Origin: Roseburia faecis
GTDB lineage: Bacteria; Bacillota; Clostridia; Lachnospirales; Lachnospiraceae
Direction: 5' to 3'
Assembly: GCF_001406815.1 (NCBI RefSeq)
Contig: NZ_CVRR01000033.1
Location: forward strand, 62,001 to 126,000
DNA length: 64,000 bases
The notes below the pieces were generated by a model, which was not told the origin of the DNA, made no database searches, and saw only the letters and a list, made by a program, of their open reading frames with translations. Every line of letters starts with the position of its first letter. Positions within the stretch are counted from its first letter, which is position 1. Shown here piece by piece: positions 1 to 64,000 of this stretch. Both the position numbers and the translations under genes were made by a program.

Positions 1-259
1 TATTATGTAATGCCATATAGGCGATGCCCCATCCGACAAAAGGAAACCAGAGCAGATAAGGGATGACAAAGTATTCACAAAACGGAATATAATCATCAAT
101 CGGTACATGGATGACATGAAAATGTGTCGTGACGGTTTTTTCTACATAGTTAAACCATGCCATGTACACGAAAAAATATAACAAAATCCATAAATGTTTA
201 TATTTTTCATAATATTTTCGGAACACAAACGTCCGCTTACTTTTGGTTTCCGGCAACAT
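1..259 (-). CDS. Partial PAP2-like membrane protein (C-terminus outside window)
   Basis: The first 86 codons read leftward off the window edge. The ATG at 259 is preceded by a good Shine-Dalgarno site (AAGGAGTATTT). The visible part has a basic N-terminus (about residues 1-20), a hydrophobic aromatic helix (about 22-36), a loop with HVIHVPIDDYIPF, and a second hydrophobic stretch (about 62-86). This resembles the N-terminal part of PAP2-superfamily phosphatases or inositolphosphorylceramide-synthase-like proteins common in Lachnospiraceae, which begin with such a loop before the catalytic motifs. The catalytic motifs are outside the window, so the family call is an inference from the N-terminus only. 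Confidence 0.6.
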   Translation of the reverse strand, partial: MLPETKSKRTFVFRKYYEKYKHLWILLYFFVYMAWFNYVEKTVTTHFHVIHVPIDDYIPFCEYFVIPYLLWFPFVGWGIAYMALHN

Positions 260-312
260 AAATACTCCTTTTATATTTGTGTGCAGATCTTTTTTCTTTT
301 GTTCTGAAACTG

Positions 313-341
313 ATTATAGCACGGGGAAAAAAACACGACAA
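313..341 (-). promoter_or_regulatory. Sigma-A-type promoter for the leftward PAP2-like gene
   Basis: On the minus strand, -35 TTGTCG (336-341) and -10 TATAAT (313-318) are separated by exactly 17 nt. They lie about 55 nt upstream of the ATG at 259. Confidence 0.6.
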
Positions 342-384
342 TATAAAACCCGCAATGTTCATAAAACTTTAAAAATTTGGCACA

Positions 385-412
385 TTGACAACCTCTTGTG
401 CTTTTGTATAAT
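385..412 (+). promoter_or_regulatory. Strong sigma-A-type promoter for the L,D-transpeptidase gene
   Basis: Consensus -35 TTGACA (385-390) and consensus -10 TATAAT (407-412) with a 16-nt spacer, ending 25 nt before the TTG start at 438. Confidence 0.75.
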
Positions 413-437
413 ACAATAGTGACGGAGGATAAGAATT

Positions 438-2057
438 TTGAAAAAAGCACGAATGAAAAGAAAACAGAGAAGAAAACTGATATGGATGGTGGCAGGACTG
501 GCCGTTCTTTTGTATCTGGGACTGGCCGTTTATTTCCACAATCACTTTTTCCCGAAAACGACATTAAATGGAAGAAAAGCGGGAGGGTATACCGCGCAGA
601 AAGTGATGGATGAGATTACGGAAGAAATCCATTCCTACCAGTTAAAGATAGCAACAAGAGACAAGCATACAGAAAAAATTTCCGGACAGGATATTTCGCT
701 GGAACCACAGTGGGGAGACGAAATAACAGAGCTGGTACACGCACAGAATATGTTTGCATGGCCGGTAAAAATTTTCCAGAAACAGACATTGAAAAATACA
801 ACACTTGTCGACTATGACAAAGATAAGCTGCAGACACAGATCGATGCATTGGACTGTATGGATGCAGACAAACAGACGGCACCGGAGAATGCTTCGGTTT
901 CTTCTTATGATAAGACGGAAGGATTTACCGTGGTTGGGTGCGTCATGGGAACGACCATTGATGCAGAGAAAATGTATCAGGCAGTGCAGGAGGCGGTGGA
1001 AGGATTAAAAGAGAACCTCTCTCTGGAAAAAGCCGGCGTTTATGAAGATCCGACGGTTTTAGATGATGATGAGAATCTGGTAAAAGCCGTAAAGAAAATG
1101 AACGGGTATGCAAAGACAAAGATTACATTTACCGTGGGAGATTCCAAAGAGGTACTCGATGCTTCCGTATTTGGTGACTGGTTCCGGTTAAATAAAAAGT
1201 TAAAACCGGTACTGGACCAGGAGTGTGTAAAAGCATACGTCAGTGATCTTGCAAAAAAATATAATACCTGTTACAGTGCCAAAACGTTAAAGACTTCTTA
1301 CGGAAAGACGGTTACGATTCCGGAGAGCCATTATGGATGGAAGATTGATACGGAAAAGGAAATCGCCCAGATTACGAGTGAGATCAAAGCCGGGAAAACA
1401 GTGGAAAGAGAACTGAATTATTCCATGACAGCCAATTCCCATGGGAAAAATGATTATGGCGATTCTTACGTTGAGATCAATCTGACGGCACAGCATATGT
1501 TCTTATATAAAGATGGAAAACTGGTGATTGATTCGGATTTTGTATCAGGAAATGTATCGAAAAATAATGCGACACCGACCGGTGCATATGGCGTGACATA
1601 TACCGAGAAAAATGCAACTTTGCGCGGAGAAAACTATGAGACGCCGGTTACATACTGGATGCCTTTTGCGGGAAATGTCGGTATGCATGATGCCTATTGG
1701 CGCAGCAAGTTCGGAGGAAGTATTTATAAATATGCAGGATCACATGGCTGCATCAATCTTCCGCCGGAAGTCGCAAAGGTAGTATTTGAAAATGTTAAGA
1801 AGAATTATCCGGTGCTGGTGTATGAACTTCCTGGAACGGAAAGTACCGATGCAACAGATAAGGGAGAAGCAAAAAAGGTCGTAAAACTGATTGACGCACT
1901 CGGAACCATTACAAAGGATTCCAAAGAAGCGGTGCAAAAGGCAAGGAATGCGTATGATAAACTGACTGCCAATGATAAGGTGTATGTCACAAATTATGAT
2001 AAATTAAAGAAAGCAGAAGAAAAATTACAAAAATTGCAGAAAAATTCAAAGGAATAG
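438..2057 (+). CDS. L,D-transpeptidase (YkuD) with an extra C-terminal surface-type domain
   Basis: Membrane-anchored enzyme predicted to make 3-3 cross-links in peptidoglycan or to attach proteins to it. The start is TTG at 438, behind GGAGGAT. The 539-aa protein has a very basic N-terminus, one membrane segment (about residues 14-32), peptidoglycan-binding-4-type domains (about 60-330), and a YkuD domain with the catalytic signature SHGCIN (Cys438). Residues from about 480 (starting near VVKLIDALGTI) form an extra helical domain with the alternating pattern typical of repeats in Gram-positive surface proteins (AYDKLTANDKVYVTNYDKL). The paralogue at 59215-60672 ends before this domain. Catalysis outside the membrane is known for the family; the role of the added domain is unknown. 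Confidence 0.88.
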   Translation: MKKARMKRKQRRKLIWMVAGLAVLLYLGLAVYFHNHFFPKTTLNGRKAGGYTAQKVMDEITEEIHSYQLKIATRDKHTEKISGQDISLEPQWGDEITELVHAQNMFAWPVKIFQKQTLKNTTLVDYDKDKLQTQIDALDCMDADKQTAPENASVSSYDKTEGFTVVGCVMGTTIDAEKMYQAVQEAVEGLKENLSLEKAGVYEDPTVLDDDENLVKAVKKMNGYAKTKITFTVGDSKEVLDASVFGDWFRLNKKLKPVLDQECVKAYVSDLAKKYNTCYSAKTLKTSYGKTVTIPESHYGWKIDTEKEIAQITSEIKAGKTVERELNYSMTANSHGKNDYGDSYVEINLTAQHMFLYKDGKLVIDSDFVSGNVSKNNATPTGAYGVTYTEKNATLRGENYETPVTYWMPFAGNVGMHDAYWRSKFGGSIYKYAGSHGCINLPPEVAKVVFENVKKNYPVLVYELPGTESTDATDKGEAKKVVKLIDALGTITKDSKEAVQKARNAYDKLTANDKVYVTNYDKLKKAEEKLQKLQKNSKE

Positions 2058-2152
2058 GGGATACTTGACAAAATTGATAAAAAACTGCAAAATGTAACTG
2101 CGCAACCGTTTAACATGCAATGGATGCATAGGTGTGCAGTTAGGAGAAGAAT

Positions 2153-3154
2153 ATGAAAAAGGGAAATGTAATCACCATTTCGGATGTTGCGGAAGCACTT
2201 GGCGTTTCCAAAACGACAGTCAGCCGGGCAATATCCGGAAAGGGAAGAATCGGTGAGGCAACAAGGCAAAAAGTCTTGGCTTATATAGAGGAGCATGATT
2301 ATAAACCGAATGTAATTGCAAGAGGACTTGCACAGTCAAAAACATTCAATCTCTGCGTGGTTATGCCGGAGGATTATGCACTGGTAGATCTTCCGTTTTT
2401 TCAGGAAGTCATTACAGGAATTCAGGAAATTGCAGGAATGAATGAGTACGACATTCTGTTGTGTATCTGTCAGGAAAATGATATTACAGGTCTTGAACGC
2501 GTCGTGAGAAACCGCAAGGTGGACGGGATTGTGCTGCTGCGGACATTTTTAAAAGACCCGCAGATTGAACTGCTTCTGGAGAAAAAAATTCCGTTTGTTA
2601 CAACCGGTAGTACCGCATACCGTAAAGTTAAACAGGTGGACAATGACCAGCAGAGCGCCTGCCGCGAACTGACATCTATTTTACTGATGCGCCAGATGAA
2701 GCATATCGCTCTGCTCGGAGGAAGTGAATCTTTCGTAGTCAACCAGAACCGGTATAAAGGATACCAGCAGGCATATCAGGAAGCGGGAAGAGAAGTGGAA
2801 GAAACGCTTGTTTACCGGAATTTGGAGAGCTGTGCCTTTATGGATCGTGCAGTGGAAGAAGTGCTGGAAAAAGGGGCGGATTGTATTGTCTGCATGGATG
2901 ATGCCATCTGCATACAGGTACTTCGCAAGCTGCGGCAGGAACACATAAAAGTGCCGCAGGATATCCGTGTGGCATCGTTTTACAACAGTTCCGTGCTCGA
3001 GAACAATATACCATCGATCACTTCGTTGTCTTTCAATGCGAGAGAACTCGGAATGGAAGCCTGTAAGAATCTGCTGGCGCAGATTGAAGGGGAGACGGTA
3101 CCGGATCGGACACTGTTGTCGTATGAAGTAGTACTTAAAGAATCCACAAAATAA
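2153..3154 (+). CDS. LacI-family transcriptional regulator
   Basis: A 333-aa protein of the usual LacI/GalR length. The N-terminal helix-turn-helix (about residues 6-30: ISDVAEALGVSKTTVSRAIS) binds DNA. The rest is a periplasmic-binding-protein-like sensor domain for a small effector, often a sugar. The start at 2153 has GGAGAAG upstream. A TTGACA box lies in the 95-nt leader, which also holds a partly symmetrical GCAACCGTTTAAC that could be an operator; the latter is speculative. hydE starts only 15 nt after the stop, so the regulator is probably cotranscribed with the hydrogenase maturases. The effector cannot be told from the sequence. Confidence 0.85.
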   Translation: MKKGNVITISDVAEALGVSKTTVSRAISGKGRIGEATRQKVLAYIEEHDYKPNVIARGLAQSKTFNLCVVMPEDYALVDLPFFQEVITGIQEIAGMNEYDILLCICQENDITGLERVVRNRKVDGIVLLRTFLKDPQIELLLEKKIPFVTTGSTAYRKVKQVDNDQQSACRELTSILLMRQMKHIALLGGSESFVVNQNRYKGYQQAYQEAGREVEETLVYRNLESCAFMDRAVEEVLEKGADCIVCMDDAICIQVLRKLRQEHIKVPQDIRVASFYNSSVLENNIPSITSLSFNARELGMEACKNLLAQIEGETVPDRTLLSYEVVLKESTK

Positions 3155-3169
3155 AAATTCAAAGATTGG

Positions 3170-4237
3170 ATGGCGCAAGTGCCAGAACGGTGTATGCAAA
3201 TGTTAAAGCAGATCATAACGGAAATTGAAAACAGACAGAATATAACCCGTGATCAGCTGGCTCTGCTGCTGGAGACAACGGATACCGGGGACATTGCATT
3301 TCTTCACGAGCGGGCACGTAAGACAGCAGATGCCATTTACGGAAAGCAGGTGTTTATCCGTGGATTGATTGAATTCACCAATTACTGTAAGAATGACTGT
3401 ATTTACTGTGGCATTCGAAAGAGCAATCGCAAGGCAGAACGCTATCGCCTGACGGAGGAAGAAATTCTTTCCTGTTGTGCAAATGGGTATGAACTGGGAT
3501 TTCGGACCTTTGTGCTGCAGGGAGGGGAAGATCCGTATTTTACGGACGATAAAATCTGTGCCCTGATACGGCAGATCAAGGCACAGTATCCCGATTGTGC
3601 GGTGACGCTTTCCATCGGGGAGAAAGAGCACGACAGCTATCAGGCATTTTTTGATGCCGGTGCGGACCGGTATCTGCTGCGTCATGAGACCGCGGACGAG
3701 GCGCATTATGGAAAACTGCATCCGGCAGAAATGTTCTGGAAACATCGCATGGACTGTCTGTGGGATTTAAAAGAAATCGGTTATCAGGTGGGATGTGGAT
3801 TTATGGTCGGTTCGCCGGAGCAGACGGTGGATACGCTGTATGAAGATCTGCAGTTTATCCGGAAATTGCAGCCGCATATGGTAGGCATCGGTCCGTTTAT
3901 TCCCCAGAAGGATACCCCGTTTGGCGAAAAAAAGGCAGGAACAATGGAAGATACGCTTCGGCTTTTATCCATTATCCGACTGTTGCAGCCGCATGTGCTG
4001 CTGCCATCAACAACTGCACTGGGAACCATTCATCCGCTGGGCAGGGAAAAAGGAATTCAGGCAGGGGCAAATGTTGTGATGCCGAATCTTTCCCCGGTAG
4101 CAGTGCGGGAAAAATATAAATTATATGATAATAAAATCTGTACGGGAGATGAGGCGGCAGAGTGCCGGCACTGTATGGCGCGCCGCATGGAAAGTGTCGG
4201 ATACAAAGTGGTCGTAAACCGTGGAGATTATCACTGA
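3170..4237 (+). CDS. hydE: [FeFe]-hydrogenase H-cluster radical SAM maturase HydE
   Basis: Radical SAM enzyme that works with HydG and HydF to build the dithiomethylamine-bridged 2Fe subcluster of [FeFe]-hydrogenase. The radical SAM cysteines are Cys73, Cys77 and Cys80 in YCKNDCIYCGIRKSN, the form typical of HydE and related to BioB/PylB. At 355 aa it has the normal HydE length. No strong ribosome-binding site precedes 3170; ATGs at 3194 and 3200 are alternatives that shorten the protein by 8 or 10 residues without touching conserved parts. hydF follows after about 30 nt. hydG and the hydrogenase itself are not in the window. Confidence 0.92.
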   Translation: MAQVPERCMQMLKQIITEIENRQNITRDQLALLLETTDTGDIAFLHERARKTADAIYGKQVFIRGLIEFTNYCKNDCIYCGIRKSNRKAERYRLTEEEILSCCANGYELGFRTFVLQGGEDPYFTDDKICALIRQIKAQYPDCAVTLSIGEKEHDSYQAFFDAGADRYLLRHETADEAHYGKLHPAEMFWKHRMDCLWDLKEIGYQVGCGFMVGSPEQTVDTLYEDLQFIRKLQPHMVGIGPFIPQKDTPFGEKKAGTMEDTLRLLSIIRLLQPHVLLPSTTALGTIHPLGREKGIQAGANVVMPNLSPVAVREKYKLYDNKICTGDEAAECRHCMARRMESVGYKVVVNRGDYH

Positions 4238-4268
4238 TTCAGCAAAACGCACAAGAAGGAGAACGCAT

Positions 4269-5486
4269 ATGGGTGCAACATGGAATGAAACACCGTCTGC
4301 AAATCGTCTGCATATCGGTGTATTTGGAAAAACAAACAGCGGAAAATCTTCATTTATCAATGCTTTTACCGGGCAGGAGGTTTCCATCGTTGCAGATGTG
4401 GCGGGAACGACAACCGATCCGGTATACAAAGCGATGGAAATTTATCCGATGGGACCGTGCACGATTATGGACACGGCAGGATTTGATGATGAAAGCACGC
4501 TGGGAGAACAGCGCGTGGAACGGACGCGGCTTGCAGCCCAAAAAGCAGATCTGGCAATTATTGTATTTTCTGCACAGCCGGTTTCCGGCGAATCCTATGA
4601 GGAAGAACTGAAATGGTACACCTGGTTTAAGGAGCGTAAAATTCCGGTTCTTCTGATCATTAACAAGGCGGACGTGGCGGATGCAGCACCTCTGAAAAAC
4701 TATCTGAAAGAAAAAACAAAGGAAGATGCACTGGCAGTCAGTGCATTGACCGGAGCCGGTATGGAAAATGTCCGGGAGGCAATGAGCCGCAGAGTGCCGG
4801 AGAATTTTGGAAACCGTTTGATTACGGGGGATCTGGTCACGGAGGAAGATCTTGTGCTTCTTGTTATGCCACAGGATATTCAGGCACCGAAAGGACGTCT
4901 GATTCTGCCGCAGGTGCAGACGCTGCGGGAATTACTGGATAAAAAGTGTATGGTTATGAGTGTGACCACGGACAAACTGCTTCCGGCACTCAACATGCTG
5001 CAGCAGGCACCAAAGCTGATTATTACCGATTCCCAGGTGTTTGATTATGTATACCGGAATAAACCGGCGGAAAGTATGCTGACATCTTTTTCTGTGCTGT
5101 TTGCTGCATACAAAGGGGATCTGCCGTACTATATGGAAGGTGCCAGACAGATCGATGCAATGAACGAAAACTCTCATGTGCTGATAGCGGAATGCTGTAC
5201 GCATGCCCCTTTGAGCGAGGATATCGGCAGGGTAAAAATTCCGCGTATGCTGCGGAAACGATTTGGAGAACGGCTAAGGATTGATCATGTGAGCGGCACG
5301 GATTTTCCACAGGATCTGGAAGGGTATGACCTGATCATTCAGTGTGGCGCGTGTATGTTTAACCGCAGATATGTAGTATCAAGAATCGACCGCGCAAAGG
5401 CACAGAACATTCCAATGACAAATTATGGGATTACAATTGCACATTTGACTGGAATTCTGGATAAAATTGTGCTAACATTGCGGTAA
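4269..5486 (+). CDS. hydF: [FeFe]-hydrogenase maturation GTPase HydF
   Basis: Scaffold GTPase that carries the 2Fe precursor and delivers it to apo-hydrogenase. The start chosen is ATG 4269 behind AAGGAG; an upstream in-frame ATG at 4221 would overlap hydE and lacks this site. The 405-aa protein has a P-loop GKTNSGKSS (residues 20-28), G3 DTAGFDD and G4 NKAD in an Era-like GTPase domain (about 1-170), a middle dimerisation domain, and the C-terminal cluster-binding motifs CTH (in AECCTHAP) and CGAC (in IQCGACMFNRR). All known functional motifs are intact. Confidence 0.94.
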   Translation: MGATWNETPSANRLHIGVFGKTNSGKSSFINAFTGQEVSIVADVAGTTTDPVYKAMEIYPMGPCTIMDTAGFDDESTLGEQRVERTRLAAQKADLAIIVFSAQPVSGESYEEELKWYTWFKERKIPVLLIINKADVADAAPLKNYLKEKTKEDALAVSALTGAGMENVREAMSRRVPENFGNRLITGDLVTEEDLVLLVMPQDIQAPKGRLILPQVQTLRELLDKKCMVMSVTTDKLLPALNMLQQAPKLIITDSQVFDYVYRNKPAESMLTSFSVLFAAYKGDLPYYMEGARQIDAMNENSHVLIAECCTHAPLSEDIGRVKIPRMLRKRFGERLRIDHVSGTDFPQDLEGYDLIIQCGACMFNRRYVVSRIDRAKAQNIPMTNYGITIAHLTGILDKIVLTLR

Positions 5487-5508
5487 CAGGAAAGAAGGGG
5501 ATTACGGC

Positions 5509-6090
5509 ATGAAGATTACAATTGCAAGAGAGTGCGGCTGTTATGGAGATGAAGTCGGACAGGTTCTGGCAGACAGACTGAATGTTCCACTTTACAATAA
5601 AAAGACATTAACAGAACTCGCAAAGAAAAAGGGAATTCTGGAGCATTATCCGGATTATTTCGGTGAGAATCCGGCGGGAACGCTTCTGGCAGTCATTGCG
5701 GAAGACGATGGGGAAGACAGTGTTGTGCACCGGACACCGAGGAAAGTTCTGGATGAACTGATTGGGGAGACATCGTGTATTCTGATTGGCAGAGCCGGAA
5801 ATTATGCTTACCGGAAGGAAAACGATGTGGTACGTGTGTTTTTAAGTGGTGACAGGGAATCCCGGATTCATCATCTGATGGAGAAGCATAAGGTGAAAAG
5901 GCATGAGGCGGAGGCCATCATTGAGAAGACGGAAGGCCGGCGTAAGCAGTATCATATGTATTATACCGGGGAGGACTGGGGGTACGCTGCAAATTATGAT
6001 CTTTGCATTAATGATACGCGTTTTGGAATTGAAGGTACGGCAGATATCATTATGCAGTATGTAAAAGATTGCACCGCACAGGAAAAATAG
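5509..6090 (+). CDS. Cytidylate-kinase-like P-loop protein
   Basis: A 193-aa protein starting ITIARECGCYGDEVGQVLADRL, the pattern of the cytidylate kinase-like family (Cytidylate_kin2) in which a Gly-rich loop replaces a textbook Walker A. LIGRAGNYAYRKENDVVRVFL and the following Arg-rich segment (EKTEGRRKQYHMYYTGEDWG) fit the nucleotide-kinase lid. It follows hydF by 22 nt with its own Shine-Dalgarno site (AAGAAGGGG) and ends in a terminator, so it looks like the last gene of the LacI-hydE-hydF unit. The family has no settled substrate; a role in hydrogenase maturation is only suggested by position. Confidence 0.75.
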   Translation: MKITIARECGCYGDEVGQVLADRLNVPLYNKKTLTELAKKKGILEHYPDYFGENPAGTLLAVIAEDDGEDSVVHRTPRKVLDELIGETSCILIGRAGNYAYRKENDVVRVFLSGDRESRIHHLMEKHKVKRHEAEAIIEKTEGRRKQYHMYYTGEDWGYAANYDLCINDTRFGIEGTADIIMQYVKDCTAQEK

Positions 6091-6110
6091 GGAGAAGGAT
6101 TTAAGAATGG

Positions 6111-6144
6111 GGATTGTATTTTATTAATACAATCCTTATTTTTG
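6111..6144 (+). terminator. Rho-independent terminator after the hyd gene cluster
   Basis: Perfect 10-bp stem GGATTGTATT/AATACAATCC (6111-6120 and 6126-6135) with a 5-nt loop, followed by TTATTTTT. It separates the hydE/hydF unit from lrgA. Confidence 0.7.
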
Positions 6145-6199
6145 CCCCAAAAATCCTGAAAGGTGCTAAAATGGGAAAAGCGAAAGAAGGAGTTAAAAA

Positions 6200-6565
6200 A
6201 TGAAGTATTTAAGACAACTATTGATGATTCTTATTTTCTCGTTTATCGGGGAAGTCCTGCACGCGGTGATTCCGATTCAGATGCCGGCAAGTATTTATGG
6301 TCTGGTGCTTTTATTTATTGCACTGATGACAGGACTGGTCAAATTGCCGCAGGTGCATGAAGCCGCGCGGTTTCTGATTGAGATTATGCCGCTGATGTTC
6401 ATTCCGGCGGGTGTCGGGCTGATTGACAGCTGGGGAGAACTGCGGCCGATTCTGCTTCCGGTCATTGTTCTGCTGCTCGTTTCTACCGTACTGGTTATGG
6501 GCGTGTCAGGACAGGTTACACAGCAGATGATGCATCATGGAAAGAAAGAGGACAAGAATGAATAA
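6200..6565 (+). CDS. lrgA: CidA/LrgA-family holin-like membrane protein
   Basis: A 121-aa hydrophobic protein with about four membrane segments and the family pattern EVLHAVIPIQMPASIYGLVLLFIAL followed by MPLMFIPAGVGLI. CidA/LrgA proteins are small holin-like membrane proteins linked to murein hydrolase control, overflow metabolism and pyruvate transport; which of these applies here is not visible. The start at 6200 has AAGGAG. The stop overlaps the start of lrgB, so the two are translationally coupled, as in most genomes. Confidence 0.9.
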   Translation: MKYLRQLLMILIFSFIGEVLHAVIPIQMPASIYGLVLLFIALMTGLVKLPQVHEAARFLIEIMPLMFIPAGVGLIDSWGELRPILLPVIVLLLVSTVLVMGVSGQVTQQMMHHGKKEDKNE

Positions 6566-7250
6566 CTTTTTACAGAACTCTGTATTTTTCGGAGTATTTA
6601 TCAGTATTATTACCTATGAGATCGGGGTATTGATCAAGAAAAAATTAAAGATCGCCATTTTTAATCCACTGTTGATTTCTATGGCACTGATCATTATTAT
6701 TCTGCTGATTTTTCATGTGGATTATGACACATACGAAAGTGGGGCGAAATACCTTTCGTATTTCCTGACACCGGCAACGGTTGCGCTGGCGGTACCTTTG
6801 TATGAGCAGATTGAGCCTCTTAAGAAAAACTGGAAGGCGATTCTTGCAGGAATTTTTGCGGGTGCCATGACCTCTGCGCTGTGTGTGTTGGTATTGTCAC
6901 TGATTTTTAAATTATCACACAAACAGTATGTCACACTGCTTCCAAAGTCCATCACAACGGCGATCGGTATGGGATTGTCCGAAGAACTGGGCGGAATTGT
7001 AACCATTACGGTTGCAGTTATCATTGTCACAGGGGTGATTGGAAATATGTTTGCCGAGAATATCTGTAAACTGTTTCACATTAGCGATCCGGTGGCAAAA
7101 GGCGTTGGAATCGGATCTGCTTCGCATGCCATGGGAACATCAAAGGCAATGGAGATGGGAGAGATTGAAGGGGCAATGAGCAGTCTGTCAATTGCAGTCT
7201 CCGGTCTGATGACGGTTGTGGTATCGCTGATCTTTTCACATATTTATTAA
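6558..7250 (+). CDS. lrgB: LrgB-family membrane protein
   Basis: Partner of LrgA. The start chosen is ATG 6558 behind AAAGAGG; an ATG at 6537 lacks a ribosome-binding site. The 230-aa protein has about six to seven membrane helices and the LrgB signature around LLPKSITTAIGMGLSEELGG and GIGSASHAMGTSKAMEMGEIEGAMS. It overlaps lrgA by 8 nt and precedes addB by 19 nt. LrgAB/CidAB pairs act together in the membrane; recent work links homologous pairs to pyruvate or other small-acid transport. Confidence 0.9.
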   Translation: MNNFLQNSVFFGVFISIITYEIGVLIKKKLKIAIFNPLLISMALIIIILLIFHVDYDTYESGAKYLSYFLTPATVALAVPLYEQIEPLKKNWKAILAGIFAGAMTSALCVLVLSLIFKLSHKQYVTLLPKSITTAIGMGLSEELGGIVTITVAVIIVTGVIGNMFAENICKLFHISDPVAKGVGIGSASHAMGTSKAMEMGEIEGAMSSLSIAVSGLMTVVVSLIFSHIY

Positions 7251-7269
7251 GGGGGAAAAAGAGGGGGTT

Positions 7270-10200
7270 ATGGCTTTACAATTTGTACTGGGAAGTTCGG
7301 GGAGCGGGAAAACAGAATACATCTATGAGCGTCTGGTGCGGCAGGCAGGGGAACATCCGAAGAAAAATTATCTGGTGATTGTACCGGAGCAGTTTACGAT
7401 GCAGACCCAGCAGAAACTGGTGGAACTTGCACCGAATCATGCAATTATGAACATTGATGTGTTAAGTTTTAAGCGTCTGGCATACCGTGTGTTTGATGAT
7501 ATGGGGATGCAGGACATACAGGTTCTGGAAGAAACCGGAAAAAACCTGGTGCTGCGCAGGCTTGCACAGGAACAGGAGGAGACGCTTACCGTTCTTCGGG
7601 CAAATATGAACCGGATGGGATATATCGGGGAAGTAAAATCAATGATCTCAGAGCTGGTGCAGTACCGGATTTCACCGGAACAGCTGGTGGATCTGACGGA
7701 GGACAAAACAATCTCACCGGTACTTTCTGCAAAACTGCGCGACGTGGCAACCATGTATCGCGCTTTTTGTGATTTTATGAAAGATAGTTTTGTGACGGCG
7801 GAAGAGATATTAAATGTTCTGAAAAATCTTGTGCCGCAGTCGGAAACTTTGCGGGATGCGGTGCTGGTATTTGATGAGTTTACCGGTTTTACACCGATAC
7901 AGAATGATCTCATGCGGGAATTGCTGCAGGTGACAGAGCATATTTACATTACGCTTACAATCGATGCTGCAGAAGATTTTTATCATTGCAGTGGAAATGA
8001 AGAATTATTTGCACTGTCCAAAAAAACGATTCTGTCTTTGATGAAGATGGCAGAAGAACTTCATGTGCAGGTGATGGAACCGGTGGTAATGACAGACAGT
8101 GCACACAAGCGTTTTAAGCTGGCTCCGGCACTGGCATTTATGGAACAGAATCTGTTTCGTCCCCGTCCGGCAAAATATACCAAGCCGGTAGAAGAAATCC
8201 ATCTTGCCGCAGTAAAAAATCCACAGGAAGAACTGATTCTTGTGGCCAGGCAGATCAATGCGCTAATCAGACAGGGATACCGCTATCGGGAAATTGCTGT
8301 GGTGACGGGCGCAGTGGAAGCTTATCAGAGTTATATGGATCCGGTTTTTACGAAATATGAGATTCCATATTTTATGGATACGACCAAAGAAGTGTTATTT
8401 CATCCGTTCATTGAATGTATTCGTGCCGCGCTTGAAATTGTGGATACGAATTTTAGTTATGAGGCAGTCATGCGCTTTTTGCGGTGTGGATTCTGTGATA
8501 TTGCGGAGGACGATCTGGACCGGCTGGACAGTTATCTGGTTGCAACCGGTATCCGCGGCAAAGCGGCGTGGAGCAGACGATGGGGGCATATGCCACGGCA
8601 GAAAACGCTTTACGATCTGGAACAGCTCGAAAAACTCCGGGAAAAAATATATGGGTATCTTGAGCCGTTTGCAGCAGTATTTGCCCGAAAAGATGCCCGT
8701 GTTTCGGATGGCATCCGGGCATTGTATGAGCTGCTGACACAGCTGGACACCCAGCATCAGTTATGGAACAGGGAACAGCAGCTTCTGGCGCAGGGAGAGG
8801 AAACCAGATCCCGGGAATATGCACAGATTTATACAATCGTGATGCAACTTCTGGAAAAATATAATCTATTACTGGGGGAGGAGCCATTGCAGATCCGGGA
8901 TTTTACCGAAGTGCTGGAGGCAGGACTTTCCGCTGCAGACGTGGCTGTGATTCCACCGGGCTATGACAGTGTTACGATAGGAGATATCGAACGTACACGA
9001 TTAAATCATATCAGGATTTTATTTTTTATCGGTGTGAACGACGGTATTATTCCGAAAGCGGCAAATGCCGGAGGAATTATTTCCGAATACGAAAGAGAAC
9101 TTCTGGCAGAAAAAATGGAGTTAGCACCGGGGGCAAGGGAGCAGGCATTTATTCAGCGCTTTTATCTGTACCGCAATCTTACCAAACCTTCAGAAAAATT
9201 ATATGTCAGTTATGCAAAGGTTGACAGTGAGGGAAAAGCCATCCGTCCTTCTTATCTGACCGGAGTTTTGAGGAAACTGTTTCCGACACTGAAATTGCAG
9301 GAACCGGAGCATATGGAGGCGCATACAGATTTTTATACCAAAGAGGCTGCCGAAGATTATCTCGTCTTCGGACCGCACGAAGAAGCCTGGTATGCGCTTG
9401 CCCGCTGGTTCCTGCAGGAGAATGATATGCAAAAGCAGGAGAAGATCCGTAAACTTCTGCATGCGCCGTATACACGGTATGAGGGAGAGCCAATCAGCCG
9501 GGCGGTTGCACTTGCACTGTACGGAAGACATCCGTACGGAAGTATTACGCGGCTGGAACGGTTTGCTGCCTGTGCATATGCACATTTTCTGCAATACGGG
9601 TTAAAACTTACGGAGCGTGAGACCAGTGCATTTGAGAGTGTGGATATGGGAAATATCTATCATACGGCCTTAGAACGCTACAGCCGGAAGCTGGAACAAT
9701 CGGAATATGACTGGTTTGTGGTGCCGGATGCCGTGCGCCGGCAGATGGCAGAGAATGCCATGCAGGAGGCAATTGCCGGGTATCCGGGTATGGCGGTCTG
9801 CGATACGGCAGAAAATGCCTATCAGAGAAAACGGATGCTTGCTATTTTTGACCAGACGGTCTGGGCATTGACCAGACAGGTGCGTGCGGGGCAGTTTGTA
9901 CCGGAAAAATTTGAGGTGACATTTGACGAACTGGAGGGAAAGGAAAGTCTCGAGTACCGGTTATCGCATGATGTGACCATGCGGTTGGAAGGAAGGATTG
10001 ACCGTCTGGATACCTTTGAAGATGAAAATAAAATTTCGATTAAAGTAATAGACTATAAATCCGGAAATACAAAGTTCGATCTGATCCGCGTGTACCGCGG
10101 ACTGCAGCTGCAGCTGGTGGTTTATATGGATGCGGCGATGGAAATGCTGCGGGGACAGCATCCGAAAAAAGAAATCCTTCCCGGGGGAATTCTCTATTAT

Positions 10201-10719
10201 CACATTGATGATCCGGTACTCGAATCGGATACTCCATTGTCAGACGAAGAGGCCGAGCAGGCGCTGCTTTTCGCACTGCGTCCGGATGGACTGGTGAATT
10301 CCGGAGAGGAAATCTATCGTGCCATGGATCAGAATTTTGAGGGAAAATCGCAGATGATCCCCGTGGAAATCAAGAAAAACGGTGAAATTTCCGCAGCGCG
10401 TTCAAAAGTGGCATCGACGGAAGAGTTTGCGGTGATTACCCGCTATGTAGAGCACGAGATCCGGCAGTGTGGGGAAGCCATCTATGCGGGAAATATTGCG
10501 GTGAATCCTTACCGGAGTGATATAGAAACCAGCTGTACCTATTGTCCTTATGGTTCGGTGTGCGGGATGGATGCAAAAATTCCGGGATATGAATACCGGC
10601 AGTTTGCATCCATGAAAAAAGAAGAAGTGCTTGACCAGATGCAGACAGAGCTTGCCAGAAACAGGGGAAAGGAGGAGCGATCAGATGGAATGGACGAAGG
10701 AACAGCAGAACGTCATTGA
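7270..10719 (+). CDS. addB: ATP-dependent helicase/nuclease subunit B (AddB)
   Basis: With AddA it resects double-strand DNA ends for RecA-dependent repair and recognises Chi. The 1149-aa length is normal for AddB. Visible features are a P-loop GSSGSGKT near residues 8-15, a UvrD-like inactivated helicase core, a RecB-type nuclease motif VIDYKSG (about residue 925), and the iron-sulfur cysteines that clamp the nuclease domain: one in RLERFAACAYAHF (about 767) and three in CTYCPYGSVC (about 1090-1100). The start at 7270 has a G-rich Shine-Dalgarno stretch. The gene overlaps addA by 35 nt. Confidence 0.95.
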   Translation: MALQFVLGSSGSGKTEYIYERLVRQAGEHPKKNYLVIVPEQFTMQTQQKLVELAPNHAIMNIDVLSFKRLAYRVFDDMGMQDIQVLEETGKNLVLRRLAQEQEETLTVLRANMNRMGYIGEVKSMISELVQYRISPEQLVDLTEDKTISPVLSAKLRDVATMYRAFCDFMKDSFVTAEEILNVLKNLVPQSETLRDAVLVFDEFTGFTPIQNDLMRELLQVTEHIYITLTIDAAEDFYHCSGNEELFALSKKTILSLMKMAEELHVQVMEPVVMTDSAHKRFKLAPALAFMEQNLFRPRPAKYTKPVEEIHLAAVKNPQEELILVARQINALIRQGYRYREIAVVTGAVEAYQSYMDPVFTKYEIPYFMDTTKEVLFHPFIECIRAALEIVDTNFSYEAVMRFLRCGFCDIAEDDLDRLDSYLVATGIRGKAAWSRRWGHMPRQKTLYDLEQLEKLREKIYGYLEPFAAVFARKDARVSDGIRALYELLTQLDTQHQLWNREQQLLAQGEETRSREYAQIYTIVMQLLEKYNLLLGEEPLQIRDFTEVLEAGLSAADVAVIPPGYDSVTIGDIERTRLNHIRILFFIGVNDGIIPKAANAGGIISEYERELLAEKMELAPGAREQAFIQRFYLYRNLTKPSEKLYVSYAKVDSEGKAIRPSYLTGVLRKLFPTLKLQEPEHMEAHTDFYTKEAAEDYLVFGPHEEAWYALARWFLQENDMQKQEKIRKLLHAPYTRYEGEPISRAVALALYGRHPYGSITRLERFAACAYAHFLQYGLKLTERETSAFESVDMGNIYHTALERYSRKLEQSEYDWFVVPDAVRRQMAENAMQEAIAGYPGMAVCDTAENAYQRKRMLAIFDQTVWALTRQVRAGQFVPEKFEVTFDELEGKESLEYRLSHDVTMRLEGRIDRLDTFEDENKISIKVIDYKSGNTKFDLIRVYRGLQLQLVVYMDAAMEMLRGQHPKKEILPGGILYYHIDDPVLESDTPLSDEEAEQALLFALRPDGLVNSGEEIYRAMDQNFEGKSQMIPVEIKKNGEISAARSKVASTEEFAVITRYVEHEIRQCGEAIYAGNIAVNPYRSDIETSCTYCPYGSVCGMDAKIPGYEYRQFASMKKEEVLDQMQTELARNRGKEERSDGMDEGTAERH

Positions 10720-13700
10720 TTTCAGAAACCGGGATATTCTCGTCTCGGCGGCAGCGGGATCGGGAAAAACAGCGGTGCTTGTGGCACGTATTATCCAAAG
10801 GATTCTCGACCCACAGAATCCGGTTGATATCGACCGGCTTTTGGTTGTGACATTTACGAAGGCAGCGGCGGCGGAGATGCGGGAGCGTATCGGGGCTGCC
10901 ATTGAGGCAGAATGTGAAAAAGATCCCCAAAACACGCATTTGCGCAGACAGTCGGCACTGATTCACAATGCCATGATCACAACGATTGACAGTTTCTGCC
11001 TTTTTGTGGTACGGAATCATTTTGAAGAGATCAGTCTGGACCCGAATTTCAGGATTGCAGATGAAGGAGAGATCCGGCTGCTGGAGCAGGACGTGCTGGA
11101 GCAGGTGTTTGAAGATAACTATGCGCGGCAGGAAAAGACGTTTCTTTCACTGATCGATGCCTATGCCGGAAAAAGAAACGACCACGGGGTGCGGGAGATG
11201 GTGGCAAAGATTTACCGGATGTCTTTGAGCAGTCCGTGGCCGCAGGCGTGGATGAAAAAACTCACCGAACCGTATCAGGTGGAACGTGCACAGGAACTGG
11301 TGCAGACAGAGATGCTTGAGGACATTGCGGAACATGCCAGGCTTTTGTTGTGTGACATGTGCACACAGATGACACAGGCATTGCAGTTGTGTAATGAGCC
11401 GGATGGACCGCAGGCATATGCAAAGACACTGGAAGCGGATCTGACGCAGCTGCAGCAGGCAGAAAATCTGCAGGGATATCTGCAGGTACAGACATTTTTA
11501 AATGGTCTGGTCTTTGGAAAATTGTCACCGATCCGCAAATTCTCCGGGGATGTCAAAAAAAAGGAAACGGTCATGGAGATCCGGTCGGATGTGAAAAAAG
11601 AAGTGGAAACGCTGCAGAAAAAATATTTTGCGATGGATCTGGAGACACTGCTTTTGCAGCAGAAACGCTTGTGTCCATTTCTCGAAGAGCTGGTAAGGCT
11701 GGCACTTGAATATACACAGGCAATGGAAACGGCAAAACGAAAGAAGAGAATTGTTGACTTTGCCGATATTGAGCATTTTGCTCTGCGGATTCTCGTGGAC
11801 GAAAAAACAAAGCAGCCACGGCATACCGCAGAAGAATTCCGCAGACATTTTGCAGAAATCATGATTGATGAGTATCAGGACAGCAACCAGGTACAGGAAG
11901 AGATCATGCGTGCGATTTCCATGGAGCCGGAAGGCGGGCATAATCTGTTTATGGTGGGAGATGTCAAGCAGAGCATCTATCGGTTCCGGCTTGCACGCCC
12001 CGAACTTTTTATGGATAAATATGCATCTTTTTCGACGGAAGAGAGTCTGCAGCAGAGAATTGATCTGCATATGAATTTTCGAAGCCGTGCACAGGTGCTT
12101 GATTTCTGTAATGATATCTTCTACAAAATTATGAGTCCGGATCTGGGACGGGTTGCGTATGACCGGGATGCGGCATTGTATTACGGGGCAAAAAATTATG
12201 ATGAGAATGCTAAAGGATTTAAACCGGAGCTTTTGCTTTTTGATGAAAAAGACGAATTGCTTTCAGAGACAAAGAATCTGACAAAAGGACAGATGGAAGC
12301 GCATATGATTGCCACGCGTATTGCGGATATGAAGCAGCACATGCAGGTGACGGATAAGGAGAGTGGACAGCTTCGGCCGCTGCGTTATTCCGATATTGTC
12401 ATCCTGCTTCGAAGTTTAAAAGACTACGGAACAGATTTTGTGCAGGTTCTGCAGGGAGCGGGGATACCGGCATATGTGGAATCTTCGACCGGATATTTTT
12501 CGGCATCGGAGGTTCAGACGGTGCTGGCAATGCTGCGGATTCTGGATAATCCCTATCAGGATATTCCGATGGCGGCGGTTCTTCGGTCTCCCCTGGTGGG
12601 ACTGGATGAGGAAGAAATGGCACAGATTCGTGTGGACAATCCGGAGTGTTCGTTTGCGGAAGCTGCAATGCATGCCATGCAGGATGCCACGGAGGGCGCA
12701 CTTTATGACTTTTACCGGATGTATCGTAAACTGCGGGGAAAACAGGATCTGCCGATCCATGAACTGATCCAGAAGATTCTGCAGCTTAGCGGATATGGAA
12801 ATTATGCGGCGGCATTGCCAGCGGGGGAGCGCCGTGCGGCAAATCTTGCAATGCTGGTGGAAAAAGCGGTTGATTACGAGAAAACAAGCTACCGGGGATT
12901 GTTTCATTTTCTGCGTTATATCGATAAGCTTCAGAAATATGAAGTGGATTTCGGGGAGGCAGATACCACAGGAGAAAATGCCAATGTTGTCCGCGTGATG
13001 ACCATTCATAAGAGTAAGGGACTGGAGTTTCCGGTCGTTTTTGTGTCCGGTCTGGGAAGAAAAATGAATCAGATGGATGCCAGCGACCGGCTGGTGGTAC
13101 ATCCGGATTTAGGCCTTGGAATCTGTGAGATTTCCGGGCAGCCCAGAGTGAAAAAAAACAGTGTGTTCCGGTCGGAGATTGCAGACCGGATCCGCAGGGA
13201 AAATCTCGGAGAGGAACTGCGCATATTGTATGTAGCACTGACGAGGGCAAAAGAAAAACTGGTTTTGACCGGAATGATCAAAGATGCCAAAAAAACGTTT
13301 TCCGAATATACCGGAAATGTACTTCCGGGGAAGCCGGTCAGTTACCGGCAGAGGGTCCGGGCAGCCAGTTACCTGGACTGGATTCTTCCGGCCATGCTTT
13401 CTTATCCGCAGAAATATACGCTCGATGTGGTTCCACCGGAAAAAATTGTATGGGAAGAGGTGGAACAGGCGGCAGACAGCAGGGAAAATTATGAGGAACT
13501 TCTGCAGCATATCGATCATGCGAAACCGGAACTGCTTCAGCAGTATGACCAGTGGTTTTCCTATCGTTACCCATATCAGAGTGAGGCCGGCAAAAAAAGT
13601 AAATATTCGGTTTCGGAACTGAAGCATGCATCGCTTGTCTTACAGTATGACAGGTCCGAGGGAGAAGCCGTGGTGCCGGATTTTCTGCAGGAAGACCGTG

Positions 13701-14302
13701 AAGTGTATGTTCCGGACTTTGCAAGAGAAGAGGACAGAGAGTATCCGGCAGCTGAAAACGTAAATCAGGGTGCTATGCGGGGAACCGCGGTGCACCGGGT
13801 GATGGAATGTCTGGATTTTGCTGCGATTGCAGATATAGATACCTCTGATGCGGGAGCAGTTTCTGCATTTGTGAAACAGGAACTGGACCGGATGCTTGCA
13901 AACGGACAACTGCCGGGGGAATGGTATGCGCTTGTTATTCCGGAAATGATCGAAGCGTTTGTGGAAAGTCCGATTGCTCCCCGGATGGCAGCAGCAGCTG
14001 TGCGTGGGGATCTGTACCGGGAGAGACCGTTTGTGATGCAGCATCAGATGGAGGCATCCGGCGGGACGGTGCTGGTACAGGGAATCATAGATGTTTTCTG
14101 GATGGAAAATGATAAAATTATTTTGCTGGATTACAAAACGGACCGGGTAAAACAGGCGCAGGAACTTTTGATGCGCTATCAGACACAGCTTCAGCTGTAT
14201 GCAGATGCATTAAGCCGTGTATTTTCTACGGATACAAAAAAAATGGTGGCGGAAGAAAAACTCATCTATTCGTTTCACCTGAAGGAGGTTGTCACATTAT
14301 GA
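10685..14302 (+). CDS. addA: ATP-dependent helicase/nuclease subunit A (AddA)
   Basis: Superfamily 1A (UvrD/RecB-like) helicase-nuclease, the motor subunit of AddAB. The start chosen is ATG 10685 behind AAAGGAGGAG inside the end of addB; an upstream in-frame ATG at 10631 has no such site. The 1205-aa protein has Walker A SAAAGSGKTAVLV (about 21-33), motif II DEYQDSN, the SF1 motifs NFRSR and MTIHKSKGLEFPVVF, the late motif LYVALTRAKEKLVL, and a RecB-type nuclease motif LLDYKTD (about residue 1148). Domain order and length match Bacillus AddA. Confidence 0.96.
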   Translation: MEWTKEQQNVIDFRNRDILVSAAAGSGKTAVLVARIIQRILDPQNPVDIDRLLVVTFTKAAAAEMRERIGAAIEAECEKDPQNTHLRRQSALIHNAMITTIDSFCLFVVRNHFEEISLDPNFRIADEGEIRLLEQDVLEQVFEDNYARQEKTFLSLIDAYAGKRNDHGVREMVAKIYRMSLSSPWPQAWMKKLTEPYQVERAQELVQTEMLEDIAEHARLLLCDMCTQMTQALQLCNEPDGPQAYAKTLEADLTQLQQAENLQGYLQVQTFLNGLVFGKLSPIRKFSGDVKKKETVMEIRSDVKKEVETLQKKYFAMDLETLLLQQKRLCPFLEELVRLALEYTQAMETAKRKKRIVDFADIEHFALRILVDEKTKQPRHTAEEFRRHFAEIMIDEYQDSNQVQEEIMRAISMEPEGGHNLFMVGDVKQSIYRFRLARPELFMDKYASFSTEESLQQRIDLHMNFRSRAQVLDFCNDIFYKIMSPDLGRVAYDRDAALYYGAKNYDENAKGFKPELLLFDEKDELLSETKNLTKGQMEAHMIATRIADMKQHMQVTDKESGQLRPLRYSDIVILLRSLKDYGTDFVQVLQGAGIPAYVESSTGYFSASEVQTVLAMLRILDNPYQDIPMAAVLRSPLVGLDEEEMAQIRVDNPECSFAEAAMHAMQDATEGALYDFYRMYRKLRGKQDLPIHELIQKILQLSGYGNYAAALPAGERRAANLAMLVEKAVDYEKTSYRGLFHFLRYIDKLQKYEVDFGEADTTGENANVVRVMTIHKSKGLEFPVVFVSGLGRKMNQMDASDRLVVHPDLGLGICEISGQPRVKKNSVFRSEIADRIRRENLGEELRILYVALTRAKEKLVLTGMIKDAKKTFSEYTGNVLPGKPVSYRQRVRAASYLDWILPAMLSYPQKYTLDVVPPEKIVWEEVEQAADSRENYEELLQHIDHAKPELLQQYDQWFSYRYPYQSEAGKKSKYSVSELKHASLVLQYDRSEGEAVVPDFLQEDREVYVPDFAREEDREYPAAENVNQGAMRGTAVHRVMECLDFAAIADIDTSDAGAVSAFVKQELDRMLANGQLPGEWYALVIPEMIEAFVESPIAPRMAAAAVRGDLYRERPFVMQHQMEASGGTVLVQGIIDVFWMENDKIILLDYKTDRVKQAQELLMRYQTQLQLYADALSRVFSTDTKKMVAEEKLIYSFHLKEVVTL

Positions 14303-14922
14303 GTCGAATTGTACTTGCCTCTGCGTCACCGCGGAGAAAAGAGCTGCTCGAACAGATCGGACTGGAATTTGAAATTTGTCCGGCGAAGGGAGAAGAAGTC
14401 ATTACTGCTGGTTCTGTGGATGGGGCAGTGTTAGAACTTTCCCGTCAGAAAGCGGAAGAAGTGGCCGCAGGAATTCTTTCCTACAATGAAATCCATCCGG
14501 AGCTGGTTACGCCGCAGGACATTCTGGTGATCGGGGCCGATACGGTGGTTGCCTGTGATGGAAATATTCTCGGGAAACCGCGGGATGAAGCGGATGCAGC
14601 CCATATGCTTTCGATGCTGTCCGGACATACCCACAGCGTATACACGGGAGTAACGCTTGTTTTTATTGATAAAAACGGCAGAACCGGGGAAACTTCATTT
14701 TATGAGAAAACAGATGTCTGCATGTATCCTTTGGATGACGCGGAAATCCGGCGCTATATTGCCGGCGGAGAGCCGATGGATAAGGCGGGAAGCTATGGAA
14801 TTCAGGGACAGGCAGCTGCTTTTGTGAAGGAAATCCATGGTGATTATAACAATGTGGTGGGACTTCCGGTGGGGCGGTTATATCAGGAACTGAAAAAACT
14901 GGGAGTCATGGAGTGGAATTAA
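14299..14922 (+). CDS. maf: Maf-family nucleoside triphosphate pyrophosphatase
   Basis: House-cleaning enzyme that hydrolyses non-canonical or excess NTPs (family activity on dTTP/UTP or modified nucleotides). The 207-aa protein shows the N-terminal substrate loop ASASPRRKELL, the acidic motif IGADTVV, and DKAGSYGIQGQAAAFV with the trailing GDYNNVVGLP. It starts inside the last codon of addA (ATGA overlap at 14299-14302), so expression is coupled to addAB. Confidence 0.93.
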   Translation: MSRIVLASASPRRKELLEQIGLEFEICPAKGEEVITAGSVDGAVLELSRQKAEEVAAGILSYNEIHPELVTPQDILVIGADTVVACDGNILGKPRDEADAAHMLSMLSGHTHSVYTGVTLVFIDKNGRTGETSFYEKTDVCMYPLDDAEIRRYIAGGEPMDKAGSYGIQGQAAAFVKEIHGDYNNVVGLPVGRLYQELKKLGVMEWN

Positions 14923-14987
14923 GGGATTGTCACAGAGAAATTCCTTCGTTATAATAATAGAAAGTGATTCACAGGGAGGAAAAAGGT

Positions 14988-15251
14988 ATGAACGAATACG
15001 ATGAGGAGATTTTACATTATTTTCTGGAACACCAGACACAACTTTTCCCGGAGGCGGTAGCGGAAAGCCCGGAGGAAGCAGAAGAGTTTCTGGAGGACTG
15101 CATGGCGGTTGTCTGTAAAAATATAAAAGAAGTGCGGGATTATTTTGATGACGCGGGGATGGATGTCGCCGGAATGAGTGAGGAAGAACTGTTAGAGGCG
15201 AGTGAGGTTTTTGCAATTCCCGATGGTCGTTTTCTTGTCGTAGAAGGATAA
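14988..15251 (+). CDS. Small acidic conserved-looking protein, unknown function
   Basis: An 87-aa, strongly acidic protein (many Glu and Asp, two Cys) behind a good ribosome-binding site (GGGAGGAAAAAGGT). It is predicted mostly helical (EEILHYFLEHQTQLFP, PEEAEEFLEDCMAVVCKN), has no signal peptide or membrane segment, and ends in a short hydrophobic beta-like stretch (GRFLVVEG). I recognise no family. It lies between maf and the foldase lipoprotein with gaps of 65 and 6 nt, so it is probably cotranscribed with the latter. Confidence 0.7.
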   Translation: MNEYDEEILHYFLEHQTQLFPEAVAESPEEAEEFLEDCMAVVCKNIKEVRDYFDDAGMDVAGMSEEELLEASEVFAIPDGRFLVVEG

Positions 15252-15257
15252 AACGGT

Positions 15258-16274
15258 ATGAAAAAAAAGAGATGGAAACTGGCGGGGATTTTTCTTATAG
15301 CAGCGCTTACGGTACCGTCACTCGGAGGCTGTAAGGTTGGAAATACACAGATTCGCCTGTCGTCAGGACAGCTGAGAAACCATAATGCCATTGTGCGGAT
15401 CAATGATCATAAATATGATATTAGATATGCAAAACTGTATTTGTGCAATTACCGCAACCTGTATGGCAAAGCGTACGGAACGGATCTCTGGGAATCCTAT
15501 GATGCGGATTTAGAACAGTATGTCAAGGATGTGACGATTCAGGAACTGACACATATTGCATGTATGGATATTCTGGCAGAAAATCAGGACATGCATCTGA
15601 GTGAGCAGGAAAAGAAACAGGCAGCACGTGCGGCAAAAGAATATTACCAGTCACTTACGGAGGAAGAAAAAACGTTCATCGGTCTGTATGAGAGAGAGAT
15701 CCGTACAGCATATGAAGAGTATGCACTGGCAGAAAAGCTGTATCATGCGCTGACACAGGGAACCGATGAGGAGATCAGTGATGATGAAGCCAGAGTGGTC
15801 CGGGTACAACAGATCTATGTAAAAGAAAAAGAAGCACTGCGTGCGGTGCAGGAAAATCTTGCAGCGGGAGATGATTTTGCCTCGGTTGCGAGTGCTTACA
15901 ATCAGTCGAGGGAGTTTGAGCGCACCATTGCACGTGGAACTTATCCGGATGCGATGGAGGAGATCGTGTTTAATCTCGATGACGGAGCGTGTTCCGATGT
16001 GATTGCGGCAGATGACGGGTATTATATCATCCGCTGTCTGAACAAATTCGAAAAAGATCTGACGGAGGAAAACAAGGAAAAAATCCGTGTAAAGAAAAAA
16101 AAAGAACGATTTGAAAACGAGTACCAGACGTTTGTGAAGAATTCCACGTTTTGCTTAAATGATAATCTGTGGGACGATGTGACGTTAAAAGATGTGTCCG
16201 GCATCGGGACGGATTCTTTTTTCAGCACATATGAGAAATATTTTACAACAGGAGAAAATACAGAGACAACATGA
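15258..16274 (+). CDS. PrsA/SurA-type peptidyl-prolyl isomerase lipoprotein
   Basis: Predicted extracytoplasmic foldase. The 338-aa precursor has a lipoprotein signal peptide, with a basic start, hydrophobic core and lipobox LGGC (Cys about residue 25). An N-terminal chaperone-like helical part (about 30-170) precedes a parvulin domain (about 175-265) with VRVQQIYVKEKEALRAVQENL, AGDDFASVASAYNQS and a closing YYIIRCLNKFE. The C-terminal helical part is very basic. The start is 6 nt after the upstream small gene and the stop overlaps the PAP2 gene by 4 nt. The split, substituted parvulin core leaves isomerase activity uncertain; chaperone activity is likely. Confidence 0.85.
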   Translation: MKKKRWKLAGIFLIAALTVPSLGGCKVGNTQIRLSSGQLRNHNAIVRINDHKYDIRYAKLYLCNYRNLYGKAYGTDLWESYDADLEQYVKDVTIQELTHIACMDILAENQDMHLSEQEKKQAARAAKEYYQSLTEEEKTFIGLYEREIRTAYEEYALAEKLYHALTQGTDEEISDDEARVVRVQQIYVKEKEALRAVQENLAAGDDFASVASAYNQSREFERTIARGTYPDAMEEIVFNLDDGACSDVIAADDGYYIIRCLNKFEKDLTEENKEKIRVKKKKERFENEYQTFVKNSTFCLNDNLWDDVTLKDVSGIGTDSFFSTYEKYFTTGENTETT

Positions 16275-16795
16275 AATGGGAATTTGATATTTTATATGCA
16301 CTGCAGAAGATTCATCAGCCGGTTCTTGACCATATCATGACAGGACTCTCCACGATAGGAAATGCCGGTATTTTCTGGATTGTACTTGGCCTTGCGCTTT
16401 GTATTCCGAAGAAATACCGCAAAATTGGAATCCAGATGGTGATATCCATGGCAATTACGTTTATCATTGGAAATCTGATCCTGAAAAATCTGATCGCAAG
16501 AGAAAGACCCTGCTGGCTGGATACACAGATTGCCCTGCTCATAAAAAGCCCAAAGGATTATTCTTTTCCGTCCGGGCATTCCATGAACGGATTTGCTGCA
16601 TCCATCGCACTTTTATGTAATGATAAAAAGCTTGGAATTCCGGCAGTGATTTTAGCATCCCTGATTGCGTTTTCCAGACTGTATCACTTTGTTCATTTTC
16701 CGACCGATGTAATGGTGGGAATTTTAATCGGTACGACCGTGGCAATTCTGGTGCATGCGGGTTATCTGAGAGGGAGCCGCAGACATTTTTCGTAA
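16271..16795 (+). CDS. PAP2-family membrane phosphatase
   Basis: Integral membrane phosphatase of the PAP2 superfamily, typically acting on undecaprenyl pyrophosphate or phosphatidate-type lipids. The 174-aa protein carries all three active-site motifs: KNLIARERP, PSGHSMN and SRLYHFVHFPTDV, between about five membrane helices. It begins in the stop of the foldase gene (ATGA) and ends just before a shared terminator. Size and motifs match BcrC-like or PgpB-like enzymes, but the actual lipid cannot be read from the sequence. Confidence 0.9.
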   Translation: MKWEFDILYALQKIHQPVLDHIMTGLSTIGNAGIFWIVLGLALCIPKKYRKIGIQMVISMAITFIIGNLILKNLIARERPCWLDTQIALLIKSPKDYSFPSGHSMNGFAASIALLCNDKKLGIPAVILASLIAFSRLYHFVHFPTDVMVGILIGTTVAILVHAGYLRGSRRHFS

Positions 16796-16814
16796 TTTTT
16801 AATATCATAGAAGT

Positions 16815-16848
16815 AAAAAACTCCGAAGCATACAGCTTCGGAGTTTTT
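16815..16848. terminator. Bidirectional terminator between the PAP2 gene and htpG
   Basis: Perfect 9-bp stem CTCCGAAGC/GCTTCGGAG (16821-16829 and 16835-16843) with a 5-nt loop, A-run on the left and T-run on the right, so it can stop transcription in both directions. Confidence 0.85.
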
Positions 16849-16859
16849 CGTACCATTTT

Positions 16860-18941
16860 TTATTTAGTTAACAGTAACATGATATCGTTGCTTCGCTTTA
16901 CGAACTTTGTCATAGCCTCTGCGGACAATGGCTGGTTGGAAAGCATGGCCAGATCATAGAGCTGTTCTGCAAACATGCCGGAATGTTCGGAATCTTTGTG
17001 TTCGAACAGATATTTTACCAGAGCGTTGTTTGCATTTAAAGTCAGAGTCTGGTCTGCTGCAAACATATTCGGGTCCATACCGCCCATACCGCCGGCTGCG
17101 TACATCTTCATCATATCCTGCATACGTCTGCCCTGTTCGGAGAGTGTGAGGATAGAGGCAACATCCGCATCCTTTAAGCTTTCTACTTTTACCGTAAGCT
17201 TATCGTTGTTCAGTGTCTTTTTGAACAGATCGGAAAGGGTATTGGTTTCCTCGGTCAGATCTGCTGCATCATCGGATTTTAAGGCATCTGTGACATCTGC
17301 ATCAATACGCTTGAACTGATAGTGCTCGTTGCGCTGCTCTAACTGTGTGATGAAGGAAGTATCGATGTTGTGATCGAGGATTACGGCATTCATGCCCTGT
17401 TCCTTGAACATCTTGATGTATTGTCCCTGCTGAGCCTTGTCTGTTACATAGTAGATCGTGCTGCGTTCCGGCTCTTTTTCTTCCTCTTTTGCATCGTCTG
17501 ACTTGGATTCTTCCGTCTTTGCATCTTCGGTCGTCTTTTCGTCGTCTTTCTTTTCGTCCTCAACAGGAACGAGAAGTTCCGGAAGTGTCTGATACTTGTC
17601 ATTGATATCCTTAAAGAGGATATAATCATTCATCTTGTCACAGAACTTGGTATCTTTTAAGCAGCCGTATTTGATAAACGGGCTGATATCATCCCAGTAT
17701 TTTTCGTAGTTTTCTTTCTCTGTCTTGCACATGCCGATGAGCTTGTCAGCCACTTTCTTGGTAATGTACTCGGAAATTTTCTTGACAAAACCGTCATTCT
17801 GCAGCGCAGAACGTGATACGTTCAGAGGCAGATCCGGACAGTCGATAACGCCTTTTAAGAGCATTAAGAATTCCGGAATGACTTCTTTGATATTATCTGC
17901 GATAAATACCTGATTGTTGTAAAGTTTGATGGTTCCTTCAATGGAATCATACTCGGTATTGATCTTCGGGAAATAGAGGATACCTTTTAAATTGAACGGA
18001 TAATCCATATTCAGATGGATCCAGAACAGAGGCTCTTTGTAATCCATAAATACCTTGCGGTAAAATTCCTTGTAATCCTCATCGGTACATTCACTTGGAT
18101 TTTTGGCCCAGAGAGGATTGGTATCGTTGAGTGGTACCGGACGTTTTACAATCTTTACCTTGTCCTTGGCCGGAGAAACTTCTACGATTTCTTTTTCGCC
18201 CTTGTCGTTTTCTTTTTCCTCAGTCTTGGCCTCTTCGTGGATTTCTTCAATTACTTTATCGGTATCTTTTACATCTTCCTTGTCGATCGTTTCATATTCT
18301 TCCGGGGCATTGGCCTTGGAAAGATAGATCTCGGTTGGCATGAAAGAACAGTATTTTTCAATGACTTCTCTTGCACGGTATTCGTTGGCAAATTCCAGAC
18401 AATCCTCATTTAAGAAAAGTGTGATTTCTGTACCAACGGTTGTTTTGTCGCCATCTTTCATATCAAATTCGGTACCGCCATCGCAGGACCAGTGAACAGC
18501 GGTTGCACCTTCTTTATAAGAAAGGGTATCAATCGTTACTTCATCTGCAACCATAAATGCGGAGTAAAAACCAAGTCCGAAATGACCGATAATCTGATCG
18601 TCATTGGATTTATCTTTGTATTTCTCGATGAAATCCGTTGCACCGGAAAATGCAATCTGGTTGATATATTCTTCTACTTCATCGGCAGTCATTCCAAGAC
18701 CGTTATCGATAAATGTTAAGGTTTTTTCTTCCGGGTTTACGATGACCTGAATCTTTGCTTTATAATCAGCAGGAAGGGAATATTCTCCCATCATGTCCAG
18801 TTTCTTTAATTTGGTAATCGCATCGCAACCGTTGGAAATCAGCTCACGATAGAAGATATCATGATCTGAATATAACCATTTCTTGATAATCGGAAACAGG
18901 TTGTCGCTGTCGATGGATAATGATCCGTGTTTATTTGCCAT
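16860..18941 (-). CDS. htpG: Hsp90-family chaperone HtpG
   Basis: ATP-dependent cytosolic chaperone. The 693-aa protein has the GHKL ATPase motifs ELISNGCDAI, DNGLGMT and GHFGLGFYSAFMV in the first 130 residues, the middle domain, and a C-terminal dimerisation region. It is longer than E. coli HtpG (about 624 aa) because of two very acidic/lysine-rich insertions: about residues 228-265 between N and middle domains and about 457-494 near the middle/C junction. Charged linkers at the first place are typical of eukaryotic Hsp90, less so of HtpG. A CIRCE operator lies just upstream of its promoter. Start with AAAGGAG upstream. Confidence 0.96.
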   Translation of the reverse strand: MANKHGSLSIDSDNLFPIIKKWLYSDHDIFYRELISNGCDAITKLKKLDMMGEYSLPADYKAKIQVIVNPEEKTLTFIDNGLGMTADEVEEYINQIAFSGATDFIEKYKDKSNDDQIIGHFGLGFYSAFMVADEVTIDTLSYKEGATAVHWSCDGGTEFDMKDGDKTTVGTEITLFLNEDCLEFANEYRAREVIEKYCSFMPTEIYLSKANAPEEYETIDKEDVKDTDKVIEEIHEEAKTEEKENDKGEKEIVEVSPAKDKVKIVKRPVPLNDTNPLWAKNPSECTDEDYKEFYRKVFMDYKEPLFWIHLNMDYPFNLKGILYFPKINTEYDSIEGTIKLYNNQVFIADNIKEVIPEFLMLLKGVIDCPDLPLNVSRSALQNDGFVKKISEYITKKVADKLIGMCKTEKENYEKYWDDISPFIKYGCLKDTKFCDKMNDYILFKDINDKYQTLPELLVPVEDEKKDDEKTTEDAKTEESKSDDAKEEEKEPERSTIYYVTDKAQQGQYIKMFKEQGMNAVILDHNIDTSFITQLEQRNEHYQFKRIDADVTDALKSDDAADLTEETNTLSDLFKKTLNNDKLTVKVESLKDADVASILTLSEQGRRMQDMMKMYAAGGMGGMDPNMFAADQTLTLNANNALVKYLFEHKDSEHSGMFAEQLYDLAMLSNQPLSAEAMTKFVKRSNDIMLLLTK

Positions 18942-18989
18942 ATGTTATACATCTCCTTTGTTTTCATTCACAAATGTTCGCTAATGAAA

Positions 18990-19018
18990 ATGATAAAACC
19001 AGTTTTGTAAAAAGTCAA
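18990..19018 (-). promoter_or_regulatory. htpG promoter
   Basis: Minus-strand -35 TTGACT (19013-19018) and -10 TATCAT (18990-18995) with a 17-nt spacer, about 50 nt before the ATG. Confidence 0.7.
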
Positions 19019-19025
19019 TAGAAAA

Positions 19026-19052
19026 TCAGCACTCTTTTTGAATGAGTGCTAA
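19026..19052. promoter_or_regulatory. CIRCE operator (HrcA binding site) upstream of htpG
   Basis: TCAGCACTC-N9-GAGTGCTAA, one base off the consensus TTAGCACTC-N9-GAGTGCTAA with the exact 9-nt spacing. It sits 7 nt upstream of the htpG -35 box and about 60 nt upstream of the promoter of the divergent thioesterase gene. CIRCE is the HrcA operator of class I heat-shock genes (groESL, dnaK); here it points to HrcA control of htpG. Confidence 0.88.
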
Positions 19053-19114
19053 CAATGAACGCGAAAATGCCGGAAAATAGCGTGTTGGTGCATTTCTAAA
19101 AACTTTCTAAACTG

Positions 19115-19143
19115 TAGACACTTCTTTTAAATCATGTTACTAT
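19115..19143 (+). promoter_or_regulatory. Promoter for the thioesterase/sce7726 genes
   Basis: -35 TAGACA (19115-19120), 17-nt spacer, -10 TACTAT (19138-19143), about 75 nt before the ATG at 19219. Confidence 0.55.
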
Positions 19144-19218
19144 TTATGCAGAACAGGTGATCGCGAAACTCTTTCCCGATCGCTTATTTAATGCAAAATA
19201 AGAAAAGGAGTATTACAT

Positions 19219-19608
19219 ATGTTAAAAGAAGGCGTAAAAGGAACACAGGAAATTATGGTAACAGAGGAAAACACCGCAAAAGTTATGGGAAGCGGTGCCC
19301 TGGATGTATTTGCAACCCCTGCAATGATCGCATTGATGGAAAAGACTGCATGGGAGAGTGTACAGCCGTATTTAGAGGAGGGAAGCGGAACGGTAGGAAC
19401 GTTAATGAATGTAAAACATGTGGCAGCTTCCCCGGTGGGCATGAAAATTACCTGTGAAACCGAACTGACGAAAGTAGATGGCAGAGCACTGACGTTTTCT
19501 GTAAAAGCTTTTGATGAGGCAGGACTGATCGGAGAGGGCGAGCATGAGCGTTTTATTGTATATAATGAAAAATTCCAGGCAAAAGCCGATGCAAAGCTGG
19601 AAAAATAA
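19219..19608 (+). CDS. Hot-dog fold acyl-CoA thioesterase (FlK-like)
   Basis: A 129-aa protein of the thioesterase superfamily, resembling fluoroacetyl-CoA thioesterase-like proteins: VMGSGALDVFATPAMIALMEKTAWESVQPYL is the central hot-dog helix region with the Glu (in MEKTAW) placed as in this family, followed by GTLMNVKHVAASPVGM. These enzymes hydrolyse short acyl-CoA thioesters in the cytosol. The natural substrate is unknown. Start at 19219 with AAGGAG upstream. The stop overlaps the next start by one base (TAATG), so the two genes are coupled. Confidence 0.85.
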   Translation: MLKEGVKGTQEIMVTEENTAKVMGSGALDVFATPAMIALMEKTAWESVQPYLEEGSGTVGTLMNVKHVAASPVGMKITCETELTKVDGRALTFSVKAFDEAGLIGEGEHERFIVYNEKFQAKADAKLEK

Positions 19609-20243
19609 TGTTATACGATAAAGATATCCGTGAACCTCTGGCATTTTATCTGGAAGAAATTTACGGGAAAAACAGAATCCTTGAGGAACAGGTGATGGGG
19701 CAGTCACGGGCGGATATGGTCATGGTGGTACACGATGCCCTCTACGGAATTGAGATCAAGAGTGATGCGGACAGTTATGCACGGCTGGATCGCCAGGTGA
19801 AAGATTACAACTTATATTATGACTATGATCTGGTCGTGGTCGGAACCCGGCATGCGGCACATATTAAGGAACATGTCCCGGAATGGTGGGGGATCATTAC
19901 GGTGGAACAGGTAGGGGATCAGGTTGATTTTTATATGCTGCGGGAGCCGCAGAGTAACCCACAGATGGACTGGAACTGTAAAATAGAGATTTTGTGGCGG
20001 CCGGAACTGGCGCATATCCAGGAACTGAACGCGATGCATGCATATAAGCAGAAAAGCAAGCGGTTTGTGGCCGATAAAATTGTCGAGACAGTTCCGAAAG
20101 AAACGCTGGCAGTCCAGCTCTCGGAAGAACTGTTCGAGCGGGATTATACAAAAATCTGGGAGACGATCCAGAACTTTCGAAAGGAAAACGGACAAAAACT
20201 GCGTCGGAGACGAAGAAGACGGAAAACAAAAAAACAGGCGTAA
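19608..20243 (+). CDS. sce7726-family protein (PD-(D/E)XK-like)
   Basis: A 211-aa protein that looks like the sce7726 family. DKDIREPL at the N-terminus, QSRADMVMV and YGIEIKSDADSYARLDRQVKDYNLYYDYDLVVVG match the core of a PD-(D/E)XK nuclease fold, with Asp in SRAD and E-x-K in IEIKSD as the putative catalytic residues. The family is uncharacterised, and some members lie in defence or repair settings. The C-terminus is extremely basic (LRRRRRRRKTKKQA), which could bind nucleic acid. It starts in the stop of the thioesterase gene. Nuclease activity is an inference. Confidence 0.78.
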   Translation: MLYDKDIREPLAFYLEEIYGKNRILEEQVMGQSRADMVMVVHDALYGIEIKSDADSYARLDRQVKDYNLYYDYDLVVVGTRHAAHIKEHVPEWWGIITVEQVGDQVDFYMLREPQSNPQMDWNCKIEILWRPELAHIQELNAMHAYKQKSKRFVADKIVETVPKETLAVQLSEELFERDYTKIWETIQNFRKENGQKLRRRRRRRKTKKQA

Positions 20244-20311
20244 AGCGGGCAGAAACAGGAAAAGAATATGTCGGCAAATGTCGAAAAACGGATGACGCTC
20301 TCTGAAATTGG

Positions 20312-20327
20312 TGGTATAATAGTACCA
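20312..20327. promoter_or_regulatory. -10 box inside a short palindrome before the first GGDEF gene
   Basis: TGGTA-N6-TACCA (20312-20327) encloses TATAAT (20315-20320), about 40 nt before the ATG at 20362. A palindrome over a -10 box is a typical repressor site, but no -35 consensus is clear and the regulator is unknown. Confidence 0.4.
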
Positions 20328-20361
20328 GATATGGGGAAGGAAAAAGAACAGGGGTGCGACT

Positions 20362-22185
20362 ATGAAGATAGCAGTATTTGCGACAGGATGGAACGGTGAG
20401 TACCTGCGTGATATGTATCACGGTCTGGAAAATTCACAGAAAGAATTCCATGACTCCATACATCTGTATGCAAGTTTTGGAAGACTGGGATCAGGAGACA
20501 GTTTTAATAAGTCAGAGTTTGATTTTTTTGAACTGGCAGATATGGAGGCGTACGATGGATTTTTGTATCCGAGTACCACGGTCAAAGAAGGAGATGTCAA
20601 GCAGCGGTTACTCGAACGGATCATAGAAAGTAAAAAGCCCTGTGTATCTCTGGAAGAGGAGATTCCCGGGCTTTCTTTTGTCGGAATCAATCAGAGCAAA
20701 GCCATGCGGCAGATCGTGCGGCATCTTGCCGGGGTTCATGGAATCCGGACATTTGGTTTTATTAACGGGATGAAAGATACCTATGAGGCGCAGATGCGTC
20801 AACAGGGGGTAGAGTCCAAAATTCGGGAACTGGGGCTTTGTCTTATGCCGGAATGGGTGGATTATGGAAATTATGAGTACCGCTCCGGGGAAACATATGC
20901 CAGAAAAATGATTGCAGCATATGAGGCAGGGGAGGAACTCCCACAGGCGGTTATCAGCGCAAATGATCTGATGGCGGCAGCTTTTTTGCAGACCATAAAA
21001 GGAACTGCGCTCGAGGGAAAGATACCAATCACAGGGTTTGACCGGTATTTTGACGGGGAATGTTTCAGCCCGACGATGACAACCATTGAACGGCCGAGAG
21101 ACCAGGTGGCATATGAAGCTGTCAGGCTTCTGCACGAACTGCATGAAAAGGCAGATGGAAAGCTGGTACACAGGGAACTTTCCTACCGGTTTTTTATCGG
21201 GAATACCTGTGGCTGCACAAAGCATGTCCCATTTGATACGGAATCGTTCCGTAACCGGATTTTCTGGAAAAATCTGCAGGAATATGACGCAAAATCCAAA
21301 CTCGATTCCATGCAGGAATGGGTAACCAGCCGGATCTCTTTAGAAGAGATCATGGATGCGACGGGGAGATTCTTAGATCTGGTCGGGGCAGGAAGAGGGC
21401 AGATCTTTTTGACGGATGATCTGTTTTCCCAGGAAGCCAAAAGTTATCGAAGCTGTAAGAGAGAAGTACTTAACTGGTGCAATGAAAAGAACCGGACAGA
21501 AGAAGGCGGGGTACAGGTGTTTATGCCATTGCATTATCAGCTGCACCGGATGGGATACTGTATGGTGGCTGGTGTGGATGAGATGTTTAGGACAGGAATT
21601 CTGGAAACCTTTTTCCGCAATATCTGTTATGCACTGGAAAATTATATCCAGCGGAAGCAGTATCAGGAAGTAAATCTGAAACTGCAGAAGTTGTACCGGA
21701 TCGATCAGCTGACGGGAATTTATAACCGTTTTGGAATGGAAGATCTGGGACAGAAGTTTTATGAGAGAAATTGTGAGTATCATATCAATACGAAGTTTAT
21801 ATTCTGTGATATCAATCGTTTAAAATACATCAACGATACATATGGGCATAAAGCCGGTGACTGGGTCATCCGAAAGACGGGGGAAGCGCTTGGAAGGCTT
21901 GCCGCGGAAGACAGTCTGCCATTTCGGTTTGGCGGTGATGAATTTTTACTGCTGACGAGAGAAGAGTCCGGGATCACTGCGGAATCCATCCGTCAGAGTA
22001 TTGCGGCGGTATGCAAGGAAGAACCATCCCCGATCCGGGAGCCTTTAGAGGCCAGCATCGGTGTGATTCTTGCTCCGTGGGACAGCGAGTATAATATGGA
22101 TGTATATCTGAATCAGGCAGATGAGGCAATGTATGAAGAAAAGAAAATGTATCATGAAAAATATGGAGACCGGCGCAGAAGATAA
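20362..22185 (+). CDS. Cytosolic LacI-type sensor domain fused to a GGDEF diguanylate cyclase
   Basis: A 607-aa protein without signal peptide or membrane segment. Residues about 1-300 form a LacI/ribose-binding-type sensor fold (MKIAVFATGWNGEYLRDMYHGLE at the start, PQAVISANDLMAAAF and PITGFDRYFDGECFSPTMTTIERP later) but without the LacI helix-turn-helix. A linker and GAF-like region (about 300-440) precede the GGDEF domain with the active site RFGGDEF (GGDEF at 524-528), predicted to make cyclic di-GMP from GTP. The same architecture recurs at 37922-39925. The ligand is unknown; a sugar would fit the fold. The DUF4422 gene overlaps its 3' end. Confidence 0.87.
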   Translation: MKIAVFATGWNGEYLRDMYHGLENSQKEFHDSIHLYASFGRLGSGDSFNKSEFDFFELADMEAYDGFLYPSTTVKEGDVKQRLLERIIESKKPCVSLEEEIPGLSFVGINQSKAMRQIVRHLAGVHGIRTFGFINGMKDTYEAQMRQQGVESKIRELGLCLMPEWVDYGNYEYRSGETYARKMIAAYEAGEELPQAVISANDLMAAAFLQTIKGTALEGKIPITGFDRYFDGECFSPTMTTIERPRDQVAYEAVRLLHELHEKADGKLVHRELSYRFFIGNTCGCTKHVPFDTESFRNRIFWKNLQEYDAKSKLDSMQEWVTSRISLEEIMDATGRFLDLVGAGRGQIFLTDDLFSQEAKSYRSCKREVLNWCNEKNRTEEGGVQVFMPLHYQLHRMGYCMVAGVDEMFRTGILETFFRNICYALENYIQRKQYQEVNLKLQKLYRIDQLTGIYNRFGMEDLGQKFYERNCEYHINTKFIFCDINRLKYINDTYGHKAGDWVIRKTGEALGRLAAEDSLPFRFGGDEFLLLTREESGITAESIRQSIAAVCKEEPSPIREPLEASIGVILAPWDSEYNMDVYLNQADEAMYEEKKMYHEKYGDRRRR

Positions 22186-23326
22186 AAATCAACAGACCGC
22201 CATCTATGTGATGACGCATAAGGCATTTACGCCGCCACCGGATCCGTTGTATATTCCGCTTCATGTGGGAAGAGCGGCGGCTTCGTCATACAGCAGGGAT
22301 GAGAAATCGTCCCCGCTGTCTTTTTGTGTGGGAGATAATACCGGAGATCACATTTCCGAAAAAAACTGTTATTACAGTGAACTGACGGGAATGTACTGGG
22401 TATGGAAAAACTCCCATGCAAAGGTAGTTGGTACCTGCCATTACCGCCGGTATCTTTTAAATGAGCAGGGAAAATTGTTTACAGAGGCACAGATTCTTTC
22501 TCTGCTGCAGCAGTATGATGTGATCACAACGAAAGAACTGCAGCTGAATTTTTCTTATTATGAGGGATTTGCTTCTCACCACAAGATTTTATATCTGGAC
22601 GAAACAGCCCGTGTGATACAGGAGATTTATCCGGATTATGCGGCGGATTTTCAGCAGCTGGTGCAGCAAAAGCACACCTATTTCGGAAATATGCTGATTG
22701 CAAAAAAAGAAGTTTATGATGCTTATATGGAATGGCTGTTTTCTATTTTATTTGAAGTGGAGCGGCGCGTGAAAGTGGAAGAAGAGGATTCTTATCACCG
22801 GAGAATTTTCGGATTCATTTCGGAGTTTTTACAGTATGTCTGGATCAGGCACAACAGGCTGCGGGTGTATGCGTGTATGGTAGGCATGCTGGGAGAAAAA
22901 GCAGAGATTGCAGAAGTCCGGTGCCGGCTGGCGGAATATTTTGACCGGGCAGATGTGGATGGAGCAAAGGCATATTTTTTGCAGGCAAAAAAAGAACGGC
23001 CGGATCTTCTGATGGAAGCATCGGATATCACCGGAGAACTTCATCTGTGTATGGAAGTGATCGCCATAGCAGGCTTAGAGCAGCAGGCATACGGTAAAAA
23101 TCTTCTGACCCGTGTGCGTGGATTCCGGAATCTGATGCAGTACTGCAATAACCTGAACCGGTATGTACTGCAGAAAAAACAGGAGATCCCGGATGCCGGT
23201 CTGCAGGAGTGGGAAGAAGAAAATGAGGTAACTCCGGTTGCCAGACAGGTCGCAGAACAGGTGATGCATGCGTCTGAGGCGGAGGCATCTGTGGTACACC
23301 GGCTGCAAAATCAATTGACAAAATAA
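22133..23326 (+). CDS. DUF4422 glycosyltransferase-like protein
   Basis: A protein of about 397 aa whose N-terminal half (AIYVMTHKAFTPPPDPLYIPLHVG, GDNTGDHISEKNCYYSELTGMYWVWKNSHAKVVGTCHYRRYL) matches DUF4422, a glycosyltransferase-like family found in exopolysaccharide and LPS-type clusters. The C-terminal 150 residues have no recognised family. The start is uncertain: ATG 22133 has GAGG 6 nt upstream, while ATGs at 22154 and 22163 are alternatives. All overlap the end of the GGDEF gene, which implies cotranslation and suggests that the transferase output is tied to cyclic di-GMP signalling (inference). Confidence 0.82.
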   Translation: MKKRKCIMKNMETGAEDKNQQTAIYVMTHKAFTPPPDPLYIPLHVGRAAASSYSRDEKSSPLSFCVGDNTGDHISEKNCYYSELTGMYWVWKNSHAKVVGTCHYRRYLLNEQGKLFTEAQILSLLQQYDVITTKELQLNFSYYEGFASHHKILYLDETARVIQEIYPDYAADFQQLVQQKHTYFGNMLIAKKEVYDAYMEWLFSILFEVERRVKVEEEDSYHRRIFGFISEFLQYVWIRHNRLRVYACMVGMLGEKAEIAEVRCRLAEYFDRADVDGAKAYFLQAKKERPDLLMEASDITGELHLCMEVIAIAGLEQQAYGKNLLTRVRGFRNLMQYCNNLNRYVLQKKQEIPDAGLQEWEEENEVTPVARQVAEQVMHASEAEASVVHRLQNQLTK

Positions 23327-23364
23327 AAAACATCAATAAAATTGCTTAAATTTAATCATTTCCA

Positions 23365-23409
23365 AATGAGAGATTATGTGTTAAAATTACTCATTGAAAT
23401 TGATAATAT
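23365..23409 (+). promoter_or_regulatory. Putative leuA promoter with an inverted repeat
   Basis: A weak -35 TTAAAA (23381-23386) and -10 TAATAT (23404-23409) are 17 nt apart. AATGAG (23365-23370) and CTCATT (23390-23395) form an inverted repeat whose right arm is inside the promoter spacer. The whole leader is only 108 nt and has no room for a T-box. The pair of half-sites is a candidate operator, possibly for the AraC-type domain fused to LeuA itself. Confidence 0.4.
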
Positions 23410-23434
23410 TTAATGTTGGAAAAGAGGAAACATC

Positions 23435-25435
23435 ATGAAAAATTTTGACAAGTATGAAAGACAGTATTTTCTTCCTCCAGTCTGCGAATACGACTGGGCC
23501 AAAAAAGATTACATAGAGAAAGCACCAATCTGGTGTTCCGTGGACCTGCGTGACGGTAACCAGGCACTGATCGAGCCGATGAGCCTTGACGAGAAGCTGG
23601 AGTTTTTCCAGATGCTCGTGGATATCGGATTTAAGGAAATTGAAGTTGGATTCCCGGCAGCATCAGAAACAGAGTTTATTTTTATGCGTACGCTGATTGA
23701 GCGGGATATGATTCCGGATGATGTGACCGTTCAGGTACTGACACAGGCGCGTGAGCATATCATTAAAAAAACATTTGAGGCAGTCAAAGGGGCTCCGCAT
23801 GCAGTTATTCATCTGTACAATTCCACTTCTGTGGCACAGCGGGAGCAGGTGTTTAAAAAAGACAAAGAGCATATCATGCAGCTGGCTGTGGATGGTGCAA
23901 AGCTGTTAAAGAGACTTGCCAGTGAGACAGAGGGAGATTTCTCTTTTGAGTACAGTCCGGAAAGTTTCCACGGAACCGAAGTGGATTACGCAGTCGATGT
24001 CTGCAATGCCGTTCTGGATGTATGGGAGCCGGATGCCGCACACAAGGCAATTATCAATATCCCGGCAACTGTTGAGACTGCAATGCCGCATATTTTTGCA
24101 ACACAGATCGAATATGTAAGCAAGCATCTGCACCACAGAGAAAATGTGGTACTCAGTCTTCATCCGCACAACGACAGAGGCTGCGGTGTCAGTGATGCTG
24201 AACTGGGACTTCTGGCAGGAGCAGACCGTATCGAAGGCACGCTGTTTGGAAACGGAGAGCGTACCGGAAATGTCGATATCATTACGCTTGCCATGAACAT
24301 GTTTTCTTATGGCATTGACCCGAAACTGGACTTTGCAGATATGCCACGCATCCGTGAGACGTATGAGCGTCTGACGAGAATGCATGTCCATGAGCGTTCT
24401 CCGTATGCCGGAGATCTTGTCTTTTCTGCGTTCTCCGGTTCCCATCAGGATGCGATTGCAAAGGGAATGGCCTGGAGAGAAGAAAAGAAATTAAAGACAT
24501 GGACGGTTCCGTATCTGCCGATCGATCCGATGGATGTGGGAAGAACTTACGATGCCGATGTTATCCGTATCAACAGCCAGTCCGGAAAGGGAGGAATCAG
24601 TTATATCTTAAAGCAGAATTTCTCCATTTCTCTGCCGCAGGCAATGAAAGAAGAAGTCGGATATGCAGTGAAACAGGTATCGGATGAAGAACACAAGGAA
24701 CTTTCTCCACAGTGGGTATACGAGATCTTTGAAGAAAACTATATGAACAAAATGCCGTACTTTACAATCGATTCTTGCCATTTCAAGCAGAATGATGGTA
24801 TTATGGCAGAGACAGAAATTAACTTTGGCGGAAAGAAGACCATCGTCGATGCAAACGGAAACGGTCGTCTGGACGCCGTGAGCAACACAATCAAGCAGTT
24901 CTTCGGTATCAGCTACGAACTTTCTACCTATGAAGAACATGCATTGTCCCATGGATCTTCTTCTAAGGCAATCGCCTATGTGGGCATTACCTGTGAAGGA
25001 AAGAGTTACTGGGGTGTCGGTATGGATGAGGATATCATCAAAGCGTCCATCCATGCGCTGACGGTTGCTGTAAATAAATTACCGCAGATTGCACAAAATG
25101 ATGGGGCACAGGATGAACGCCTGACCGCCATGCTTAATTTTATCCAGAACAATTATCAGGATGTAACACTTGAGAGCATGGCAGCGCAGTTCCATCTGTC
25201 AGAGCCTTATATCTCCAAATATATCAAGGATAAATCAGGTAAGACATTTGGAGAGCACGTAGCCCATATTCGTATGAAACGTGCCAAGACTCTGCTGAAA
25301 AACGGTAATATGACGGTTGAAAATATTGCGGATGTTGTCGGATATCCGAGTGTTGAGCATTTTAACCGTACCTTTAAAAAATGCTTTGATATGACTCCGT
25401 TGCAGTACCGCAATGAGAGCCGCGAGAAAAAATAA
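23435..25435 (+). CDS. leuA: 2-isopropylmalate synthase fused to an AraC-type DNA-binding domain
   Basis: First enzyme of leucine synthesis (acetyl-CoA + 2-oxoisovalerate). Residues 1 to about 430 are the LeuA catalytic barrel, with DLRDGNQAL near residue 35, LHPHNDRGCGVSDAELG (the HxH metal ligands) and GNGERTGN. About 445-550 is the C-terminal regulatory LeuA domain. Residues about 560-661 are an AraC/XylS-type double helix-turn-helix: VTLESMAAQFHLSEPYISKYI, then MTVENIADVVGYPSVEHFNRTFKKCF and TPLQYRNE. At 666 aa it is about 110 aa longer than normal LeuA of this type (about 550-560 aa). The reading frame is continuous, with no gap or stop at the junction. Start with AGAGGAAA upstream. Confidence 0.94.
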   Translation: MKNFDKYERQYFLPPVCEYDWAKKDYIEKAPIWCSVDLRDGNQALIEPMSLDEKLEFFQMLVDIGFKEIEVGFPAASETEFIFMRTLIERDMIPDDVTVQVLTQAREHIIKKTFEAVKGAPHAVIHLYNSTSVAQREQVFKKDKEHIMQLAVDGAKLLKRLASETEGDFSFEYSPESFHGTEVDYAVDVCNAVLDVWEPDAAHKAIINIPATVETAMPHIFATQIEYVSKHLHHRENVVLSLHPHNDRGCGVSDAELGLLAGADRIEGTLFGNGERTGNVDIITLAMNMFSYGIDPKLDFADMPRIRETYERLTRMHVHERSPYAGDLVFSAFSGSHQDAIAKGMAWREEKKLKTWTVPYLPIDPMDVGRTYDADVIRINSQSGKGGISYILKQNFSISLPQAMKEEVGYAVKQVSDEEHKELSPQWVYEIFEENYMNKMPYFTIDSCHFKQNDGIMAETEINFGGKKTIVDANGNGRLDAVSNTIKQFFGISYELSTYEEHALSHGSSSKAIAYVGITCEGKSYWGVGMDEDIIKASIHALTVAVNKLPQIAQNDGAQDERLTAMLNFIQNNYQDVTLESMAAQFHLSEPYISKYIKDKSGKTFGEHVAHIRMKRAKTLLKNGNMTVENIADVVGYPSVEHFNRTFKKCFDMTPLQYRNESREKK

Positions 25436-25455
25436 AAAGCCGGAGGTGGCGTCGA

Positions 25456-26835
25456 ATGTATGATGTAATTATTATTGGAGCAGGACCGGGGGGGATTTTT
25501 TCTGCCTATGAGCTCATGAAGCAGGATGAAAATTTAAAGATTGCAGTGTTTGATGCAGGACGTTCTTTGGAACAGAGACATTGTCCGATTGATGGAGAAA
25601 AGGTAAAGAGCTGTATCGGCTGCAAGACCTGTGCAATCATGAACGGATTTGGCGGAGCCGGAGCCTTTTCGGATGGTAAATACAACATTACCAATGATTT
25701 CGGCGGTACTTTATATGAATATATCGGCAGACAGAAAGCACTTGAACTGATGAAATATGTGGATACCATCAATATGTCTCACGGTGGAGAGGGAACCAAA
25801 ATGTACTCCACCGCAGGCACAGATTTAAAAAAAGTGTGTCTGCAGAATAAACTGAAGCTTCTGGATGCATCGGTCCGCCATCTGGGCACTGATGTCAATT
25901 ATGTTGTGCTGAAAAATCTTTATGACGAGATGAAAGACCACATGGACTTTTTCTTTGACACCCCGGTGGAGAAGATTCAGGTCAAAGAAGATGGATATCT
26001 TGTTTCGACAAAAGATGCGGAATATGCGTGCAAAAAATGTATCGTGTCAGTCGGACGGAGCGGAAGCAAGTGGATGGAAACCGTCTGTGAGGATCTGGAA
26101 ATTCCTACCAAATCCAACCGTGTGGATATCGGTGTGCGTGTAGAACTTCCGGCAGTGATCTTTTCCCATCTGACCGATGAACTTTATGAGAGCAAGATTG
26201 TTTACCGTACGGAAAAGTTTGAGGATAATGTCCGTACGTTCTGCATGAATCCATATGGCATAGTGGTAAATGAAAATACCAATGGTATTGTGACGGTAAA
26301 CGGACACAGCTATGACAGCCCGGATCTTCGCACAGAGAATACGAACTTTGCACTTTTAGTTGCCAAACATTTTTCCGAGCCGTTTAAAGACAGCAATGGA
26401 TACGGAGAGAGCATTGCGCGGTTATCGAACATGTTAGGCGGTGGTGTGATCGTACAGCGTTTTGGTGATCTGGTGCGCGGACGACGCAGTAATCAGAAAC
26501 GTATCGAGGAGGGGCTTGTGACACCGACACTTTCCGCAACACCGGGAGATTTAAGTCTGGTTCTTCCGAAGCGAATCTTAGATGGTATCATTGAGATGAT
26601 CTATGCGCTCGATAAGATTGCACCGGGTACCGCAAACGACGATACCCTGCTGTATGGTGTGGAAGTAAAATTCTATAATATGGAAGTAGAGCTGGATGAG
26701 AATCTGCAGAGCCGGTATCCGGGACTTTATATCATCGGAGATGGCAGTGGTGTGACCCATTCACTGTCTCATGCATCTGCCAGTGGTGTTTATGTGGCAA
26801 GACACATTTTAGAAAGTGAAGGAAAAGCTATTTGA
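25456..26835 (+). CDS. FAD-dependent dehydrogenase (COG2509-like)
   Basis: A 459-aa flavoprotein. The N-terminal dinucleotide-binding motif is IIIGAGPGGIFSAYEL; the second FAD contact is near GLYIIGDGSGVTHSLSHASASGVYVARHI at the end. An unusual Cys-rich segment CIGCKTCAIMNGFGGAGAFSDGK follows the first motif (about residues 55-77). Length and motifs match a family of uncharacterised FAD dehydrogenases common in anaerobes. Substrate and electron partner are unknown. It is 20 nt after leuA with its own Shine-Dalgarno site (GGAGGTGG), and the next gene starts within its stop codon region. Confidence 0.82.
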   Translation: MYDVIIIGAGPGGIFSAYELMKQDENLKIAVFDAGRSLEQRHCPIDGEKVKSCIGCKTCAIMNGFGGAGAFSDGKYNITNDFGGTLYEYIGRQKALELMKYVDTINMSHGGEGTKMYSTAGTDLKKVCLQNKLKLLDASVRHLGTDVNYVVLKNLYDEMKDHMDFFFDTPVEKIQVKEDGYLVSTKDAEYACKKCIVSVGRSGSKWMETVCEDLEIPTKSNRVDIGVRVELPAVIFSHLTDELYESKIVYRTEKFEDNVRTFCMNPYGIVVNENTNGIVTVNGHSYDSPDLRTENTNFALLVAKHFSEPFKDSNGYGESIARLSNMLGGGVIVQRFGDLVRGRRSNQKRIEEGLVTPTLSATPGDLSLVLPKRILDGIIEMIYALDKIAPGTANDDTLLYGVEVKFYNMEVELDENLQSRYPGLYIIGDGSGVTHSLSHASASGVYVARHILESEGKAI

Positions 26836-27755
26836 TCACAATATTTACAGCTCTTTATCCGGAGGCAAAGGAACTGATCCGGGCGCTTTCTTTGAAAAAA
26901 GATATGACACAGAATCATTTTCAGGTATTTTCGGATGAAAACAATCAAATACAGATTGTCATTACCGGGGCATCCGCCATTGCGGCGGCCACGGCGGTGG
27001 CAGAGTGTTCGACCAGAAGAGAACCGGATAGCGGGGATTTCCTGATCAATTATGGGAGCTGTGCCGGCAGGAAAAATATTCCTGTCGGCACTGTTTCGCT
27101 TTGTAACAAACTGACGCAAACGGTAGACGGACGTACATTTTATCCCGATATTTTATACCGGCATCCGTTTGAGGAAGCAGAACTATACAGTTTTCCCGCG
27201 GTACAGGACCGGGAATCTTTCCAACAGTTTTTGGATAAAGATGCCGGGGCGGGGGACAGAAGAAAAGAGATCCTGGTGGATATGGAGGCTGCTGCAATAT
27301 ATCAGGCAGGAAACTATTACTATGCACCGCACCAGATGCTGTTTCTCAAGGTAGTAACCGATCATGGAACAACACAGGAGCCGCAGAGTGCCGGGAGTGG
27401 AGAACATTTTTCACAGATCATGGACCGGGCAGCAGAAGAGGTTTTAACATTTATCCGGCAGCTTTTGACAATGCAGGAAAAAAACAGCAGGCAGGAGAGT
27501 ATGCAGGAAGCATTTAGAAGCCAGGTAGAAGAACAGGCAAAGCTGTGGCAGGAGGCATTGCATGGTTCTGAAACCATGAAAGCGCAGATCCGGCAGATGA
27601 TTTTGTATCATTCACTCTGCGAAGCAAAAGAAGCATCCGGGAAGCAAACCATGTCCGGATGGTACCGGGAATATGAACAGGCAGGCCGGCTGCCGGCAAA
27701 AGACAAACGGGAAGGAAAGAGGATTCTTGAAGAACTTAGAGCACGTGTGTTATAA
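26832..27755 (+). CDS. Nucleoside phosphorylase-superfamily protein (MTA/SAH nucleosidase-like) with C-terminal extension
   Basis: The start is TTG 26832, overlapping the previous stop, with GAAGGAAAA upstream. In the 307-aa protein, residues 1 to about 200 resemble 5'-methylthioadenosine/S-adenosylhomocysteine nucleosidases: ITIFTALYPEAKELI at the start, the Glu motif LVDMEAAAIYQAG and the late LKVVTDHG. The remaining 100 residues are a charged helical extension of unknown role. It overlaps the radical SAM gene by 29 nt. Such nucleosidases also cleave 5'-deoxyadenosine, a by-product of radical SAM enzymes, which would make biochemical sense with the next gene (inference). Confidence 0.78.
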   Translation: MITIFTALYPEAKELIRALSLKKDMTQNHFQVFSDENNQIQIVITGASAIAAATAVAECSTRREPDSGDFLINYGSCAGRKNIPVGTVSLCNKLTQTVDGRTFYPDILYRHPFEEAELYSFPAVQDRESFQQFLDKDAGAGDRRKEILVDMEAAAIYQAGNYYYAPHQMLFLKVVTDHGTTQEPQSAGSGEHFSQIMDRAAEEVLTFIRQLLTMQEKNSRQESMQEAFRSQVEEQAKLWQEALHGSETMKAQIRQMILYHSLCEAKEASGKQTMSGWYREYEQAGRLPAKDKREGKRILEELRARVL

Positions 27756-28758
27756 TACACGGTTTTCCCATATTTATGTGGAACGCCGCATCCGCAATCA
27801 TCCGCGTACGGAACAGATCCTTTTGCGGTTTCCACAGGCACAGATTGTGGAGATTGAACATTACAAGGATGTATTTAACCGGCATGGACAGGACTGTGTC
27901 CGGCAGCATCAGGCACAGGCTCTCATTCTGGCAGAAAAAACCGATCATTTTTTTTATGAAGGAGCACCGGTCTGTCAGGATTTTGGCAATACTAATTTTT
28001 ATTACTGTTCCACAATGATGAACTGCATCTATGATTGCAGCTACTGTTATCTGAAAGGCATGTATCCGTCCGGTCACATGGTGCTTTTTGTGAATATCGA
28101 AGATTACCTGGAAGAACTTGACCATATTCTGAAGACACAGAATATGTATGTGTGCATTTCTTATGATGCGGATCTGCTTGCCATGGAGGCTGTGACAGGA
28201 TATGTCAGACTCTGGAGTGCATATGCTGCAAAACATGAAAACTTAAAGCTGGAAATCAGGACAAAATGCGCCGGCCATGCGATGTGGGATCTGCCCTGTC
28301 TGTCCAATGTGATCTATGCGTTTACCCTGTCTCCGCAGAAGATGATAGATGCGTTTGAGAAAGAAACACCTTCGGCGTTTGCACGCATAGTCTGTGCCGC
28401 GGAGGGACTTAAAAAAGGATTTCCGGTGCGCCTGTGCTTTGATCCGATGCTGTATCTGCCGTCCTGGAAGACCGATTATCTGCAATTGCTAAGTCAGATT
28501 GACCGTATTTTTGGTGACCGTATGTTGCATGACGTCTGGGAGAAACTGGTTGATGTAAGTGTGGGAACGTTCCGGATTTCACAGGAATATATGAAAAAAC
28601 TCCGGCGGGTAGAACCTTTTGCACCAGCGGTACAGTATCCTTATGTCAATTGCAACGGGGTATATCAGTATCCACCGGAATTATTAAAGAAAATGGAAAG
28701 TTTTATGATCACGGAATTAACACAGAGAATGGACAAGGAGAACATATATCATGAGTAA
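27727..28758 (+). CDS. splB: Spore photoproduct lyase-like radical SAM protein
   Basis: The start is probably TTG 27727 behind AAAGAGGA; an upstream in-frame ATG (27673) lies deep in the previous gene. The protein is about 343 aa, the normal size for spore photoproduct lyase, which repairs the UV thymine dimer of spore DNA. The radical SAM cysteines are Cys100, Cys104 and Cys107 in CIYDCSYCYLKGMYPSGHMVLFVN, the SplB-type variant. VCISYDADLLAME aligns with the region that holds the H-atom donor Cys in SplB. It overlaps genes on both sides. The gene is SplB-like by sequence, but a different substrate is possible. Confidence 0.8.
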   Translation: MKNLEHVCYNTRFSHIYVERRIRNHPRTEQILLRFPQAQIVEIEHYKDVFNRHGQDCVRQHQAQALILAEKTDHFFYEGAPVCQDFGNTNFYYCSTMMNCIYDCSYCYLKGMYPSGHMVLFVNIEDYLEELDHILKTQNMYVCISYDADLLAMEAVTGYVRLWSAYAAKHENLKLEIRTKCAGHAMWDLPCLSNVIYAFTLSPQKMIDAFEKETPSAFARIVCAAEGLKKGFPVRLCFDPMLYLPSWKTDYLQLLSQIDRIFGDRMLHDVWEKLVDVSVGTFRISQEYMKKLRRVEPFAPAVQYPYVNCNGVYQYPPELLKKMESFMITELTQRMDKENIYHE

Positions 28759-29461
28759 GGCAGCGATTGTAACCGGTGCCAGTTCCGGAATCGGACTGGC
28801 AATCAGCCGGGTACTCTGTGAGAAAGGGTATGAAGTCTACGGATTTGGACGGGATTTTGCAAAAGAACAGACAAGGGAATTTGTAGAGCAGACCGCGGCA
28901 TTTCATCCGGTAGAAGGCGATTTATTAGAAGAACAGAAATTATGCGATGCGGTGAAAGAGATCACAAAAACGGCAGACATTGAGGTACTTGTCAATGCGG
29001 CCGGGGTTGGTCATTATGGTCTGCATGAGGAACTGACTCCCAAAAAGATACAGGCCCTGGTCCGTACAAACCTAGAGATTCCCCTGCTTCTGACGAACCG
29101 GCTGCTTCGGGTGCTGAAGAAAAATCATGGATATATCATCAATATCTCGTCCGTGACGGCCAAGCAGAGCAGTCCGCATGGCTGTGCCTATGCGGCAACC
29201 AAGGCGGGACTGTCCAGCTTCGGAAAGAGTCTGTTTGAGGAAGCACGCAAGTACGGTGTCAAGGTGACAACGATTCATCCGGACATGACAGATACCAATC
29301 TGTACCGGGATGCGGATTTTACCTGTGGGGAGGAGCCGGAAAGTTATCTGCTGCCGGATGAAGTGGCAAAGGCGGTTGCCTATGTGCTTGACCAGCGGGA
29401 GGGCATGGTCGTGCCAGAGATTACGCTGCGACCGCAGCTGCACCGCATTGCAAGAAAGTAG
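28751..29461 (+). CDS. Short-chain dehydrogenase/reductase
   Basis: A 236-aa classical SDR. The cofactor motif TGASSGIG (about residues 8-15), NAAGVG and the catalytic triad ISS...YAATK are all present. A DxxD-type acidic residue does not clearly follow the second strand (YGFGRDFAKEQ has Arg), which suggests NADPH preference (inference). It starts 8 nt before the stop of the radical SAM gene, behind AAGGAGAAC, and ends 7 nt before the SulP transporter. The substrate is unknown. Confidence 0.9.
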   Translation: MSKAAIVTGASSGIGLAISRVLCEKGYEVYGFGRDFAKEQTREFVEQTAAFHPVEGDLLEEQKLCDAVKEITKTADIEVLVNAAGVGHYGLHEELTPKKIQALVRTNLEIPLLLTNRLLRVLKKNHGYIINISSVTAKQSSPHGCAYAATKAGLSSFGKSLFEEARKYGVKVTTIHPDMTDTNLYRDADFTCGEEPESYLLPDEVAKAVAYVLDQREGMVVPEITLRPQLHRIARK

Positions 29462-29468
29462 GGGAAAT

Positions 29469-31589
29469 ATGAGAGTAACAATTGCACAGACACTGCAGCA
29501 TTATGAGAAGAAAAACCTGCCGAAAGATATTTGTGCCGGAATTATCATTATGGCCGTTTCCATCCCGATTTCCATGGGATATGCGCAGATTGCCGGTCTT
29601 CCGGCGGTATACGGTCTGTATGGATCGGTGTTTCCGATCCTGTTGTTTGCACTGTTTTCGACTTCACCACAGTTCATTTTTGGTGTGGATGCAGCTCCGG
29701 CGGCACTGATCGGAGGAGCGCTGATTGATCTGCACATAGAAAGCGGTTCAGAAGCAGCACTTAAAGTTGTGCCGGTCCTGACTCTGTTTGTGGCCATGTG
29801 GCTTCTGGCATTTTATCTGATGAAAGCGGGAAAACTCGTGAATTACATATCTGCACCGGTGATGGGCGGTTTTATTACCGGAATCTGCACGACGATTATT
29901 CTCATGCAGGTACCGAAACTGTTTGGCGGGACTGCGGGCACTGGAGAACTTTTGGAGCTGGCCGGACATATCGGAAATACACTTGGACAGATCCATGTTC
30001 CGTCCCTTATAATGGGTGTGATTGCACTGGTAATTCTGCTGGCGGCAAAGAAACTGATACCAAAATTTCCGATGGCGGTCGTACTGATGGCGGTTGGAGC
30101 CCTTATGACAAAGTTTCTTCCGGTCAGGGAGTGGGGCATACAGACATTAAGTGCTGTGCAGACGGGACTTCCGCGGTGGAAGGCGGTGGATCTGTCTGCA
30201 GTGCCGCTTAAAGATGCCATAACGATCAGTCTGTCGGTGGCAGTAGTGATTATGGCAGAGACTCTTCTGGCAGAAAATAATTTTGCCCAGAAAAACCGCT
30301 ACCGGATCAACGACAATCAGGAATTGCTGGCATTTTCCCTTGGAAATTTTGCAGCAGCTCTGACCGGATGCTGTCCGATCAACGGGTCCGTATCAAGGAC
30401 CGCAATGGGAGAACAGTATCAGGGGAAAACCCAGCTGACAGGAATTGTGGCGGGAATTTCCATGATGATTCTGCTTTTGTGCGGAACAGGATTTATCGGA
30501 TTTCTTCCGGTTCCGGTGCTTACCGCGATTGTGATCTCCGCATTGCTTGGAGCCACGGAATTTGAACTTGCAGTCCGTTTGTGGAAAGTCAGCCGCACGG
30601 AATGTCTGATCTTTTTTGGTGCATTTTTTGGAGTGCTGCTGCTTGGAACCATCAATGGTGTTTTGATCGGCATCATGCTTTCCTTTACCGAGATGATTAT
30701 CCGTACGGCAAAACCGGCGCGGTGTTTTCTTGGCATACAGACCGGACACAGTCATTTCCGGGATCTGAAAGAGAGCAGTTCCATCCATGCCGTGGAGCAT
30801 GTGGTCATTTACCGGTTCAGCAGTAATCTGTGTTTTGCCAATGTTTCGGTATTGCAGAAAGATATTGAGGATGCCATCCGCGAGGATACCCGTGCGGTGA
30901 TTTTAGATGCGGGAGGCATCGGGAGTATTGATATTACGGCGGCAGACTGTCTGGAGCGGCTTTATGGCTCCCTGAAAGAAAAAGGTATCCGGTTTTATAT
31001 GACGGAACATATTGCGGAGGTGAACGAACAGCTGCGCAGACTCGGACTCGGGTATATGGTGGAGGAAGGCTGCGTGCGCAGAACCATCCATATTGCACTT
31101 AAGGATATGGGGATACGTCGTCCGTACCCGCTGGAGGGCGGTGTGGACAATGTTGAAAAAAGCGCCTCACGGAAGCGGGCAGATAACCGGGTGCAGGAAT
31201 TTGTCTGGGCATTTGGTTCGGAGGCAGAACAGGAAATGGAAAAACAGATTGCCCGCCAGATTGCGCATCTGATATCGGATAAGGATGTGGAGGAGCTGAT
31301 TCACGGACGCTGGTCCCATATGGAGGCGCTGGATGAGGATGAATGGCTGGAGCATCTGGAAGAACATTTAAAGGAAATTGTCAATATTTCCGGGAAAGAT
31401 GAGGAGACACTGGCAAAAAGGCTGGAAGAACACCGGCAGGAAGTACATGACCGGATTGCACAGGAACATCCGGAACTGGCAGAACGTTTCCGGGAACGCA
31501 GACATCTGCTGGATGAGCATCTGCGGGAGCGCAGGCCGGAGGTATACGAACTGGTAATCAGACTTCGCGAAAAAAAGGATCAGGCATAA
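29469..31589 (+). CDS. SulP-family anion transporter with STAS domain and a charged C-terminal extension
   Basis: The start chosen is ATG 29469 behind GGGGAAAT; an earlier in-frame ATG (29310) lies inside the dehydrogenase gene. Of the 706 aa, residues 1 to about 425 are the SulP membrane domain, with IMAVSIPISMGYAQIAGLPAVYGLY as the signature and GCCPINGSVSRTA later. About 435-548 is the STAS domain (AVILDAGGIGSIDITAADCLERL). About 549-706 is an extra highly charged helical tail with many Glu/Arg heptad-like runs. SulP proteins carry sulfate, bicarbonate or other anions; no substrate can be assigned. The tail is not a standard part of the family. The 3' end overlaps the convergent MATE gene by 10 nt. 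Confidence 0.88.
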   Translation: MRVTIAQTLQHYEKKNLPKDICAGIIIMAVSIPISMGYAQIAGLPAVYGLYGSVFPILLFALFSTSPQFIFGVDAAPAALIGGALIDLHIESGSEAALKVVPVLTLFVAMWLLAFYLMKAGKLVNYISAPVMGGFITGICTTIILMQVPKLFGGTAGTGELLELAGHIGNTLGQIHVPSLIMGVIALVILLAAKKLIPKFPMAVVLMAVGALMTKFLPVREWGIQTLSAVQTGLPRWKAVDLSAVPLKDAITISLSVAVVIMAETLLAENNFAQKNRYRINDNQELLAFSLGNFAAALTGCCPINGSVSRTAMGEQYQGKTQLTGIVAGISMMILLLCGTGFIGFLPVPVLTAIVISALLGATEFELAVRLWKVSRTECLIFFGAFFGVLLLGTINGVLIGIMLSFTEMIIRTAKPARCFLGIQTGHSHFRDLKESSSIHAVEHVVIYRFSSNLCFANVSVLQKDIEDAIREDTRAVILDAGGIGSIDITAADCLERLYGSLKEKGIRFYMTEHIAEVNEQLRRLGLGYMVEEGCVRRTIHIALKDMGIRRPYPLEGGVDNVEKSASRKRADNRVQEFVWAFGSEAEQEMEKQIARQIAHLISDKDVEELIHGRWSHMEALDEDEWLEHLEEHLKEIVNISGKDEETLAKRLEEHRQEVHDRIAQEHPELAERFRERRHLLDEHLRERRPEVYELVIRLREKKDQA

Positions 31590-32911
31590 TGATATTTTTT
31601 GCGGCTTCTGACAAAGAAGGTTACCGTGAGCCCTAACGTGAGAAGTTCTGCTACTGCCACGGCACTCCAGATTCCGTTGATGCCGAGAAGCAGTGGCAGA
31701 AGGAGTACAGCAGCCAGCTGGAACACCAGTGTCCGCAGAAAAGAGATTGCAGCAGATATCAGTCCGTTGTTTAATGCCGTAAAAAACGAAGAACCGTAAA
31801 TATTAAATCCATTGATCAGATAGGCAATGCAGTAAATACGGAAACCGTTTTGGGTCATGGAAAACAGATCCGCATCATATCCGACAAAGATGGCGGCCAG
31901 AGGTCTGGCGATCAGCTGCGCCAGAATAAACAGCATGAGTCCCCAGATTCCGATGAGCCGCAGACTTTTTTGGAACAGATTTTTTAATTCGTCATGGTTG
32001 CTCGCTCCGTAGTGATAGCTGACAAGCGGCGCACTTCCGATGGAATATCCCAGAAAAATTGCAATAAAAATAAAGTTTACATACATGATCGTTCCAAACG
32101 CAGCCACACCGTTTTCTCCGGCAAGATTCATAAGCTGAATATTGTACAGAGAGTTTACAATGGAACTGGAAAGGTTGGTCATCAGTTCGGACGAACCGTT
32201 TCCGCAGGCGCGCAGAAAAATTTTCCCGTTAAAGTGTGTGCGCCCAAGTTTAAGAAGGCTGGAATTTTTGCGTGCAAAATAAAGGATCGGAAACAGACCG
32301 CCGATACATTCGCTGGTGACCGTTGCAAATGCCGCACCGGCCAGACCGATCTGGAAAACGCCTACCAGTAAAAAGTCCAGAACCATATTGGTGACACCCG
32401 CGATGACGATGACACCAAGACCAAGTTTTGGTTTTTCTGCGGTGACAAAGAAACTCTGGAATACGTTCTGGAGCATAAAGGCCGGCATGGAGAGCAGCGT
32501 AATGCGGGCATAAAGCACACAGTTTGTCAACAGCGCACCGTCGGCACCAAGCCCGCGTGCAATCAGCGGGGAAAAGAGGATGCCGAGCGCGGAGAGGACA
32601 ATGCCTCCGATCAGCGTGAGGTATACCAGCATGGAAAAATATTCGTTTGCCTGTTTCTTTTTGCCTTCGCCTAATGTCTTTGCAACGATCGCACTGCCTC
32701 CGGTACCGATCATGAAGCCTAGAGCGGAGATTGCCATGAGAAACGGCATGATCAGATTGACAGCGGCAAAAGCAGTCTTTCCGACATAATTGGAAACAAA
32801 GAGCCCGTCCACTACACCGTAGATGGAAGTAAAGATCATCATGACGATGGAAGGAAGGACGAACCGCAATAATTTTTTGTAAGTGAAATGTTCAGATAAT
32901 TGTATCTGCAT
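31580..32911 (-). CDS. MATE-family efflux transporter
   Basis: A 443-aa membrane protein with about 12 helices, the two-fold repeat of MATE proteins and typical stretches such as GTGGSAIVAKTLGEGKKKQANEYF. MATE pumps expel cationic drugs or metabolites using Na+ or H+. The start chosen is ATG 32911 behind AGGGGGAT. The upstream in-frame ATG at 32947 lies only 3 nt from the -10 box (32950-32955), about where transcription should begin, which argues against it. Substrate unknown. Confidence 0.9.
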   Translation of the reverse strand: MQIQLSEHFTYKKLLRFVLPSIVMMIFTSIYGVVDGLFVSNYVGKTAFAAVNLIMPFLMAISALGFMIGTGGSAIVAKTLGEGKKKQANEYFSMLVYLTLIGGIVLSALGILFSPLIARGLGADGALLTNCVLYARITLLSMPAFMLQNVFQSFFVTAEKPKLGLGVIVIAGVTNMVLDFLLVGVFQIGLAGAAFATVTSECIGGLFPILYFARKNSSLLKLGRTHFNGKIFLRACGNGSSELMTNLSSSIVNSLYNIQLMNLAGENGVAAFGTIMYVNFIFIAIFLGYSIGSAPLVSYHYGASNHDELKNLFQKSLRLIGIWGLMLFILAQLIARPLAAIFVGYDADLFSMTQNGFRIYCIAYLINGFNIYGSSFFTALNNGLISAAISFLRTLVFQLAAVLLLPLLLGINGIWSAVAVAELLTLGLTVTFFVRSRKKYHYA

Positions 32912-32949
32912 ATAAAATCCCCCTGTTGTGTGTAGATAGATAAACATAT

Positions 32950-32978
32950 AGTATAGCCGTATCCCGGATTTTCGTCAA
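32950..32978 (-). promoter_or_regulatory. Promoter of the leftward MATE gene
   Basis: Minus-strand -35 TTGACG (32973-32978) and -10 TATACT (32950-32955), spacer 17 nt. The position supports the downstream ATG at 32911 as the true start. Confidence 0.7.
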
Positions 32979-32990
32979 GAAAATTTGATA

Positions 32991-33010
32991 TTTAAGAGGC
33001 TTTAAGAGGC
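32991..33010. repeat. Tandem 10-bp repeat
   Basis: TTTAAGAGGC is present twice in a row, with a third partial copy (TTTATGCG) following. It lies between the divergent MATE and nudC genes, upstream of both. Confidence 0.6.
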
Positions 33011-33098
33011 TTTATGCGATAATTGATGCGGTTGATCTGACCTTACCGGAGTCAGATGCGGACAAAACAATGATAAACAGGAAAAGAGAGAAGCAATC

Positions 33099-33956
33099 AT
33101 GATACAGGACATTTATCCAATGAAATTAGACAATGCATTTCAAATGAAAGAACCGGATGCAGACAGCAGGATACTGGCATTTCGTGATCGGACGGTTTAT
33201 CTGAAAAACGAGGGGGAGATCACATTTCTTAAGTATCACGTGTGGGTGGAATACTGTAAGACACATCACAAAAAAGTGCCCGGACTGGTATATCTGTTTT
33301 CCGTGGATGACATATCTTTTTATCTGACAGAGCTTTATGAAGATGTGGAAATTCCGGGATTTATGTATCATAAACTGTTTGCGGTCCGGTCCATGAAACC
33401 GAAGGAGCGTGTATTTGCCGCAACAACGGCATGGCATCTGTATGTGTGGTACCGGGATAATCAATTCTGCGGCAGATGCGCACATCCGCTTGTACACAGC
33501 CGCACGGAGCGCATGTTGCAGTGTCCGGTCTGTAACAATATGGTTTTTCCGAAGATTGCGCCGGCAGTCATCATCGGACTGACAAATAACGATCAGATCA
33601 TGATGACAAAGTATGCAGGCAGGGAATACAAACGGTATGCGCTCATTGCCGGGTTTACGGAAATCGGGGAAACCGCGGAAGAAACTGTCCACCGGGAGGT
33701 GATGGAAGAAGTCGGGCTGAAAGTGAAAAATATCCGTTATTATAAAAGCCAGCCATGGGGCTTTGACAGTAACCTTCTGATGGGATTTTTCTGCGATCTG
33801 GCAGAAGAAGGTGAGATCCGGCTCGAAGAAGAGGAACTGTCACTTGCCGAATGGGTAGATTACCGGGATGTGCCGGATGATCCGGAAGGATTAAGTCTTA
33901 CTAGGGAGATGATGACCTATTTCCGGAAGCAGCGCGAACAGGGGGTAAATCCCTGA
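33099..33956 (+). CDS. nudC: NAD(+) diphosphatase / NAD-decapping Nudix hydrolase
   Basis: A 285-aa Nudix enzyme that splits NAD(H) to NMN(H) and AMP and in NudC also removes NAD caps from RNA. The zinc finger is CGRCAHP...LQCPVCNN, the Nudix box is GFTEIGETAEETVHREVMEEVG, and the NADH-specific motif SQPW (as SQPWGFDSNLLMGF) lies downstream of the Nudix box as expected. The N-terminal domain is variable. Start with AAGAGAG upstream; a lone transcription unit between the two MATE genes. Confidence 0.93.
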   Translation: MIQDIYPMKLDNAFQMKEPDADSRILAFRDRTVYLKNEGEITFLKYHVWVEYCKTHHKKVPGLVYLFSVDDISFYLTELYEDVEIPGFMYHKLFAVRSMKPKERVFAATTAWHLYVWYRDNQFCGRCAHPLVHSRTERMLQCPVCNNMVFPKIAPAVIIGLTNNDQIMMTKYAGREYKRYALIAGFTEIGETAEETVHREVMEEVGLKVKNIRYYKSQPWGFDSNLLMGFFCDLAEEGEIRLEEEELSLAEWVDYRDVPDDPEGLSLTREMMTYFRKQREQGVNP

Positions 33957-34095
33957 CCGGATTTTCTGGGCTTTTTCCAGAAACGATTCCTGTTGTTTTC
34001 ATAGTATCTATCCTTTACAAATTGTGATATTATTATTTTCGACAAAAATATGTTTATTTTATGAAAAAAGAGAAATTTTTTTACGAGGTAATAAA

Positions 34096-35439
34096 ATGAA
34101 AGATCTTACAAAAGGAAAACCTTCCCGATTAATACTCGCTTTTGCGCTTCCGATTTTTCTGGCCAATCTGCTGCAGCTTACATACAGCCTGGTGGATACC
34201 CGGATTGTCGGATCGTTTCTGGGGGAAGATGCACTTGCAGCTGTCGGTGCTACAAGTTCACTGAGCAATCTGATCATCGGCTTTCTGATGGGGCTTTCCA
34301 ACGGGTTTGCCATCATCACTGCACAGCGGTTCGGAGCAAAGGATCTGCGCGGGGTGAAAAAATCGTTTGCCATGTCACTGACACTCGGAATTGCCGTTGC
34401 TGCGGGACTGACGGTTCTCGGTCTGCTTTTTCTGCAGCCGATTTTACGCTTTTTAAATGTACCGGAAAATTTAAGGACAGTGGCGGGTTCTTATATTGTA
34501 ATCATTATTGCGGGATTGATTGCAACATTTCTTTATGATGCCTGCGCTGCTGCATTGCGTGCACTCGGAGATACCATTACGCCTTTGGTGATTCTTGCAA
34601 TCTCTGTCATATTGAACATTGCGGGGGATCTCTTTTTTGTGGTCGTTTTAAAAACGGGGGTAAGGGGAGCCGCGGTTGCCACGGTTTCGGCACAGGCGTT
34701 GGCGTTTGTGATCTGCTGGATCTATATGATAAAACGGTATGAACTGCTCCGGTTGTCCGGGGACGATTTCAAAGAGCCACAGCCACAGATGATCCAAAGC
34801 ATGCTAAGCGCGGGTCTGTCCATGGGGTTTATGAGTTCCCTGATCAATATCGGTTCCCTGACGCTGCAGACGGCAATCAATAAACTGGGACAGAACATTA
34901 TCGTTGCACATACCGCAGCCCGCAAAATATCGGAAATGTTTATGATTATGTTTACGGTATTCGGACAGACGATGGCAACATACTGCGGACAGAATCTTGG
35001 AGCAGGACGGATTGACCGGATAAAAAAGGGAATCGGGCTTGCAATTTTATATACCTGTATCTGGTGCAGCTTTACCATTGTTGCAAGTTATACAATCGGA
35101 GACTGGCTGGTTTACATGGTAACTGGAAGCAAAAATGCCGAAGTACTGAAGAATGCAACCAATTATCTGAAGTTTGATACGCTGTTTTATTTTGTCACGG
35201 CAGTGATATGTGTTGTCCGTAATGCCATGCAGGGGCTGGGAGACCATATTACACCGCTGGTATCAAGTTCACTGGAAATGATCGGCAAAATCGTGATTGC
35301 AGCAACACTCGTTCCGTGGTTTGGCTACACAGGTGTAATCGTGGCGGAACCACTCGTATGGTTTATTATGGTCATTCCTCTGCTGATACAGATTTTCCGC
35401 ATGCCGGTTTTAAAAAATAATATTTTAACCAAATCTTAG
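34096..35439 (+). CDS. MATE-family efflux transporter
   Basis: A 447-aa MATE protein of a subfamily different from the one at 31580 (MKDLTKGKPSRLILAFALPIFLANLLQLTYSLVDTRIVG). About 12 membrane helices. The start at 34096 has CGAGGTAA upstream and is the best candidate; an ATG at 34024 would add a poorly conserved 24-residue lead. The region between nudC and this gene (33957-34095) is AT-rich and holds no other gene. Substrate unknown. Confidence 0.9.
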   Translation: MKDLTKGKPSRLILAFALPIFLANLLQLTYSLVDTRIVGSFLGEDALAAVGATSSLSNLIIGFLMGLSNGFAIITAQRFGAKDLRGVKKSFAMSLTLGIAVAAGLTVLGLLFLQPILRFLNVPENLRTVAGSYIVIIIAGLIATFLYDACAAALRALGDTITPLVILAISVILNIAGDLFFVVVLKTGVRGAAVATVSAQALAFVICWIYMIKRYELLRLSGDDFKEPQPQMIQSMLSAGLSMGFMSSLINIGSLTLQTAINKLGQNIIVAHTAARKISEMFMIMFTVFGQTMATYCGQNLGAGRIDRIKKGIGLAILYTCIWCSFTIVASYTIGDWLVYMVTGSKNAEVLKNATNYLKFDTLFYFVTAVICVVRNAMQGLGDHITPLVSSSLEMIGKIVIAATLVPWFGYTGVIVAEPLVWFIMVIPLLIQIFRMPVLKNNILTKS

Positions 35440-35530
35440 GAAGAATTTGCTGGTTTTTCCTTCTAGTGCATGATAATATGGCATACATATATAAATTGTA
35501 TGAAAATATGCAGGAAGAAGGAGGGATTGT

Positions 35531-37060
35531 TTGGAAAAGAGAAAAGAAAAAACAAAAGAATCCATACAGGCAGTATTGCCGATTCTGTTCATTGTATTGT
35601 TACTGAGTTTTACAGTGGCACCGGTGTCCGCCAGTATTCTGCTGGAATTTATGATCGGTGCGGTGTTTGTAATTATAGGCATGCTGTTTTTTTCCATGGG
35701 TGCCGAAATGTCAATGTCTCCTATGGGGGAACGTGTAGGAGGCAGCATGCTTAAAACCAAAAAACTATGGGTGATCCTCCTTCTGGGCTTTTTTCTCGGG
35801 GTCATCATTACCATTTCAGAACCGGATCTGCAGGTGCTTGCCGCTCAGGTGCCGTCGGTGCCGAATATGGTGCTGATTCTTTCGGTGGCAGCCGGGGTTG
35901 GCGCATTTCTTGTTGTAGCACTGCTTCGTATTTTATTTGGAATAGCGTTAGCCCCGTTATTAGTTGTGTTCTATGGTGTGATATTTGTGATCGCAAGGTT
36001 TGTTCCGGATAATTTTCTGGCGGTGGCGTTTGATTCCGGAGGTGTGACGACCGGACCGATGACGGTTCCGTTTATTATGGCACTTGGTGTTGGTATTTCT
36101 GCAATCCGAAATGATAAGCATGCGGAAAACGACAGTTTCGGACTGGTTGCACTGTGTTCGATCGGTCCTGTTCTTGCGGTATTGCTCCTGGGACTGGTAT
36201 ATCCTGCCCAGGGAAGTTATGTGGCAGCGGACGTGCCGGAAGCTTTCAATTCTGTGGAACTTGGCCGGCTGTTTTTATCCGAAATTCCCTATTATCTCAA
36301 AGAAATTGCAGGTTCCCTGCTTCCAATCGTTTTCTTTTTTGGAATTTTCCAGCTTGTTTCCATTCAACTACATAAAAAGACATTGATTAAAATCTGTGTG
36401 GGACTGCTTTACACGTATGTCGGACTGGTACTTTTCCTGACCGGTGCCAATGTCGGATTTATTCCCGCAGGAAACTATCTTGGAACCGTTATGGCATCAC
36501 TGCCGTGTCCGTGGATTTTAGTCCCGGTCGGAATGGTGATCGGATATTTCATTGTCAAGGCAGAGCCGGCCGTCTATGTCCTGATGAAACAGGTAGAAGA
36601 ACTGACCGATGGGGAGATTTCCGGAAAAGCGATGCAGATCAGCCTTTCGGTTGGTGTGGCTGCTTCAGTCGGGCTTTCCATGCTGCGGGTGCTTACCGGA
36701 ATTCCGATTATGTATTTTTTAATTCCGGGCTATGCCATTGCACTGTTTCTGACGTTATTTGTTCCGAAAATCTTTACCGCGATTGCGTTTGACTCCGGAG
36801 GCGTGGCATCCGGTCCAATGACGGCAACTTTTCTGCTGCCACTGGCACAGGGTGCTTGTACGGCAGTAGGCGGCGATGTGGTAAAGGATGCCTTCGGCGT
36901 GGTAGCGATGGTTGCCATGACTCCGCTGATTACGCTGCAGGTCCTCGGGCTGATCTATAAGATTAAGAGTAATAAAAAGGAAGAAATGGAAGAACAGCCA
37001 TTACTGCAGGCAGAGGATGTGTTTGCCGGGTATGCGGATGATGCAATTATAGAATTATAG
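35531..37060 (+). CDS. DUF1538 membrane protein with internal duplication
   Basis: The start is TTG 35531 behind GAAGGAGGG. The 509-aa integral membrane protein consists of two homologous halves, each with the motif AFDSGGV-x-x-GPMT: residues about 166-178 (then VPFIMALGVG) and about 419-431 (then ATFLLPLAQG), 253 residues apart. This is the DUF1538 family, reported as a putative cation/antiporter-type membrane system, often encoded next to a PII-type regulator; the transported ion is not established from this sequence. The PII gene follows after 25 nt. Confidence 0.83.
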   Translation: MEKRKEKTKESIQAVLPILFIVLLLSFTVAPVSASILLEFMIGAVFVIIGMLFFSMGAEMSMSPMGERVGGSMLKTKKLWVILLLGFFLGVIITISEPDLQVLAAQVPSVPNMVLILSVAAGVGAFLVVALLRILFGIALAPLLVVFYGVIFVIARFVPDNFLAVAFDSGGVTTGPMTVPFIMALGVGISAIRNDKHAENDSFGLVALCSIGPVLAVLLLGLVYPAQGSYVAADVPEAFNSVELGRLFLSEIPYYLKEIAGSLLPIVFFFGIFQLVSIQLHKKTLIKICVGLLYTYVGLVLFLTGANVGFIPAGNYLGTVMASLPCPWILVPVGMVIGYFIVKAEPAVYVLMKQVEELTDGEISGKAMQISLSVGVAASVGLSMLRVLTGIPIMYFLIPGYAIALFLTLFVPKIFTAIAFDSGGVASGPMTATFLLPLAQGACTAVGGDVVKDAFGVVAMVAMTPLITLQVLGLIYKIKSNKKEEMEEQPLLQAEDVFAGYADDAIIEL

Positions 37061-37085
37061 AAAAACAGGAAAGAGGAGCGGACAA

Positions 37086-37784
37086 ATGAGTGAGATCTAT
37101 ATGATGGTTACGATCTGCAATCGAAAACAGATGCAGAAATTTGTGAAGTTTTATAAGCAAAATCACGTGGATACTGGAAATATTTCTCTTGCCATGGGAA
37201 CAGCGGCCAGCGATGTACTGGATTACTTCGGACTCGAGGAGGATGAGAAAGGCATTCATTTTTGTCTGGTCACATGTCCCACCTGGAAAATCGTGAAAAA
37301 GGGATTGCAGACGGAACTGAAAATTGATGTGCCCGGGACGGGAATTGTCTTTCTGATACCGCTTAGCAGTATTGGCGGAAAACATCAGCTGAAATTTATG
37401 CTGGGAGAACAGGAATTCGAGAAAGGGGAGGAGACAACGTTGAAGGAGACAAAACATGAGTTGATCATTGCAATTGCCAATTACGGATACAATACGCAGG
37501 TGATGCGTGCGGCAGAAGAAGGCGGAGCCACCGGGGGAACGGTTTTTCACGGGAAAGGTGTCGGAATGAAACGGGCAGAACAGTTTCTCGGCGTATCGCT
37601 GGTTTCCGAAAAAGAAATTATATTAATTGTTACGAAAACGGAACAGAAAAATGCAATTATGAAATCCATCATGGAAAAAGCCGGAATCGGGACAAAAGCG
37701 GGAACCATTGCGTTTTCTCTTCCGGTTACCAGCACAGCCGGACTTCGGATTATCGAGGATTCCGGGGAATGTGAAGAGATTTAG
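37086..37784 (+). CDS. Double-domain PII-like regulator
   Basis: A 232-aa protein made of two PII-like (GlnB-type) ferredoxin-fold domains, about residues 1-115 and 118-232. The second contains the more typical PII features: ELIIAIANYGYNTQVMRAAEEGGATGGTVFHGKG and KTEQKNAIMKSIMEKAG. PII proteins sense nucleotides and metabolites and bind transporters or enzymes. The T-loop Tyr uridylylation site of GlnB is absent. The gene directly follows DUF1538, so it probably regulates that membrane protein (inference from context). Start with AGAGGAG upstream. Confidence 0.83.
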   Translation: MSEIYMMVTICNRKQMQKFVKFYKQNHVDTGNISLAMGTAASDVLDYFGLEEDEKGIHFCLVTCPTWKIVKKGLQTELKIDVPGTGIVFLIPLSSIGGKHQLKFMLGEQEFEKGEETTLKETKHELIIAIANYGYNTQVMRAAEEGGATGGTVFHGKGVGMKRAEQFLGVSLVSEKEIILIVTKTEQKNAIMKSIMEKAGIGTKAGTIAFSLPVTSTAGLRIIEDSGECEEI

Positions 37785-37877
37785 ATCACATTCCACAAAT
37801 TTATCCGACTAAAATTAGCTAAAAATATAATTGATATAAACATAAAATTATATTAAAATAATTTTATTAAGAATAGA

Positions 37878-37908
37878 AAATGAGCTAACTTTAATTGAAA
37901 TGAGCTAA
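37878..37908. repeat. Direct repeats AAATGAGCTAA before the second GGDEF gene
   Basis: Two exact copies (37878-37888 and 37898-37908) 20 nt apart, about two helical turns. A third related copy with the same AGCTAA core is near 37815-37825. They lie directly before the Shine-Dalgarno site of the gene at 37922 and may be an activator or repressor site, or partly reflect the AT-rich leader. Confidence 0.45.
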
Positions 37909-37921
37909 GGGGCGGATAGAT

Positions 37922-39925
37922 ATGACAAAAACAAGGAAAACCATAGGCGTGATGGTCGGAGGCATCACAGACGATTTTACACGTTTTTTGTGTAAAGGTC
38001 TGAGGGAGGCAGCAAAAGAGCAGGATGTCAACATGGTAGTGCTTCCGGGAAAATTTTTAGACCGTGATTACGCGCAGAACACGGATATTATGTATGAATA
38101 TCAGTATGATACCCTGTTTTCGAGTGTACAAAAAGGCCGTCTGGACGGGATTATCGTAGCGGCAAACTGTATTGGCTGTTACACGACGAAAGAACGTATG
38201 GTTGAATTTATGCATCACTATGATGGAATTCCATGCGTTCTGGTTTCCTCTGATCTGGAAGGATATGTAAATGTCAGTTATGACAATGACCGTGGAATCC
38301 GGCAGGGAATCGATTATCTCGTGCAGGATCTGCATTACACAAAAATCGGAATGGTAGGCGGGCCGAAGGAAAATTCTGATGCAATGGAGCGCAAAGCTAC
38401 GTTTGAGAGTGCACTCTGGAAGAACGGTATCTTACCGCAGGAAAAACGGTATGTGGAAGGGGATCTGACGGGAAATGCGCATAGCGCCTATGCCAGACTT
38501 CTGGATGACAATCCGGATCTGGAAGCCGTTTTTTGCGTCAATGATGAAACTGCAGCCGGATTTTATGAAGAACTGAAGGCGCGGGGGCTTATGCCGGGAA
38601 GGGATATCTCGGTTTTCGGGTATGATGATACGGAGTGGTGTTCCCAGATTTATCCGACACTTTCTTCGGTACGTGCGGATGTGTCAAAACTTGGCAGCAA
38701 AGCATGTGAACTGTTATGCCGGATGATGCAGGGAGAAAAAGTCTCTTCTGTGCGCCTTCCGACCGATCTGGTGATCCGGAATTCGTTTTGCCGGGGAAAT
38801 CAGGAAGAAGTGGATGCGCGCAATGATGTGCTGGAAAAGTACGAGTCCATGAATCACTGGGCCGATGAACTGTTCGGAAAGCAGAAACGGGTAAATTTCG
38901 AAATGAAAAACTTTATTTTGAAACTGCTTTGTTTTGAAAAAGGAACCGATCAGAGTTTTGGGGAAATTCTTGCAACAATGGAATGGTTAAAGATACATAA
39001 TGCATTTTTGTACATCTATGAGGAGCCGGTCATTCATCTGAATCATGAATTATTTCAGATGCCGGAGCAGCTGCTGCTGAAAGCCAGTGAACTTCATGGA
39101 AATGTAGAAAATATACCCGCCATTCATCAGAAAAAAAAGGCAAAAAATATTTTCCGGTTTTCCAGGCTGGGAATGTCTGACCGGGCATGGATGGTAACGC
39201 TTCCTCTGTATGCCAATGAAATGCTGTATGGAATTTTAGTGTGTGATCTGACCGATGAAGTGCTGGAATATGGAGAATTTTTAAGTAATCAGATTTCGGC
39301 AGCAGTCAAGATGCTGAATCTTCTGAAAAACAATGAGAATATTCAGAAACAGTTAGAGGAATCTCTGTATGTCTTAAAGGAAAACAATCTGGAACTGGAA
39401 ACACTTTCAAAGAAAGATCCACTGACCGGGATCTGTAACCGGAGAGGATTTTTCGAATATGCGGAGCCTATGCTGAAAAAAGCAAGAGCAGCGGAAAAAA
39501 CATTTCTGGTGCTTTATGCGGATATGAACAATCTTAAAATCATCAATGACCGGTACGGACATGAGGAAGGGGATTATTCCCTGCACACCATCGCGGAAAT
39601 TCTTGCAGAGATTGTCCAAAAGGAGCAGACAGGGGATGGGGTTGTTGCGAGAATCGGCGGGGATGAGTATGCATGTGCACTGATGACGGAAAAGAAAAAA
39701 GAACTGTTATTACAGGAGTTATACGATGCATTCACCGTTCGGAATGAACAGAGTGACAAACCGTATAACGTAACGGTTTCCATCGGTGCCTGTGCGTTAG
39801 AGCCGGGCGATGAGCACAGTCTTGCGGATGCACTTTCGCTTGCGGACGAGCAGTTGTATGAGGTAAAGAAACTCCGTAAAAAAGATGTCGCAAAAATACC
39901 GCTGCAGGCAGAGCCTCAGCGGTAA
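37922..39925 (+). CDS. Cytosolic LacI-type sensor domain fused to a GGDEF diguanylate cyclase (second copy)
   Basis: A 667-aa protein with the same plan as 20362-22185: a LacI-type ligand-binding fold without helix-turn-helix (residues about 8-305; KTIGVMVGGITDDFTRFLCKGLREA, FCVNDETAAGFYEEL, SVFGYDDTEWCSQIYPTLSSVRAD), a GAF-like region, a coiled-coil (about 465-500) and a GGDEF domain with RIGGDEY (579-583). GGDEY is a tolerated variant of the active site. There is no signal peptide or membrane helix. It overlaps the convergent GGDEF gene by 10 nt. Predicted to make cyclic di-GMP in response to a cytosolic ligand. Confidence 0.86.
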   Translation: MTKTRKTIGVMVGGITDDFTRFLCKGLREAAKEQDVNMVVLPGKFLDRDYAQNTDIMYEYQYDTLFSSVQKGRLDGIIVAANCIGCYTTKERMVEFMHHYDGIPCVLVSSDLEGYVNVSYDNDRGIRQGIDYLVQDLHYTKIGMVGGPKENSDAMERKATFESALWKNGILPQEKRYVEGDLTGNAHSAYARLLDDNPDLEAVFCVNDETAAGFYEELKARGLMPGRDISVFGYDDTEWCSQIYPTLSSVRADVSKLGSKACELLCRMMQGEKVSSVRLPTDLVIRNSFCRGNQEEVDARNDVLEKYESMNHWADELFGKQKRVNFEMKNFILKLLCFEKGTDQSFGEILATMEWLKIHNAFLYIYEEPVIHLNHELFQMPEQLLLKASELHGNVENIPAIHQKKKAKNIFRFSRLGMSDRAWMVTLPLYANEMLYGILVCDLTDEVLEYGEFLSNQISAAVKMLNLLKNNENIQKQLEESLYVLKENNLELETLSKKDPLTGICNRRGFFEYAEPMLKKARAAEKTFLVLYADMNNLKIINDRYGHEEGDYSLHTIAEILAEIVQKEQTGDGVVARIGGDEYACALMTEKKKELLLQELYDAFTVRNEQSDKPYNVTVSIGACALEPGDEHSLADALSLADEQLYEVKKLRKKDVAKIPLQAEPQR

Positions 39926-41532
39926 GAAAACGTTTTTAACTGTTTTTTGTTTTCGTACATATTCTGATCTGCCCGCTTTTGAAGGGCATCCAGATCCGCA
40001 TCTGTCCGTGAATCAAAGACAGCATATCCACAGGCAATCTGCAGATGGATGTTTCGGGAGGAGGCGTTGTAAACGGCCTCCTCTTTTCGCAGACAGGAGA
40101 TCAGATGGCTGATGTCGCAGGTGTTATGGTCGTCAATCAAAACACAGAATTCATCTCCGCCGATGCGGTACAGTTTTCCGTAACGTGAGAAAACTTTCTG
40201 GAGAATATGTACGGCATCCGTAATATACTGATCCCCACAGTCATGTCCGAATTTATCATTGTAGTATTTCAGGTTGTTCAGGTCAAATACAAACAACAGA
40301 AGATTTGTCAGTTTTTTGCACCGGCTGGTATCTTCGTGGTAAGCATTCCGGTTGTAGCAGCCGGTCAGGAGATCCTTTTCCGCAAGTTCACGGTAGAGAG
40401 CCGCGCGACGGCCGGTATCGATTTCCTTTAGGGATACGAATGCGGTGTCGCAGGCAAGGGTTACGATAAAAAGCAGCATGGCGATGCGGCCGACAATTTC
40501 GATGTCCTGCGACCCCTGATAATAATTGTACATGTCGGAAAAAAGAGTACCGATCAGAATAATGATCCCTATGGTACAGATCCACAGGGCATGTGTCGTC
40601 GTGTGGTGATAAAATTTGTTGCAGATGGTATAGATAAAATATAAAACTGCAAGGCCGATCATGACATGGGTCATCCAGAGTGTCTGCGTCAGGTCACGGA
40701 TATCCATAAGCTGCAGGAATAAAACAACTGCAATCTCTGCCACATCCAGCCAGACAAAAATCCGGCAAAGATACCGGTCCCTTGCTTTTAAATAATGCCG
40801 GACGAACATCATAAAAGGAATGGGCAGCAGCAGAAGAAGCATGCGGGTCACATAGGAATGGAACACCGGGTTCTGTGACAGAAGAATGGAAGAGCTTGTT
40901 TCCAGGCAGAACCATGCACCAAGATCCGTTGTAAGAATTCCCAGATACAGCATGGATTTGCTCACATATGCCCAATGATGCACAAACAGCCAGTAGATGA
41001 GCATCAGAATGCCAAGTACAACGTTCATAATGCCGAGGAGCATGGGAATCCCTGCTTTTAAAAGTTCATGGCGAAACATATGGACACCATCGCCCTGATA
41101 GAAAACCGGATCAGACACCTGTTTGTCCAGGTTGCAGTTGGTGAGTGTGACGAGGATGCTGCGTGTATTTTCCGGGACAGAGACCATTTCACAATTACGT
41201 CCGGTTGTATGCAGAATACTGTCCGTTTTGAGGCTGCGCGTATAAAGCAGCTTTCCGTCTACTTCCACAACCACGGTCTGATGCTGGCTGTAAAACATCA
41301 GGGTAGAAGCCTTTTTGGTCCATCGGACATCGGAAATCCGGTAAACAGTAGTTGCTTTGGATACCTTAACACGCCGGGACGGGAGCATCTGGATGTGCAG
41401 ATCCGCGCTGTGGTTGCTGAGACTGTATGAGGTACACTGCCAGCCGAAAACCAGTGCAACAGCTGCAATGATAAGAATAAGCAGATAAAGCGTGCTTGTA
41501 GTTTTGTATTTGGTTAAATCAGGTTTTTTCAT
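39916..41532 (-). CDS. Membrane-bound GGDEF diguanylate cyclase (7TMR-DISM-like)
   Basis: A 538-aa protein. An N-terminal membrane helix (about residues 12-32) is followed by an extracytoplasmic domain (about 33-160) rich in beta strands, then about seven membrane helices (about 165-365) resembling the 7TMR-DISM sensor layout, then a GGDEF domain with RIGGDEF (GGDEF at 458-462). Predicted to make cyclic di-GMP in response to an external signal. The ATG has CGGAGAA upstream. It is a single transcription unit, convergent with the previous gene. Confidence 0.85.
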   Translation of the reverse strand: MKKPDLTKYKTTSTLYLLILIIAAVALVFGWQCTSYSLSNHSADLHIQMLPSRRVKVSKATTVYRISDVRWTKKASTLMFYSQHQTVVVEVDGKLLYTRSLKTDSILHTTGRNCEMVSVPENTRSILVTLTNCNLDKQVSDPVFYQGDGVHMFRHELLKAGIPMLLGIMNVVLGILMLIYWLFVHHWAYVSKSMLYLGILTTDLGAWFCLETSSSILLSQNPVFHSYVTRMLLLLLPIPFMMFVRHYLKARDRYLCRIFVWLDVAEIAVVLFLQLMDIRDLTQTLWMTHVMIGLAVLYFIYTICNKFYHHTTTHALWICTIGIIILIGTLFSDMYNYYQGSQDIEIVGRIAMLLFIVTLACDTAFVSLKEIDTGRRAALYRELAEKDLLTGCYNRNAYHEDTSRCKKLTNLLLFVFDLNNLKYYNDKFGHDCGDQYITDAVHILQKVFSRYGKLYRIGGDEFCVLIDDHNTCDISHLISCLRKEEAVYNASSRNIHLQIACGYAVFDSRTDADLDALQKRADQNMYENKKQLKTFSYR

Positions 41533-41663
41533 AACATGTATTCTCCGTAATAAGAGGTTCCTGTAAATTTGCCTAATAATTTCATCATAGCGTAAAACAC
41601 AGAAAATGACAATCTACTTCCTGGCAAATTTATGTATTTTTATCGGAACTTACAGGGAAAATC

Positions 41664-41692
41664 TTGACAGCATCCATGGATTGTATAATAAT
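41664..41692 (+). promoter_or_regulatory. thiC promoter
   Basis: Consensus -35 TTGACA (41664-41669). TATAAT (41684-41689) is only 14 nt away; the register with a 17-nt spacer gives AATAAT (41687-41692). One of the two is the -10 box. The riboswitch begins about 20 nt downstream. Confidence 0.6.
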
Positions 41693-41711
41693 GAACTATA
41701 TTTAAAATAAG

Positions 41712-41806
41712 AAAAAGGGAGCTTTCAAAAAGAAGGCTGAGAGTAAGCTGTATTGCTTTGACCTGTAACCTGATTTGGATAATGCCAACGTAGGGAAAAT
41801 GAAAGT
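41712..41806 (+). ncRNA. TPP riboswitch (THI box)
   Basis: The sequence shows the conserved THI-element blocks in order: GGGAGC (41718-41723), GGCTGAGAG (41735-41743) and the 3' block CCTGATTTGGATAATGCC followed by AACGTAGGGA. It lies between promoter and thiC and is followed by a terminator, so it should switch off thiC when thiamine pyrophosphate is bound. Confidence 0.95.
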
Positions 41807-41810
41807 TACC

Positions 41811-41844
41811 ACACACGTGTAAGCATTATACGTGTGTTTTTTTA
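41811..41844 (+). terminator. Riboswitch expression-platform terminator
   Basis: ACACACGT (41811-41818) pairs perfectly with ACGTGTGT (41830-41837), followed by a T-run (TTTTTTTA). It directly follows the TPP aptamer and precedes the thiC start by about 30 nt, the layout of transcriptional attenuation. Confidence 0.85.
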
Positions 41845-41869
41845 TTTTATACAAGGAAGGGAGAAACCA

Positions 41870-43174
41870 ATGAGAGAATACAAAACGCAGATGGAAGCTG
41901 CAAGAAAAGGAATCGTAACAGAAGAATTAAAGAAAGTTGCACAGAAGGAACACTTGCGTGTGGAAGAGTTGATGCCTCTGGTGGCAGCCGGAAAGGTTGC
42001 CATTTGCGCAAATAAAAACCATAAATGTCTGGACCCGCAGGGTGTGGGCTCCATGCTCCGGACCAAAATCAATGTCAATCTTGGAGTATCCAGAGACTGG
42101 AAAGATTATGATATTGAAATGCAGAAAGTTATGGCAGCGGTGGATATGGGAGCGGACGCAATCATGGATCTGTCTTCCCATGGAGATACTACAGGATTCC
42201 GGAGAAAACTGACTTCGGAATGTCCGGCGATGATTGGAACTGTACCGGTATACGATTCTGTGATACACTATCAGAGAGACCTGGCAACACTCACGGCAAA
42301 AGATTTTATTGATGTTGTACGTCTGCATGCAGAGGATGGTGTGGATTTTGTTACTCTGCACTGTGGCATTACCAGAAAAACCATCGATCAGATCAAAAAC
42401 CACAAGCGGAAGATGAACATTGTATCCCGTGGCGGTTCTTTAGTATTTGCGTGGATGACAATGACCGGGGAAGAAAATCCGTTTTATGAATATTATGATG
42501 AAATTCTTGACATCTGCCGGGAATATGATGTGACAATCTCACTGGGAGATGCCTGTCGTCCGGGATGTCTTGCAGATGCTTCGGATGTCTGTCAGATTGA
42601 AGAACTTGTCCGTCTGGGAGAACTGACAAAACGTGCCTGGGAAAAGGATGTCCAGGTTATGGTGGAAGGGCCGGGACATATGCCGATGGATCAGATTGCT
42701 GCAAATATGAAGATCCAGCAGACCATCTGCATGGGTGCACCGTTTTATGTACTGGGACCTCTGGTGACCGATATTGCGCCGGGATATGATCATATCACTT
42801 CTGCCATCGGTGGTGCGATCGCTGCTGCCAACGGTGCGGCATTCCTCTGCTATGTGACACCAGCTGAGCATCTGGCACTTCCGAATGTGGATGATGTAAA
42901 GCAGGGAATTATGGCATCAAAGATTGCAGCGCACGCAGCAGATATCGCAAAGCATGTACCGGGAGCCATGGAGATGGACAATAAAATGGCAGATGCAAGA
43001 AGAGTACTGGACTGGGAAGCACAGTGGGCATGTGCCATGGACCCGGAGACCGCCAAAGCCATTCGTGCGGACCGGGCACCGGAACAGGAGGATACCTGTT
43101 CCATGTGCGGTAAATTCTGTGCTGTCCGCAGCATGAATAAAGCATTAAACGGAGAGTATATCGACATCTTATAG
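41870..43174 (+). CDS. thiC: Phosphomethylpyrimidine synthase ThiC
   Basis: Radical SAM enzyme that rearranges aminoimidazole ribotide into the pyrimidine of thiamine. The start chosen is ATG 41870 behind GGAAGGGAG, after the riboswitch; an earlier in-frame start at 41834 lies inside the terminator. The 434-aa protein lacks the N-terminal domain of proteobacterial/plant ThiC. The cluster-binding cysteines are in CSMCGKFC near the C-terminus: spacing CX2CX3C, one residue shorter than the textbook CX2CX4C, as I recall for clostridial ThiC. Conserved [25 protein letters not shown] and [14 protein letters not shown] are present. Confidence 0.95.
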
Positions 43175-43185
43175 GAGGATGTTTT

Positions 43186-44094
43186 ATGACCTTACAGCAG
43201 TTGAAATATGTTACGACCGTTGCTCAGACCGGGACAATCAGTGACGCGGCAAAAAAATTATTTATTTCACAGCCGAGTCTGACCAAAGCAGTCAGGGAAC
43301 TGGAAAAAGAGATGGAGATTACCATCTTTGAACGGACAAACCGCGGAATTGTCATATCCAAAGAGGGTGAGACATTTTTAGGATATGCCAGACAGGTTCT
43401 GGAGCAGGCGGCACTGCTGGAGGAAACTTATAAGAAAAAAGCCGGGCGGAAACAGGAGTTTTGTGTTTCCACCCAGCATTATTCGTTTGCAGTCAATGCA
43501 TTTGTGGAACTGATCGAGCAGTATGGAAGCGAAAAGTATGATTTCTGTCTGCGGGAAACCCAGACGTATGAAATCATAGAGGACGTCGCGCAGATGAAAA
43601 GCGAGATCGGAATTCTTTATCTGAACGATTTTAACCGTACCGTACTTGAGAAACTGATCAAGGAACATGACCTTGTGTTTACCGAGCTTTTTGTGGCAAA
43701 ACCGCATATTTTTGTGAGCACGAAAAATCCGCTTGCGGGCAAAAAGTCTGTGACAATCGAAGAACTGGAGCCGTATCCGTATCTTTCTTTTGAACAGGGG
43801 GAACACAATTCTTTTTATTTCTCCGAGGAGATATTCAGTACCGTGGACCGGCCGAAGAATATCCGTGTCAGAGACCGGGCAACCCTGTTTAATCTGCTGA
43901 TTGGTCTGAATGGTTATACGGTCTGCAGCGGGGTGATTGACGAGGAATTAAACGGAGAGAATATTGTTGCCGTTCCGTTGGAAGCACAGGGGGATATGCA
44001 TATCGGTACCGTGACGCACAAAAAGGTTCTTCCGAGCCGGCTGGGCGCTATTTACCGGGATGCTCTGGTGCGGTATACACAAAATAAAATATAA
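43186..44094 (+). CDS. LysR-family transcriptional regulator
   Basis: A 302-aa LysR regulator: N-terminal winged helix-turn-helix (LQQLKYVTTVAQTGTISDAAKKLFISQPSLTKAVRELEKEM) and an effector-binding domain. It begins 11 nt after thiC behind TAGGAGGA and is probably read from the same promoter, which would place a regulator under the TPP riboswitch. Its targets are unknown. A terminator follows. Confidence 0.9.
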   Translation: MTLQQLKYVTTVAQTGTISDAAKKLFISQPSLTKAVRELEKEMEITIFERTNRGIVISKEGETFLGYARQVLEQAALLEETYKKKAGRKQEFCVSTQHYSFAVNAFVELIEQYGSEKYDFCLRETQTYEIIEDVAQMKSEIGILYLNDFNRTVLEKLIKEHDLVFTELFVAKPHIFVSTKNPLAGKKSVTIEELEPYPYLSFEQGEHNSFYFSEEIFSTVDRPKNIRVRDRATLFNLLIGLNGYTVCSGVIDEELNGENIVAVPLEAQGDMHIGTVTHKKVLPSRLGAIYRDALVRYTQNKI

Positions 44095-44112
44095 TTGATA
44101 AAAAATATCAAT

Positions 44113-44140
44113 GCAGGCTCTTGACGGGAGCCTGTTTTTT
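44113..44140 (+). terminator. Terminator after the LysR gene
   Basis: CAGGCTC/GAGCCTG (7 bp) with a 7-nt loop and a run of six T. A possible -35 TTGACG for the next gene lies in the loop. Confidence 0.7.
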
Positions 44141-44158
44141 CGTGTATTCTTTCTATTA

Positions 44159-44174
44159 GTTAGAGATAACTAAC
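44159..44174. promoter_or_regulatory. Iron-box-like palindrome 1 (GTTAG-N6-CTAAC)
   Basis: GTTAGAGATAACTAAC, 21 nt before the TTG start of the DUF3793 gene. It shares the arms GTTAG and CTAAC and the 16-nt length with sites at 45390 and 55343. It resembles DtxR/IdeR/MntR operators in arm sequence. It lies just downstream of a possible -10 (TATTCT, 44145-44150). Confidence 0.7.
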
Positions 44175-44194
44175 TTTGGGAAGGGGCGACGGAC

Positions 44195-44833
44195 TTGAGC
44201 AGAGAAATATGGGAGATCATGCGTAAACTGCGTGGCGATGAGATCGAACTTCAGATAGCATTTCAGTGTGCACCGCTGATCACCGGACTGAAAGAATCGA
44301 ATCTGCTGAATATCAAAAAACAGGATTACCAGCGGATGAAAGATATTTTTAAAGAAAGTGAACTGACGATTTATCCGCTGGGAATTCATGCGGGGAAGAT
44401 TACCGTGTTCCTGTATCACAGGGAGCGCCTGGAAAAATTTTTTTCCGGGGAAAGTGTGCTTGCGTTGTTACATGAGATCGGTTATATCGACACAGACTTA
44501 AAACAGGTGCTGCTGGTGTTTCGCACACATTATCAGCAGTATTTGAAAGAAAAGAAAGTTTTTCCGCATGAGATGGGACTTTTGCTTGGATATCCGCCGG
44601 AGGATGTAAAAGGATTCATCCACAATCAGGGGAAAAACTATTTGTATTCGGGTTACTGGAAAGTATATGACAGACCGCATGAAAAAATCCGGCTGTTTCA
44701 GAAATATGAACATTCCAGGGAAAAACTGATCCAGCTTTTGTCATATGGAATGCGCATTGAAGAGATTATTGCGATTTGCAGCAATACGGAAATCTGGCAG
44801 CTGGTTGATTGTGACTGTCAATATGCATCATAA
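44195..44833 (+). CDS. DUF3793-family protein
   Basis: The start is TTG 44195 behind GGGAAGGGG. The 212-aa soluble protein matches DUF3793 by overall pattern (LQIAFQCAPLITGLKESNLL, LLHEIGYIDTDLKQVLLVFRTHY, FPHEMGLLLGYPPEDVKGFI). The family is uncharacterised but in Clostridia is often encoded next to flavodoxin and iron uptake genes, as here. The flavodoxin follows after 28 nt. The palindrome in front suggests metal-dependent control. Confidence 0.8.
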   Translation: MSREIWEIMRKLRGDEIELQIAFQCAPLITGLKESNLLNIKKQDYQRMKDIFKESELTIYPLGIHAGKITVFLYHRERLEKFFSGESVLALLHEIGYIDTDLKQVLLVFRTHYQQYLKEKKVFPHEMGLLLGYPPEDVKGFIHNQGKNYLYSGYWKVYDRPHEKIRLFQKYEHSREKLIQLLSYGMRIEEIIAICSNTEIWQLVDCDCQYAS

Positions 44834-44861
44834 CATTATAAAAAGAAAAGGAGAATTTAAA

Positions 44862-45293
44862 ATGAGTAAGATTTCAGTTGTATTTTGGACACAGGGTGGA
44901 AACACAGAGAGCATGGCAAATGCCATCGTGGAAGGAATCAAAGAGGCAGGCAAAGAGGCGGAAGCTGTATTTGTCAGCGATATGAACATTGACGAGTTAA
45001 AGGGAGAGGGTGTATTTGCATTAGGATGTCCTGCCATGGGAGCAGAAGTACTCGAAGAGAGTGAGATGGAGCCGTTTGTTGCAGACGTGGAAGGATTTGC
45101 TTCCGGAAAGAAGATTGGACTGTTTGGTTCTTACGGATGGGGTGACGGCCAGTGGATGCGTGACTGGGAAGCACGTATGAGTGGAGCCGGCGCAACGATC
45201 GTAGGAGGAGAAGGTGTCATCTGTCAGGAGGCTCCGGATGCAGATGCAATGGAACAGTGCAAGGCACTTGGGAAAGCACTTGCAAACGCTTAA
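44862..45293 (+). CDS. Flavodoxin
   Basis: A 143-aa short-chain flavodoxin that carries electrons on FMN, often replacing ferredoxin when iron is short. The phosphate loop WTQGGNTESMA (about residues 9-19) and the FMN-ring loops LGCPAMGAEVLEES and FGSYGWGDGQWM are all present. It starts behind AAAGGAG and is cotranscribed with DUF3793. Placement downstream of the iron-box palindrome fits induction under iron limitation. Confidence 0.93.
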   Translation: MSKISVVFWTQGGNTESMANAIVEGIKEAGKEAEAVFVSDMNIDELKGEGVFALGCPAMGAEVLEESEMEPFVADVEGFASGKKIGLFGSYGWGDGQWMRDWEARMSGAGATIVGGEGVICQEAPDADAMEQCKALGKALANA

Positions 45294-45373
45294 TAACGGA
45301 GAAATTTTGTGTGCTGGTACCTGATTATTTAAGAAAAAAATGTCGGATAAGCTGAAAAAATATTATTTTGTTA

Positions 45374-45405
45374 TTGACAACTTATGGCCGTTAGCATATA
45401 CTAAC
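45374..45405 (+). promoter_or_regulatory. feoA promoter with iron-box-like palindrome 2
   Basis: -35 TTGACA (45374-45379), 17-nt spacer, -10 TATACT (45397-45402). The palindrome GTTAGCATATACTAAC (45390-45405) covers the -10 box. The promoter and palindrome match the one at 55327-55358 almost base for base, including the stretch between -35 and palindrome (ACT.ATGG). Confidence 0.82.
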
Positions 45406-45474
45406 TGACGTAAGAGATGGAAATGATTCTCAATAAAGTCGCTTGCACGCGGCGGAAAGCAGGAGGATGTTTTT

Positions 45475-45687
45475 ATGATGCCTTTAACAATGTGCAAAGC
45501 AGGAGAAGAGAATGAGATCAAAAAGATCGGTGGAAAAGAAGAAACAAGACGCCATCTTGAGAATCTTGGTTTTGTTGTCGGGGGAAAAGTGGCTGTGATA
45601 TCTGAAACGGATGGAAACATGATTGTGAATGTGAAAGAAGCGCGTGTTGCTATCGGTAAGGATATGGCAAATAAAATAATGATTTAG
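45475..45687 (+). CDS. feoA: FeoA-type SH3-like protein (first of two)
   Basis: A 70-aa FeoA-domain protein (beta-barrel, SH3-like) that assists FeoB in ferrous iron uptake at the cytosolic side of the membrane. The pattern GGKEETRRHLENLGFVVGGKVAVISETDGNMIVNVKEARVAIGKDMANKIMI is only in part shown here by key elements: the LGF-V-G turn and the closing ARVAIGKDMA. Start behind AGGAGGA. A second feoA follows after 13 nt. Confidence 0.9.
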   Translation: MMPLTMCKAGEENEIKKIGGKEETRRHLENLGFVVGGKVAVISETDGNMIVNVKEARVAIGKDMANKIMI

Positions 45688-45700
45688 AAAGGGAACAGCG

Positions 45701-45922
45701 ATGAAGACATTAAAAGATGCAAAAGTTGGCGAGACTGTCAAAGCTACAAAACTGACAGGCGAAGGACCTGTAAAACGTCGTATCATGGACATGGGAATTA
45801 CCAAGGGCGTAGAGATTTATGTCCGTAAAGTAGCCCCACTCGGAGATCCGGTGGAAGTTACGGTCAGAGGGTATGAACTGTCCCTGCGTAAAGCAGATGC
45901 TGAAATGATCCAGGTAGAGTAA
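45701..45922 (+). CDS. feoA: FeoA-type SH3-like protein (second of two)
   Basis: A 73-aa FeoA-domain protein, with RRIMDMGITKGVEIYVRKVAPLGDP and the closing YELSLRKADAEMIQVE. Dual FeoA genes before feoB are common in Clostridia. Start behind AAAGGGAA. It is in the same operon as the first copy and feoB. The 123-nt gap to feoB contains two direct repeats. Confidence 0.92.
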   Translation: MKTLKDAKVGETVKATKLTGEGPVKRRIMDMGITKGVEIYVRKVAPLGDPVEVTVRGYELSLRKADAEMIQVE

Positions 45923-45948
45923 TTTTTTTACCATAAGGTTAGTAGCGA

Positions 45949-45983
45949 CTTACAAAAACTAGCAGGTGCTTACAAAAACTAGC
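45949..45983. repeat. Direct repeats between feoA and feoB
   Basis: CTTACAAAAACTAGC is present twice (45949-45963 and 45969-45983), start-to-start 20 nt. They lie in the untranslated gap between feoA and feoB. No terminator-like stem is formed. Function unknown; a duplication or a binding site is possible. Confidence 0.6.
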
Positions 45984-46045
45984 GATTTCAAATTTTAGCA
46001 AGGCTGATAAAACAAAAGTGCGCCAGCACAGAAAAGAGGAGAATT

Positions 46046-48241
46046 ATGGCAGTGAAAATTGCATTGGCAGGAAATCCAAACTGCGGAAAAACGACATTGT
46101 TCAATGCATTGACCGGTTCCAATCAGTTTGTTGGTAACTGGCCGGGTGTAACAGTAGAAAAAAAGGAAGGACGTCTGAAGGGGCATAAAGATGTTACCAT
46201 CATGGATCTTCCGGGTATTTATTCTCTTTCCCCATACACTCTGGAGGAAGTGGTAGCAAGAAATTATCTTGTTGCAGACAGACCGGATGCAATCATCAAT
46301 ATTGTGGACGGTACAAATATTGAGCGTAACTTATATCTTTCTACACAGATCATGGAACTTGGTATCCCGGTAATCATGGCAGTAAACATGATGGATATCG
46401 TTGCCAAGAATGGTGATGTGATACATATCGATAAGCTGAGCCAGAAACTGGGCTGCGAAGTTGTTGAGATTTCCGCTCTGAAAGGAACAGGAATTACAAA
46501 GGCAGCAGAAAAGGCCGTTGCTCTCGCACATCAGAAGAAGAAAGTCACACCTGCACATGCGTTCGCATCAGAGGTTGAGGATATCATTGCAAAGGTAGAG
46601 GATAAGATCAGCTCGGATATTCCACAGGAACAGAAGCGGTTTTTCGCAATCAAACTTCTGGAAAAAGACGATAAGATTTCTGAACTCTTAAGTCTGATGC
46701 CAGATGTATCTGCAGAGATCAGGGAACTTGAGGATCATTTTGATGATGATACCGAGTCAATCATTACCAATGAGCGTTATGTATACATTTCTTCCATCAT
46801 TGGAGAGTGTCTTACAAAAGCAAAGAAGGGTGAGAAACTTTCCACTTCGGATAAGATTGACCGTTTTGTTACGAACCGTTTTTTTGCACTTCCGATTTTT
46901 GCATTGGTTATGTTTATCGTATATTATGTATCTATCACAACAGTTGGTGGATTCCTTACCGACTGGACAAATGATACATTGTTTGGCGAGTGGATTGTTC
47001 CGGGAGCAAGAACCTTACTTGAGAATATTCACTGTGCCGGCTGGCTGACAGGACTTGTCGTAGATGGTATCATCTCCGGTGTGGGTGCTGTACTTGGATT
47101 CGTACCGCAGATGCTGGTACTGTTCATTTTCCTGGCATTCCTTGAGTCCTGTGGATATATGTCACGTATCGCATTTATCATGGACCGTATTTTCCGTAAA
47201 TTCGGATTATCCGGAAAATCATTCATCCCAATGCTGATTGGTAGTGGATGCGGTGTTCCTGGTGTTATGGCTTCCCGTACGATCGAGAACGACCGTGACC
47301 GCAAGATGACAATCATGACAACAACATTCGTACCTTGTGGAGCAAAGCTTCCAATCATTGCTTTGATCGCAGGTGCATTCTTCCATAATTCCGGATGGGT
47401 TGCATGGAGTGCTTACTTTGTAGGTGTTGCAGCAATTATCTGTTCCGGTATTATCTTAAAGAAAACAAAGATGTTCGCAGGAGATCCTGCACCATTCGTT
47501 ATGGAGCTTCCTGCATATCACTGGCCAACCGTTGGAAACGTACTCCGCAGCATGTGGGAGCGTGGATGGTCTTTCATCAAGAAAGCAGGTACAATTATCC
47601 TGTTATCAACAATTGTTTTATGGTTCTTAATGAACTTCGGATGGAGCAACGGAACCTTTGGAATGCTTGATTTCGACGGATTAGAGGGTGCTGCTCTTGA
47701 GGCTGCCCAGGCAGAATGTGTTCTTGCAAAAGTTGGTTCTGCAATCGCATGGATCTTCGCACCACTTGGCTGGACCAAGGCTGGTAACGGCTGGAAGATG
47801 GCAGTTGCTGCTGTATCCGGTCTGATCGCAAAAGAGAACGTTGTAGCTACGTTCGGACAGTTATTCGGTTTTGCAGAAGTTGCAGAAGATGGTTCCGAAA
47901 TCTGGAAGTCACTGTCTTTGGTTATGACTCCGGTTGCCGCTTATGGTTTCCTGGTGTTCAACCTGTTATGTGCACCATGTTTCGCAGCTATGGGTGCGAT
48001 CAAGCGTGAGATGAACAACGTGAAGTGGTTCTGGTTTGCGATCGGATATCAGTGTATCTTAGCTTACATTGTTTCCCTGTGTATCTACCAGATCGGTACA
48101 CTGATCACAGTTGGTACATTCGGTGTTGGTACCGTTGTAGCATTCTTACTGATCATCGGATTTATTTATCTGCTGTTCCGTCCTTATAAGGAGAGTAACA
48201 CATTAAACTTTGACGCAAAGAAAACTGTGTCAGCAAAATAG
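46046..48241 (+). CDS. feoB: Ferrous iron transporter FeoB
   Basis: A 731-aa Fe2+ permease with an N-terminal cytosolic GTPase domain. G1 is GNPNCGKTTLFNALTG (residues 9-24), G3 is DLPGIYSLSPY, and G4 occurs as VNMMD where NKxD-type is usual, the common FeoB form. The helical spacer is followed by about eleven membrane segments with the Gate motifs IGSGCGVPGVMA and MTTTFVPCGAKLPI. Full length. Start behind AGAGGAG. Confidence 0.97.
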   Translation: MAVKIALAGNPNCGKTTLFNALTGSNQFVGNWPGVTVEKKEGRLKGHKDVTIMDLPGIYSLSPYTLEEVVARNYLVADRPDAIINIVDGTNIERNLYLSTQIMELGIPVIMAVNMMDIVAKNGDVIHIDKLSQKLGCEVVEISALKGTGITKAAEKAVALAHQKKKVTPAHAFASEVEDIIAKVEDKISSDIPQEQKRFFAIKLLEKDDKISELLSLMPDVSAEIRELEDHFDDDTESIITNERYVYISSIIGECLTKAKKGEKLSTSDKIDRFVTNRFFALPIFALVMFIVYYVSITTVGGFLTDWTNDTLFGEWIVPGARTLLENIHCAGWLTGLVVDGIISGVGAVLGFVPQMLVLFIFLAFLESCGYMSRIAFIMDRIFRKFGLSGKSFIPMLIGSGCGVPGVMASRTIENDRDRKMTIMTTTFVPCGAKLPIIALIAGAFFHNSGWVAWSAYFVGVAAIICSGIILKKTKMFAGDPAPFVMELPAYHWPTVGNVLRSMWERGWSFIKKAGTIILLSTIVLWFLMNFGWSNGTFGMLDFDGLEGAALEAAQAECVLAKVGSAIAWIFAPLGWTKAGNGWKMAVAAVSGLIAKENVVATFGQLFGFAEVAEDGSEIWKSLSLVMTPVAAYGFLVFNLLCAPCFAAMGAIKREMNNVKWFWFAIGYQCILAYIVSLCIYQIGTLITVGTFGVGTVVAFLLIIGFIYLLFRPYKESNTLNFDAKKTVSAK

Positions 48242-48259
48242 AAAAAGAAGAGATGCCAA

Positions 48260-48505
48260 ATGATGCAGAGAGAAATGATTATTCAAAAACTGAAGGAATC
48301 AGGCTGTAGGATTACCAAGCAGCGGCTGATGCTGCTGGATATTATCCTTGAGGAAGATTGTTCCTGCTGTAAGGAAATCTATTTCAAGGCATCAAAGGTA
48401 GATCCAAAAATCGGCGTTGCAACCGTTTACCGCATGGTAAACGCAATGGAAGATATTGGGGCCATTAAGTGTATGCGCGGATTTCAATTGGCGGGTTCTG
48501 AATAG
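48260..48505 (+). CDS. Short Fur-like DNA-binding protein
   Basis: An 81-aa protein aligned with only the N-terminal winged-helix part of Fur: GCRITKQRLMLLDIILEEDCSCCKEIYFKASKVDPKIGVATVYRMVNAMEDIGAI. It ends where Fur would go on into its metal-binding dimerisation domain. Two adjacent Cys (DCSCCKE) sit within the winged-helix part. It starts 18 nt after feoB and is closed by a clean terminator, so the short length is not caused by the nearby intron, which begins after the terminator. Short Fur-like proteins occur in other Clostridia as I recall; whether it binds metal is unclear. Confidence 0.75.
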   Translation: MMQREMIIQKLKESGCRITKQRLMLLDIILEEDCSCCKEIYFKASKVDPKIGVATVYRMVNAMEDIGAIKCMRGFQLAGSE

Positions 48506-48517
48506 TTGAAAAAGAGA

Positions 48518-48552
48518 AAGCGGTTTGCTGGAAGGCAGACCGCTTTTCTTCT
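48518..48552 (+). terminator. Terminator of the feo operon
   Basis: A 12-bp stem with one G-U pair (48518-48529 with 48535-48546), 5-nt loop, followed by TTCTTCT. The group II intron starts directly behind it. Confidence 0.85.
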
Positions 48553-49057
48553 AGTGTGCCGAGCATGGCACTAATCTTACTGGTGAAAGTCCAGTCACGG
48601 GTATTTACCGCCAAGTGTAGTGAACCACAAGTCGGTACCAGTAATGGTATGGATGAAGGAAGTGGTGTAACAAAGTTCTTGAGCCTACGTACAGAAACTT
48701 GATAAGGCGATTAGGTGGGTAAGGTTGCTAGACAAACCAAAGCCCAAAAGGTAAACGTAAACCGAAGTTGTAAATCAAGAGGTTGTGGAACGAAAGATTA
48801 GCGTCTTACCTCGGGAGACCCTACTCACATACTGAAAGGTATGGTCGAAAAAAGGTTTAGAGAGGGAGTCAGATGATGTCATAGTAGGCGAAAGCCGAAG
48901 GACTGAAACGATTTATAGTACGAATCGTTATGTTTAAAATAATACATGAGCCAGAAATCGAGTGGACAGGAAAAGTAGGAACGTAACCGAGGAATACTGT
49001 TTATACTTAGAGGGGTGTTATGTATGAATTTTAGGATAAGTCAGAGGAGTAACAACA

Positions 49058-50362
49058 ATGGAATTGATTGAAGTGATCTTGTCAAAAGAAAATCTGAACA
49101 GAGCCTATAAAAAGGTAGTTGCCAATAAAGGTGCGAGTGGTGTTGATGGAGTTACTGTAGAAGAACTGGGAGATTATATAAGGAAGAACAGAGAGAAAAT
49201 CGTTACATCTCTTAGAAACAGAACATATATACCGAAACCAGTCCGAAGAGTATACATTCCGAAAGACAATGGTAAGAAAAGACCATTGGGAATACCCACA
49301 GCACTTGACAGAACTATCCAGCAGGCAATAGCACAGCCTATATCTGATATTTATGAAGAGATATTCAGTGACTATAGTTATGGATTCAGAGCCGGAAGAA
49401 GTTGTCATGATGCCATTCGACAGGCATTGGAATACTTGAATGATGGGTATGAATGGGTAGTGGATATAGATATAGAACAGTTTTTTGACAAGGTAAATCA
49501 CGACAAATTAATTCAGATACTAAGAGAACAAGTAAATGACAGTACCACATTAAATCTGATTCGGAAATATCTGAAAGCAGGTGTAATGGAAAACGGCTTG
49601 GAAAAAGCAACTATTACCGGCGTGCCGCAAGGAGGTCCTCTTTCAGTCGTATGTTCAAATGTCTACTTGGACAAGCTGGACAAAGAACTGGAACATAGAG
49701 GACTCCGCTTTACAAGGTATGCAGATGATGTATTAATTTTCACTAAAAGTGAAATGGCGGCTAACCGGGTGATGAACTCCATAAGTGATTGGCTGGAACG
49801 GAAACTATTTCTAAAAGTAAATGCAACAAAAACGAAAGTAGTCAGACCGATGCGAAGCAAATACCTAGGATTCACATTTCTGAAAAACGGTGGAGAGTGG
49901 AAAGTAAAACCTACCAATGAAAAGAAAAAGAAGCTTAAAAAGAAGCTGTGTGAATATCTGAAGAGAGGGAAAGCAATAGCAAGACCTCTTGTGGTTACAA
50001 TCAAGCGAGTAAATGAGATTGTGCGAGGATGGATTAATTACTTTAGAATCGGGTTGATGAAGCAATTTGTGGAAGAGCTTGGACAGTGGCTAAGACACAA
50101 AATAAGAATGATAGTCATGAAGCAATGGAAGAAGCCGAAAACCATCTACAGAAACCTAAGTTATCTAAACTGGAAGAACCGAAACGGATACAGTCAGGAA
50201 GATATTCATAAAGTTGCGAATTCAAGACTTGGGTGGTATAGAAGAAGTGGAATGAACGTGGTGAATTTCATTATCAGTAAAGATTTACTTGAAAATAGGA
50301 TAAAAGATGGAGCTGGTCTGCTCAATCCCTTATCCTATTACTTAGCAAAAGTTGGAATATAA
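49058..50362 (+). CDS. ltrA: Group II intron reverse transcriptase/maturase
   Basis: A 434-aa intron-encoded protein that splices the intron RNA and copies it into DNA. RT motifs in order: GASGVDGVTVEEL, IPKDNGKKRPLGIPTALDRTIQQA, DIDIEQFFDKVNH, GVPQGGPLS, the catalytic YADD (in RYADDVLIF) and a thumb/maturase domain X (RGWINYFRIG). No HNH endonuclease domain follows, as in class C enzymes. The N-terminal block resembles the known GsI-IIC enzyme. Start behind CAGAGGAG. The reading frame is intact, so the element may be active. Confidence 0.95.
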   Translation: MELIEVILSKENLNRAYKKVVANKGASGVDGVTVEELGDYIRKNREKIVTSLRNRTYIPKPVRRVYIPKDNGKKRPLGIPTALDRTIQQAIAQPISDIYEEIFSDYSYGFRAGRSCHDAIRQALEYLNDGYEWVVDIDIEQFFDKVNHDKLIQILREQVNDSTTLNLIRKYLKAGVMENGLEKATITGVPQGGPLSVVCSNVYLDKLDKELEHRGLRFTRYADDVLIFTKSEMAANRVMNSISDWLERKLFLKVNATKTKVVRPMRSKYLGFTFLKNGGEWKVKPTNEKKKKLKKKLCEYLKRGKAIARPLVVTIKRVNEIVRGWINYFRIGLMKQFVEELGQWLRHKIRMIVMKQWKKPKTIYRNLSYLNWKNRNGYSQEDIHKVANSRLGWYRRSGMNVVNFIISKDLLENRIKDGAGLLNPLSYYLAKVGI

Positions 50363-50368
50363 GTTGTA

Positions 50369-50399
50369 GAGCCGTATACGAGATCCGTACGTACGGTTC
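50369..50399 (+). ncRNA. Group II intron domain V
   Basis: Hairpin GAGCCGT...ACGGTTC with the AGC-type catalytic start and a short internal bulge; the most conserved part of group II introns. It lies 7 nt after the RT stop. Confidence 0.85.
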
Positions 50400-50459
50400 A
50401 ATGGGAGGGGCGAGATAATTATTCTCCCTCTACCCTATTATATAAATAGAAAGAGAGGC

Positions 50460-50488
50460 TTGCAGTTTGGAATCTGCCATAATATAAT
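50460..50488 (+). promoter_or_regulatory. tcdA promoter
   Basis: -35 TTGCAG (50460-50465), 17-nt spacer, -10 TATAAT (50483-50488), 40 nt before the ATG and just after the intron end. Confidence 0.6.
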
Positions 50489-50527
50489 GTATTGCGATAG
50501 GGAAAATAGGATAAAAGGAGTTCATAT

Positions 50528-51286
50528 ATGTTAACACAGTTTTCTAGAACGGAATTACTGCTCGGAAAAGAGGCGATGGACCGGCTGAAAAATGTCCGTG
50601 TGGCAGTGTTTGGAATCGGTGGTGTGGGCGGATACGTCTGTGAAGCACTGGTCCGGACAGGTGTAGGATATTTTGATCTGATCGATGATGACAAGGTATG
50701 TCTGACGAATCTGAATCGTCAGATCATCGCAACAAGAAAGACGGTTGGTAAATATAAAACAGAAGTTATGAAAGAGCGCATGCTCGAAATCAATCCAGAT
50801 GTGAAGGTGGAAATCCATGACTGTTTTTTCCTGCCGGAAAACGCAAAGGACTTTCCTTTTGAAGAATATGATTATATTGTGGACGCGGTAGATACGGTCA
50901 CTGCAAAAATTGCGCTGGTGATGAAAGCAAAAGAGATGAACATTCCGATTATCAGCAGTATGGGGGCTGGAAACAAGTTAGATGCCAGTAAATTTGAAGT
51001 GGCAGATATTTACAAGACCAGTGTATGTCCGTTAGCAAAAGTTATGCGCAGAGAGTTAAAGAAACGGGGCGTAAAGAAATTAAAGGTTGTGTATTCCAGG
51101 GAAGAACCGATCAAACCGGTAGAGGATATGGCGATCAGCTGCCGCTCAAACTGTATCTGTCCGCCGGGAGCAAAGCACAAGTGTACGGAGCGCCGGGCGA
51201 TTCCGGGAAGTGTGGCATTTGTGCCGTCGGTGGTCGGACTGATCATTGCCGGGGAAGTGGTTAAAGATCTCGTCAAAGACTGTTAA
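50528..51286 (+). CDS. tcdA: tRNA threonylcarbamoyladenosine dehydratase TcdA
   Basis: E1-like enzyme that cyclises the t6A base at tRNA position 37 to ct6A using ATP. The 252-aa protein shows the nucleotide motif VFGIGGVGGYVCEALVRTGVG, DDDKVCLTNLNRQ, DAVDTVTAK and the typical SSMGAGNKLD. CxxC-type cysteines near the end (CICPPG) fit the family. Start behind AAAGGAG. Stands alone between the intron and the Ig-like gene. Confidence 0.92.
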   Translation: MLTQFSRTELLLGKEAMDRLKNVRVAVFGIGGVGGYVCEALVRTGVGYFDLIDDDKVCLTNLNRQIIATRKTVGKYKTEVMKERMLEINPDVKVEIHDCFFLPENAKDFPFEEYDYIVDAVDTVTAKIALVMKAKEMNIPIISSMGAGNKLDASKFEVADIYKTSVCPLAKVMRRELKKRGVKKLKVVYSREEPIKPVEDMAISCRSNCICPPGAKHKCTERRAIPGSVAFVPSVVGLIIAGEVVKDLVKDC

Positions 51287-51373
51287 AATAGGAAGAAAGA
51301 ACGACTTGCGGTTTCCTTTTTGATATGTGATACTATAAAGGTAGAACAACATACAGATAGAAAGGGAAAAATT

Positions 51374-52387
51374 ATGAAAACAAATGGAACCAGAAGAATT
51401 GTAACTTTTATGCTGGCACTGGTGCTGGTGTTCACAACGGTATGTGTTGGCACAACAGAAGTTGAGGCAGCAGAGAAGTTTACTACAATTATTGCACCTA
51501 CACAGACAGAACAGGCGACAGCAGGAACAGAAGTAAAGACACCGTTTTCTCTGACCAAAAGTTATGGATTTGTTGCACAGATCGTGACAGAAGCACCTGT
51601 CGATATGACAATTACGGTATACGACAGTGTGGGAAATAAAGTACAGCGGGCAGATAACCCTTATCAGATATCATCATCTTCTACCAGCTGGGAGTATGAA
51701 GAAGGTGTGTATTATTTTGTAGATCCTGTTCCAAATGTGGATGCCGGGGATTACTATTACGGAATTACATTTTCACAGAGTACAAAATATCTTTTATACA
51801 TGTATCAGTACAATGGTGGTGCAAAGATCAGCAATGCCAATGCGGTTGTTACCAAAGGATACACCAAGAAGCTTTCTGTTACCGGAGCAAAGGTAAAAGC
51901 ATGGAAGTCTAAAGATTCCAAAATTGCCAAAGTAGATAAGAATGGTAAAGTAACCGGCGTCAAAGCTGGAAAAACAACGGTTTATGCTGTGACAGAAGAT
52001 GGAGAGAATCTGACCTGTAAGGTAACCGTAAAGGAAAATAAATTTTCATCCGTAAAGTTAAGCAGTAGCGATGTGGATTACAATAAATGTGTGATGGAAG
52101 TTTATAAAGCTTCTTTTGATAAGTCTGGAAATCTTGTTATGACAGCTAGAATTGTCAATAATACGACAGACTATATTACCGCATTGAAGGATGTCAACAT
52201 TGTTGTGAAAGATGCTAGTGGAAAAACGATTGGTACGTATAAAACGAGCAGATACAATGTTACCGTTTCTTCTTATTCGACAAAAGATGTTAAGTTCACA
52301 TTGAAAAAGTCTTCTTTGAAGAAAAAGAAATTTGATTTGCGTAATGCTACGATCACCAGAAAGGGCGGCGCGTATTACTATCGTTAA
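51374..52387 (+). CDS. Secreted protein with a bacterial Ig-like (Big_2) domain
   Basis: A 337-aa protein. The signal peptide (about residues 1-33: basic start, hydrophobic core LALVLVFTTVCVGTTEVEA) suggests export; no LPXTG or other anchor is seen. Residues about 40-145 are a beta-rich domain. About 150-220 is a Big_2-type Ig domain (KLSVTGAKVKAWKSKDSKIAKVDKNGKVTGVKAGKTTVYAVT). A third beta-rich domain lies at about 225-335. Function unknown, likely surface or matrix attachment. Start ATG 51374 behind AGAAAGGG; an ATG at 51320 has no ribosome-binding site. Confidence 0.85.
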   Translation: MKTNGTRRIVTFMLALVLVFTTVCVGTTEVEAAEKFTTIIAPTQTEQATAGTEVKTPFSLTKSYGFVAQIVTEAPVDMTITVYDSVGNKVQRADNPYQISSSSTSWEYEEGVYYFVDPVPNVDAGDYYYGITFSQSTKYLLYMYQYNGGAKISNANAVVTKGYTKKLSVTGAKVKAWKSKDSKIAKVDKNGKVTGVKAGKTTVYAVTEDGENLTCKVTVKENKFSSVKLSSSDVDYNKCVMEVYKASFDKSGNLVMTARIVNNTTDYITALKDVNIVVKDASGKTIGTYKTSRYNVTVSSYSTKDVKFTLKKSSLKKKKFDLRNATITRKGGAYYYR

Positions 52388-52400
52388 TCATTGAAAAAGA

Positions 52401-52429
52401 AAAGGCGTCCGGAAAAAAAGGACGCCTTT
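52401..52429. terminator. Terminator between the Ig-like gene and tRNA-Gly
   Basis: Perfect 10-bp stem AAAGGCGTCC/GGACGCCTTT (52401-52410 and 52420-52429) with an A-rich loop. It stops the rightward gene and may also serve the leftward tRNA. Confidence 0.8.
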
Positions 52430-52440
52430 CTCATAGAAAA

Positions 52441-52511
52441 AGCAGATGACGGGAATCGAACCCGCCTCCCCAGCTTGGGAAGCTGGTATTCTACCGATGA
52501 ACTACATCTGC
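52441..52511 (-). tRNA. tRNA-Gly (anticodon CCC)
   Basis: Minus-strand cloverleaf of 71 nt: acceptor GCAGATG/CATCTGC with T73, D arm, anticodon stem CCAGC/GCTGG with loop TTCCCAA giving anticodon CCC, and T loop GGGTTCGATTCCC. The 3' CCA is not encoded. CCC is the less common glycine anticodon, reading GGG. Confidence 0.95.
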
Positions 52512-52646
52512 GTTTCGTATTTTATTATAGCACATTTTTGAAAAAAGTCATCAGGGGAAAAGGAAAAAATCAAAAAAATCAAAAATAGGTAAAATTGGTT
52601 TGCTTTTGTAATTAAATAGTGTTAAACTGAAAGCATAAAAGCCAAA

Positions 52647-52727
52647 GACGGCGTACCTCAGTGAGGTGCGTCGTTTTTTATTTCATAGGAAATGTCGTTT
52701 GGTGTTAAATTCCTATGAAATAAAAAA
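52647..52727 (+). promoter_or_regulatory. Leader with overlapping terminator and long inverted repeat before the LuxR gene
   Basis: A first hairpin (about 52647-52673) has a stem of up to 13 complementary positions with G-U pairs, ends in a run of T, and looks like a terminator. Those T (52674-52679) are also the left end of an 18-nt perfect inverted repeat: 52674-52691 with 52710-52727, around the core TTTCATAGGAA/TTCCTATGAAA. The two structures overlap, so only one can form fully at a time. The LuxR-type gene starts 17 nt later. Confidence 0.6.
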
Positions 52728-52744
52728 TTATAGGAGAAACACAA

Positions 52745-53503
52745 ATGAAAACATTAGAAACCAACGATTGGATTATTTTAAACACAATCATTTATAAAGT
52801 CTATACGATGGAAGATTTTGATGAAATGCGAAAAGAACTGTTAGAACAGTTAAAACTGCTGGTGGATTTTGACAGTGCTGATTTTTATCTGGCATCCGTG
52901 GAGGATGAAAAGAAACTGGACCGGCCGGTGATGTATAATTGCGACAGTAATCTATCGGAAGAATATGAGGAACTGGATTACAGCAGAGGGATTATGCTCA
53001 GCGGGAAATCGCTGATTTATCGGGAGACGGATATTATCAGTGATGAGTCGCGTGTGGAAATGGAATATTATAAGAAGGTATATAAGCCCAATAACTGGCA
53101 TTATTCGCTGCAGGTTGTGATCGCAAAAGATCATCATTTCCTCGGTACAATTACGTTTTATCGTACCATTGGAAAGGAAAATTTTAAATACGATGACATT
53201 TTTGTTCTCGATATGCTCAAAGACCATCTGGCCTATCGGATGGAAAAGCATCAAAGACGGGCAGGGGAGGAAGGAGAAAAGCTTACGGTAACGCAGGCCG
53301 TGGAACAATATGGACTGACGCGGCGGGAGGATACGATCCTTCGAAATCTGATGCAGGGAAAGGAAAATCCGGTGATCTGCGAGGAACTGACCATCAGCAC
53401 CAATACGCTCAAAAAACATATTTTAAACATATACCGGAAACTGGGAATACGCAATCGTGTACAACTGTTTAAAATGATCCGGGAGCATGATGAAGCCGGA
53501 TAG
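52745..53503 (+). CDS. LuxR-type transcriptional regulator with GAF-like sensor
   Basis: A 252-aa regulator. Residues about 15-160 look like a GAF-type sensor (beta-alpha pattern, MEDFDEMRKELLEQLKLLVDFDSADFYL). The C-terminal helix-turn-helix (about 185-247) is of the LuxR/GerE type: YGLTRREDTILRNLMQGKENPVICEELTISTNTLKKHILNIYRKLGIRNRVQL. Start behind ATAGGAGA. Its leader carries an unusual double hairpin that suggests attenuation or autoregulation. Ligand and targets unknown. Confidence 0.85.
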   Translation: MKTLETNDWIILNTIIYKVYTMEDFDEMRKELLEQLKLLVDFDSADFYLASVEDEKKLDRPVMYNCDSNLSEEYEELDYSRGIMLSGKSLIYRETDIISDESRVEMEYYKKVYKPNNWHYSLQVVIAKDHHFLGTITFYRTIGKENFKYDDIFVLDMLKDHLAYRMEKHQRRAGEEGEKLTVTQAVEQYGLTRREDTILRNLMQGKENPVICEELTISTNTLKKHILNIYRKLGIRNRVQLFKMIREHDEAG

Positions 53504-53522
53504 AAGTTATAGGAATTGAGAC

Positions 53523-53551
53523 TTGTTCAGGGCAGAGTACAATGCTATAAT
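53523..53551 (+). promoter_or_regulatory. Promoter of the rhodanese-TtcA gene
   Basis: -35 TTGTTC (53523-53528), 17-nt spacer, -10 TATAAT (53546-53551). Transcription would begin near 53558, which favours the ATG at 53596 (with GGAGA) over the ATG at 53557. Confidence 0.65.
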
Positions 53552-53595
53552 GAGGAATGGATTTTACGCAACAATTCAAGAATTGGAGAAATGGC

Positions 53596-54774
53596 ATGTA
53601 CCGAAAAACTGTAGAGGAATTGCAAAAGGACCAGAGAGAAAAGCTGGTCATCGATATAAGAAGTGAGCAGGATTATATAAAGGAAACTTATCCCGGCGCA
53701 AAACATATTTTCTGGGAAGAATTTATGGAGCACATTGGGGAGATCCCGAAGGAGCTGCCAGTGTATCTGTTTTGCTATACCGGGCAAAGAAGCGATGAAA
53801 TTGCGGAAGATTTGTCAGAACAAGGGTATGAGATTTACAGCATTGAGGGAGGATATCGTTCCTATCTGCGCAAGAAACTGGCCGATTTTATGAAGGAAGA
53901 TGACGGGACTGCAGAACGATTAGCAGACAAGGCTGCTGATGCGGAACGAAGCATTATTAAAAAATTTAAAAAGACCGTATGGAGACCTTTTACAAAAGCG
54001 ATCAATGCGTATGAAATGATACAGGATGGAGATAAGATTGCAGTGTGCATATCCGGAGGAAAGGATTCCATGCTCATGGCAAAGTTATTTCAGGAGCTGG
54101 AACGGCACGGAAAGAAAAATTTTGAAGTTGTTTTTCTGGTTATGAATCCGGGATATAATGAGGTGAATTACCAGACAATTTTAAATAATGCGAAAATGCT
54201 CAATATTCCGATTACGGTGTTCCGGACAGAAATTTTTGATACGGTTGTGGATATTACGGATTCCCCGTGTTATCTTTGCGCACGGATGCGCAGAGGGTAT
54301 CTGTACAGTAAAGCACGGGAATTAGGATGCAATAAGATCGCGCTTGGACACCACTTTGACGATGTCATCGAGACCATTGTGATGGGAATGTTGTACGGTG
54401 CGCAGATTCAGACGATGATGCCGAAGCTGCACAGTACAAATTTTGAGGGAATGGAACTGATCCGCCCACTGTATCTTGTGAGGGAAGCAGATATTATCCA
54501 CTGGGCACAGTACAATGACCTGCATTTCATTCAGTGTGCCTGCCGTTTTACCGAAGGGTGTGCATCCTGTGGAGGAACAGAAAAAGGGTCAAAGAGAGCA
54601 GATGTGAAGCGTCTGATCCATAGTCTTGAACAGGAGAATCCTTATGTAGCTAAAAATATTTTCCGCAGTGTGGAGAATGTAAATTTAAATACCGTGATTG
54701 GATATAAAAAAGATGGGATAAGACATCATTTTCTGGATACCTATGACGATGCTGCAAACCCAAACAAAGAATAA
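53596..54774 (+). CDS. Rhodanese domain fused to a TtcA-type tRNA thiolation enzyme
   Basis: A 392-aa fusion. Residues 1 to about 105 are a rhodanese domain with the active-site loop CYTGQRS (Cys60), which carries a persulfide sulfur. About 125-392 is a PP-loop ATPase of the TtcA/TtuA class with SGGKDS (153-158), CxxC pair Cys225/Cys228 (SPCYLCARMRR), GHHFDDVIET and a further Cys cluster CACRF...CASCGG. TtcA makes 2-thiocytidine at tRNA position 32 using an iron-sulfur cluster. The fused rhodanese would supply sulfur in cis (inference). The start is ATG 53596 behind TTGGAGAA. A terminator follows. Confidence 0.88.
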   Translation: MYRKTVEELQKDQREKLVIDIRSEQDYIKETYPGAKHIFWEEFMEHIGEIPKELPVYLFCYTGQRSDEIAEDLSEQGYEIYSIEGGYRSYLRKKLADFMKEDDGTAERLADKAADAERSIIKKFKKTVWRPFTKAINAYEMIQDGDKIAVCISGGKDSMLMAKLFQELERHGKKNFEVVFLVMNPGYNEVNYQTILNNAKMLNIPITVFRTEIFDTVVDITDSPCYLCARMRRGYLYSKARELGCNKIALGHHFDDVIETIVMGMLYGAQIQTMMPKLHSTNFEGMELIRPLYLVREADIIHWAQYNDLHFIQCACRFTEGCASCGGTEKGSKRADVKRLIHSLEQENPYVAKNIFRSVENVNLNTVIGYKKDGIRHHFLDTYDDAANPNKE

Positions 54775-54776
54775 AA

Positions 54777-54825
54777 AACCGGATACCGTAATTTGCGATA
54801 AACAAAAAGCGGTATCCGGTTCTAT
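54777..54825. terminator. Bidirectional terminator between ttcA-like gene and dtxR-like gene
   Basis: Perfect 12-bp stem AACCGGATACCG/CGGTATCCGGTT (54777-54788 and 54810-54821), loop of 21 nt, A-rich on the left and T-rich on the right. Serves the converging genes on both sides. Confidence 0.8.
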
Positions 54826-54855
54826 TTATGTATTCGTATATTCCGGCAGGAAAGA

Positions 54856-55233
54856 TTATTCTGCGTCTTTTGGCAGATGAAGATGTTTCTTGATAGCCGC
54901 AAAACTTTCGGCACTGATCACATGCTCAATACGGCATGCATCTTCTGTAGCTACTTTCGGATCGACACCCAATGCGACCAGTCCTTTGGAAAGCAGCTCA
55001 TGCCGCTCGTAGATCATTTCTGCGATGGCACGTCCTTCGTCTGTCAGATATATAAATCCGGCGTCTGTGACCGTGATCTGATTTTTTTCACGGAGATTTT
55101 TCATGGCGATACTGACACTTGATTTTTTAAAGCCAAGTTCGTTGGCAATGTCAACGGAACGCACCACCGGAAGTTTTTTACTTAATATTAAAATAGTCTC
55201 TAAATAATTCTCGGATGATTCCGTACTATGCAT
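54856..55233 (-). CDS. DtxR/MntR-family metal-dependent repressor
   Basis: A 125-aa regulator of the DtxR family: N-terminal winged helix (NYLETILILSKKLPVVRSVDIANELGFKKSSVSIAMKNLREKNQI) and a dimerisation domain with metal-ligand residues (ERHELLSKGL, EDACRIEHVISAESFAAI). It lacks the C-terminal SH3-like domain, like MntR. Such proteins repress genes when Fe2+ or Mn2+ is bound. It is divergent from the FeoB-associated gene, whose promoter carries a DtxR-like palindrome. Start behind GGGAGGA. It is the best candidate regulator for the GTTAG-N6-CTAAC sites. Confidence 0.92.
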   Translation of the reverse strand: MHSTESSENYLETILILSKKLPVVRSVDIANELGFKKSSVSIAMKNLREKNQITVTDAGFIYLTDEGRAIAEMIYERHELLSKGLVALGVDPKVATEDACRIEHVISAESFAAIKKHLHLPKDAE

Positions 55234-55275
55234 GATTGATTCCTCCCAATGTTACCTTTTGTTTCATTAAGTAGG

Positions 55276-55304
55276 ATTATAACATAATCTGCGTAAATGG
55301 TCTA
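55276..55304 (-). promoter_or_regulatory. Promoter of the dtxR-like gene
   Basis: Minus-strand -35 TAGACC (55299-55304), 17-nt spacer, -10 TATAAT (55276-55281). The gene starts about 40 nt downstream. It is separate from the rightward promoter by about 25 nt. Confidence 0.6.
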
Positions 55305-55326
55305 GCAAAAAAATTAACAAAAGTTG

Positions 55327-55358
55327 TTGACAACTAATGGGAGTTAGGATATACTAAC
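55327..55358 (+). promoter_or_regulatory. Promoter with iron-box-like palindrome 3
   Basis: -35 TTGACA (55327-55332), 17-nt spacer, -10 TATACT (55350-55355). The palindrome GTTAGGATATACTAAC (55343-55358) covers the -10 box. It is nearly the same as the feoA promoter at 45374-45405. Confidence 0.82.
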
Positions 55359-55416
55359 ATTGAATCAGAAAAAACGTATGGATCGTCCTCTTTGTTTGAT
55401 GGAAGGAGTGGTAGTA

Positions 55417-55551
55417 ATGGGTACCGCAATCGTATTAATCATCTTGTTAGTAGTGGTTTCTCTTGTGATTAGAAGTATCATCAAAGACAAAAAAAATGGA
55501 AAATCCATAACCTGTGGTGGTGACTGCAAGAACTGTCATGGGTGCCATTAA
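55417..55551 (+). CDS. FeoB-associated Cys-rich membrane protein
   Basis: A 44-aa protein with one membrane helix (about residues 3-21) and a C-terminal Cys/His-rich tail (CGGDCKNCHGCH), the pattern of the FeoB-associated Cys-rich family (PF12669-type). Start ATG 55417 behind GAAGGAG; upstream ATGs in frame lack a good site. It is read from a promoter carrying the iron-box-like palindrome, although feoB itself lies 9 kb away. Predicted helper in iron uptake or metal sensing. Confidence 0.85.
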   Translation: MGTAIVLIILLVVVSLVIRSIIKDKKNGKSITCGGDCKNCHGCH

Positions 55552-55578
55552 TTAAATGTTCAACATACTTTATTGCAA

Positions 55579-55604
55579 AGAGACTGGCTCGTGCCGGTCT
55601 TTTT
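55579..55604 (+). terminator. Terminator after the FeoB-associated gene
   Basis: Stem AGACTGGC/GCCGGTCT with one G-U pair, 4-nt loop, followed by TTTTTG. Confidence 0.65.
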
Positions 55605-55641
55605 GTCGTTGCCTGGTTCCGGGAGAGGACGGGTAAAGCTG

Positions 55642-55670
55642 TTGAATCCCCTGGGTGTGAGTGTTATAAT
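55642..55670 (+). promoter_or_regulatory. Promoter of the ABC exporter genes
   Basis: -35 TTGAAT (55642-55647), 17-nt spacer, -10 TATAAT (55665-55670), 35 nt before the ATG at 55705. Confidence 0.7.
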
Positions 55671-55704
55671 GATTCAGGCAAATAAATATAAAGGAAAAGG
55701 GATT

Positions 55705-57459
55705 ATGAGAAAATTACTGATTTATCTGAACGAATACCGCAAAGAATGTATTCTGGCGCCGCTGTTTAAGCTGTTAGAAGCATCTTTTGAACTGATTGTT
55801 CCGCTTGTTGTGGCAGCGATTATCGATCATGGAATTGCGGCATCAAACAAGTCTTATATTTTTAAGATGGGAGGCGTTATGGTGCTGCTTGCACTGATTG
55901 GACTGGCATGTTCGATTACGGCACAGTACTTTGCGGCGAAAGCGGCGGTAGGGTTTTCTACCAAAGTCCGCTATGCACTGTTTTCCCATATTCAGAAACT
56001 GTCTTTTTCGGAAATGGATACCATTGGGACTTCTACGCTGATCACACGTATGACCAGCGATATCAACCAGACGCAGTCGGGCGTCAATATGGTACTCCGG
56101 CTGTTTTTAAGGTCTCCGTTTATTGTATTTGGTGCCATGATCATGGCATTTACCGTGGATGTAAAGGCAGCGCTGATTTTCGTCGTTACAATTCCACTTT
56201 TGTCGGTTGTTGTTTTTTCCGTGATGCTTGTCAGTATCCCGCTGTTTAAGAAAGTACAGCGCGGGCTTGATGAAGTTCTCGGACACACGCGGGAAAATTT
56301 AGACGGTGCCCGTGTCATCCGTGCCTTTAACAAGCAGGAAGAGGAAACGAAGGATTTTAATGAGAGCAACGCTTATCTGACAAAGATTCAGATGCTGGTA
56401 GGAAGAATTTCCACATTGATGAACCCTCTGACTTATGTGATTATTAATTTCGCAATTATTGCGGTGATCTGGGTCGGAGGCCGGCAGGTTGACATCGGAC
56501 GGATCAGTCAGGGTGAGGTGATTGCACTGGTAAACTATATGTCACAGATACTGGTGGAGCTGGTAAAACTTGCAAATCTGATCATTACCATCAATAAGGC
56601 GATTGCCTGTGGAAACCGTATTCAGGAGGTACTTGAGACAGTACCGACGATTACGGATTCTGTCACAGAGACAAAGAAAAGCGCATCCGGTGAACTGGAG
56701 GTGGAATTTTCCCATGTTTCTATGAAATATGCGGGAAATGCGCAGGATTCTCTTACAGATATTAATCTGAAAGTGAAAAAAGGACAGACAATCGGAATTA
56801 TCGGTGGAACCGGTTCCGGTAAAAGTTCGGTGGTCAACCTGATCCCGCGTTTTTACGATGTATCCCAGGGAAGTATAAAAGTTGCGGGAACCGATGTGCG
56901 TGAGTATCCGCTTGCGGATCTGCGGCAGCGCATTGGTGTTGTCATGCAGAAAGCCGTATTGTTTCAGGGAACGATTGCACAGAATCTGCGCTGGGGAAAT
57001 CCGGATGCGACAGAGGAACAGTTGTGGCATGCGATTGAAGTGGCTCAGGCAGCGGATGTGGTAAAGGGAAAAGAAGGCGGTCTGGATTATGTGATTGAAC
57101 AGGGCGGACGAAATCTCTCCGGCGGACAAAAGCAGCGTCTGACGATTGCCCGTGCCGTTGTAAAAGATCCGGAGATCCTGATTCTCGATGATAGTGCGTC
57201 GGCACTGGATTTTGCCACCGATGCGCGCCTGAGGGCCGCACTGCGTAATCTGCAGGGAAATAAAACCATATTTATTGTTTCCCAGAGAACTTCCTCCATC
57301 CAGTTTGCAGACCAGATACTGGTGATGGATGACGGACAGGCAGTGGGACTGGGAACGCATGAGGAGTTGCTTGAAAACTGTGAAATTTATCGTGAGATTT
57401 ATGAATCTCAGTTTAAGAAAGAAGATCTGAGAAAGAACGGAGGTGCAGGAAATGTCTAA
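55705..57459 (+). CDS. ABC exporter half, subunit with degenerate ATP site
   Basis: A 584-aa half-transporter: six membrane helices (about residues 1-310) fused to an ATPase domain with Walker A GGTGSGKSS (about 367), signature LSGGQKQR and Walker B LILDDSAS. The catalytic Glu after Walker B is Asp496 and the switch His is Gln527 (VSQRT), so its own site is degenerate. Such subunits pair with a normal one, as in TM287/288 or TmrAB. The next gene overlaps by 8 nt and is the likely partner. Start ATG 55705 behind AAAGGAAAAGGG; the ATG at 55573 lies before the promoter. Substrate (drug, lipid or peptide) unknown. Confidence 0.92.
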   Translation: MRKLLIYLNEYRKECILAPLFKLLEASFELIVPLVVAAIIDHGIAASNKSYIFKMGGVMVLLALIGLACSITAQYFAAKAAVGFSTKVRYALFSHIQKLSFSEMDTIGTSTLITRMTSDINQTQSGVNMVLRLFLRSPFIVFGAMIMAFTVDVKAALIFVVTIPLLSVVVFSVMLVSIPLFKKVQRGLDEVLGHTRENLDGARVIRAFNKQEEETKDFNESNAYLTKIQMLVGRISTLMNPLTYVIINFAIIAVIWVGGRQVDIGRISQGEVIALVNYMSQILVELVKLANLIITINKAIACGNRIQEVLETVPTITDSVTETKKSASGELEVEFSHVSMKYAGNAQDSLTDINLKVKKGQTIGIIGGTGSGKSSVVNLIPRFYDVSQGSIKVAGTDVREYPLADLRQRIGVVMQKAVLFQGTIAQNLRWGNPDATEEQLWHAIEVAQAADVVKGKEGGLDYVIEQGGRNLSGGQKQRLTIARAVVKDPEILILDDSASALDFATDARLRAALRNLQGNKTIFIVSQRTSSIQFADQILVMDDGQAVGLGTHEELLENCEIYREIYESQFKKEDLRKNGGAGNV

Positions 57460-59218
57460 GCAGAAGAACATGACCGGACAGATTGCAACACTAAAAAAAG
57501 TGATGCATTATCTGAAACACTATATTCCCATACTGATTCTGTCTGTTGTGCTGGCAACGGTGACAGTGGCACTGACTCTGTATTTCCCGATTCTGACCGG
57601 ACGGGCGATTGACCTGATTCTGGACAAAGGAAATGTGGATTTTCCGGGGATTCTTGCAATTGCAAAAGAAGGCGTAATTGTAATTGGCATCACGGCTGCG
57701 GCACAGTGGATTATGAATATGTGCAATAACCGTATGACATACAATATTGTCCGTGATATCCGAAGGGATGCGTTTGAGAGGATCGAGCATCTGCCGTTGT
57801 CTTATATTGACAGTCATTCCCATGGGGACATGGTCAGCCGTATCATTGCGGATGTGGACACGTTTGCGGATGGTCTGCTGATGGGATTCACACAGCTGTT
57901 TACCGGTCTGGCAACGATCATCGGTACTTTGCTGTTTATGCTCTTTGTCAATGTTAAGATTACTGTAGTGGTTGTGCTTCTGACACCGATTTCTTTGTTT
58001 GTGGCTGGCTTTATTGCAAAAAAGACGTATTCCATGTTTCAGCTGCAGACGCAGACGAGAGGAGAACAGACAGCGCTGATTGAAGAGATGGTCGGAAATC
58101 AGAAGGTCGTACAGGCATTTTGCCATGAAAAGGAAGCACTCGGACAGTTTGCGGATGTAAATGACCGTCTGCAGAAATATTCGCTGCGGGCAACCTTTTT
58201 TTCGAGTCTGGTGAACCCGAGTACACGTTTTGTTAACAGTCTGGTATATGCAGCTGTGGGAATTACGGGAGCACTTGCCGTTATTCTGACAGGCGGAGCA
58301 TTTTCTGTCGGAAATCTTTCCTGTTTTTTGTCTTATGCAAATCAGTATACCAAGCCGTTTAATGAGATTTCGGGGGTTGTGACAGAATTGCAGAATGCCC
58401 TGGCATGTGCGGCGCGTTTCTTTGAACTGATTGAGGCAAAAGAAGAAGAGCCGGATGCAGCAGATGCGTATCAGTTAGAACAGGCAGACGGAACGGTAGA
58501 CATTGACCATGTGTATTTTTCCTATGTGCCGGAGCAGAAGCTGATCGAGGATTTTAATCTGCATGTACAGCCGGGACAGAGGATTGCCATTGTCGGCCCA
58601 ACCGGATGTGGAAAAACGACACTGATTAATCTTTTGATGCGTTTTTATGATGCTGATTCCGGGCATATCCAGGTGAGCGGACATGATGTGATGCACATGA
58701 CCAGACACAGCCTGCGGAAAAATTATGGAATGGTATTACAGGAAACGTGGCTGAAAAAGGGAACCATCCGGGAGAATATCTGTATGGGAAAACCGGATGC
58801 AACCGAGGAAGAAATGATTGCAGCGGCAAAAGCAAGCCATGCACACAGCTTTATCCGCAGACTGTCGAAAGGGTATGATACTGAGATTACAGAAGATGGG
58901 GGCAATCTGTCACAGGGACAAAAGCAGCTTCTTTGTATTACCCGTGTCATGTTATGCCTTCCGCCGATGCTGATTCTTGACGAGGCTACTTCCTCTATTG
59001 ATACAAGAACGGAAATCCGTATACAGAAGGCATTTCTGACGATGATGAAGGGACGTACAAGTTTCATTGTGGCGCATCGTCTTTCCACGATCCGGGAGGC
59101 AGACAGTATTCTGGTCATGAAAGACGGAAAGATTATCGAACAGGGAAATCATGATACCCTGCTGGCACAGAACGGCTTTTATGCAACGCTGTATAACAGT
59201 CAGTTTGATCAGGGTTAA
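57452..59218 (+). CDS. ABC exporter half, subunit with intact ATPase residues
   Basis: A 588-aa half-transporter with six membrane helices (about 1-330) and an ATPase domain: Walker A GPTGCGKTT, Walker B LILDEATSSID with the catalytic Glu, and switch His in VAHRLS. The signature is LSQGQ instead of LSGGQ, matching the degenerate site shared with the partner. Start ATG 57452 behind CGGAGG, inside the end of the partner gene. The two form a predicted heterodimeric type IV exporter. The 3' end overlaps the convergent transpeptidase gene by 4 nt. Confidence 0.93.
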   Translation: MSKQKNMTGQIATLKKVMHYLKHYIPILILSVVLATVTVALTLYFPILTGRAIDLILDKGNVDFPGILAIAKEGVIVIGITAAAQWIMNMCNNRMTYNIVRDIRRDAFERIEHLPLSYIDSHSHGDMVSRIIADVDTFADGLLMGFTQLFTGLATIIGTLLFMLFVNVKITVVVVLLTPISLFVAGFIAKKTYSMFQLQTQTRGEQTALIEEMVGNQKVVQAFCHEKEALGQFADVNDRLQKYSLRATFFSSLVNPSTRFVNSLVYAAVGITGALAVILTGGAFSVGNLSCFLSYANQYTKPFNEISGVVTELQNALACAARFFELIEAKEEEPDAADAYQLEQADGTVDIDHVYFSYVPEQKLIEDFNLHVQPGQRIAIVGPTGCGKTTLINLLMRFYDADSGHIQVSGHDVMHMTRHSLRKNYGMVLQETWLKKGTIRENICMGKPDATEEEMIAAAKASHAHSFIRRLSKGYDTEITEDGGNLSQGQKQLLCITRVMLCLPPMLILDEATSSIDTRTEIRIQKAFLTMMKGRTSFIVAHRLSTIREADSILVMKDGKIIEQGNHDTLLAQNGFYATLYNSQFDQG

Positions 59219-60672
59219 AGCCCGGTTTCGGCTTTATAAGAGTATGCATTGGAGATGCGTGTGTTTTCTGCCGTCAGCGTAACCGGTTCCCGGTAATAGG
59301 CAATTACCGGAGTGCCGACCTGTAGAGTCTGAAACAGTTTTTTTGCCTTTTTCGGAGGCACATTGATACAGCCGTGAGAACCGGAAGTTTTGTAGATCTC
59401 TTTGCCAAATGTGCTGCGCCAGCTTGCATCGTGGATGCCGACATTGTAGGCAAACGGCATGAAATATCTGACATCGGACGCATAATTTTCGCCGACAAGT
59501 GTGGCATCTTTCTGTTTGTATGCAATCTTAAAGATGCCATCCGGTGAGCCGTTTCCGCGGCTGATGTTTCCCGAAACAATGCCGGTGTCTGTGACAAGTG
59601 ATCCGTCCTTGTAATACCAGAGATGCTGGCTGGTATAGTCAATTTCCACATAAGTATTGCCGATATCATCCAGTCCGCTCTGCATGGCGCGCTGCTCATA
59701 GACAGGTTCCCGTTTTACAGGTTTTCCACCTTTTAAGTCTTTTAAGAGCTCTTTTTTTTCTTTGGATTTGTCAATTACCCAGCCGTAATCGCCACCGCCG
59801 ATTTTTACGGTGTCCCCTTTGCTTGTCTTGAATTTCCGTACATCCCCATAGGTGTTGTAAGTACTTGCCAGATGCTGGACATAGGAAGTCAGCCGGGTAT
59901 CATTGATGGAAACCGAACCGTCTTTTTTGAGGTCAAGTAAAGACAGGATACCGGCTTTATCCAGCCCTTCATCAGCTCCTTTGATTTCGTAGGTGACGGT
60001 TGCGGCCATATACCGGTCAAGCTGTGAAACCGTATCTGCAATCTGCTGGTCATCTGCCGTTACGGACGGTTTTTCGTAGCAGGCATCGGAAAGCGTGAGT
60101 GTAGTTTCCTGATCGTCTATGGCTTTTTGGATTTCCTTTATGATCTCATCGCGGATGGGGGTATTTCCTGGTGTCTCATTTACGATGGTATAATCATCAT
60201 CCGTAATACGCAGATGTGCATTCTCCGGTGCTTCGATATAGGAAGGATCAAAGATAGCCAGCGCATCGGTCAGCTGGTTTAATGCAGTTTCATCGTAGTG
60301 AAAAGAACGGTTCAGATCTATTTGGTGTTTTTGAAACAGGGCAACCGGCCACAACAGGATTTTCTGCTGTTTTACAAGCGATTGTTCTTCACCGGAACGT
60401 TTGTAAGTATAGGAAAAGTCACTTCCGGAAAGTGTGTATTTGTTCCCTTTGCGATCCGTTATGTGCAGCTGGTAATTTTGCGCGGAAGCAATGTTTTTTG
60501 CTTCCAGATCATCCGCAGTCTGGTTGCCACAGGAAATCCCACCGATGGTTGTATGGGGGAAATAATGCCCGTGGTAATAAACACAAAAACCTGCATAGAC
60601 GCCGATGACAGCTGCACCTGTACCGCAGAGAATGCCGCGGAGTACCCTCAAAGAGGTTGTTCGTTTTGCCAT
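59215..60672 (-). CDS. L,D-transpeptidase (YkuD), second copy
   Basis: A 485-aa paralogue of 438-2057: membrane anchor (about residues 8-30), then the same GYAGFCVYYHGHYFPHTTIGG-type lead, peptidoglycan-binding-4-type domains (about 60-330) and the YkuD domain with SHGCIN (Cys435). It lacks the extra C-terminal domain of the first copy. Start behind AAAGGAG. It lies 13 nt downstream of the phosphofructokinase gene and probably is cotranscribed with it. Predicted 3-3 cross-linking of peptidoglycan outside the membrane. Confidence 0.9.
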   Translation of the reverse strand: MAKRTTSLRVLRGILCGTGAAVIGVYAGFCVYYHGHYFPHTTIGGISCGNQTADDLEAKNIASAQNYQLHITDRKGNKYTLSGSDFSYTYKRSGEEQSLVKQQKILLWPVALFQKHQIDLNRSFHYDETALNQLTDALAIFDPSYIEAPENAHLRITDDDYTIVNETPGNTPIRDEIIKEIQKAIDDQETTLTLSDACYEKPSVTADDQQIADTVSQLDRYMAATVTYEIKGADEGLDKAGILSLLDLKKDGSVSINDTRLTSYVQHLASTYNTYGDVRKFKTSKGDTVKIGGGDYGWVIDKSKEKKELLKDLKGGKPVKREPVYEQRAMQSGLDDIGNTYVEIDYTSQHLWYYKDGSLVTDTGIVSGNISRGNGSPDGIFKIAYKQKDATLVGENYASDVRYFMPFAYNVGIHDASWRSTFGKEIYKTSGSHGCINVPPKKAKKLFQTLQVGTPVIAYYREPVTLTAENTRISNAYSYKAETGL

Positions 60673-60685
60673 AAAACTCTCCTTT

Positions 60686-61930
60686 TTATGAGACGTGATC
60701 TGGTTTTAAATGAGGAACCGGCATATACACCGGTACACCGTTTTGATAGGTGAGAGAAACCTCTCCCTGGATTAATGGGTAAAGATAGTTGTAAAGCTCC
60801 TGACGGATATCGTTTCCGTGTGCATTGATCCATTCACGCGGGATGGATTTTGCCTCATTGGCAATGCCGCGGATCGGGGCATGGTCATAGGCTACCGCAT
60901 ATGGGGTATTCGAGGTGCGCGTCAGGGTTACCATGGAGGCGGTTACACCTTCCTCAGCGAGCAAAACAGCATGTTCTCCGAGTGCAAATGCCTCTGACTG
61001 ATCGGTAGCAGATGCCAGATGGGAGGCACAGCGCTGCAATACATTGATTTCTATGGAACGGACTTTGACGCCGATGTTTTCCTTGACCAGAAATTCAAGT
61101 GCTTTTCCGGCTCCGGAGAGCTGCTGGTGTCCGAACTGGTCAGCCACTGCTTTGGAAGCTGTGATGTAGTCTCCGTTTTTGTCACGGATTCCCTCGGATA
61201 CGGCAACAATCACATTGTTTAATGTTTTTAATTTGTTCCGGATATCGGTCAGAAACTGCTCTTTGTCAAATGCAACTTCCGGGAGATAAATAAAATGCGG
61301 GGCGGTGTTGTAGTCATTTCGCGCCAGGGCACTGGCAGCAGTGAGCCATCCGGCATCGCGCCCCATAATTTCTACGATAGTGACGCTTTTTACCGCGTAA
61401 ATAAACGTATCGTGTGCAATTTCCAGCATTGTGGATGCAATGTATTTGGCGGCAGAACCGAATCCGGGTGTGTGGTCGATCATGCATAGATCGTTGTCAA
61501 TGGTCTTTGGAACTCCGATAATCCGGATGTCGCTCTTGATTTTGGCGGCATAATCGGATAATTTAAGTACAGTATCCATGGAGTCATTGCCACCGATATA
61601 GAAAAAGGCTTTGATGTTTAACTTTGCAAACTGGTTGAAGATGAATACATAAGCAGAGTCGTCATCTTTGTAGTCCGGAAGTTTGTGCCGGCAGGAACCT
61701 AAATACATGGCCGGTGTAACTTTTAACCGGTTAAGGTTTTTTTCATCCGGGATCATCTGGGAAAGATTCAGATAACGCTCATTTAAAATACCGAGGATTC
61801 CATTGATTGCCCCGTAGCAGGTGTCGTACTTGCCGGACTTTTTTATTCCGGAGATGACTCCGGCGAGACTGGCGTTGATTGCTGCGGTTGGGCCGCCTGA
61901 CTGTGCGACCATACAGTTTGACTGATTCAT
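60686..61930 (-). CDS. Phosphofructokinase, probably pyrophosphate-dependent
   Basis: A 414-aa PFK. Two positions tell ATP from PPi use in this family: after GG-x the residue is Asp (YIGGNDSMD, Asp116), where ATP enzymes have Gly, and PKTIDND has Lys142, where ATP enzymes have Gly. Both are of the PPi type, so it probably uses pyrophosphate and is reversible. The first Asp of the usual GGDD is Asn115, a variant I recall in clostridial group III enzymes. IMGRDAGWL is also present. Start behind TAAGGAG. Cotranscribed with the downstream transpeptidase. Confidence 0.88.
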   Translation of the reverse strand: MNQSNCMVAQSGGPTAAINASLAGVISGIKKSGKYDTCYGAINGILGILNERYLNLSQMIPDEKNLNRLKVTPAMYLGSCRHKLPDYKDDDSAYVFIFNQFAKLNIKAFFYIGGNDSMDTVLKLSDYAAKIKSDIRIIGVPKTIDNDLCMIDHTPGFGSAAKYIASTMLEIAHDTFIYAVKSVTIVEIMGRDAGWLTAASALARNDYNTAPHFIYLPEVAFDKEQFLTDIRNKLKTLNNVIVAVSEGIRDKNGDYITASKAVADQFGHQQLSGAGKALEFLVKENIGVKVRSIEINVLQRCASHLASATDQSEAFALGEHAVLLAEEGVTASMVTLTRTSNTPYAVAYDHAPIRGIANEAKSIPREWINAHGNDIRQELYNYLYPLIQGEVSLTYQNGVPVYMPVPHLKPDHVS

Positions 61931-61997
61931 ATGTAGCTCCTTAAAATGATATAATGTATGTGTACTTCATTGTAGAGGTTTTGGAAAGGAATCGCAA

Positions 61998-62957
61998 GTG
62001 AAACAAATGAAAAATCATAATTTCTATGACAATTGCATGCTGTGTCCGCGCACATGCGGGGCGCAGCGCAGTAAGGGAAAAACTGGAATCTGTGGGGTGA
62101 CAGAGACATTAAAGGTAGCACGGGCGGCTCTGCATTTCTGGGAAGAACCGTGTATCAGCGGAACAAAAGGTTCGGGAGCCGTCTTTTTTTCCGGCTGTGC
62201 CCTGCACTGTGTGTTTTGTCAGAATGAGCCGATTGCACAGGGGACTGCGGGAAAAGAAATCACACCGGAACGGCTGGTGGAGATTTTTCTGGAACTGCAG
62301 GAACAGGGGGCGAACAATATCAATCTGGTTACACCGGGGCAGTATGTGCCGCATATCATCCGGGCGGTAGAACAGGCGAGACGGCAGGGACTTGCGGTTC
62401 CTATTGTATACAATACGGGAAGCTATGAGAATGTGGATACCATCAAGGCACTGGAAGGAATCGTGGATATTTATCTTCCGGATTTTAAGTATATGGACCC
62501 GTTTCTTGCGGCAAAATATTCCCATGCACCAGATTATCCGCAGACAGCAAAGGCTGCAATTGCAGAGATGGTGCGTCAGCAGCCCCGGCCGGTGTTTGCG
62601 TGGGAAGAAAAAAGAGGCGAAGACGTGCCAGAGGAAGCCTGCGAGAAAGCTGTGATGAAGAGGGGTGTGATTGTGCGCCAGCTGCTTTTGCCCGGATGTC
62701 TGAAAGATGCCAGAAACATTGTCCGGTATTTATATGAAACATACCAGAATAAAATCTATGTGAGTCTGATGAGTCAGTATACGCCGCTAGAACATGTCAG
62801 AGATTATCCGGAACTTGCGCACCGGGTGAGCCGGCGCACATATGACCGCTATGTGGACGCTGCGATTGCGCTTGGAATTACCCAGGCTTTCATTCAGGAG
62901 CCGGGGGTGGCAAAAGAAAGTTTTATTCCGGATTTTTCAAATGCAGAAGGCGTGTGA
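61998..62957 (+). CDS. PflX-like radical SAM protein (COG1313-like)
   Basis: The start is GTG 61998 behind GGAAAGGA; an ATG at 62007 is an alternative. The 319-aa protein resembles the uncharacterised PflX family: an N-terminal Cys cluster NCMLCPRTCGAQRSKGKTGICG and the radical SAM motif SGCALHCVFCQNEPIAQG, then GANNINLVTPGQYVPHI and LPDFKYMD. The family is related to glycyl-radical-enzyme activases and AmmeMemoRadiSam proteins but has no proven reaction. It is divergent from phosphofructokinase and has no glycyl radical enzyme nearby. Confidence 0.87.
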   Translation: MKQMKNHNFYDNCMLCPRTCGAQRSKGKTGICGVTETLKVARAALHFWEEPCISGTKGSGAVFFSGCALHCVFCQNEPIAQGTAGKEITPERLVEIFLELQEQGANNINLVTPGQYVPHIIRAVEQARRQGLAVPIVYNTGSYENVDTIKALEGIVDIYLPDFKYMDPFLAAKYSHAPDYPQTAKAAIAEMVRQQPRPVFAWEEKRGEDVPEEACEKAVMKRGVIVRQLLLPGCLKDARNIVRYLYETYQNKIYVSLMSQYTPLEHVRDYPELAHRVSRRTYDRYVDAAIALGITQAFIQEPGVAKESFIPDFSNAEGV

Positions 62958-62992
62958 AATAATTGGAAAAATGTGTAAAATTGACTGGTTTT

Positions 62993-63021
62993 TTGACAGA
63001 TATTGTAGTACCATAGATACA
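62993..63021 (+). promoter_or_regulatory. Possible promoter of the small unknown gene
   Basis: -35 TTGACA (62993-62998); a -10 candidate GATACA (63016-63021) lies 17 nt on. The -10 is weak. Confidence 0.4.
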
Positions 63022-63052
63022 TATAAGAGGAGTAATCAGGGAGGTATATGAT

Positions 63053-63343
63053 ATGGCAGAAAAGCCGGCAGGACATATTCTGATCGAATGCCCGAATACC
63101 ATTTTTCATCTGTATGCCCGTGATGAGGGAGAGTTATCAAAAATTGAGACCTTTCTGCGCAATATCCGCGGAATCAAGCGGCTTGGGCTGAATGATATTT
63201 ATATATGGTGCAATCGTCAGGGAATTTTATATGTTACAAAATTTCATTATCGCAAGGATTTTTCCCTGTGGTTTAATATGAAATCCTACTATCTGTATTT
63301 TTTACAGAAATTCCGTTATCAGTTTGCGCAGTATGCGGGATAA
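63053..63343 (+). CDS. Small protein of unknown function
   Basis: A 96-aa soluble protein behind GGGAGGTATATG with no recognised domain. It looks alpha/beta: ILIECPNTIFHLYARD (strand), EGELSKIETFLRNI (helix), DIYIWCNRQGILYVTKFHYRK (strands), then an aromatic-rich helix (WFNMKSYYLYFLQKFRYQF). The aromatic content (Tyr, Phe, Trp) in the last 30 residues is notable. A terminator follows, so it is a single-gene unit. Confidence 0.7.
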   Translation: MAEKPAGHILIECPNTIFHLYARDEGELSKIETFLRNIRGIKRLGLNDIYIWCNRQGILYVTKFHYRKDFSLWFNMKSYYLYFLQKFRYQFAQYAG

Positions 63344-63367
63344 ATATTTGTTGTTACTGTGTATGAG

Positions 63368-63400
63368 AGACCGTCAGTGGATTGCACTGCGGTCTTTTTT
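63368..63400 (+). terminator. Terminator after the small unknown gene
   Basis: Stem AGACCG/CGGTCT continued by CAGTG/CACTG, closed loop GATTG, then six T (63395-63400). Confidence 0.8.
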
Positions 63401-63451
63401 CTTATATAATGAGGAAACAGGAAAAGCCTGAAACGAAAAAGGAGAGTGAAT

Positions 63452-64000
63452 ATGAGATTTCCGGAATTTTTAAAAGAACATGGAACGATCGGATTTGTTG
63501 CGCCGTCATTCGGCTGTGCGACAGAACCTTATTATACAGCATTTGCACATGCAAGAGAACGGTTTGGGCAGATGGGATATCATACACAGATGGGGCCGAA
63601 TTGTCTGGTGGATAAGGGAATCGGGATCAGCAACGACCCGGCATTATGTGGCAAAGAACTGAATGAAAGCTATTGCGGAACCGAAAATGACGTCATTATT
63701 TCCTGCGGTGGCGGGGAGCTGATGTGTGAAGTTGTTCCGTATATTGATTTCGCAGGGATTGCGCAGGCGAAGCCAAAGTGGTATATGGGGTTTTCCGATA
63801 ATACCAATTTTACGTTCTTATCTGCAACGATTGCAGATACGGCCGCCATTTACGGACCGTGCGCAGCCGCGTTTGGAATGGAACCGTGGCATCCGGCCGT
63901 GCAGGACGCACTGGATCTGCTCTGCGGAAAGATTACCCGTGTGCATAATTATGATCTGTGGGAGAAAGAATCTGTCAAAGATGAAGAACATCCGCTGGCG
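63452..64000 (+). CDS. S66-family peptidase (LD-carboxypeptidase-like), truncated by the window end
   Basis: The first 183 codons are present; the gene runs off the window. Start behind AAGGAGAG. The N-terminus GTIGFVAPSFG, the GGG-type loop SCGGGELM and the nucleophile motif GFSDNTN (Ser115) match S66 peptidases, which include LdcA muropeptide L,D-carboxypeptidases and MccF microcin-self-immunity proteins. The rest of the catalytic triad (Glu, His) lies outside the window. Either role fits. Confidence 0.85.
   Translation, partial: MRFPEFLKEHGTIGFVAPSFGCATEPYYTAFAHARERFGQMGYHTQMGPNCLVDKGIGISNDPALCGKELNESYCGTENDVIISCGGGELMCEVVPYIDFAGIAQAKPKWYMGFSDNTNFTFLSATIADTAAIYGPCAAAFGMEPWHPAVQDALDLLCGKITRVHNYDLWEKESVKDEEHPLA

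Follow-up and report, generated by a model that had tools for sequence, protein, structure and literature searches.

A LeuA enzyme fused to an AraC-type DNA-binding domain in Roseburia faecis and its relatives, a candidate regulator of its own promoter

Why an enzyme of leucine synthesis should end in a DNA-binding domain, and what this domain could be doing there, is the question raised by a leuA gene of Roseburia faecis, located in a 64-kb stretch of DNA that was analysed as a whole and is called here the window. The original prediction, made from the sequence alone, had described a complete LeuA (2-isopropylmalate synthase) continued, with no break in the frame, by a full double helix-turn-helix (HTH) of AraC type, and had supposed that the enzyme reads the leucine level and itself binds DNA. 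The features of the locus are collected in Table 1.

Table 1. Features of the leuA-araC gene, its product and its promoter region, in coordinates of the window
Feature	Position	Strand	Residues	Basis or remark
Candidate operator site 1, TAAAAAACATCAATAAAATTGCTTAAATTTAATCATT	23324..23360	+		37 bp; matrix score 50.5, best in window
-35 position, TTTCCA	23359..23364	+		4/6 matches; overlapped by site 1
Extended -10, TGT TAAAAT	23379..23387	+		Hexamer 21 bp after site 1
Candidate operator site 2, core CTCATTGAAATTGAT	23390..23415	+		Second-best matrix match of window
leuA-araC fusion gene	23435..25435	+		Uninterrupted ATG ORF, 666 aa
HMGL-like catalytic domain	23525..24358	+	31-308	Pfam, 233.5 bits
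IPMS_D2	24413..24613	+	327-393	Pfam, above gathering cut-off
LeuA_dimer regulatory domain	24704..25081	+	424-549	Pfam, above gathering cut-off; structure model
Variable linker	25082..25120	+	550-562	Mean pairwise identity 0.31, 104 fused proteins
AraC-type double HTH	25121..25414	+	563-660	Mean pairwise identity 0.64
First recognition-helix region	25199..25237	+	589-601	Identity 0.79
Second recognition-helix region	25346..25381	+	638-649	Identity 0.79

The two domains are indeed found in one ORF, and a Pfam search agrees with the initial description: HMGL-like, LeuA_dimer and HTH_18 are all recovered above their gathering cut-offs. HTH_18 (residues 582-660) reaches 71.7 bits for a cut-off of 33.6, HTH_AraC is also above its gathering cut-off at residues 622-660, and the boundary first given to the HTH (about residues 560-661) was right. 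The 666-aa protein passes PRK03739, the NCBIfam model of LeuA, with 804.5 bits for a cut-off of 455; its score with TIGR00970 is 667.5, under that model's own cut-off of 697.4. R39, D40, E176, H243 and H245, within the HMGL-like domain, and H337 and Y360, beyond it, are identical (7/7, in an alignment counted by hand) to R80, D81, E218, H285, H287, H379 and Y410 of Mycobacterium tuberculosis LeuA, which we take to be catalytic. Structure prediction points the same way, as a model of the C-terminal 247 aa (pLDDT 87) matches M. tuberculosis LeuA (1sr9 and 3fig, the latter leucine-bound) in an alignment of about 135 columns and, in a separate part, AraC-type DNA-binding domains of solved structure, among them MarA and AdpA in complex with DNA; the full-length model is only fair (pLDDT 75). 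On the reverse strand, the longest ORFs inside the gene are of 179 and 148 aa. By the features tested the protein is a LeuA and its tail an AraC-type domain, an enzyme and a DNA-binding domain being joined in one chain, as in trigger enzymes.

A sequencing error or a programmed stop at the junction is rejected for the window, because every one of the best 120 homologue clusters, out of 7981, is fused, with the same domain set; the named ones among these 120 are from Agathobacter, Roseburia, Lachnobacterium and Lachnospiraceae. The fusion, whose phylogenetic spread had been raised as a check, is widespread: with one genome per genus and a match running through the HTH, it is present in at least 59 of 250 genera of the family, that of R. 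faecis included. In 24 genomes from other families of the order, full-length matches number 0 and the enzyme alone is found in 7. The nearest HTH-less cousins within the family share about 60-70% identity over residues 1-549. In the R. faecis genome itself, the fused gene is the only full match to LeuA, the other HMGL-type match being a weak piece (27%, residues 240-344), and leuC and leuD are present; the enzyme part is therefore presumably needed by the cell. A plasmid origin was considered and rejected, the plasmid collection holding no near match.

Two other features of the window can be mentioned. A 607-aa protein (20362-22185, +) combines a LacI/CytR-type ligand-binding region (about residues 104-262, below family cut-offs) with a GGDEF domain and looks like a ligand-sensing diguanylate cyclase. 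A group II intron lies at 48635-50438 (+), with Rfam matches to D1D4-3 (48635-48804) and Intron_gpII (50367-50438).

The leuA leader had been proposed as the DNA for a binding test, but no T-box or other Rfam leader is found at leuA in the window, nor a T-box in L001 at the gathering threshold; a candidate operator is found at the promoter instead. The leuA upstream regions have in common the consensus TAAAAaAnATCAAnAAAAnTGATTAAATTTAATCATT, and a matrix was trained on 29 sites with at least 24/29 consensus matches, from 33 first upstream regions (L051, with 85 nt upstream, was left out of this first set as too short, and so were L060 and L061, whose genomes do have the operator). Its scores do not exceed 8.1 in 720 shuffled upstream regions and 3.1 in the upstream regions of 12 unfused leuA genes. 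A stricter motif pattern, too strict for either site, has no match in the window.

Across the family, the operator goes with the HTH. When one genome per genus is considered, and an operator is called if the full or left-half matrix reaches a threshold of 13, it is present within 500 nt upstream of fused leuA in 50/58 cases (genes with at least 300 nt upstream; L139, with 47 nt, was left out as too short), before both split genes, with the HTH in the next frame, and before none of the 19 leuA genes without HTH in the same set, counts that are not independent trials since the sequences are related. With the full matrix alone, these figures are 37/58, 2/2 and 0/19. The left-half matrix has a rate of 0.25% in 800 shuffles, the best HTH-less gene (L179) scoring 12.5. 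Four of the 58 places (L110, L112, L116 and L152) also belong to the 29 training sites, and L166, in which the contig end cuts inside the HTH, is counted as fused. The eight fused genes without operator at threshold are L128, L131, L134, L153, L161 and L168, together with L147 and L164, which have weak matches. In distant fused LeuA genomes (about 70% identity, L065-L074), the left half is mostly kept and the right half is changed. L160 and L170 were rejected as operator-positive 'unfused' genes, the HTH being encoded in the next frame directly behind leuA; no such downstream HTH match is found for the 19 HTH-less genes over about 1.7 kb each (390 bases to the contig end for one).

Two genomes, at L190 (1522-1866 and 1856-3550, -) and L191 (1692-2009 and 2009-3712, -), encode leuA and its AraC HTH in adjacent frames, and both have the operator. 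The frame change of L191 adjoins a run of eight A; error, a real split or slippage may be involved in these two cases.

The operator is also largely specific to leuA at the genome scale. A 29-base pattern with up to three mismatches occurs at one place in the R. faecis genome and at 21 places in 19 of 60 relatives' genomes, 18 of these places being just upstream of leuA; a control pattern occurs at 0 places in the same 60 genomes. In G001, whose leuA contig begins 85 bp before the gene, two sites lie on other contigs; G035 has one additional site, at three mismatches. A looser pattern is matched in 13 of 15 locus-reached genomes (four of which repeat members of the 60), each time exactly once at up to two mismatches; several places with three mismatches lie away from leuA, and the control pattern gave 1. 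By matrix scan, leuCD of R. faecis has no operator, and control would therefore be of leuA only; a wider regulon in this genome, with its single strong site and none at leuCD, is rejected. A gene for a LysR-type regulator (L108, 8313-9221, -) is divergent from leuCD in the same genome, and leuCD may accordingly be under separate control. We consider it very likely that LeuA-AraC controls its own promoter through the candidate operator. The predicted DNA binding and transcriptional control by the enzyme itself, as originally proposed, are well supported by comparison, that is, by the operator and its co-occurrence with the HTH, and by the phasing, the Ruminobacter genes and the covariation described below.

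Promoter geometry suggests how this control could operate. From site 1 to the start of the best -10 hexamer, the distance is 21 bp in 58/74 distinct promoters and 20 bp in 7/74, where shuffling of 75 promoters gives expected counts of 3.3 and 2.8 (duplicate promoters were left out of the phasing set, as were L068, L124 and L141, which lie too close to the gene). An extended -10 with TG is seen in 71/74, under a scoring that favoured TG, and the -35 of the promoters with site 1 is weak, with two to four of six matches in 72/74. At two places without site 1 (L034/L056, which are one place, and L055), TTGACT is seen by eye at a distance of 17 bp upstream of the -10; weak stretches resembling the left half persist at L034/L056, and L055 has a reversed one at the start. 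Class II activators of the AraC/XylS family have a site that overlaps the -35 with a fixed phasing, the same arrangement as that of site 1. Activation at site 1 is favoured because of the fixed 20-21 bp phasing, the weak -35 and the consensus-like -35 where site 1 is missing. Site 1 is taken as an activator position, from which LeuA-AraC would touch RNA polymerase as a class II activator does.

Site 2 is a partial copy located 58 bp past site 1, over the predicted transcription start, where binding would repress. Its core, [TA]CAN6TTGA, occurs within 60 bp after the -10 in 36/61 promoters for 0.6 expected, and a matrix test of the region is weaker, with 5/61 above the 99% level of shuffles. 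LeuA-AraC would thus probably activate from site 1 and, in many species, repress from site 2. Alternatively, it could be a pure autorepressor, leucine-bound LeuA-AraC blocking the promoter from both sites without any activation. Amino-acid genes are usually repressed by their end product, and the overlap of site 1 with the -35 and the position of site 2 over the start would both suit it. We nevertheless find this alternative rather unlikely, as the phasing, the weak -35 and the consensus-like -35 at the two places lacking site 1 fit activation better, and the site-2 core is absent from 25/61 promoters.

The signal in this dual control from sites 1 and 2 may be leucine, substrate or both. Reading of the leucine level is suggested by one feature, the presence of the LeuA_dimer domain: leucine bound there would probably alter the dimer, so that catalysis would fall and transcription would shift from activation to repression. 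Regulation could instead depend on substrate or enzyme activity (2-ketoisovalerate, acetyl-CoA), in the manner of PutA, described in PMC8249747 as a repressor when its substrate proline is absent. This second alternative also appears doubtful, since the short linker joins the HTH to LeuA_dimer and not to the catalytic domain.

When a tree of the LeuA part is rooted at its midpoint, a single clade of 112 (support 0.85) takes in every fused and split gene together with six HTH-less ones (L173, L175, L177, L180, L183 and L188), and only HTH-less genes are found outside it. The simplest reading, with modest support, would be one origin of the fusion and several losses of the HTH. The protein set leaves out L041 and L043, the tree 17 near-duplicate proteins, and alignment A1 leaves out L037, whose range held a stop. 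Some same-genus genomes have a distant unfused LeuA (48-50%), as the only one in G011 and G024 and beside the fused one in G013; this points to replacement or to a second enzyme. The fused leuA genes of L016 (labelled 'Muribaculaceae') and L038 (labelled 'Blautia') are near-duplicates, so that one or both of these MAG labels are probably wrong.

Fused leuA is also present in three genomes labelled Ruminobacter (isolate DSM 1361 and two MAGs), a genus that lineage look-up places in the Gammaproteobacteria, and there too the operator accompanies it. As these copies branch within the Lachnospiraceae-type set, in a clade of nine with support 0.91 (1.0 for the three of them together), they are read as a probable transfer to Ruminobacter. 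A MalE gene of E. coli type adjoins one of them (L029); two neighbours of the isolate's copy (L028) match no NCBIfam family. The Ruminobacter genomes have a second HMGL-type synthase, at 27-28% identity, presumably the ordinary LeuA.

The HTH and the operator also vary together. Among 79 classed operator/protein pairs, residue 590 (codon 25202-25204, in the first recognition-helix region) is E in 28, A in 6, T in 5, G in 2 and K in 1 (L042, the exception) of the 42 pairs of class A, with an ATCAT-type right end, and K in 33, S in 2, R in 1 and Q in 1 of the 37 pairs of class C, with a CACT/CCTT-type right end. Over 641 positions, mutual information with operator class peaks at two HTH residues, 610 (0.96) and 590 (0.91). 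Position 513, outside the HTH, comes next (0.87), and shared descent therefore clearly contributes. The tree shows four changes of operator class and three of residue 590; both kinds of change coincide on two branches, of which one is L142 alone. As the classes were drawn after inspection of the table, nine operators being left unclassed, the covariation of residue 590 with the variable right half of the operator is suggestive and not proof.

The operator might be read by another regulator, with the HTH of LeuA binding elsewhere or not at all, and many other AraC-type genes are indeed present in the R. faecis genome. This is very improbable, as the operator tracks the HTH across genera and is missing before all six HTH-less genes of the fused clade, occurs almost as a single copy in each genome, is kept with the gene in Ruminobacter and covaries with residue 590. 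That the HTH is an appendage serving structure or oligomerisation and binds no DNA, as the 8/58 fused genes lacking the operator might suggest, is even less probable, given that operator and HTH co-occur and that conservation in the 104 fused proteins rises from the linker (0.31) to the whole HTH (0.64) and to the recognition-helix regions (0.79), with E641, H642, F643, R645 and F647 near-invariant in the second of these regions.

Control of leuA by its product may have largely taken the place of another system. T-boxes are RNA elements that sense uncharged tRNA, and at Rfam gathering scores they precede 14/19 sampled HTH-less leuA genes versus 7/58 fused ones (Fisher p = 9e-7, without correction for relatedness); the split gene L170, the 20th source, has none. 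Three of the six HTH-less genes in the fused clade have an Rfam T-box (L173, L177 and L188). At ten fused loci, a T-box lies behind an operator or near-operator (L042/L152, L115, L117, L118, L155 and L159 by Rfam; L021, L026, L031 and L065 by motif only, the one departure from Rfam in these counts), and double control by protein and tRNA is possible there, so that the fusion is not in every case the sole control. At L134, a T-box is present but the operator is not. A Clostridiales-1 RNA (RF01699) lies between the T-box and the HTH-less leuA at L177 (1892-2055, -).

Taken as a whole, these comparisons of sequences lead us to propose that LeuA-AraC would make 2-isopropylmalate and bind two sites at its own promoter through its C-terminal domain, one enzyme being at once leucine sensor, feedback-inhibited catalyst and AraC-type switch that activates from one site and represses from the other. 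The fusion would have arisen once in a T-box-regulated lineage, in which direct sensing of a metabolite would have taken over most of the role of tRNA sensing, and it would be self-contained enough to persist with its operator after transfer to another phylum. In this complete form, we regard the proposal as about equally apt to be right or wrong.

Among the papers listed by a literature search limited to open-licence PMC papers, none is on the LeuA-AraC fusion. In common gut bacteria, Agathobacter, Roseburia and their relatives, the enzyme that opens leucine synthesis appears to act as its own transcription factor and to have a dedicated operator, which makes it a candidate leucine-responsive regulator. 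The family moreover spans a natural series, with T-box only, both, fusion only and fusion lost, in which to study how control systems replace each other. Like the T-box leaders of its close HTH-less cousins, the candidate system would control the same gene from upstream; at the window leuA, however, it consists of a protein and a DNA site. With M. tuberculosis LeuA (1sr9/3fig), LeuA-AraC has in common the catalytic and regulatory domains and the aligned active-site residues, and differs by its extra AraC-type tail of about 100 aa. With AraC, MarA and Rob of the AraC/XylS family, it shares a double HTH of about 100 aa, whereas a complete enzyme stands in place of their usual sensor domain. The E. 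coli trigger enzymes listed in PMC8249747 are BirA, NadR, PepA, PutA and PyrH, LeuA not being among them, and PutA binds only the putA-putP spacer in the screen reported there. LeuA-AraC most likely works like PutA, BirA and NadR, in which a metabolic enzyme and a DNA-binding activity are likewise found in one chain (PMC8249747; PMC6978683); unlike in these, as there described, its DNA-binding part is of AraC type and follows, in an enzyme of biosynthesis, a regulatory domain of leucine type.
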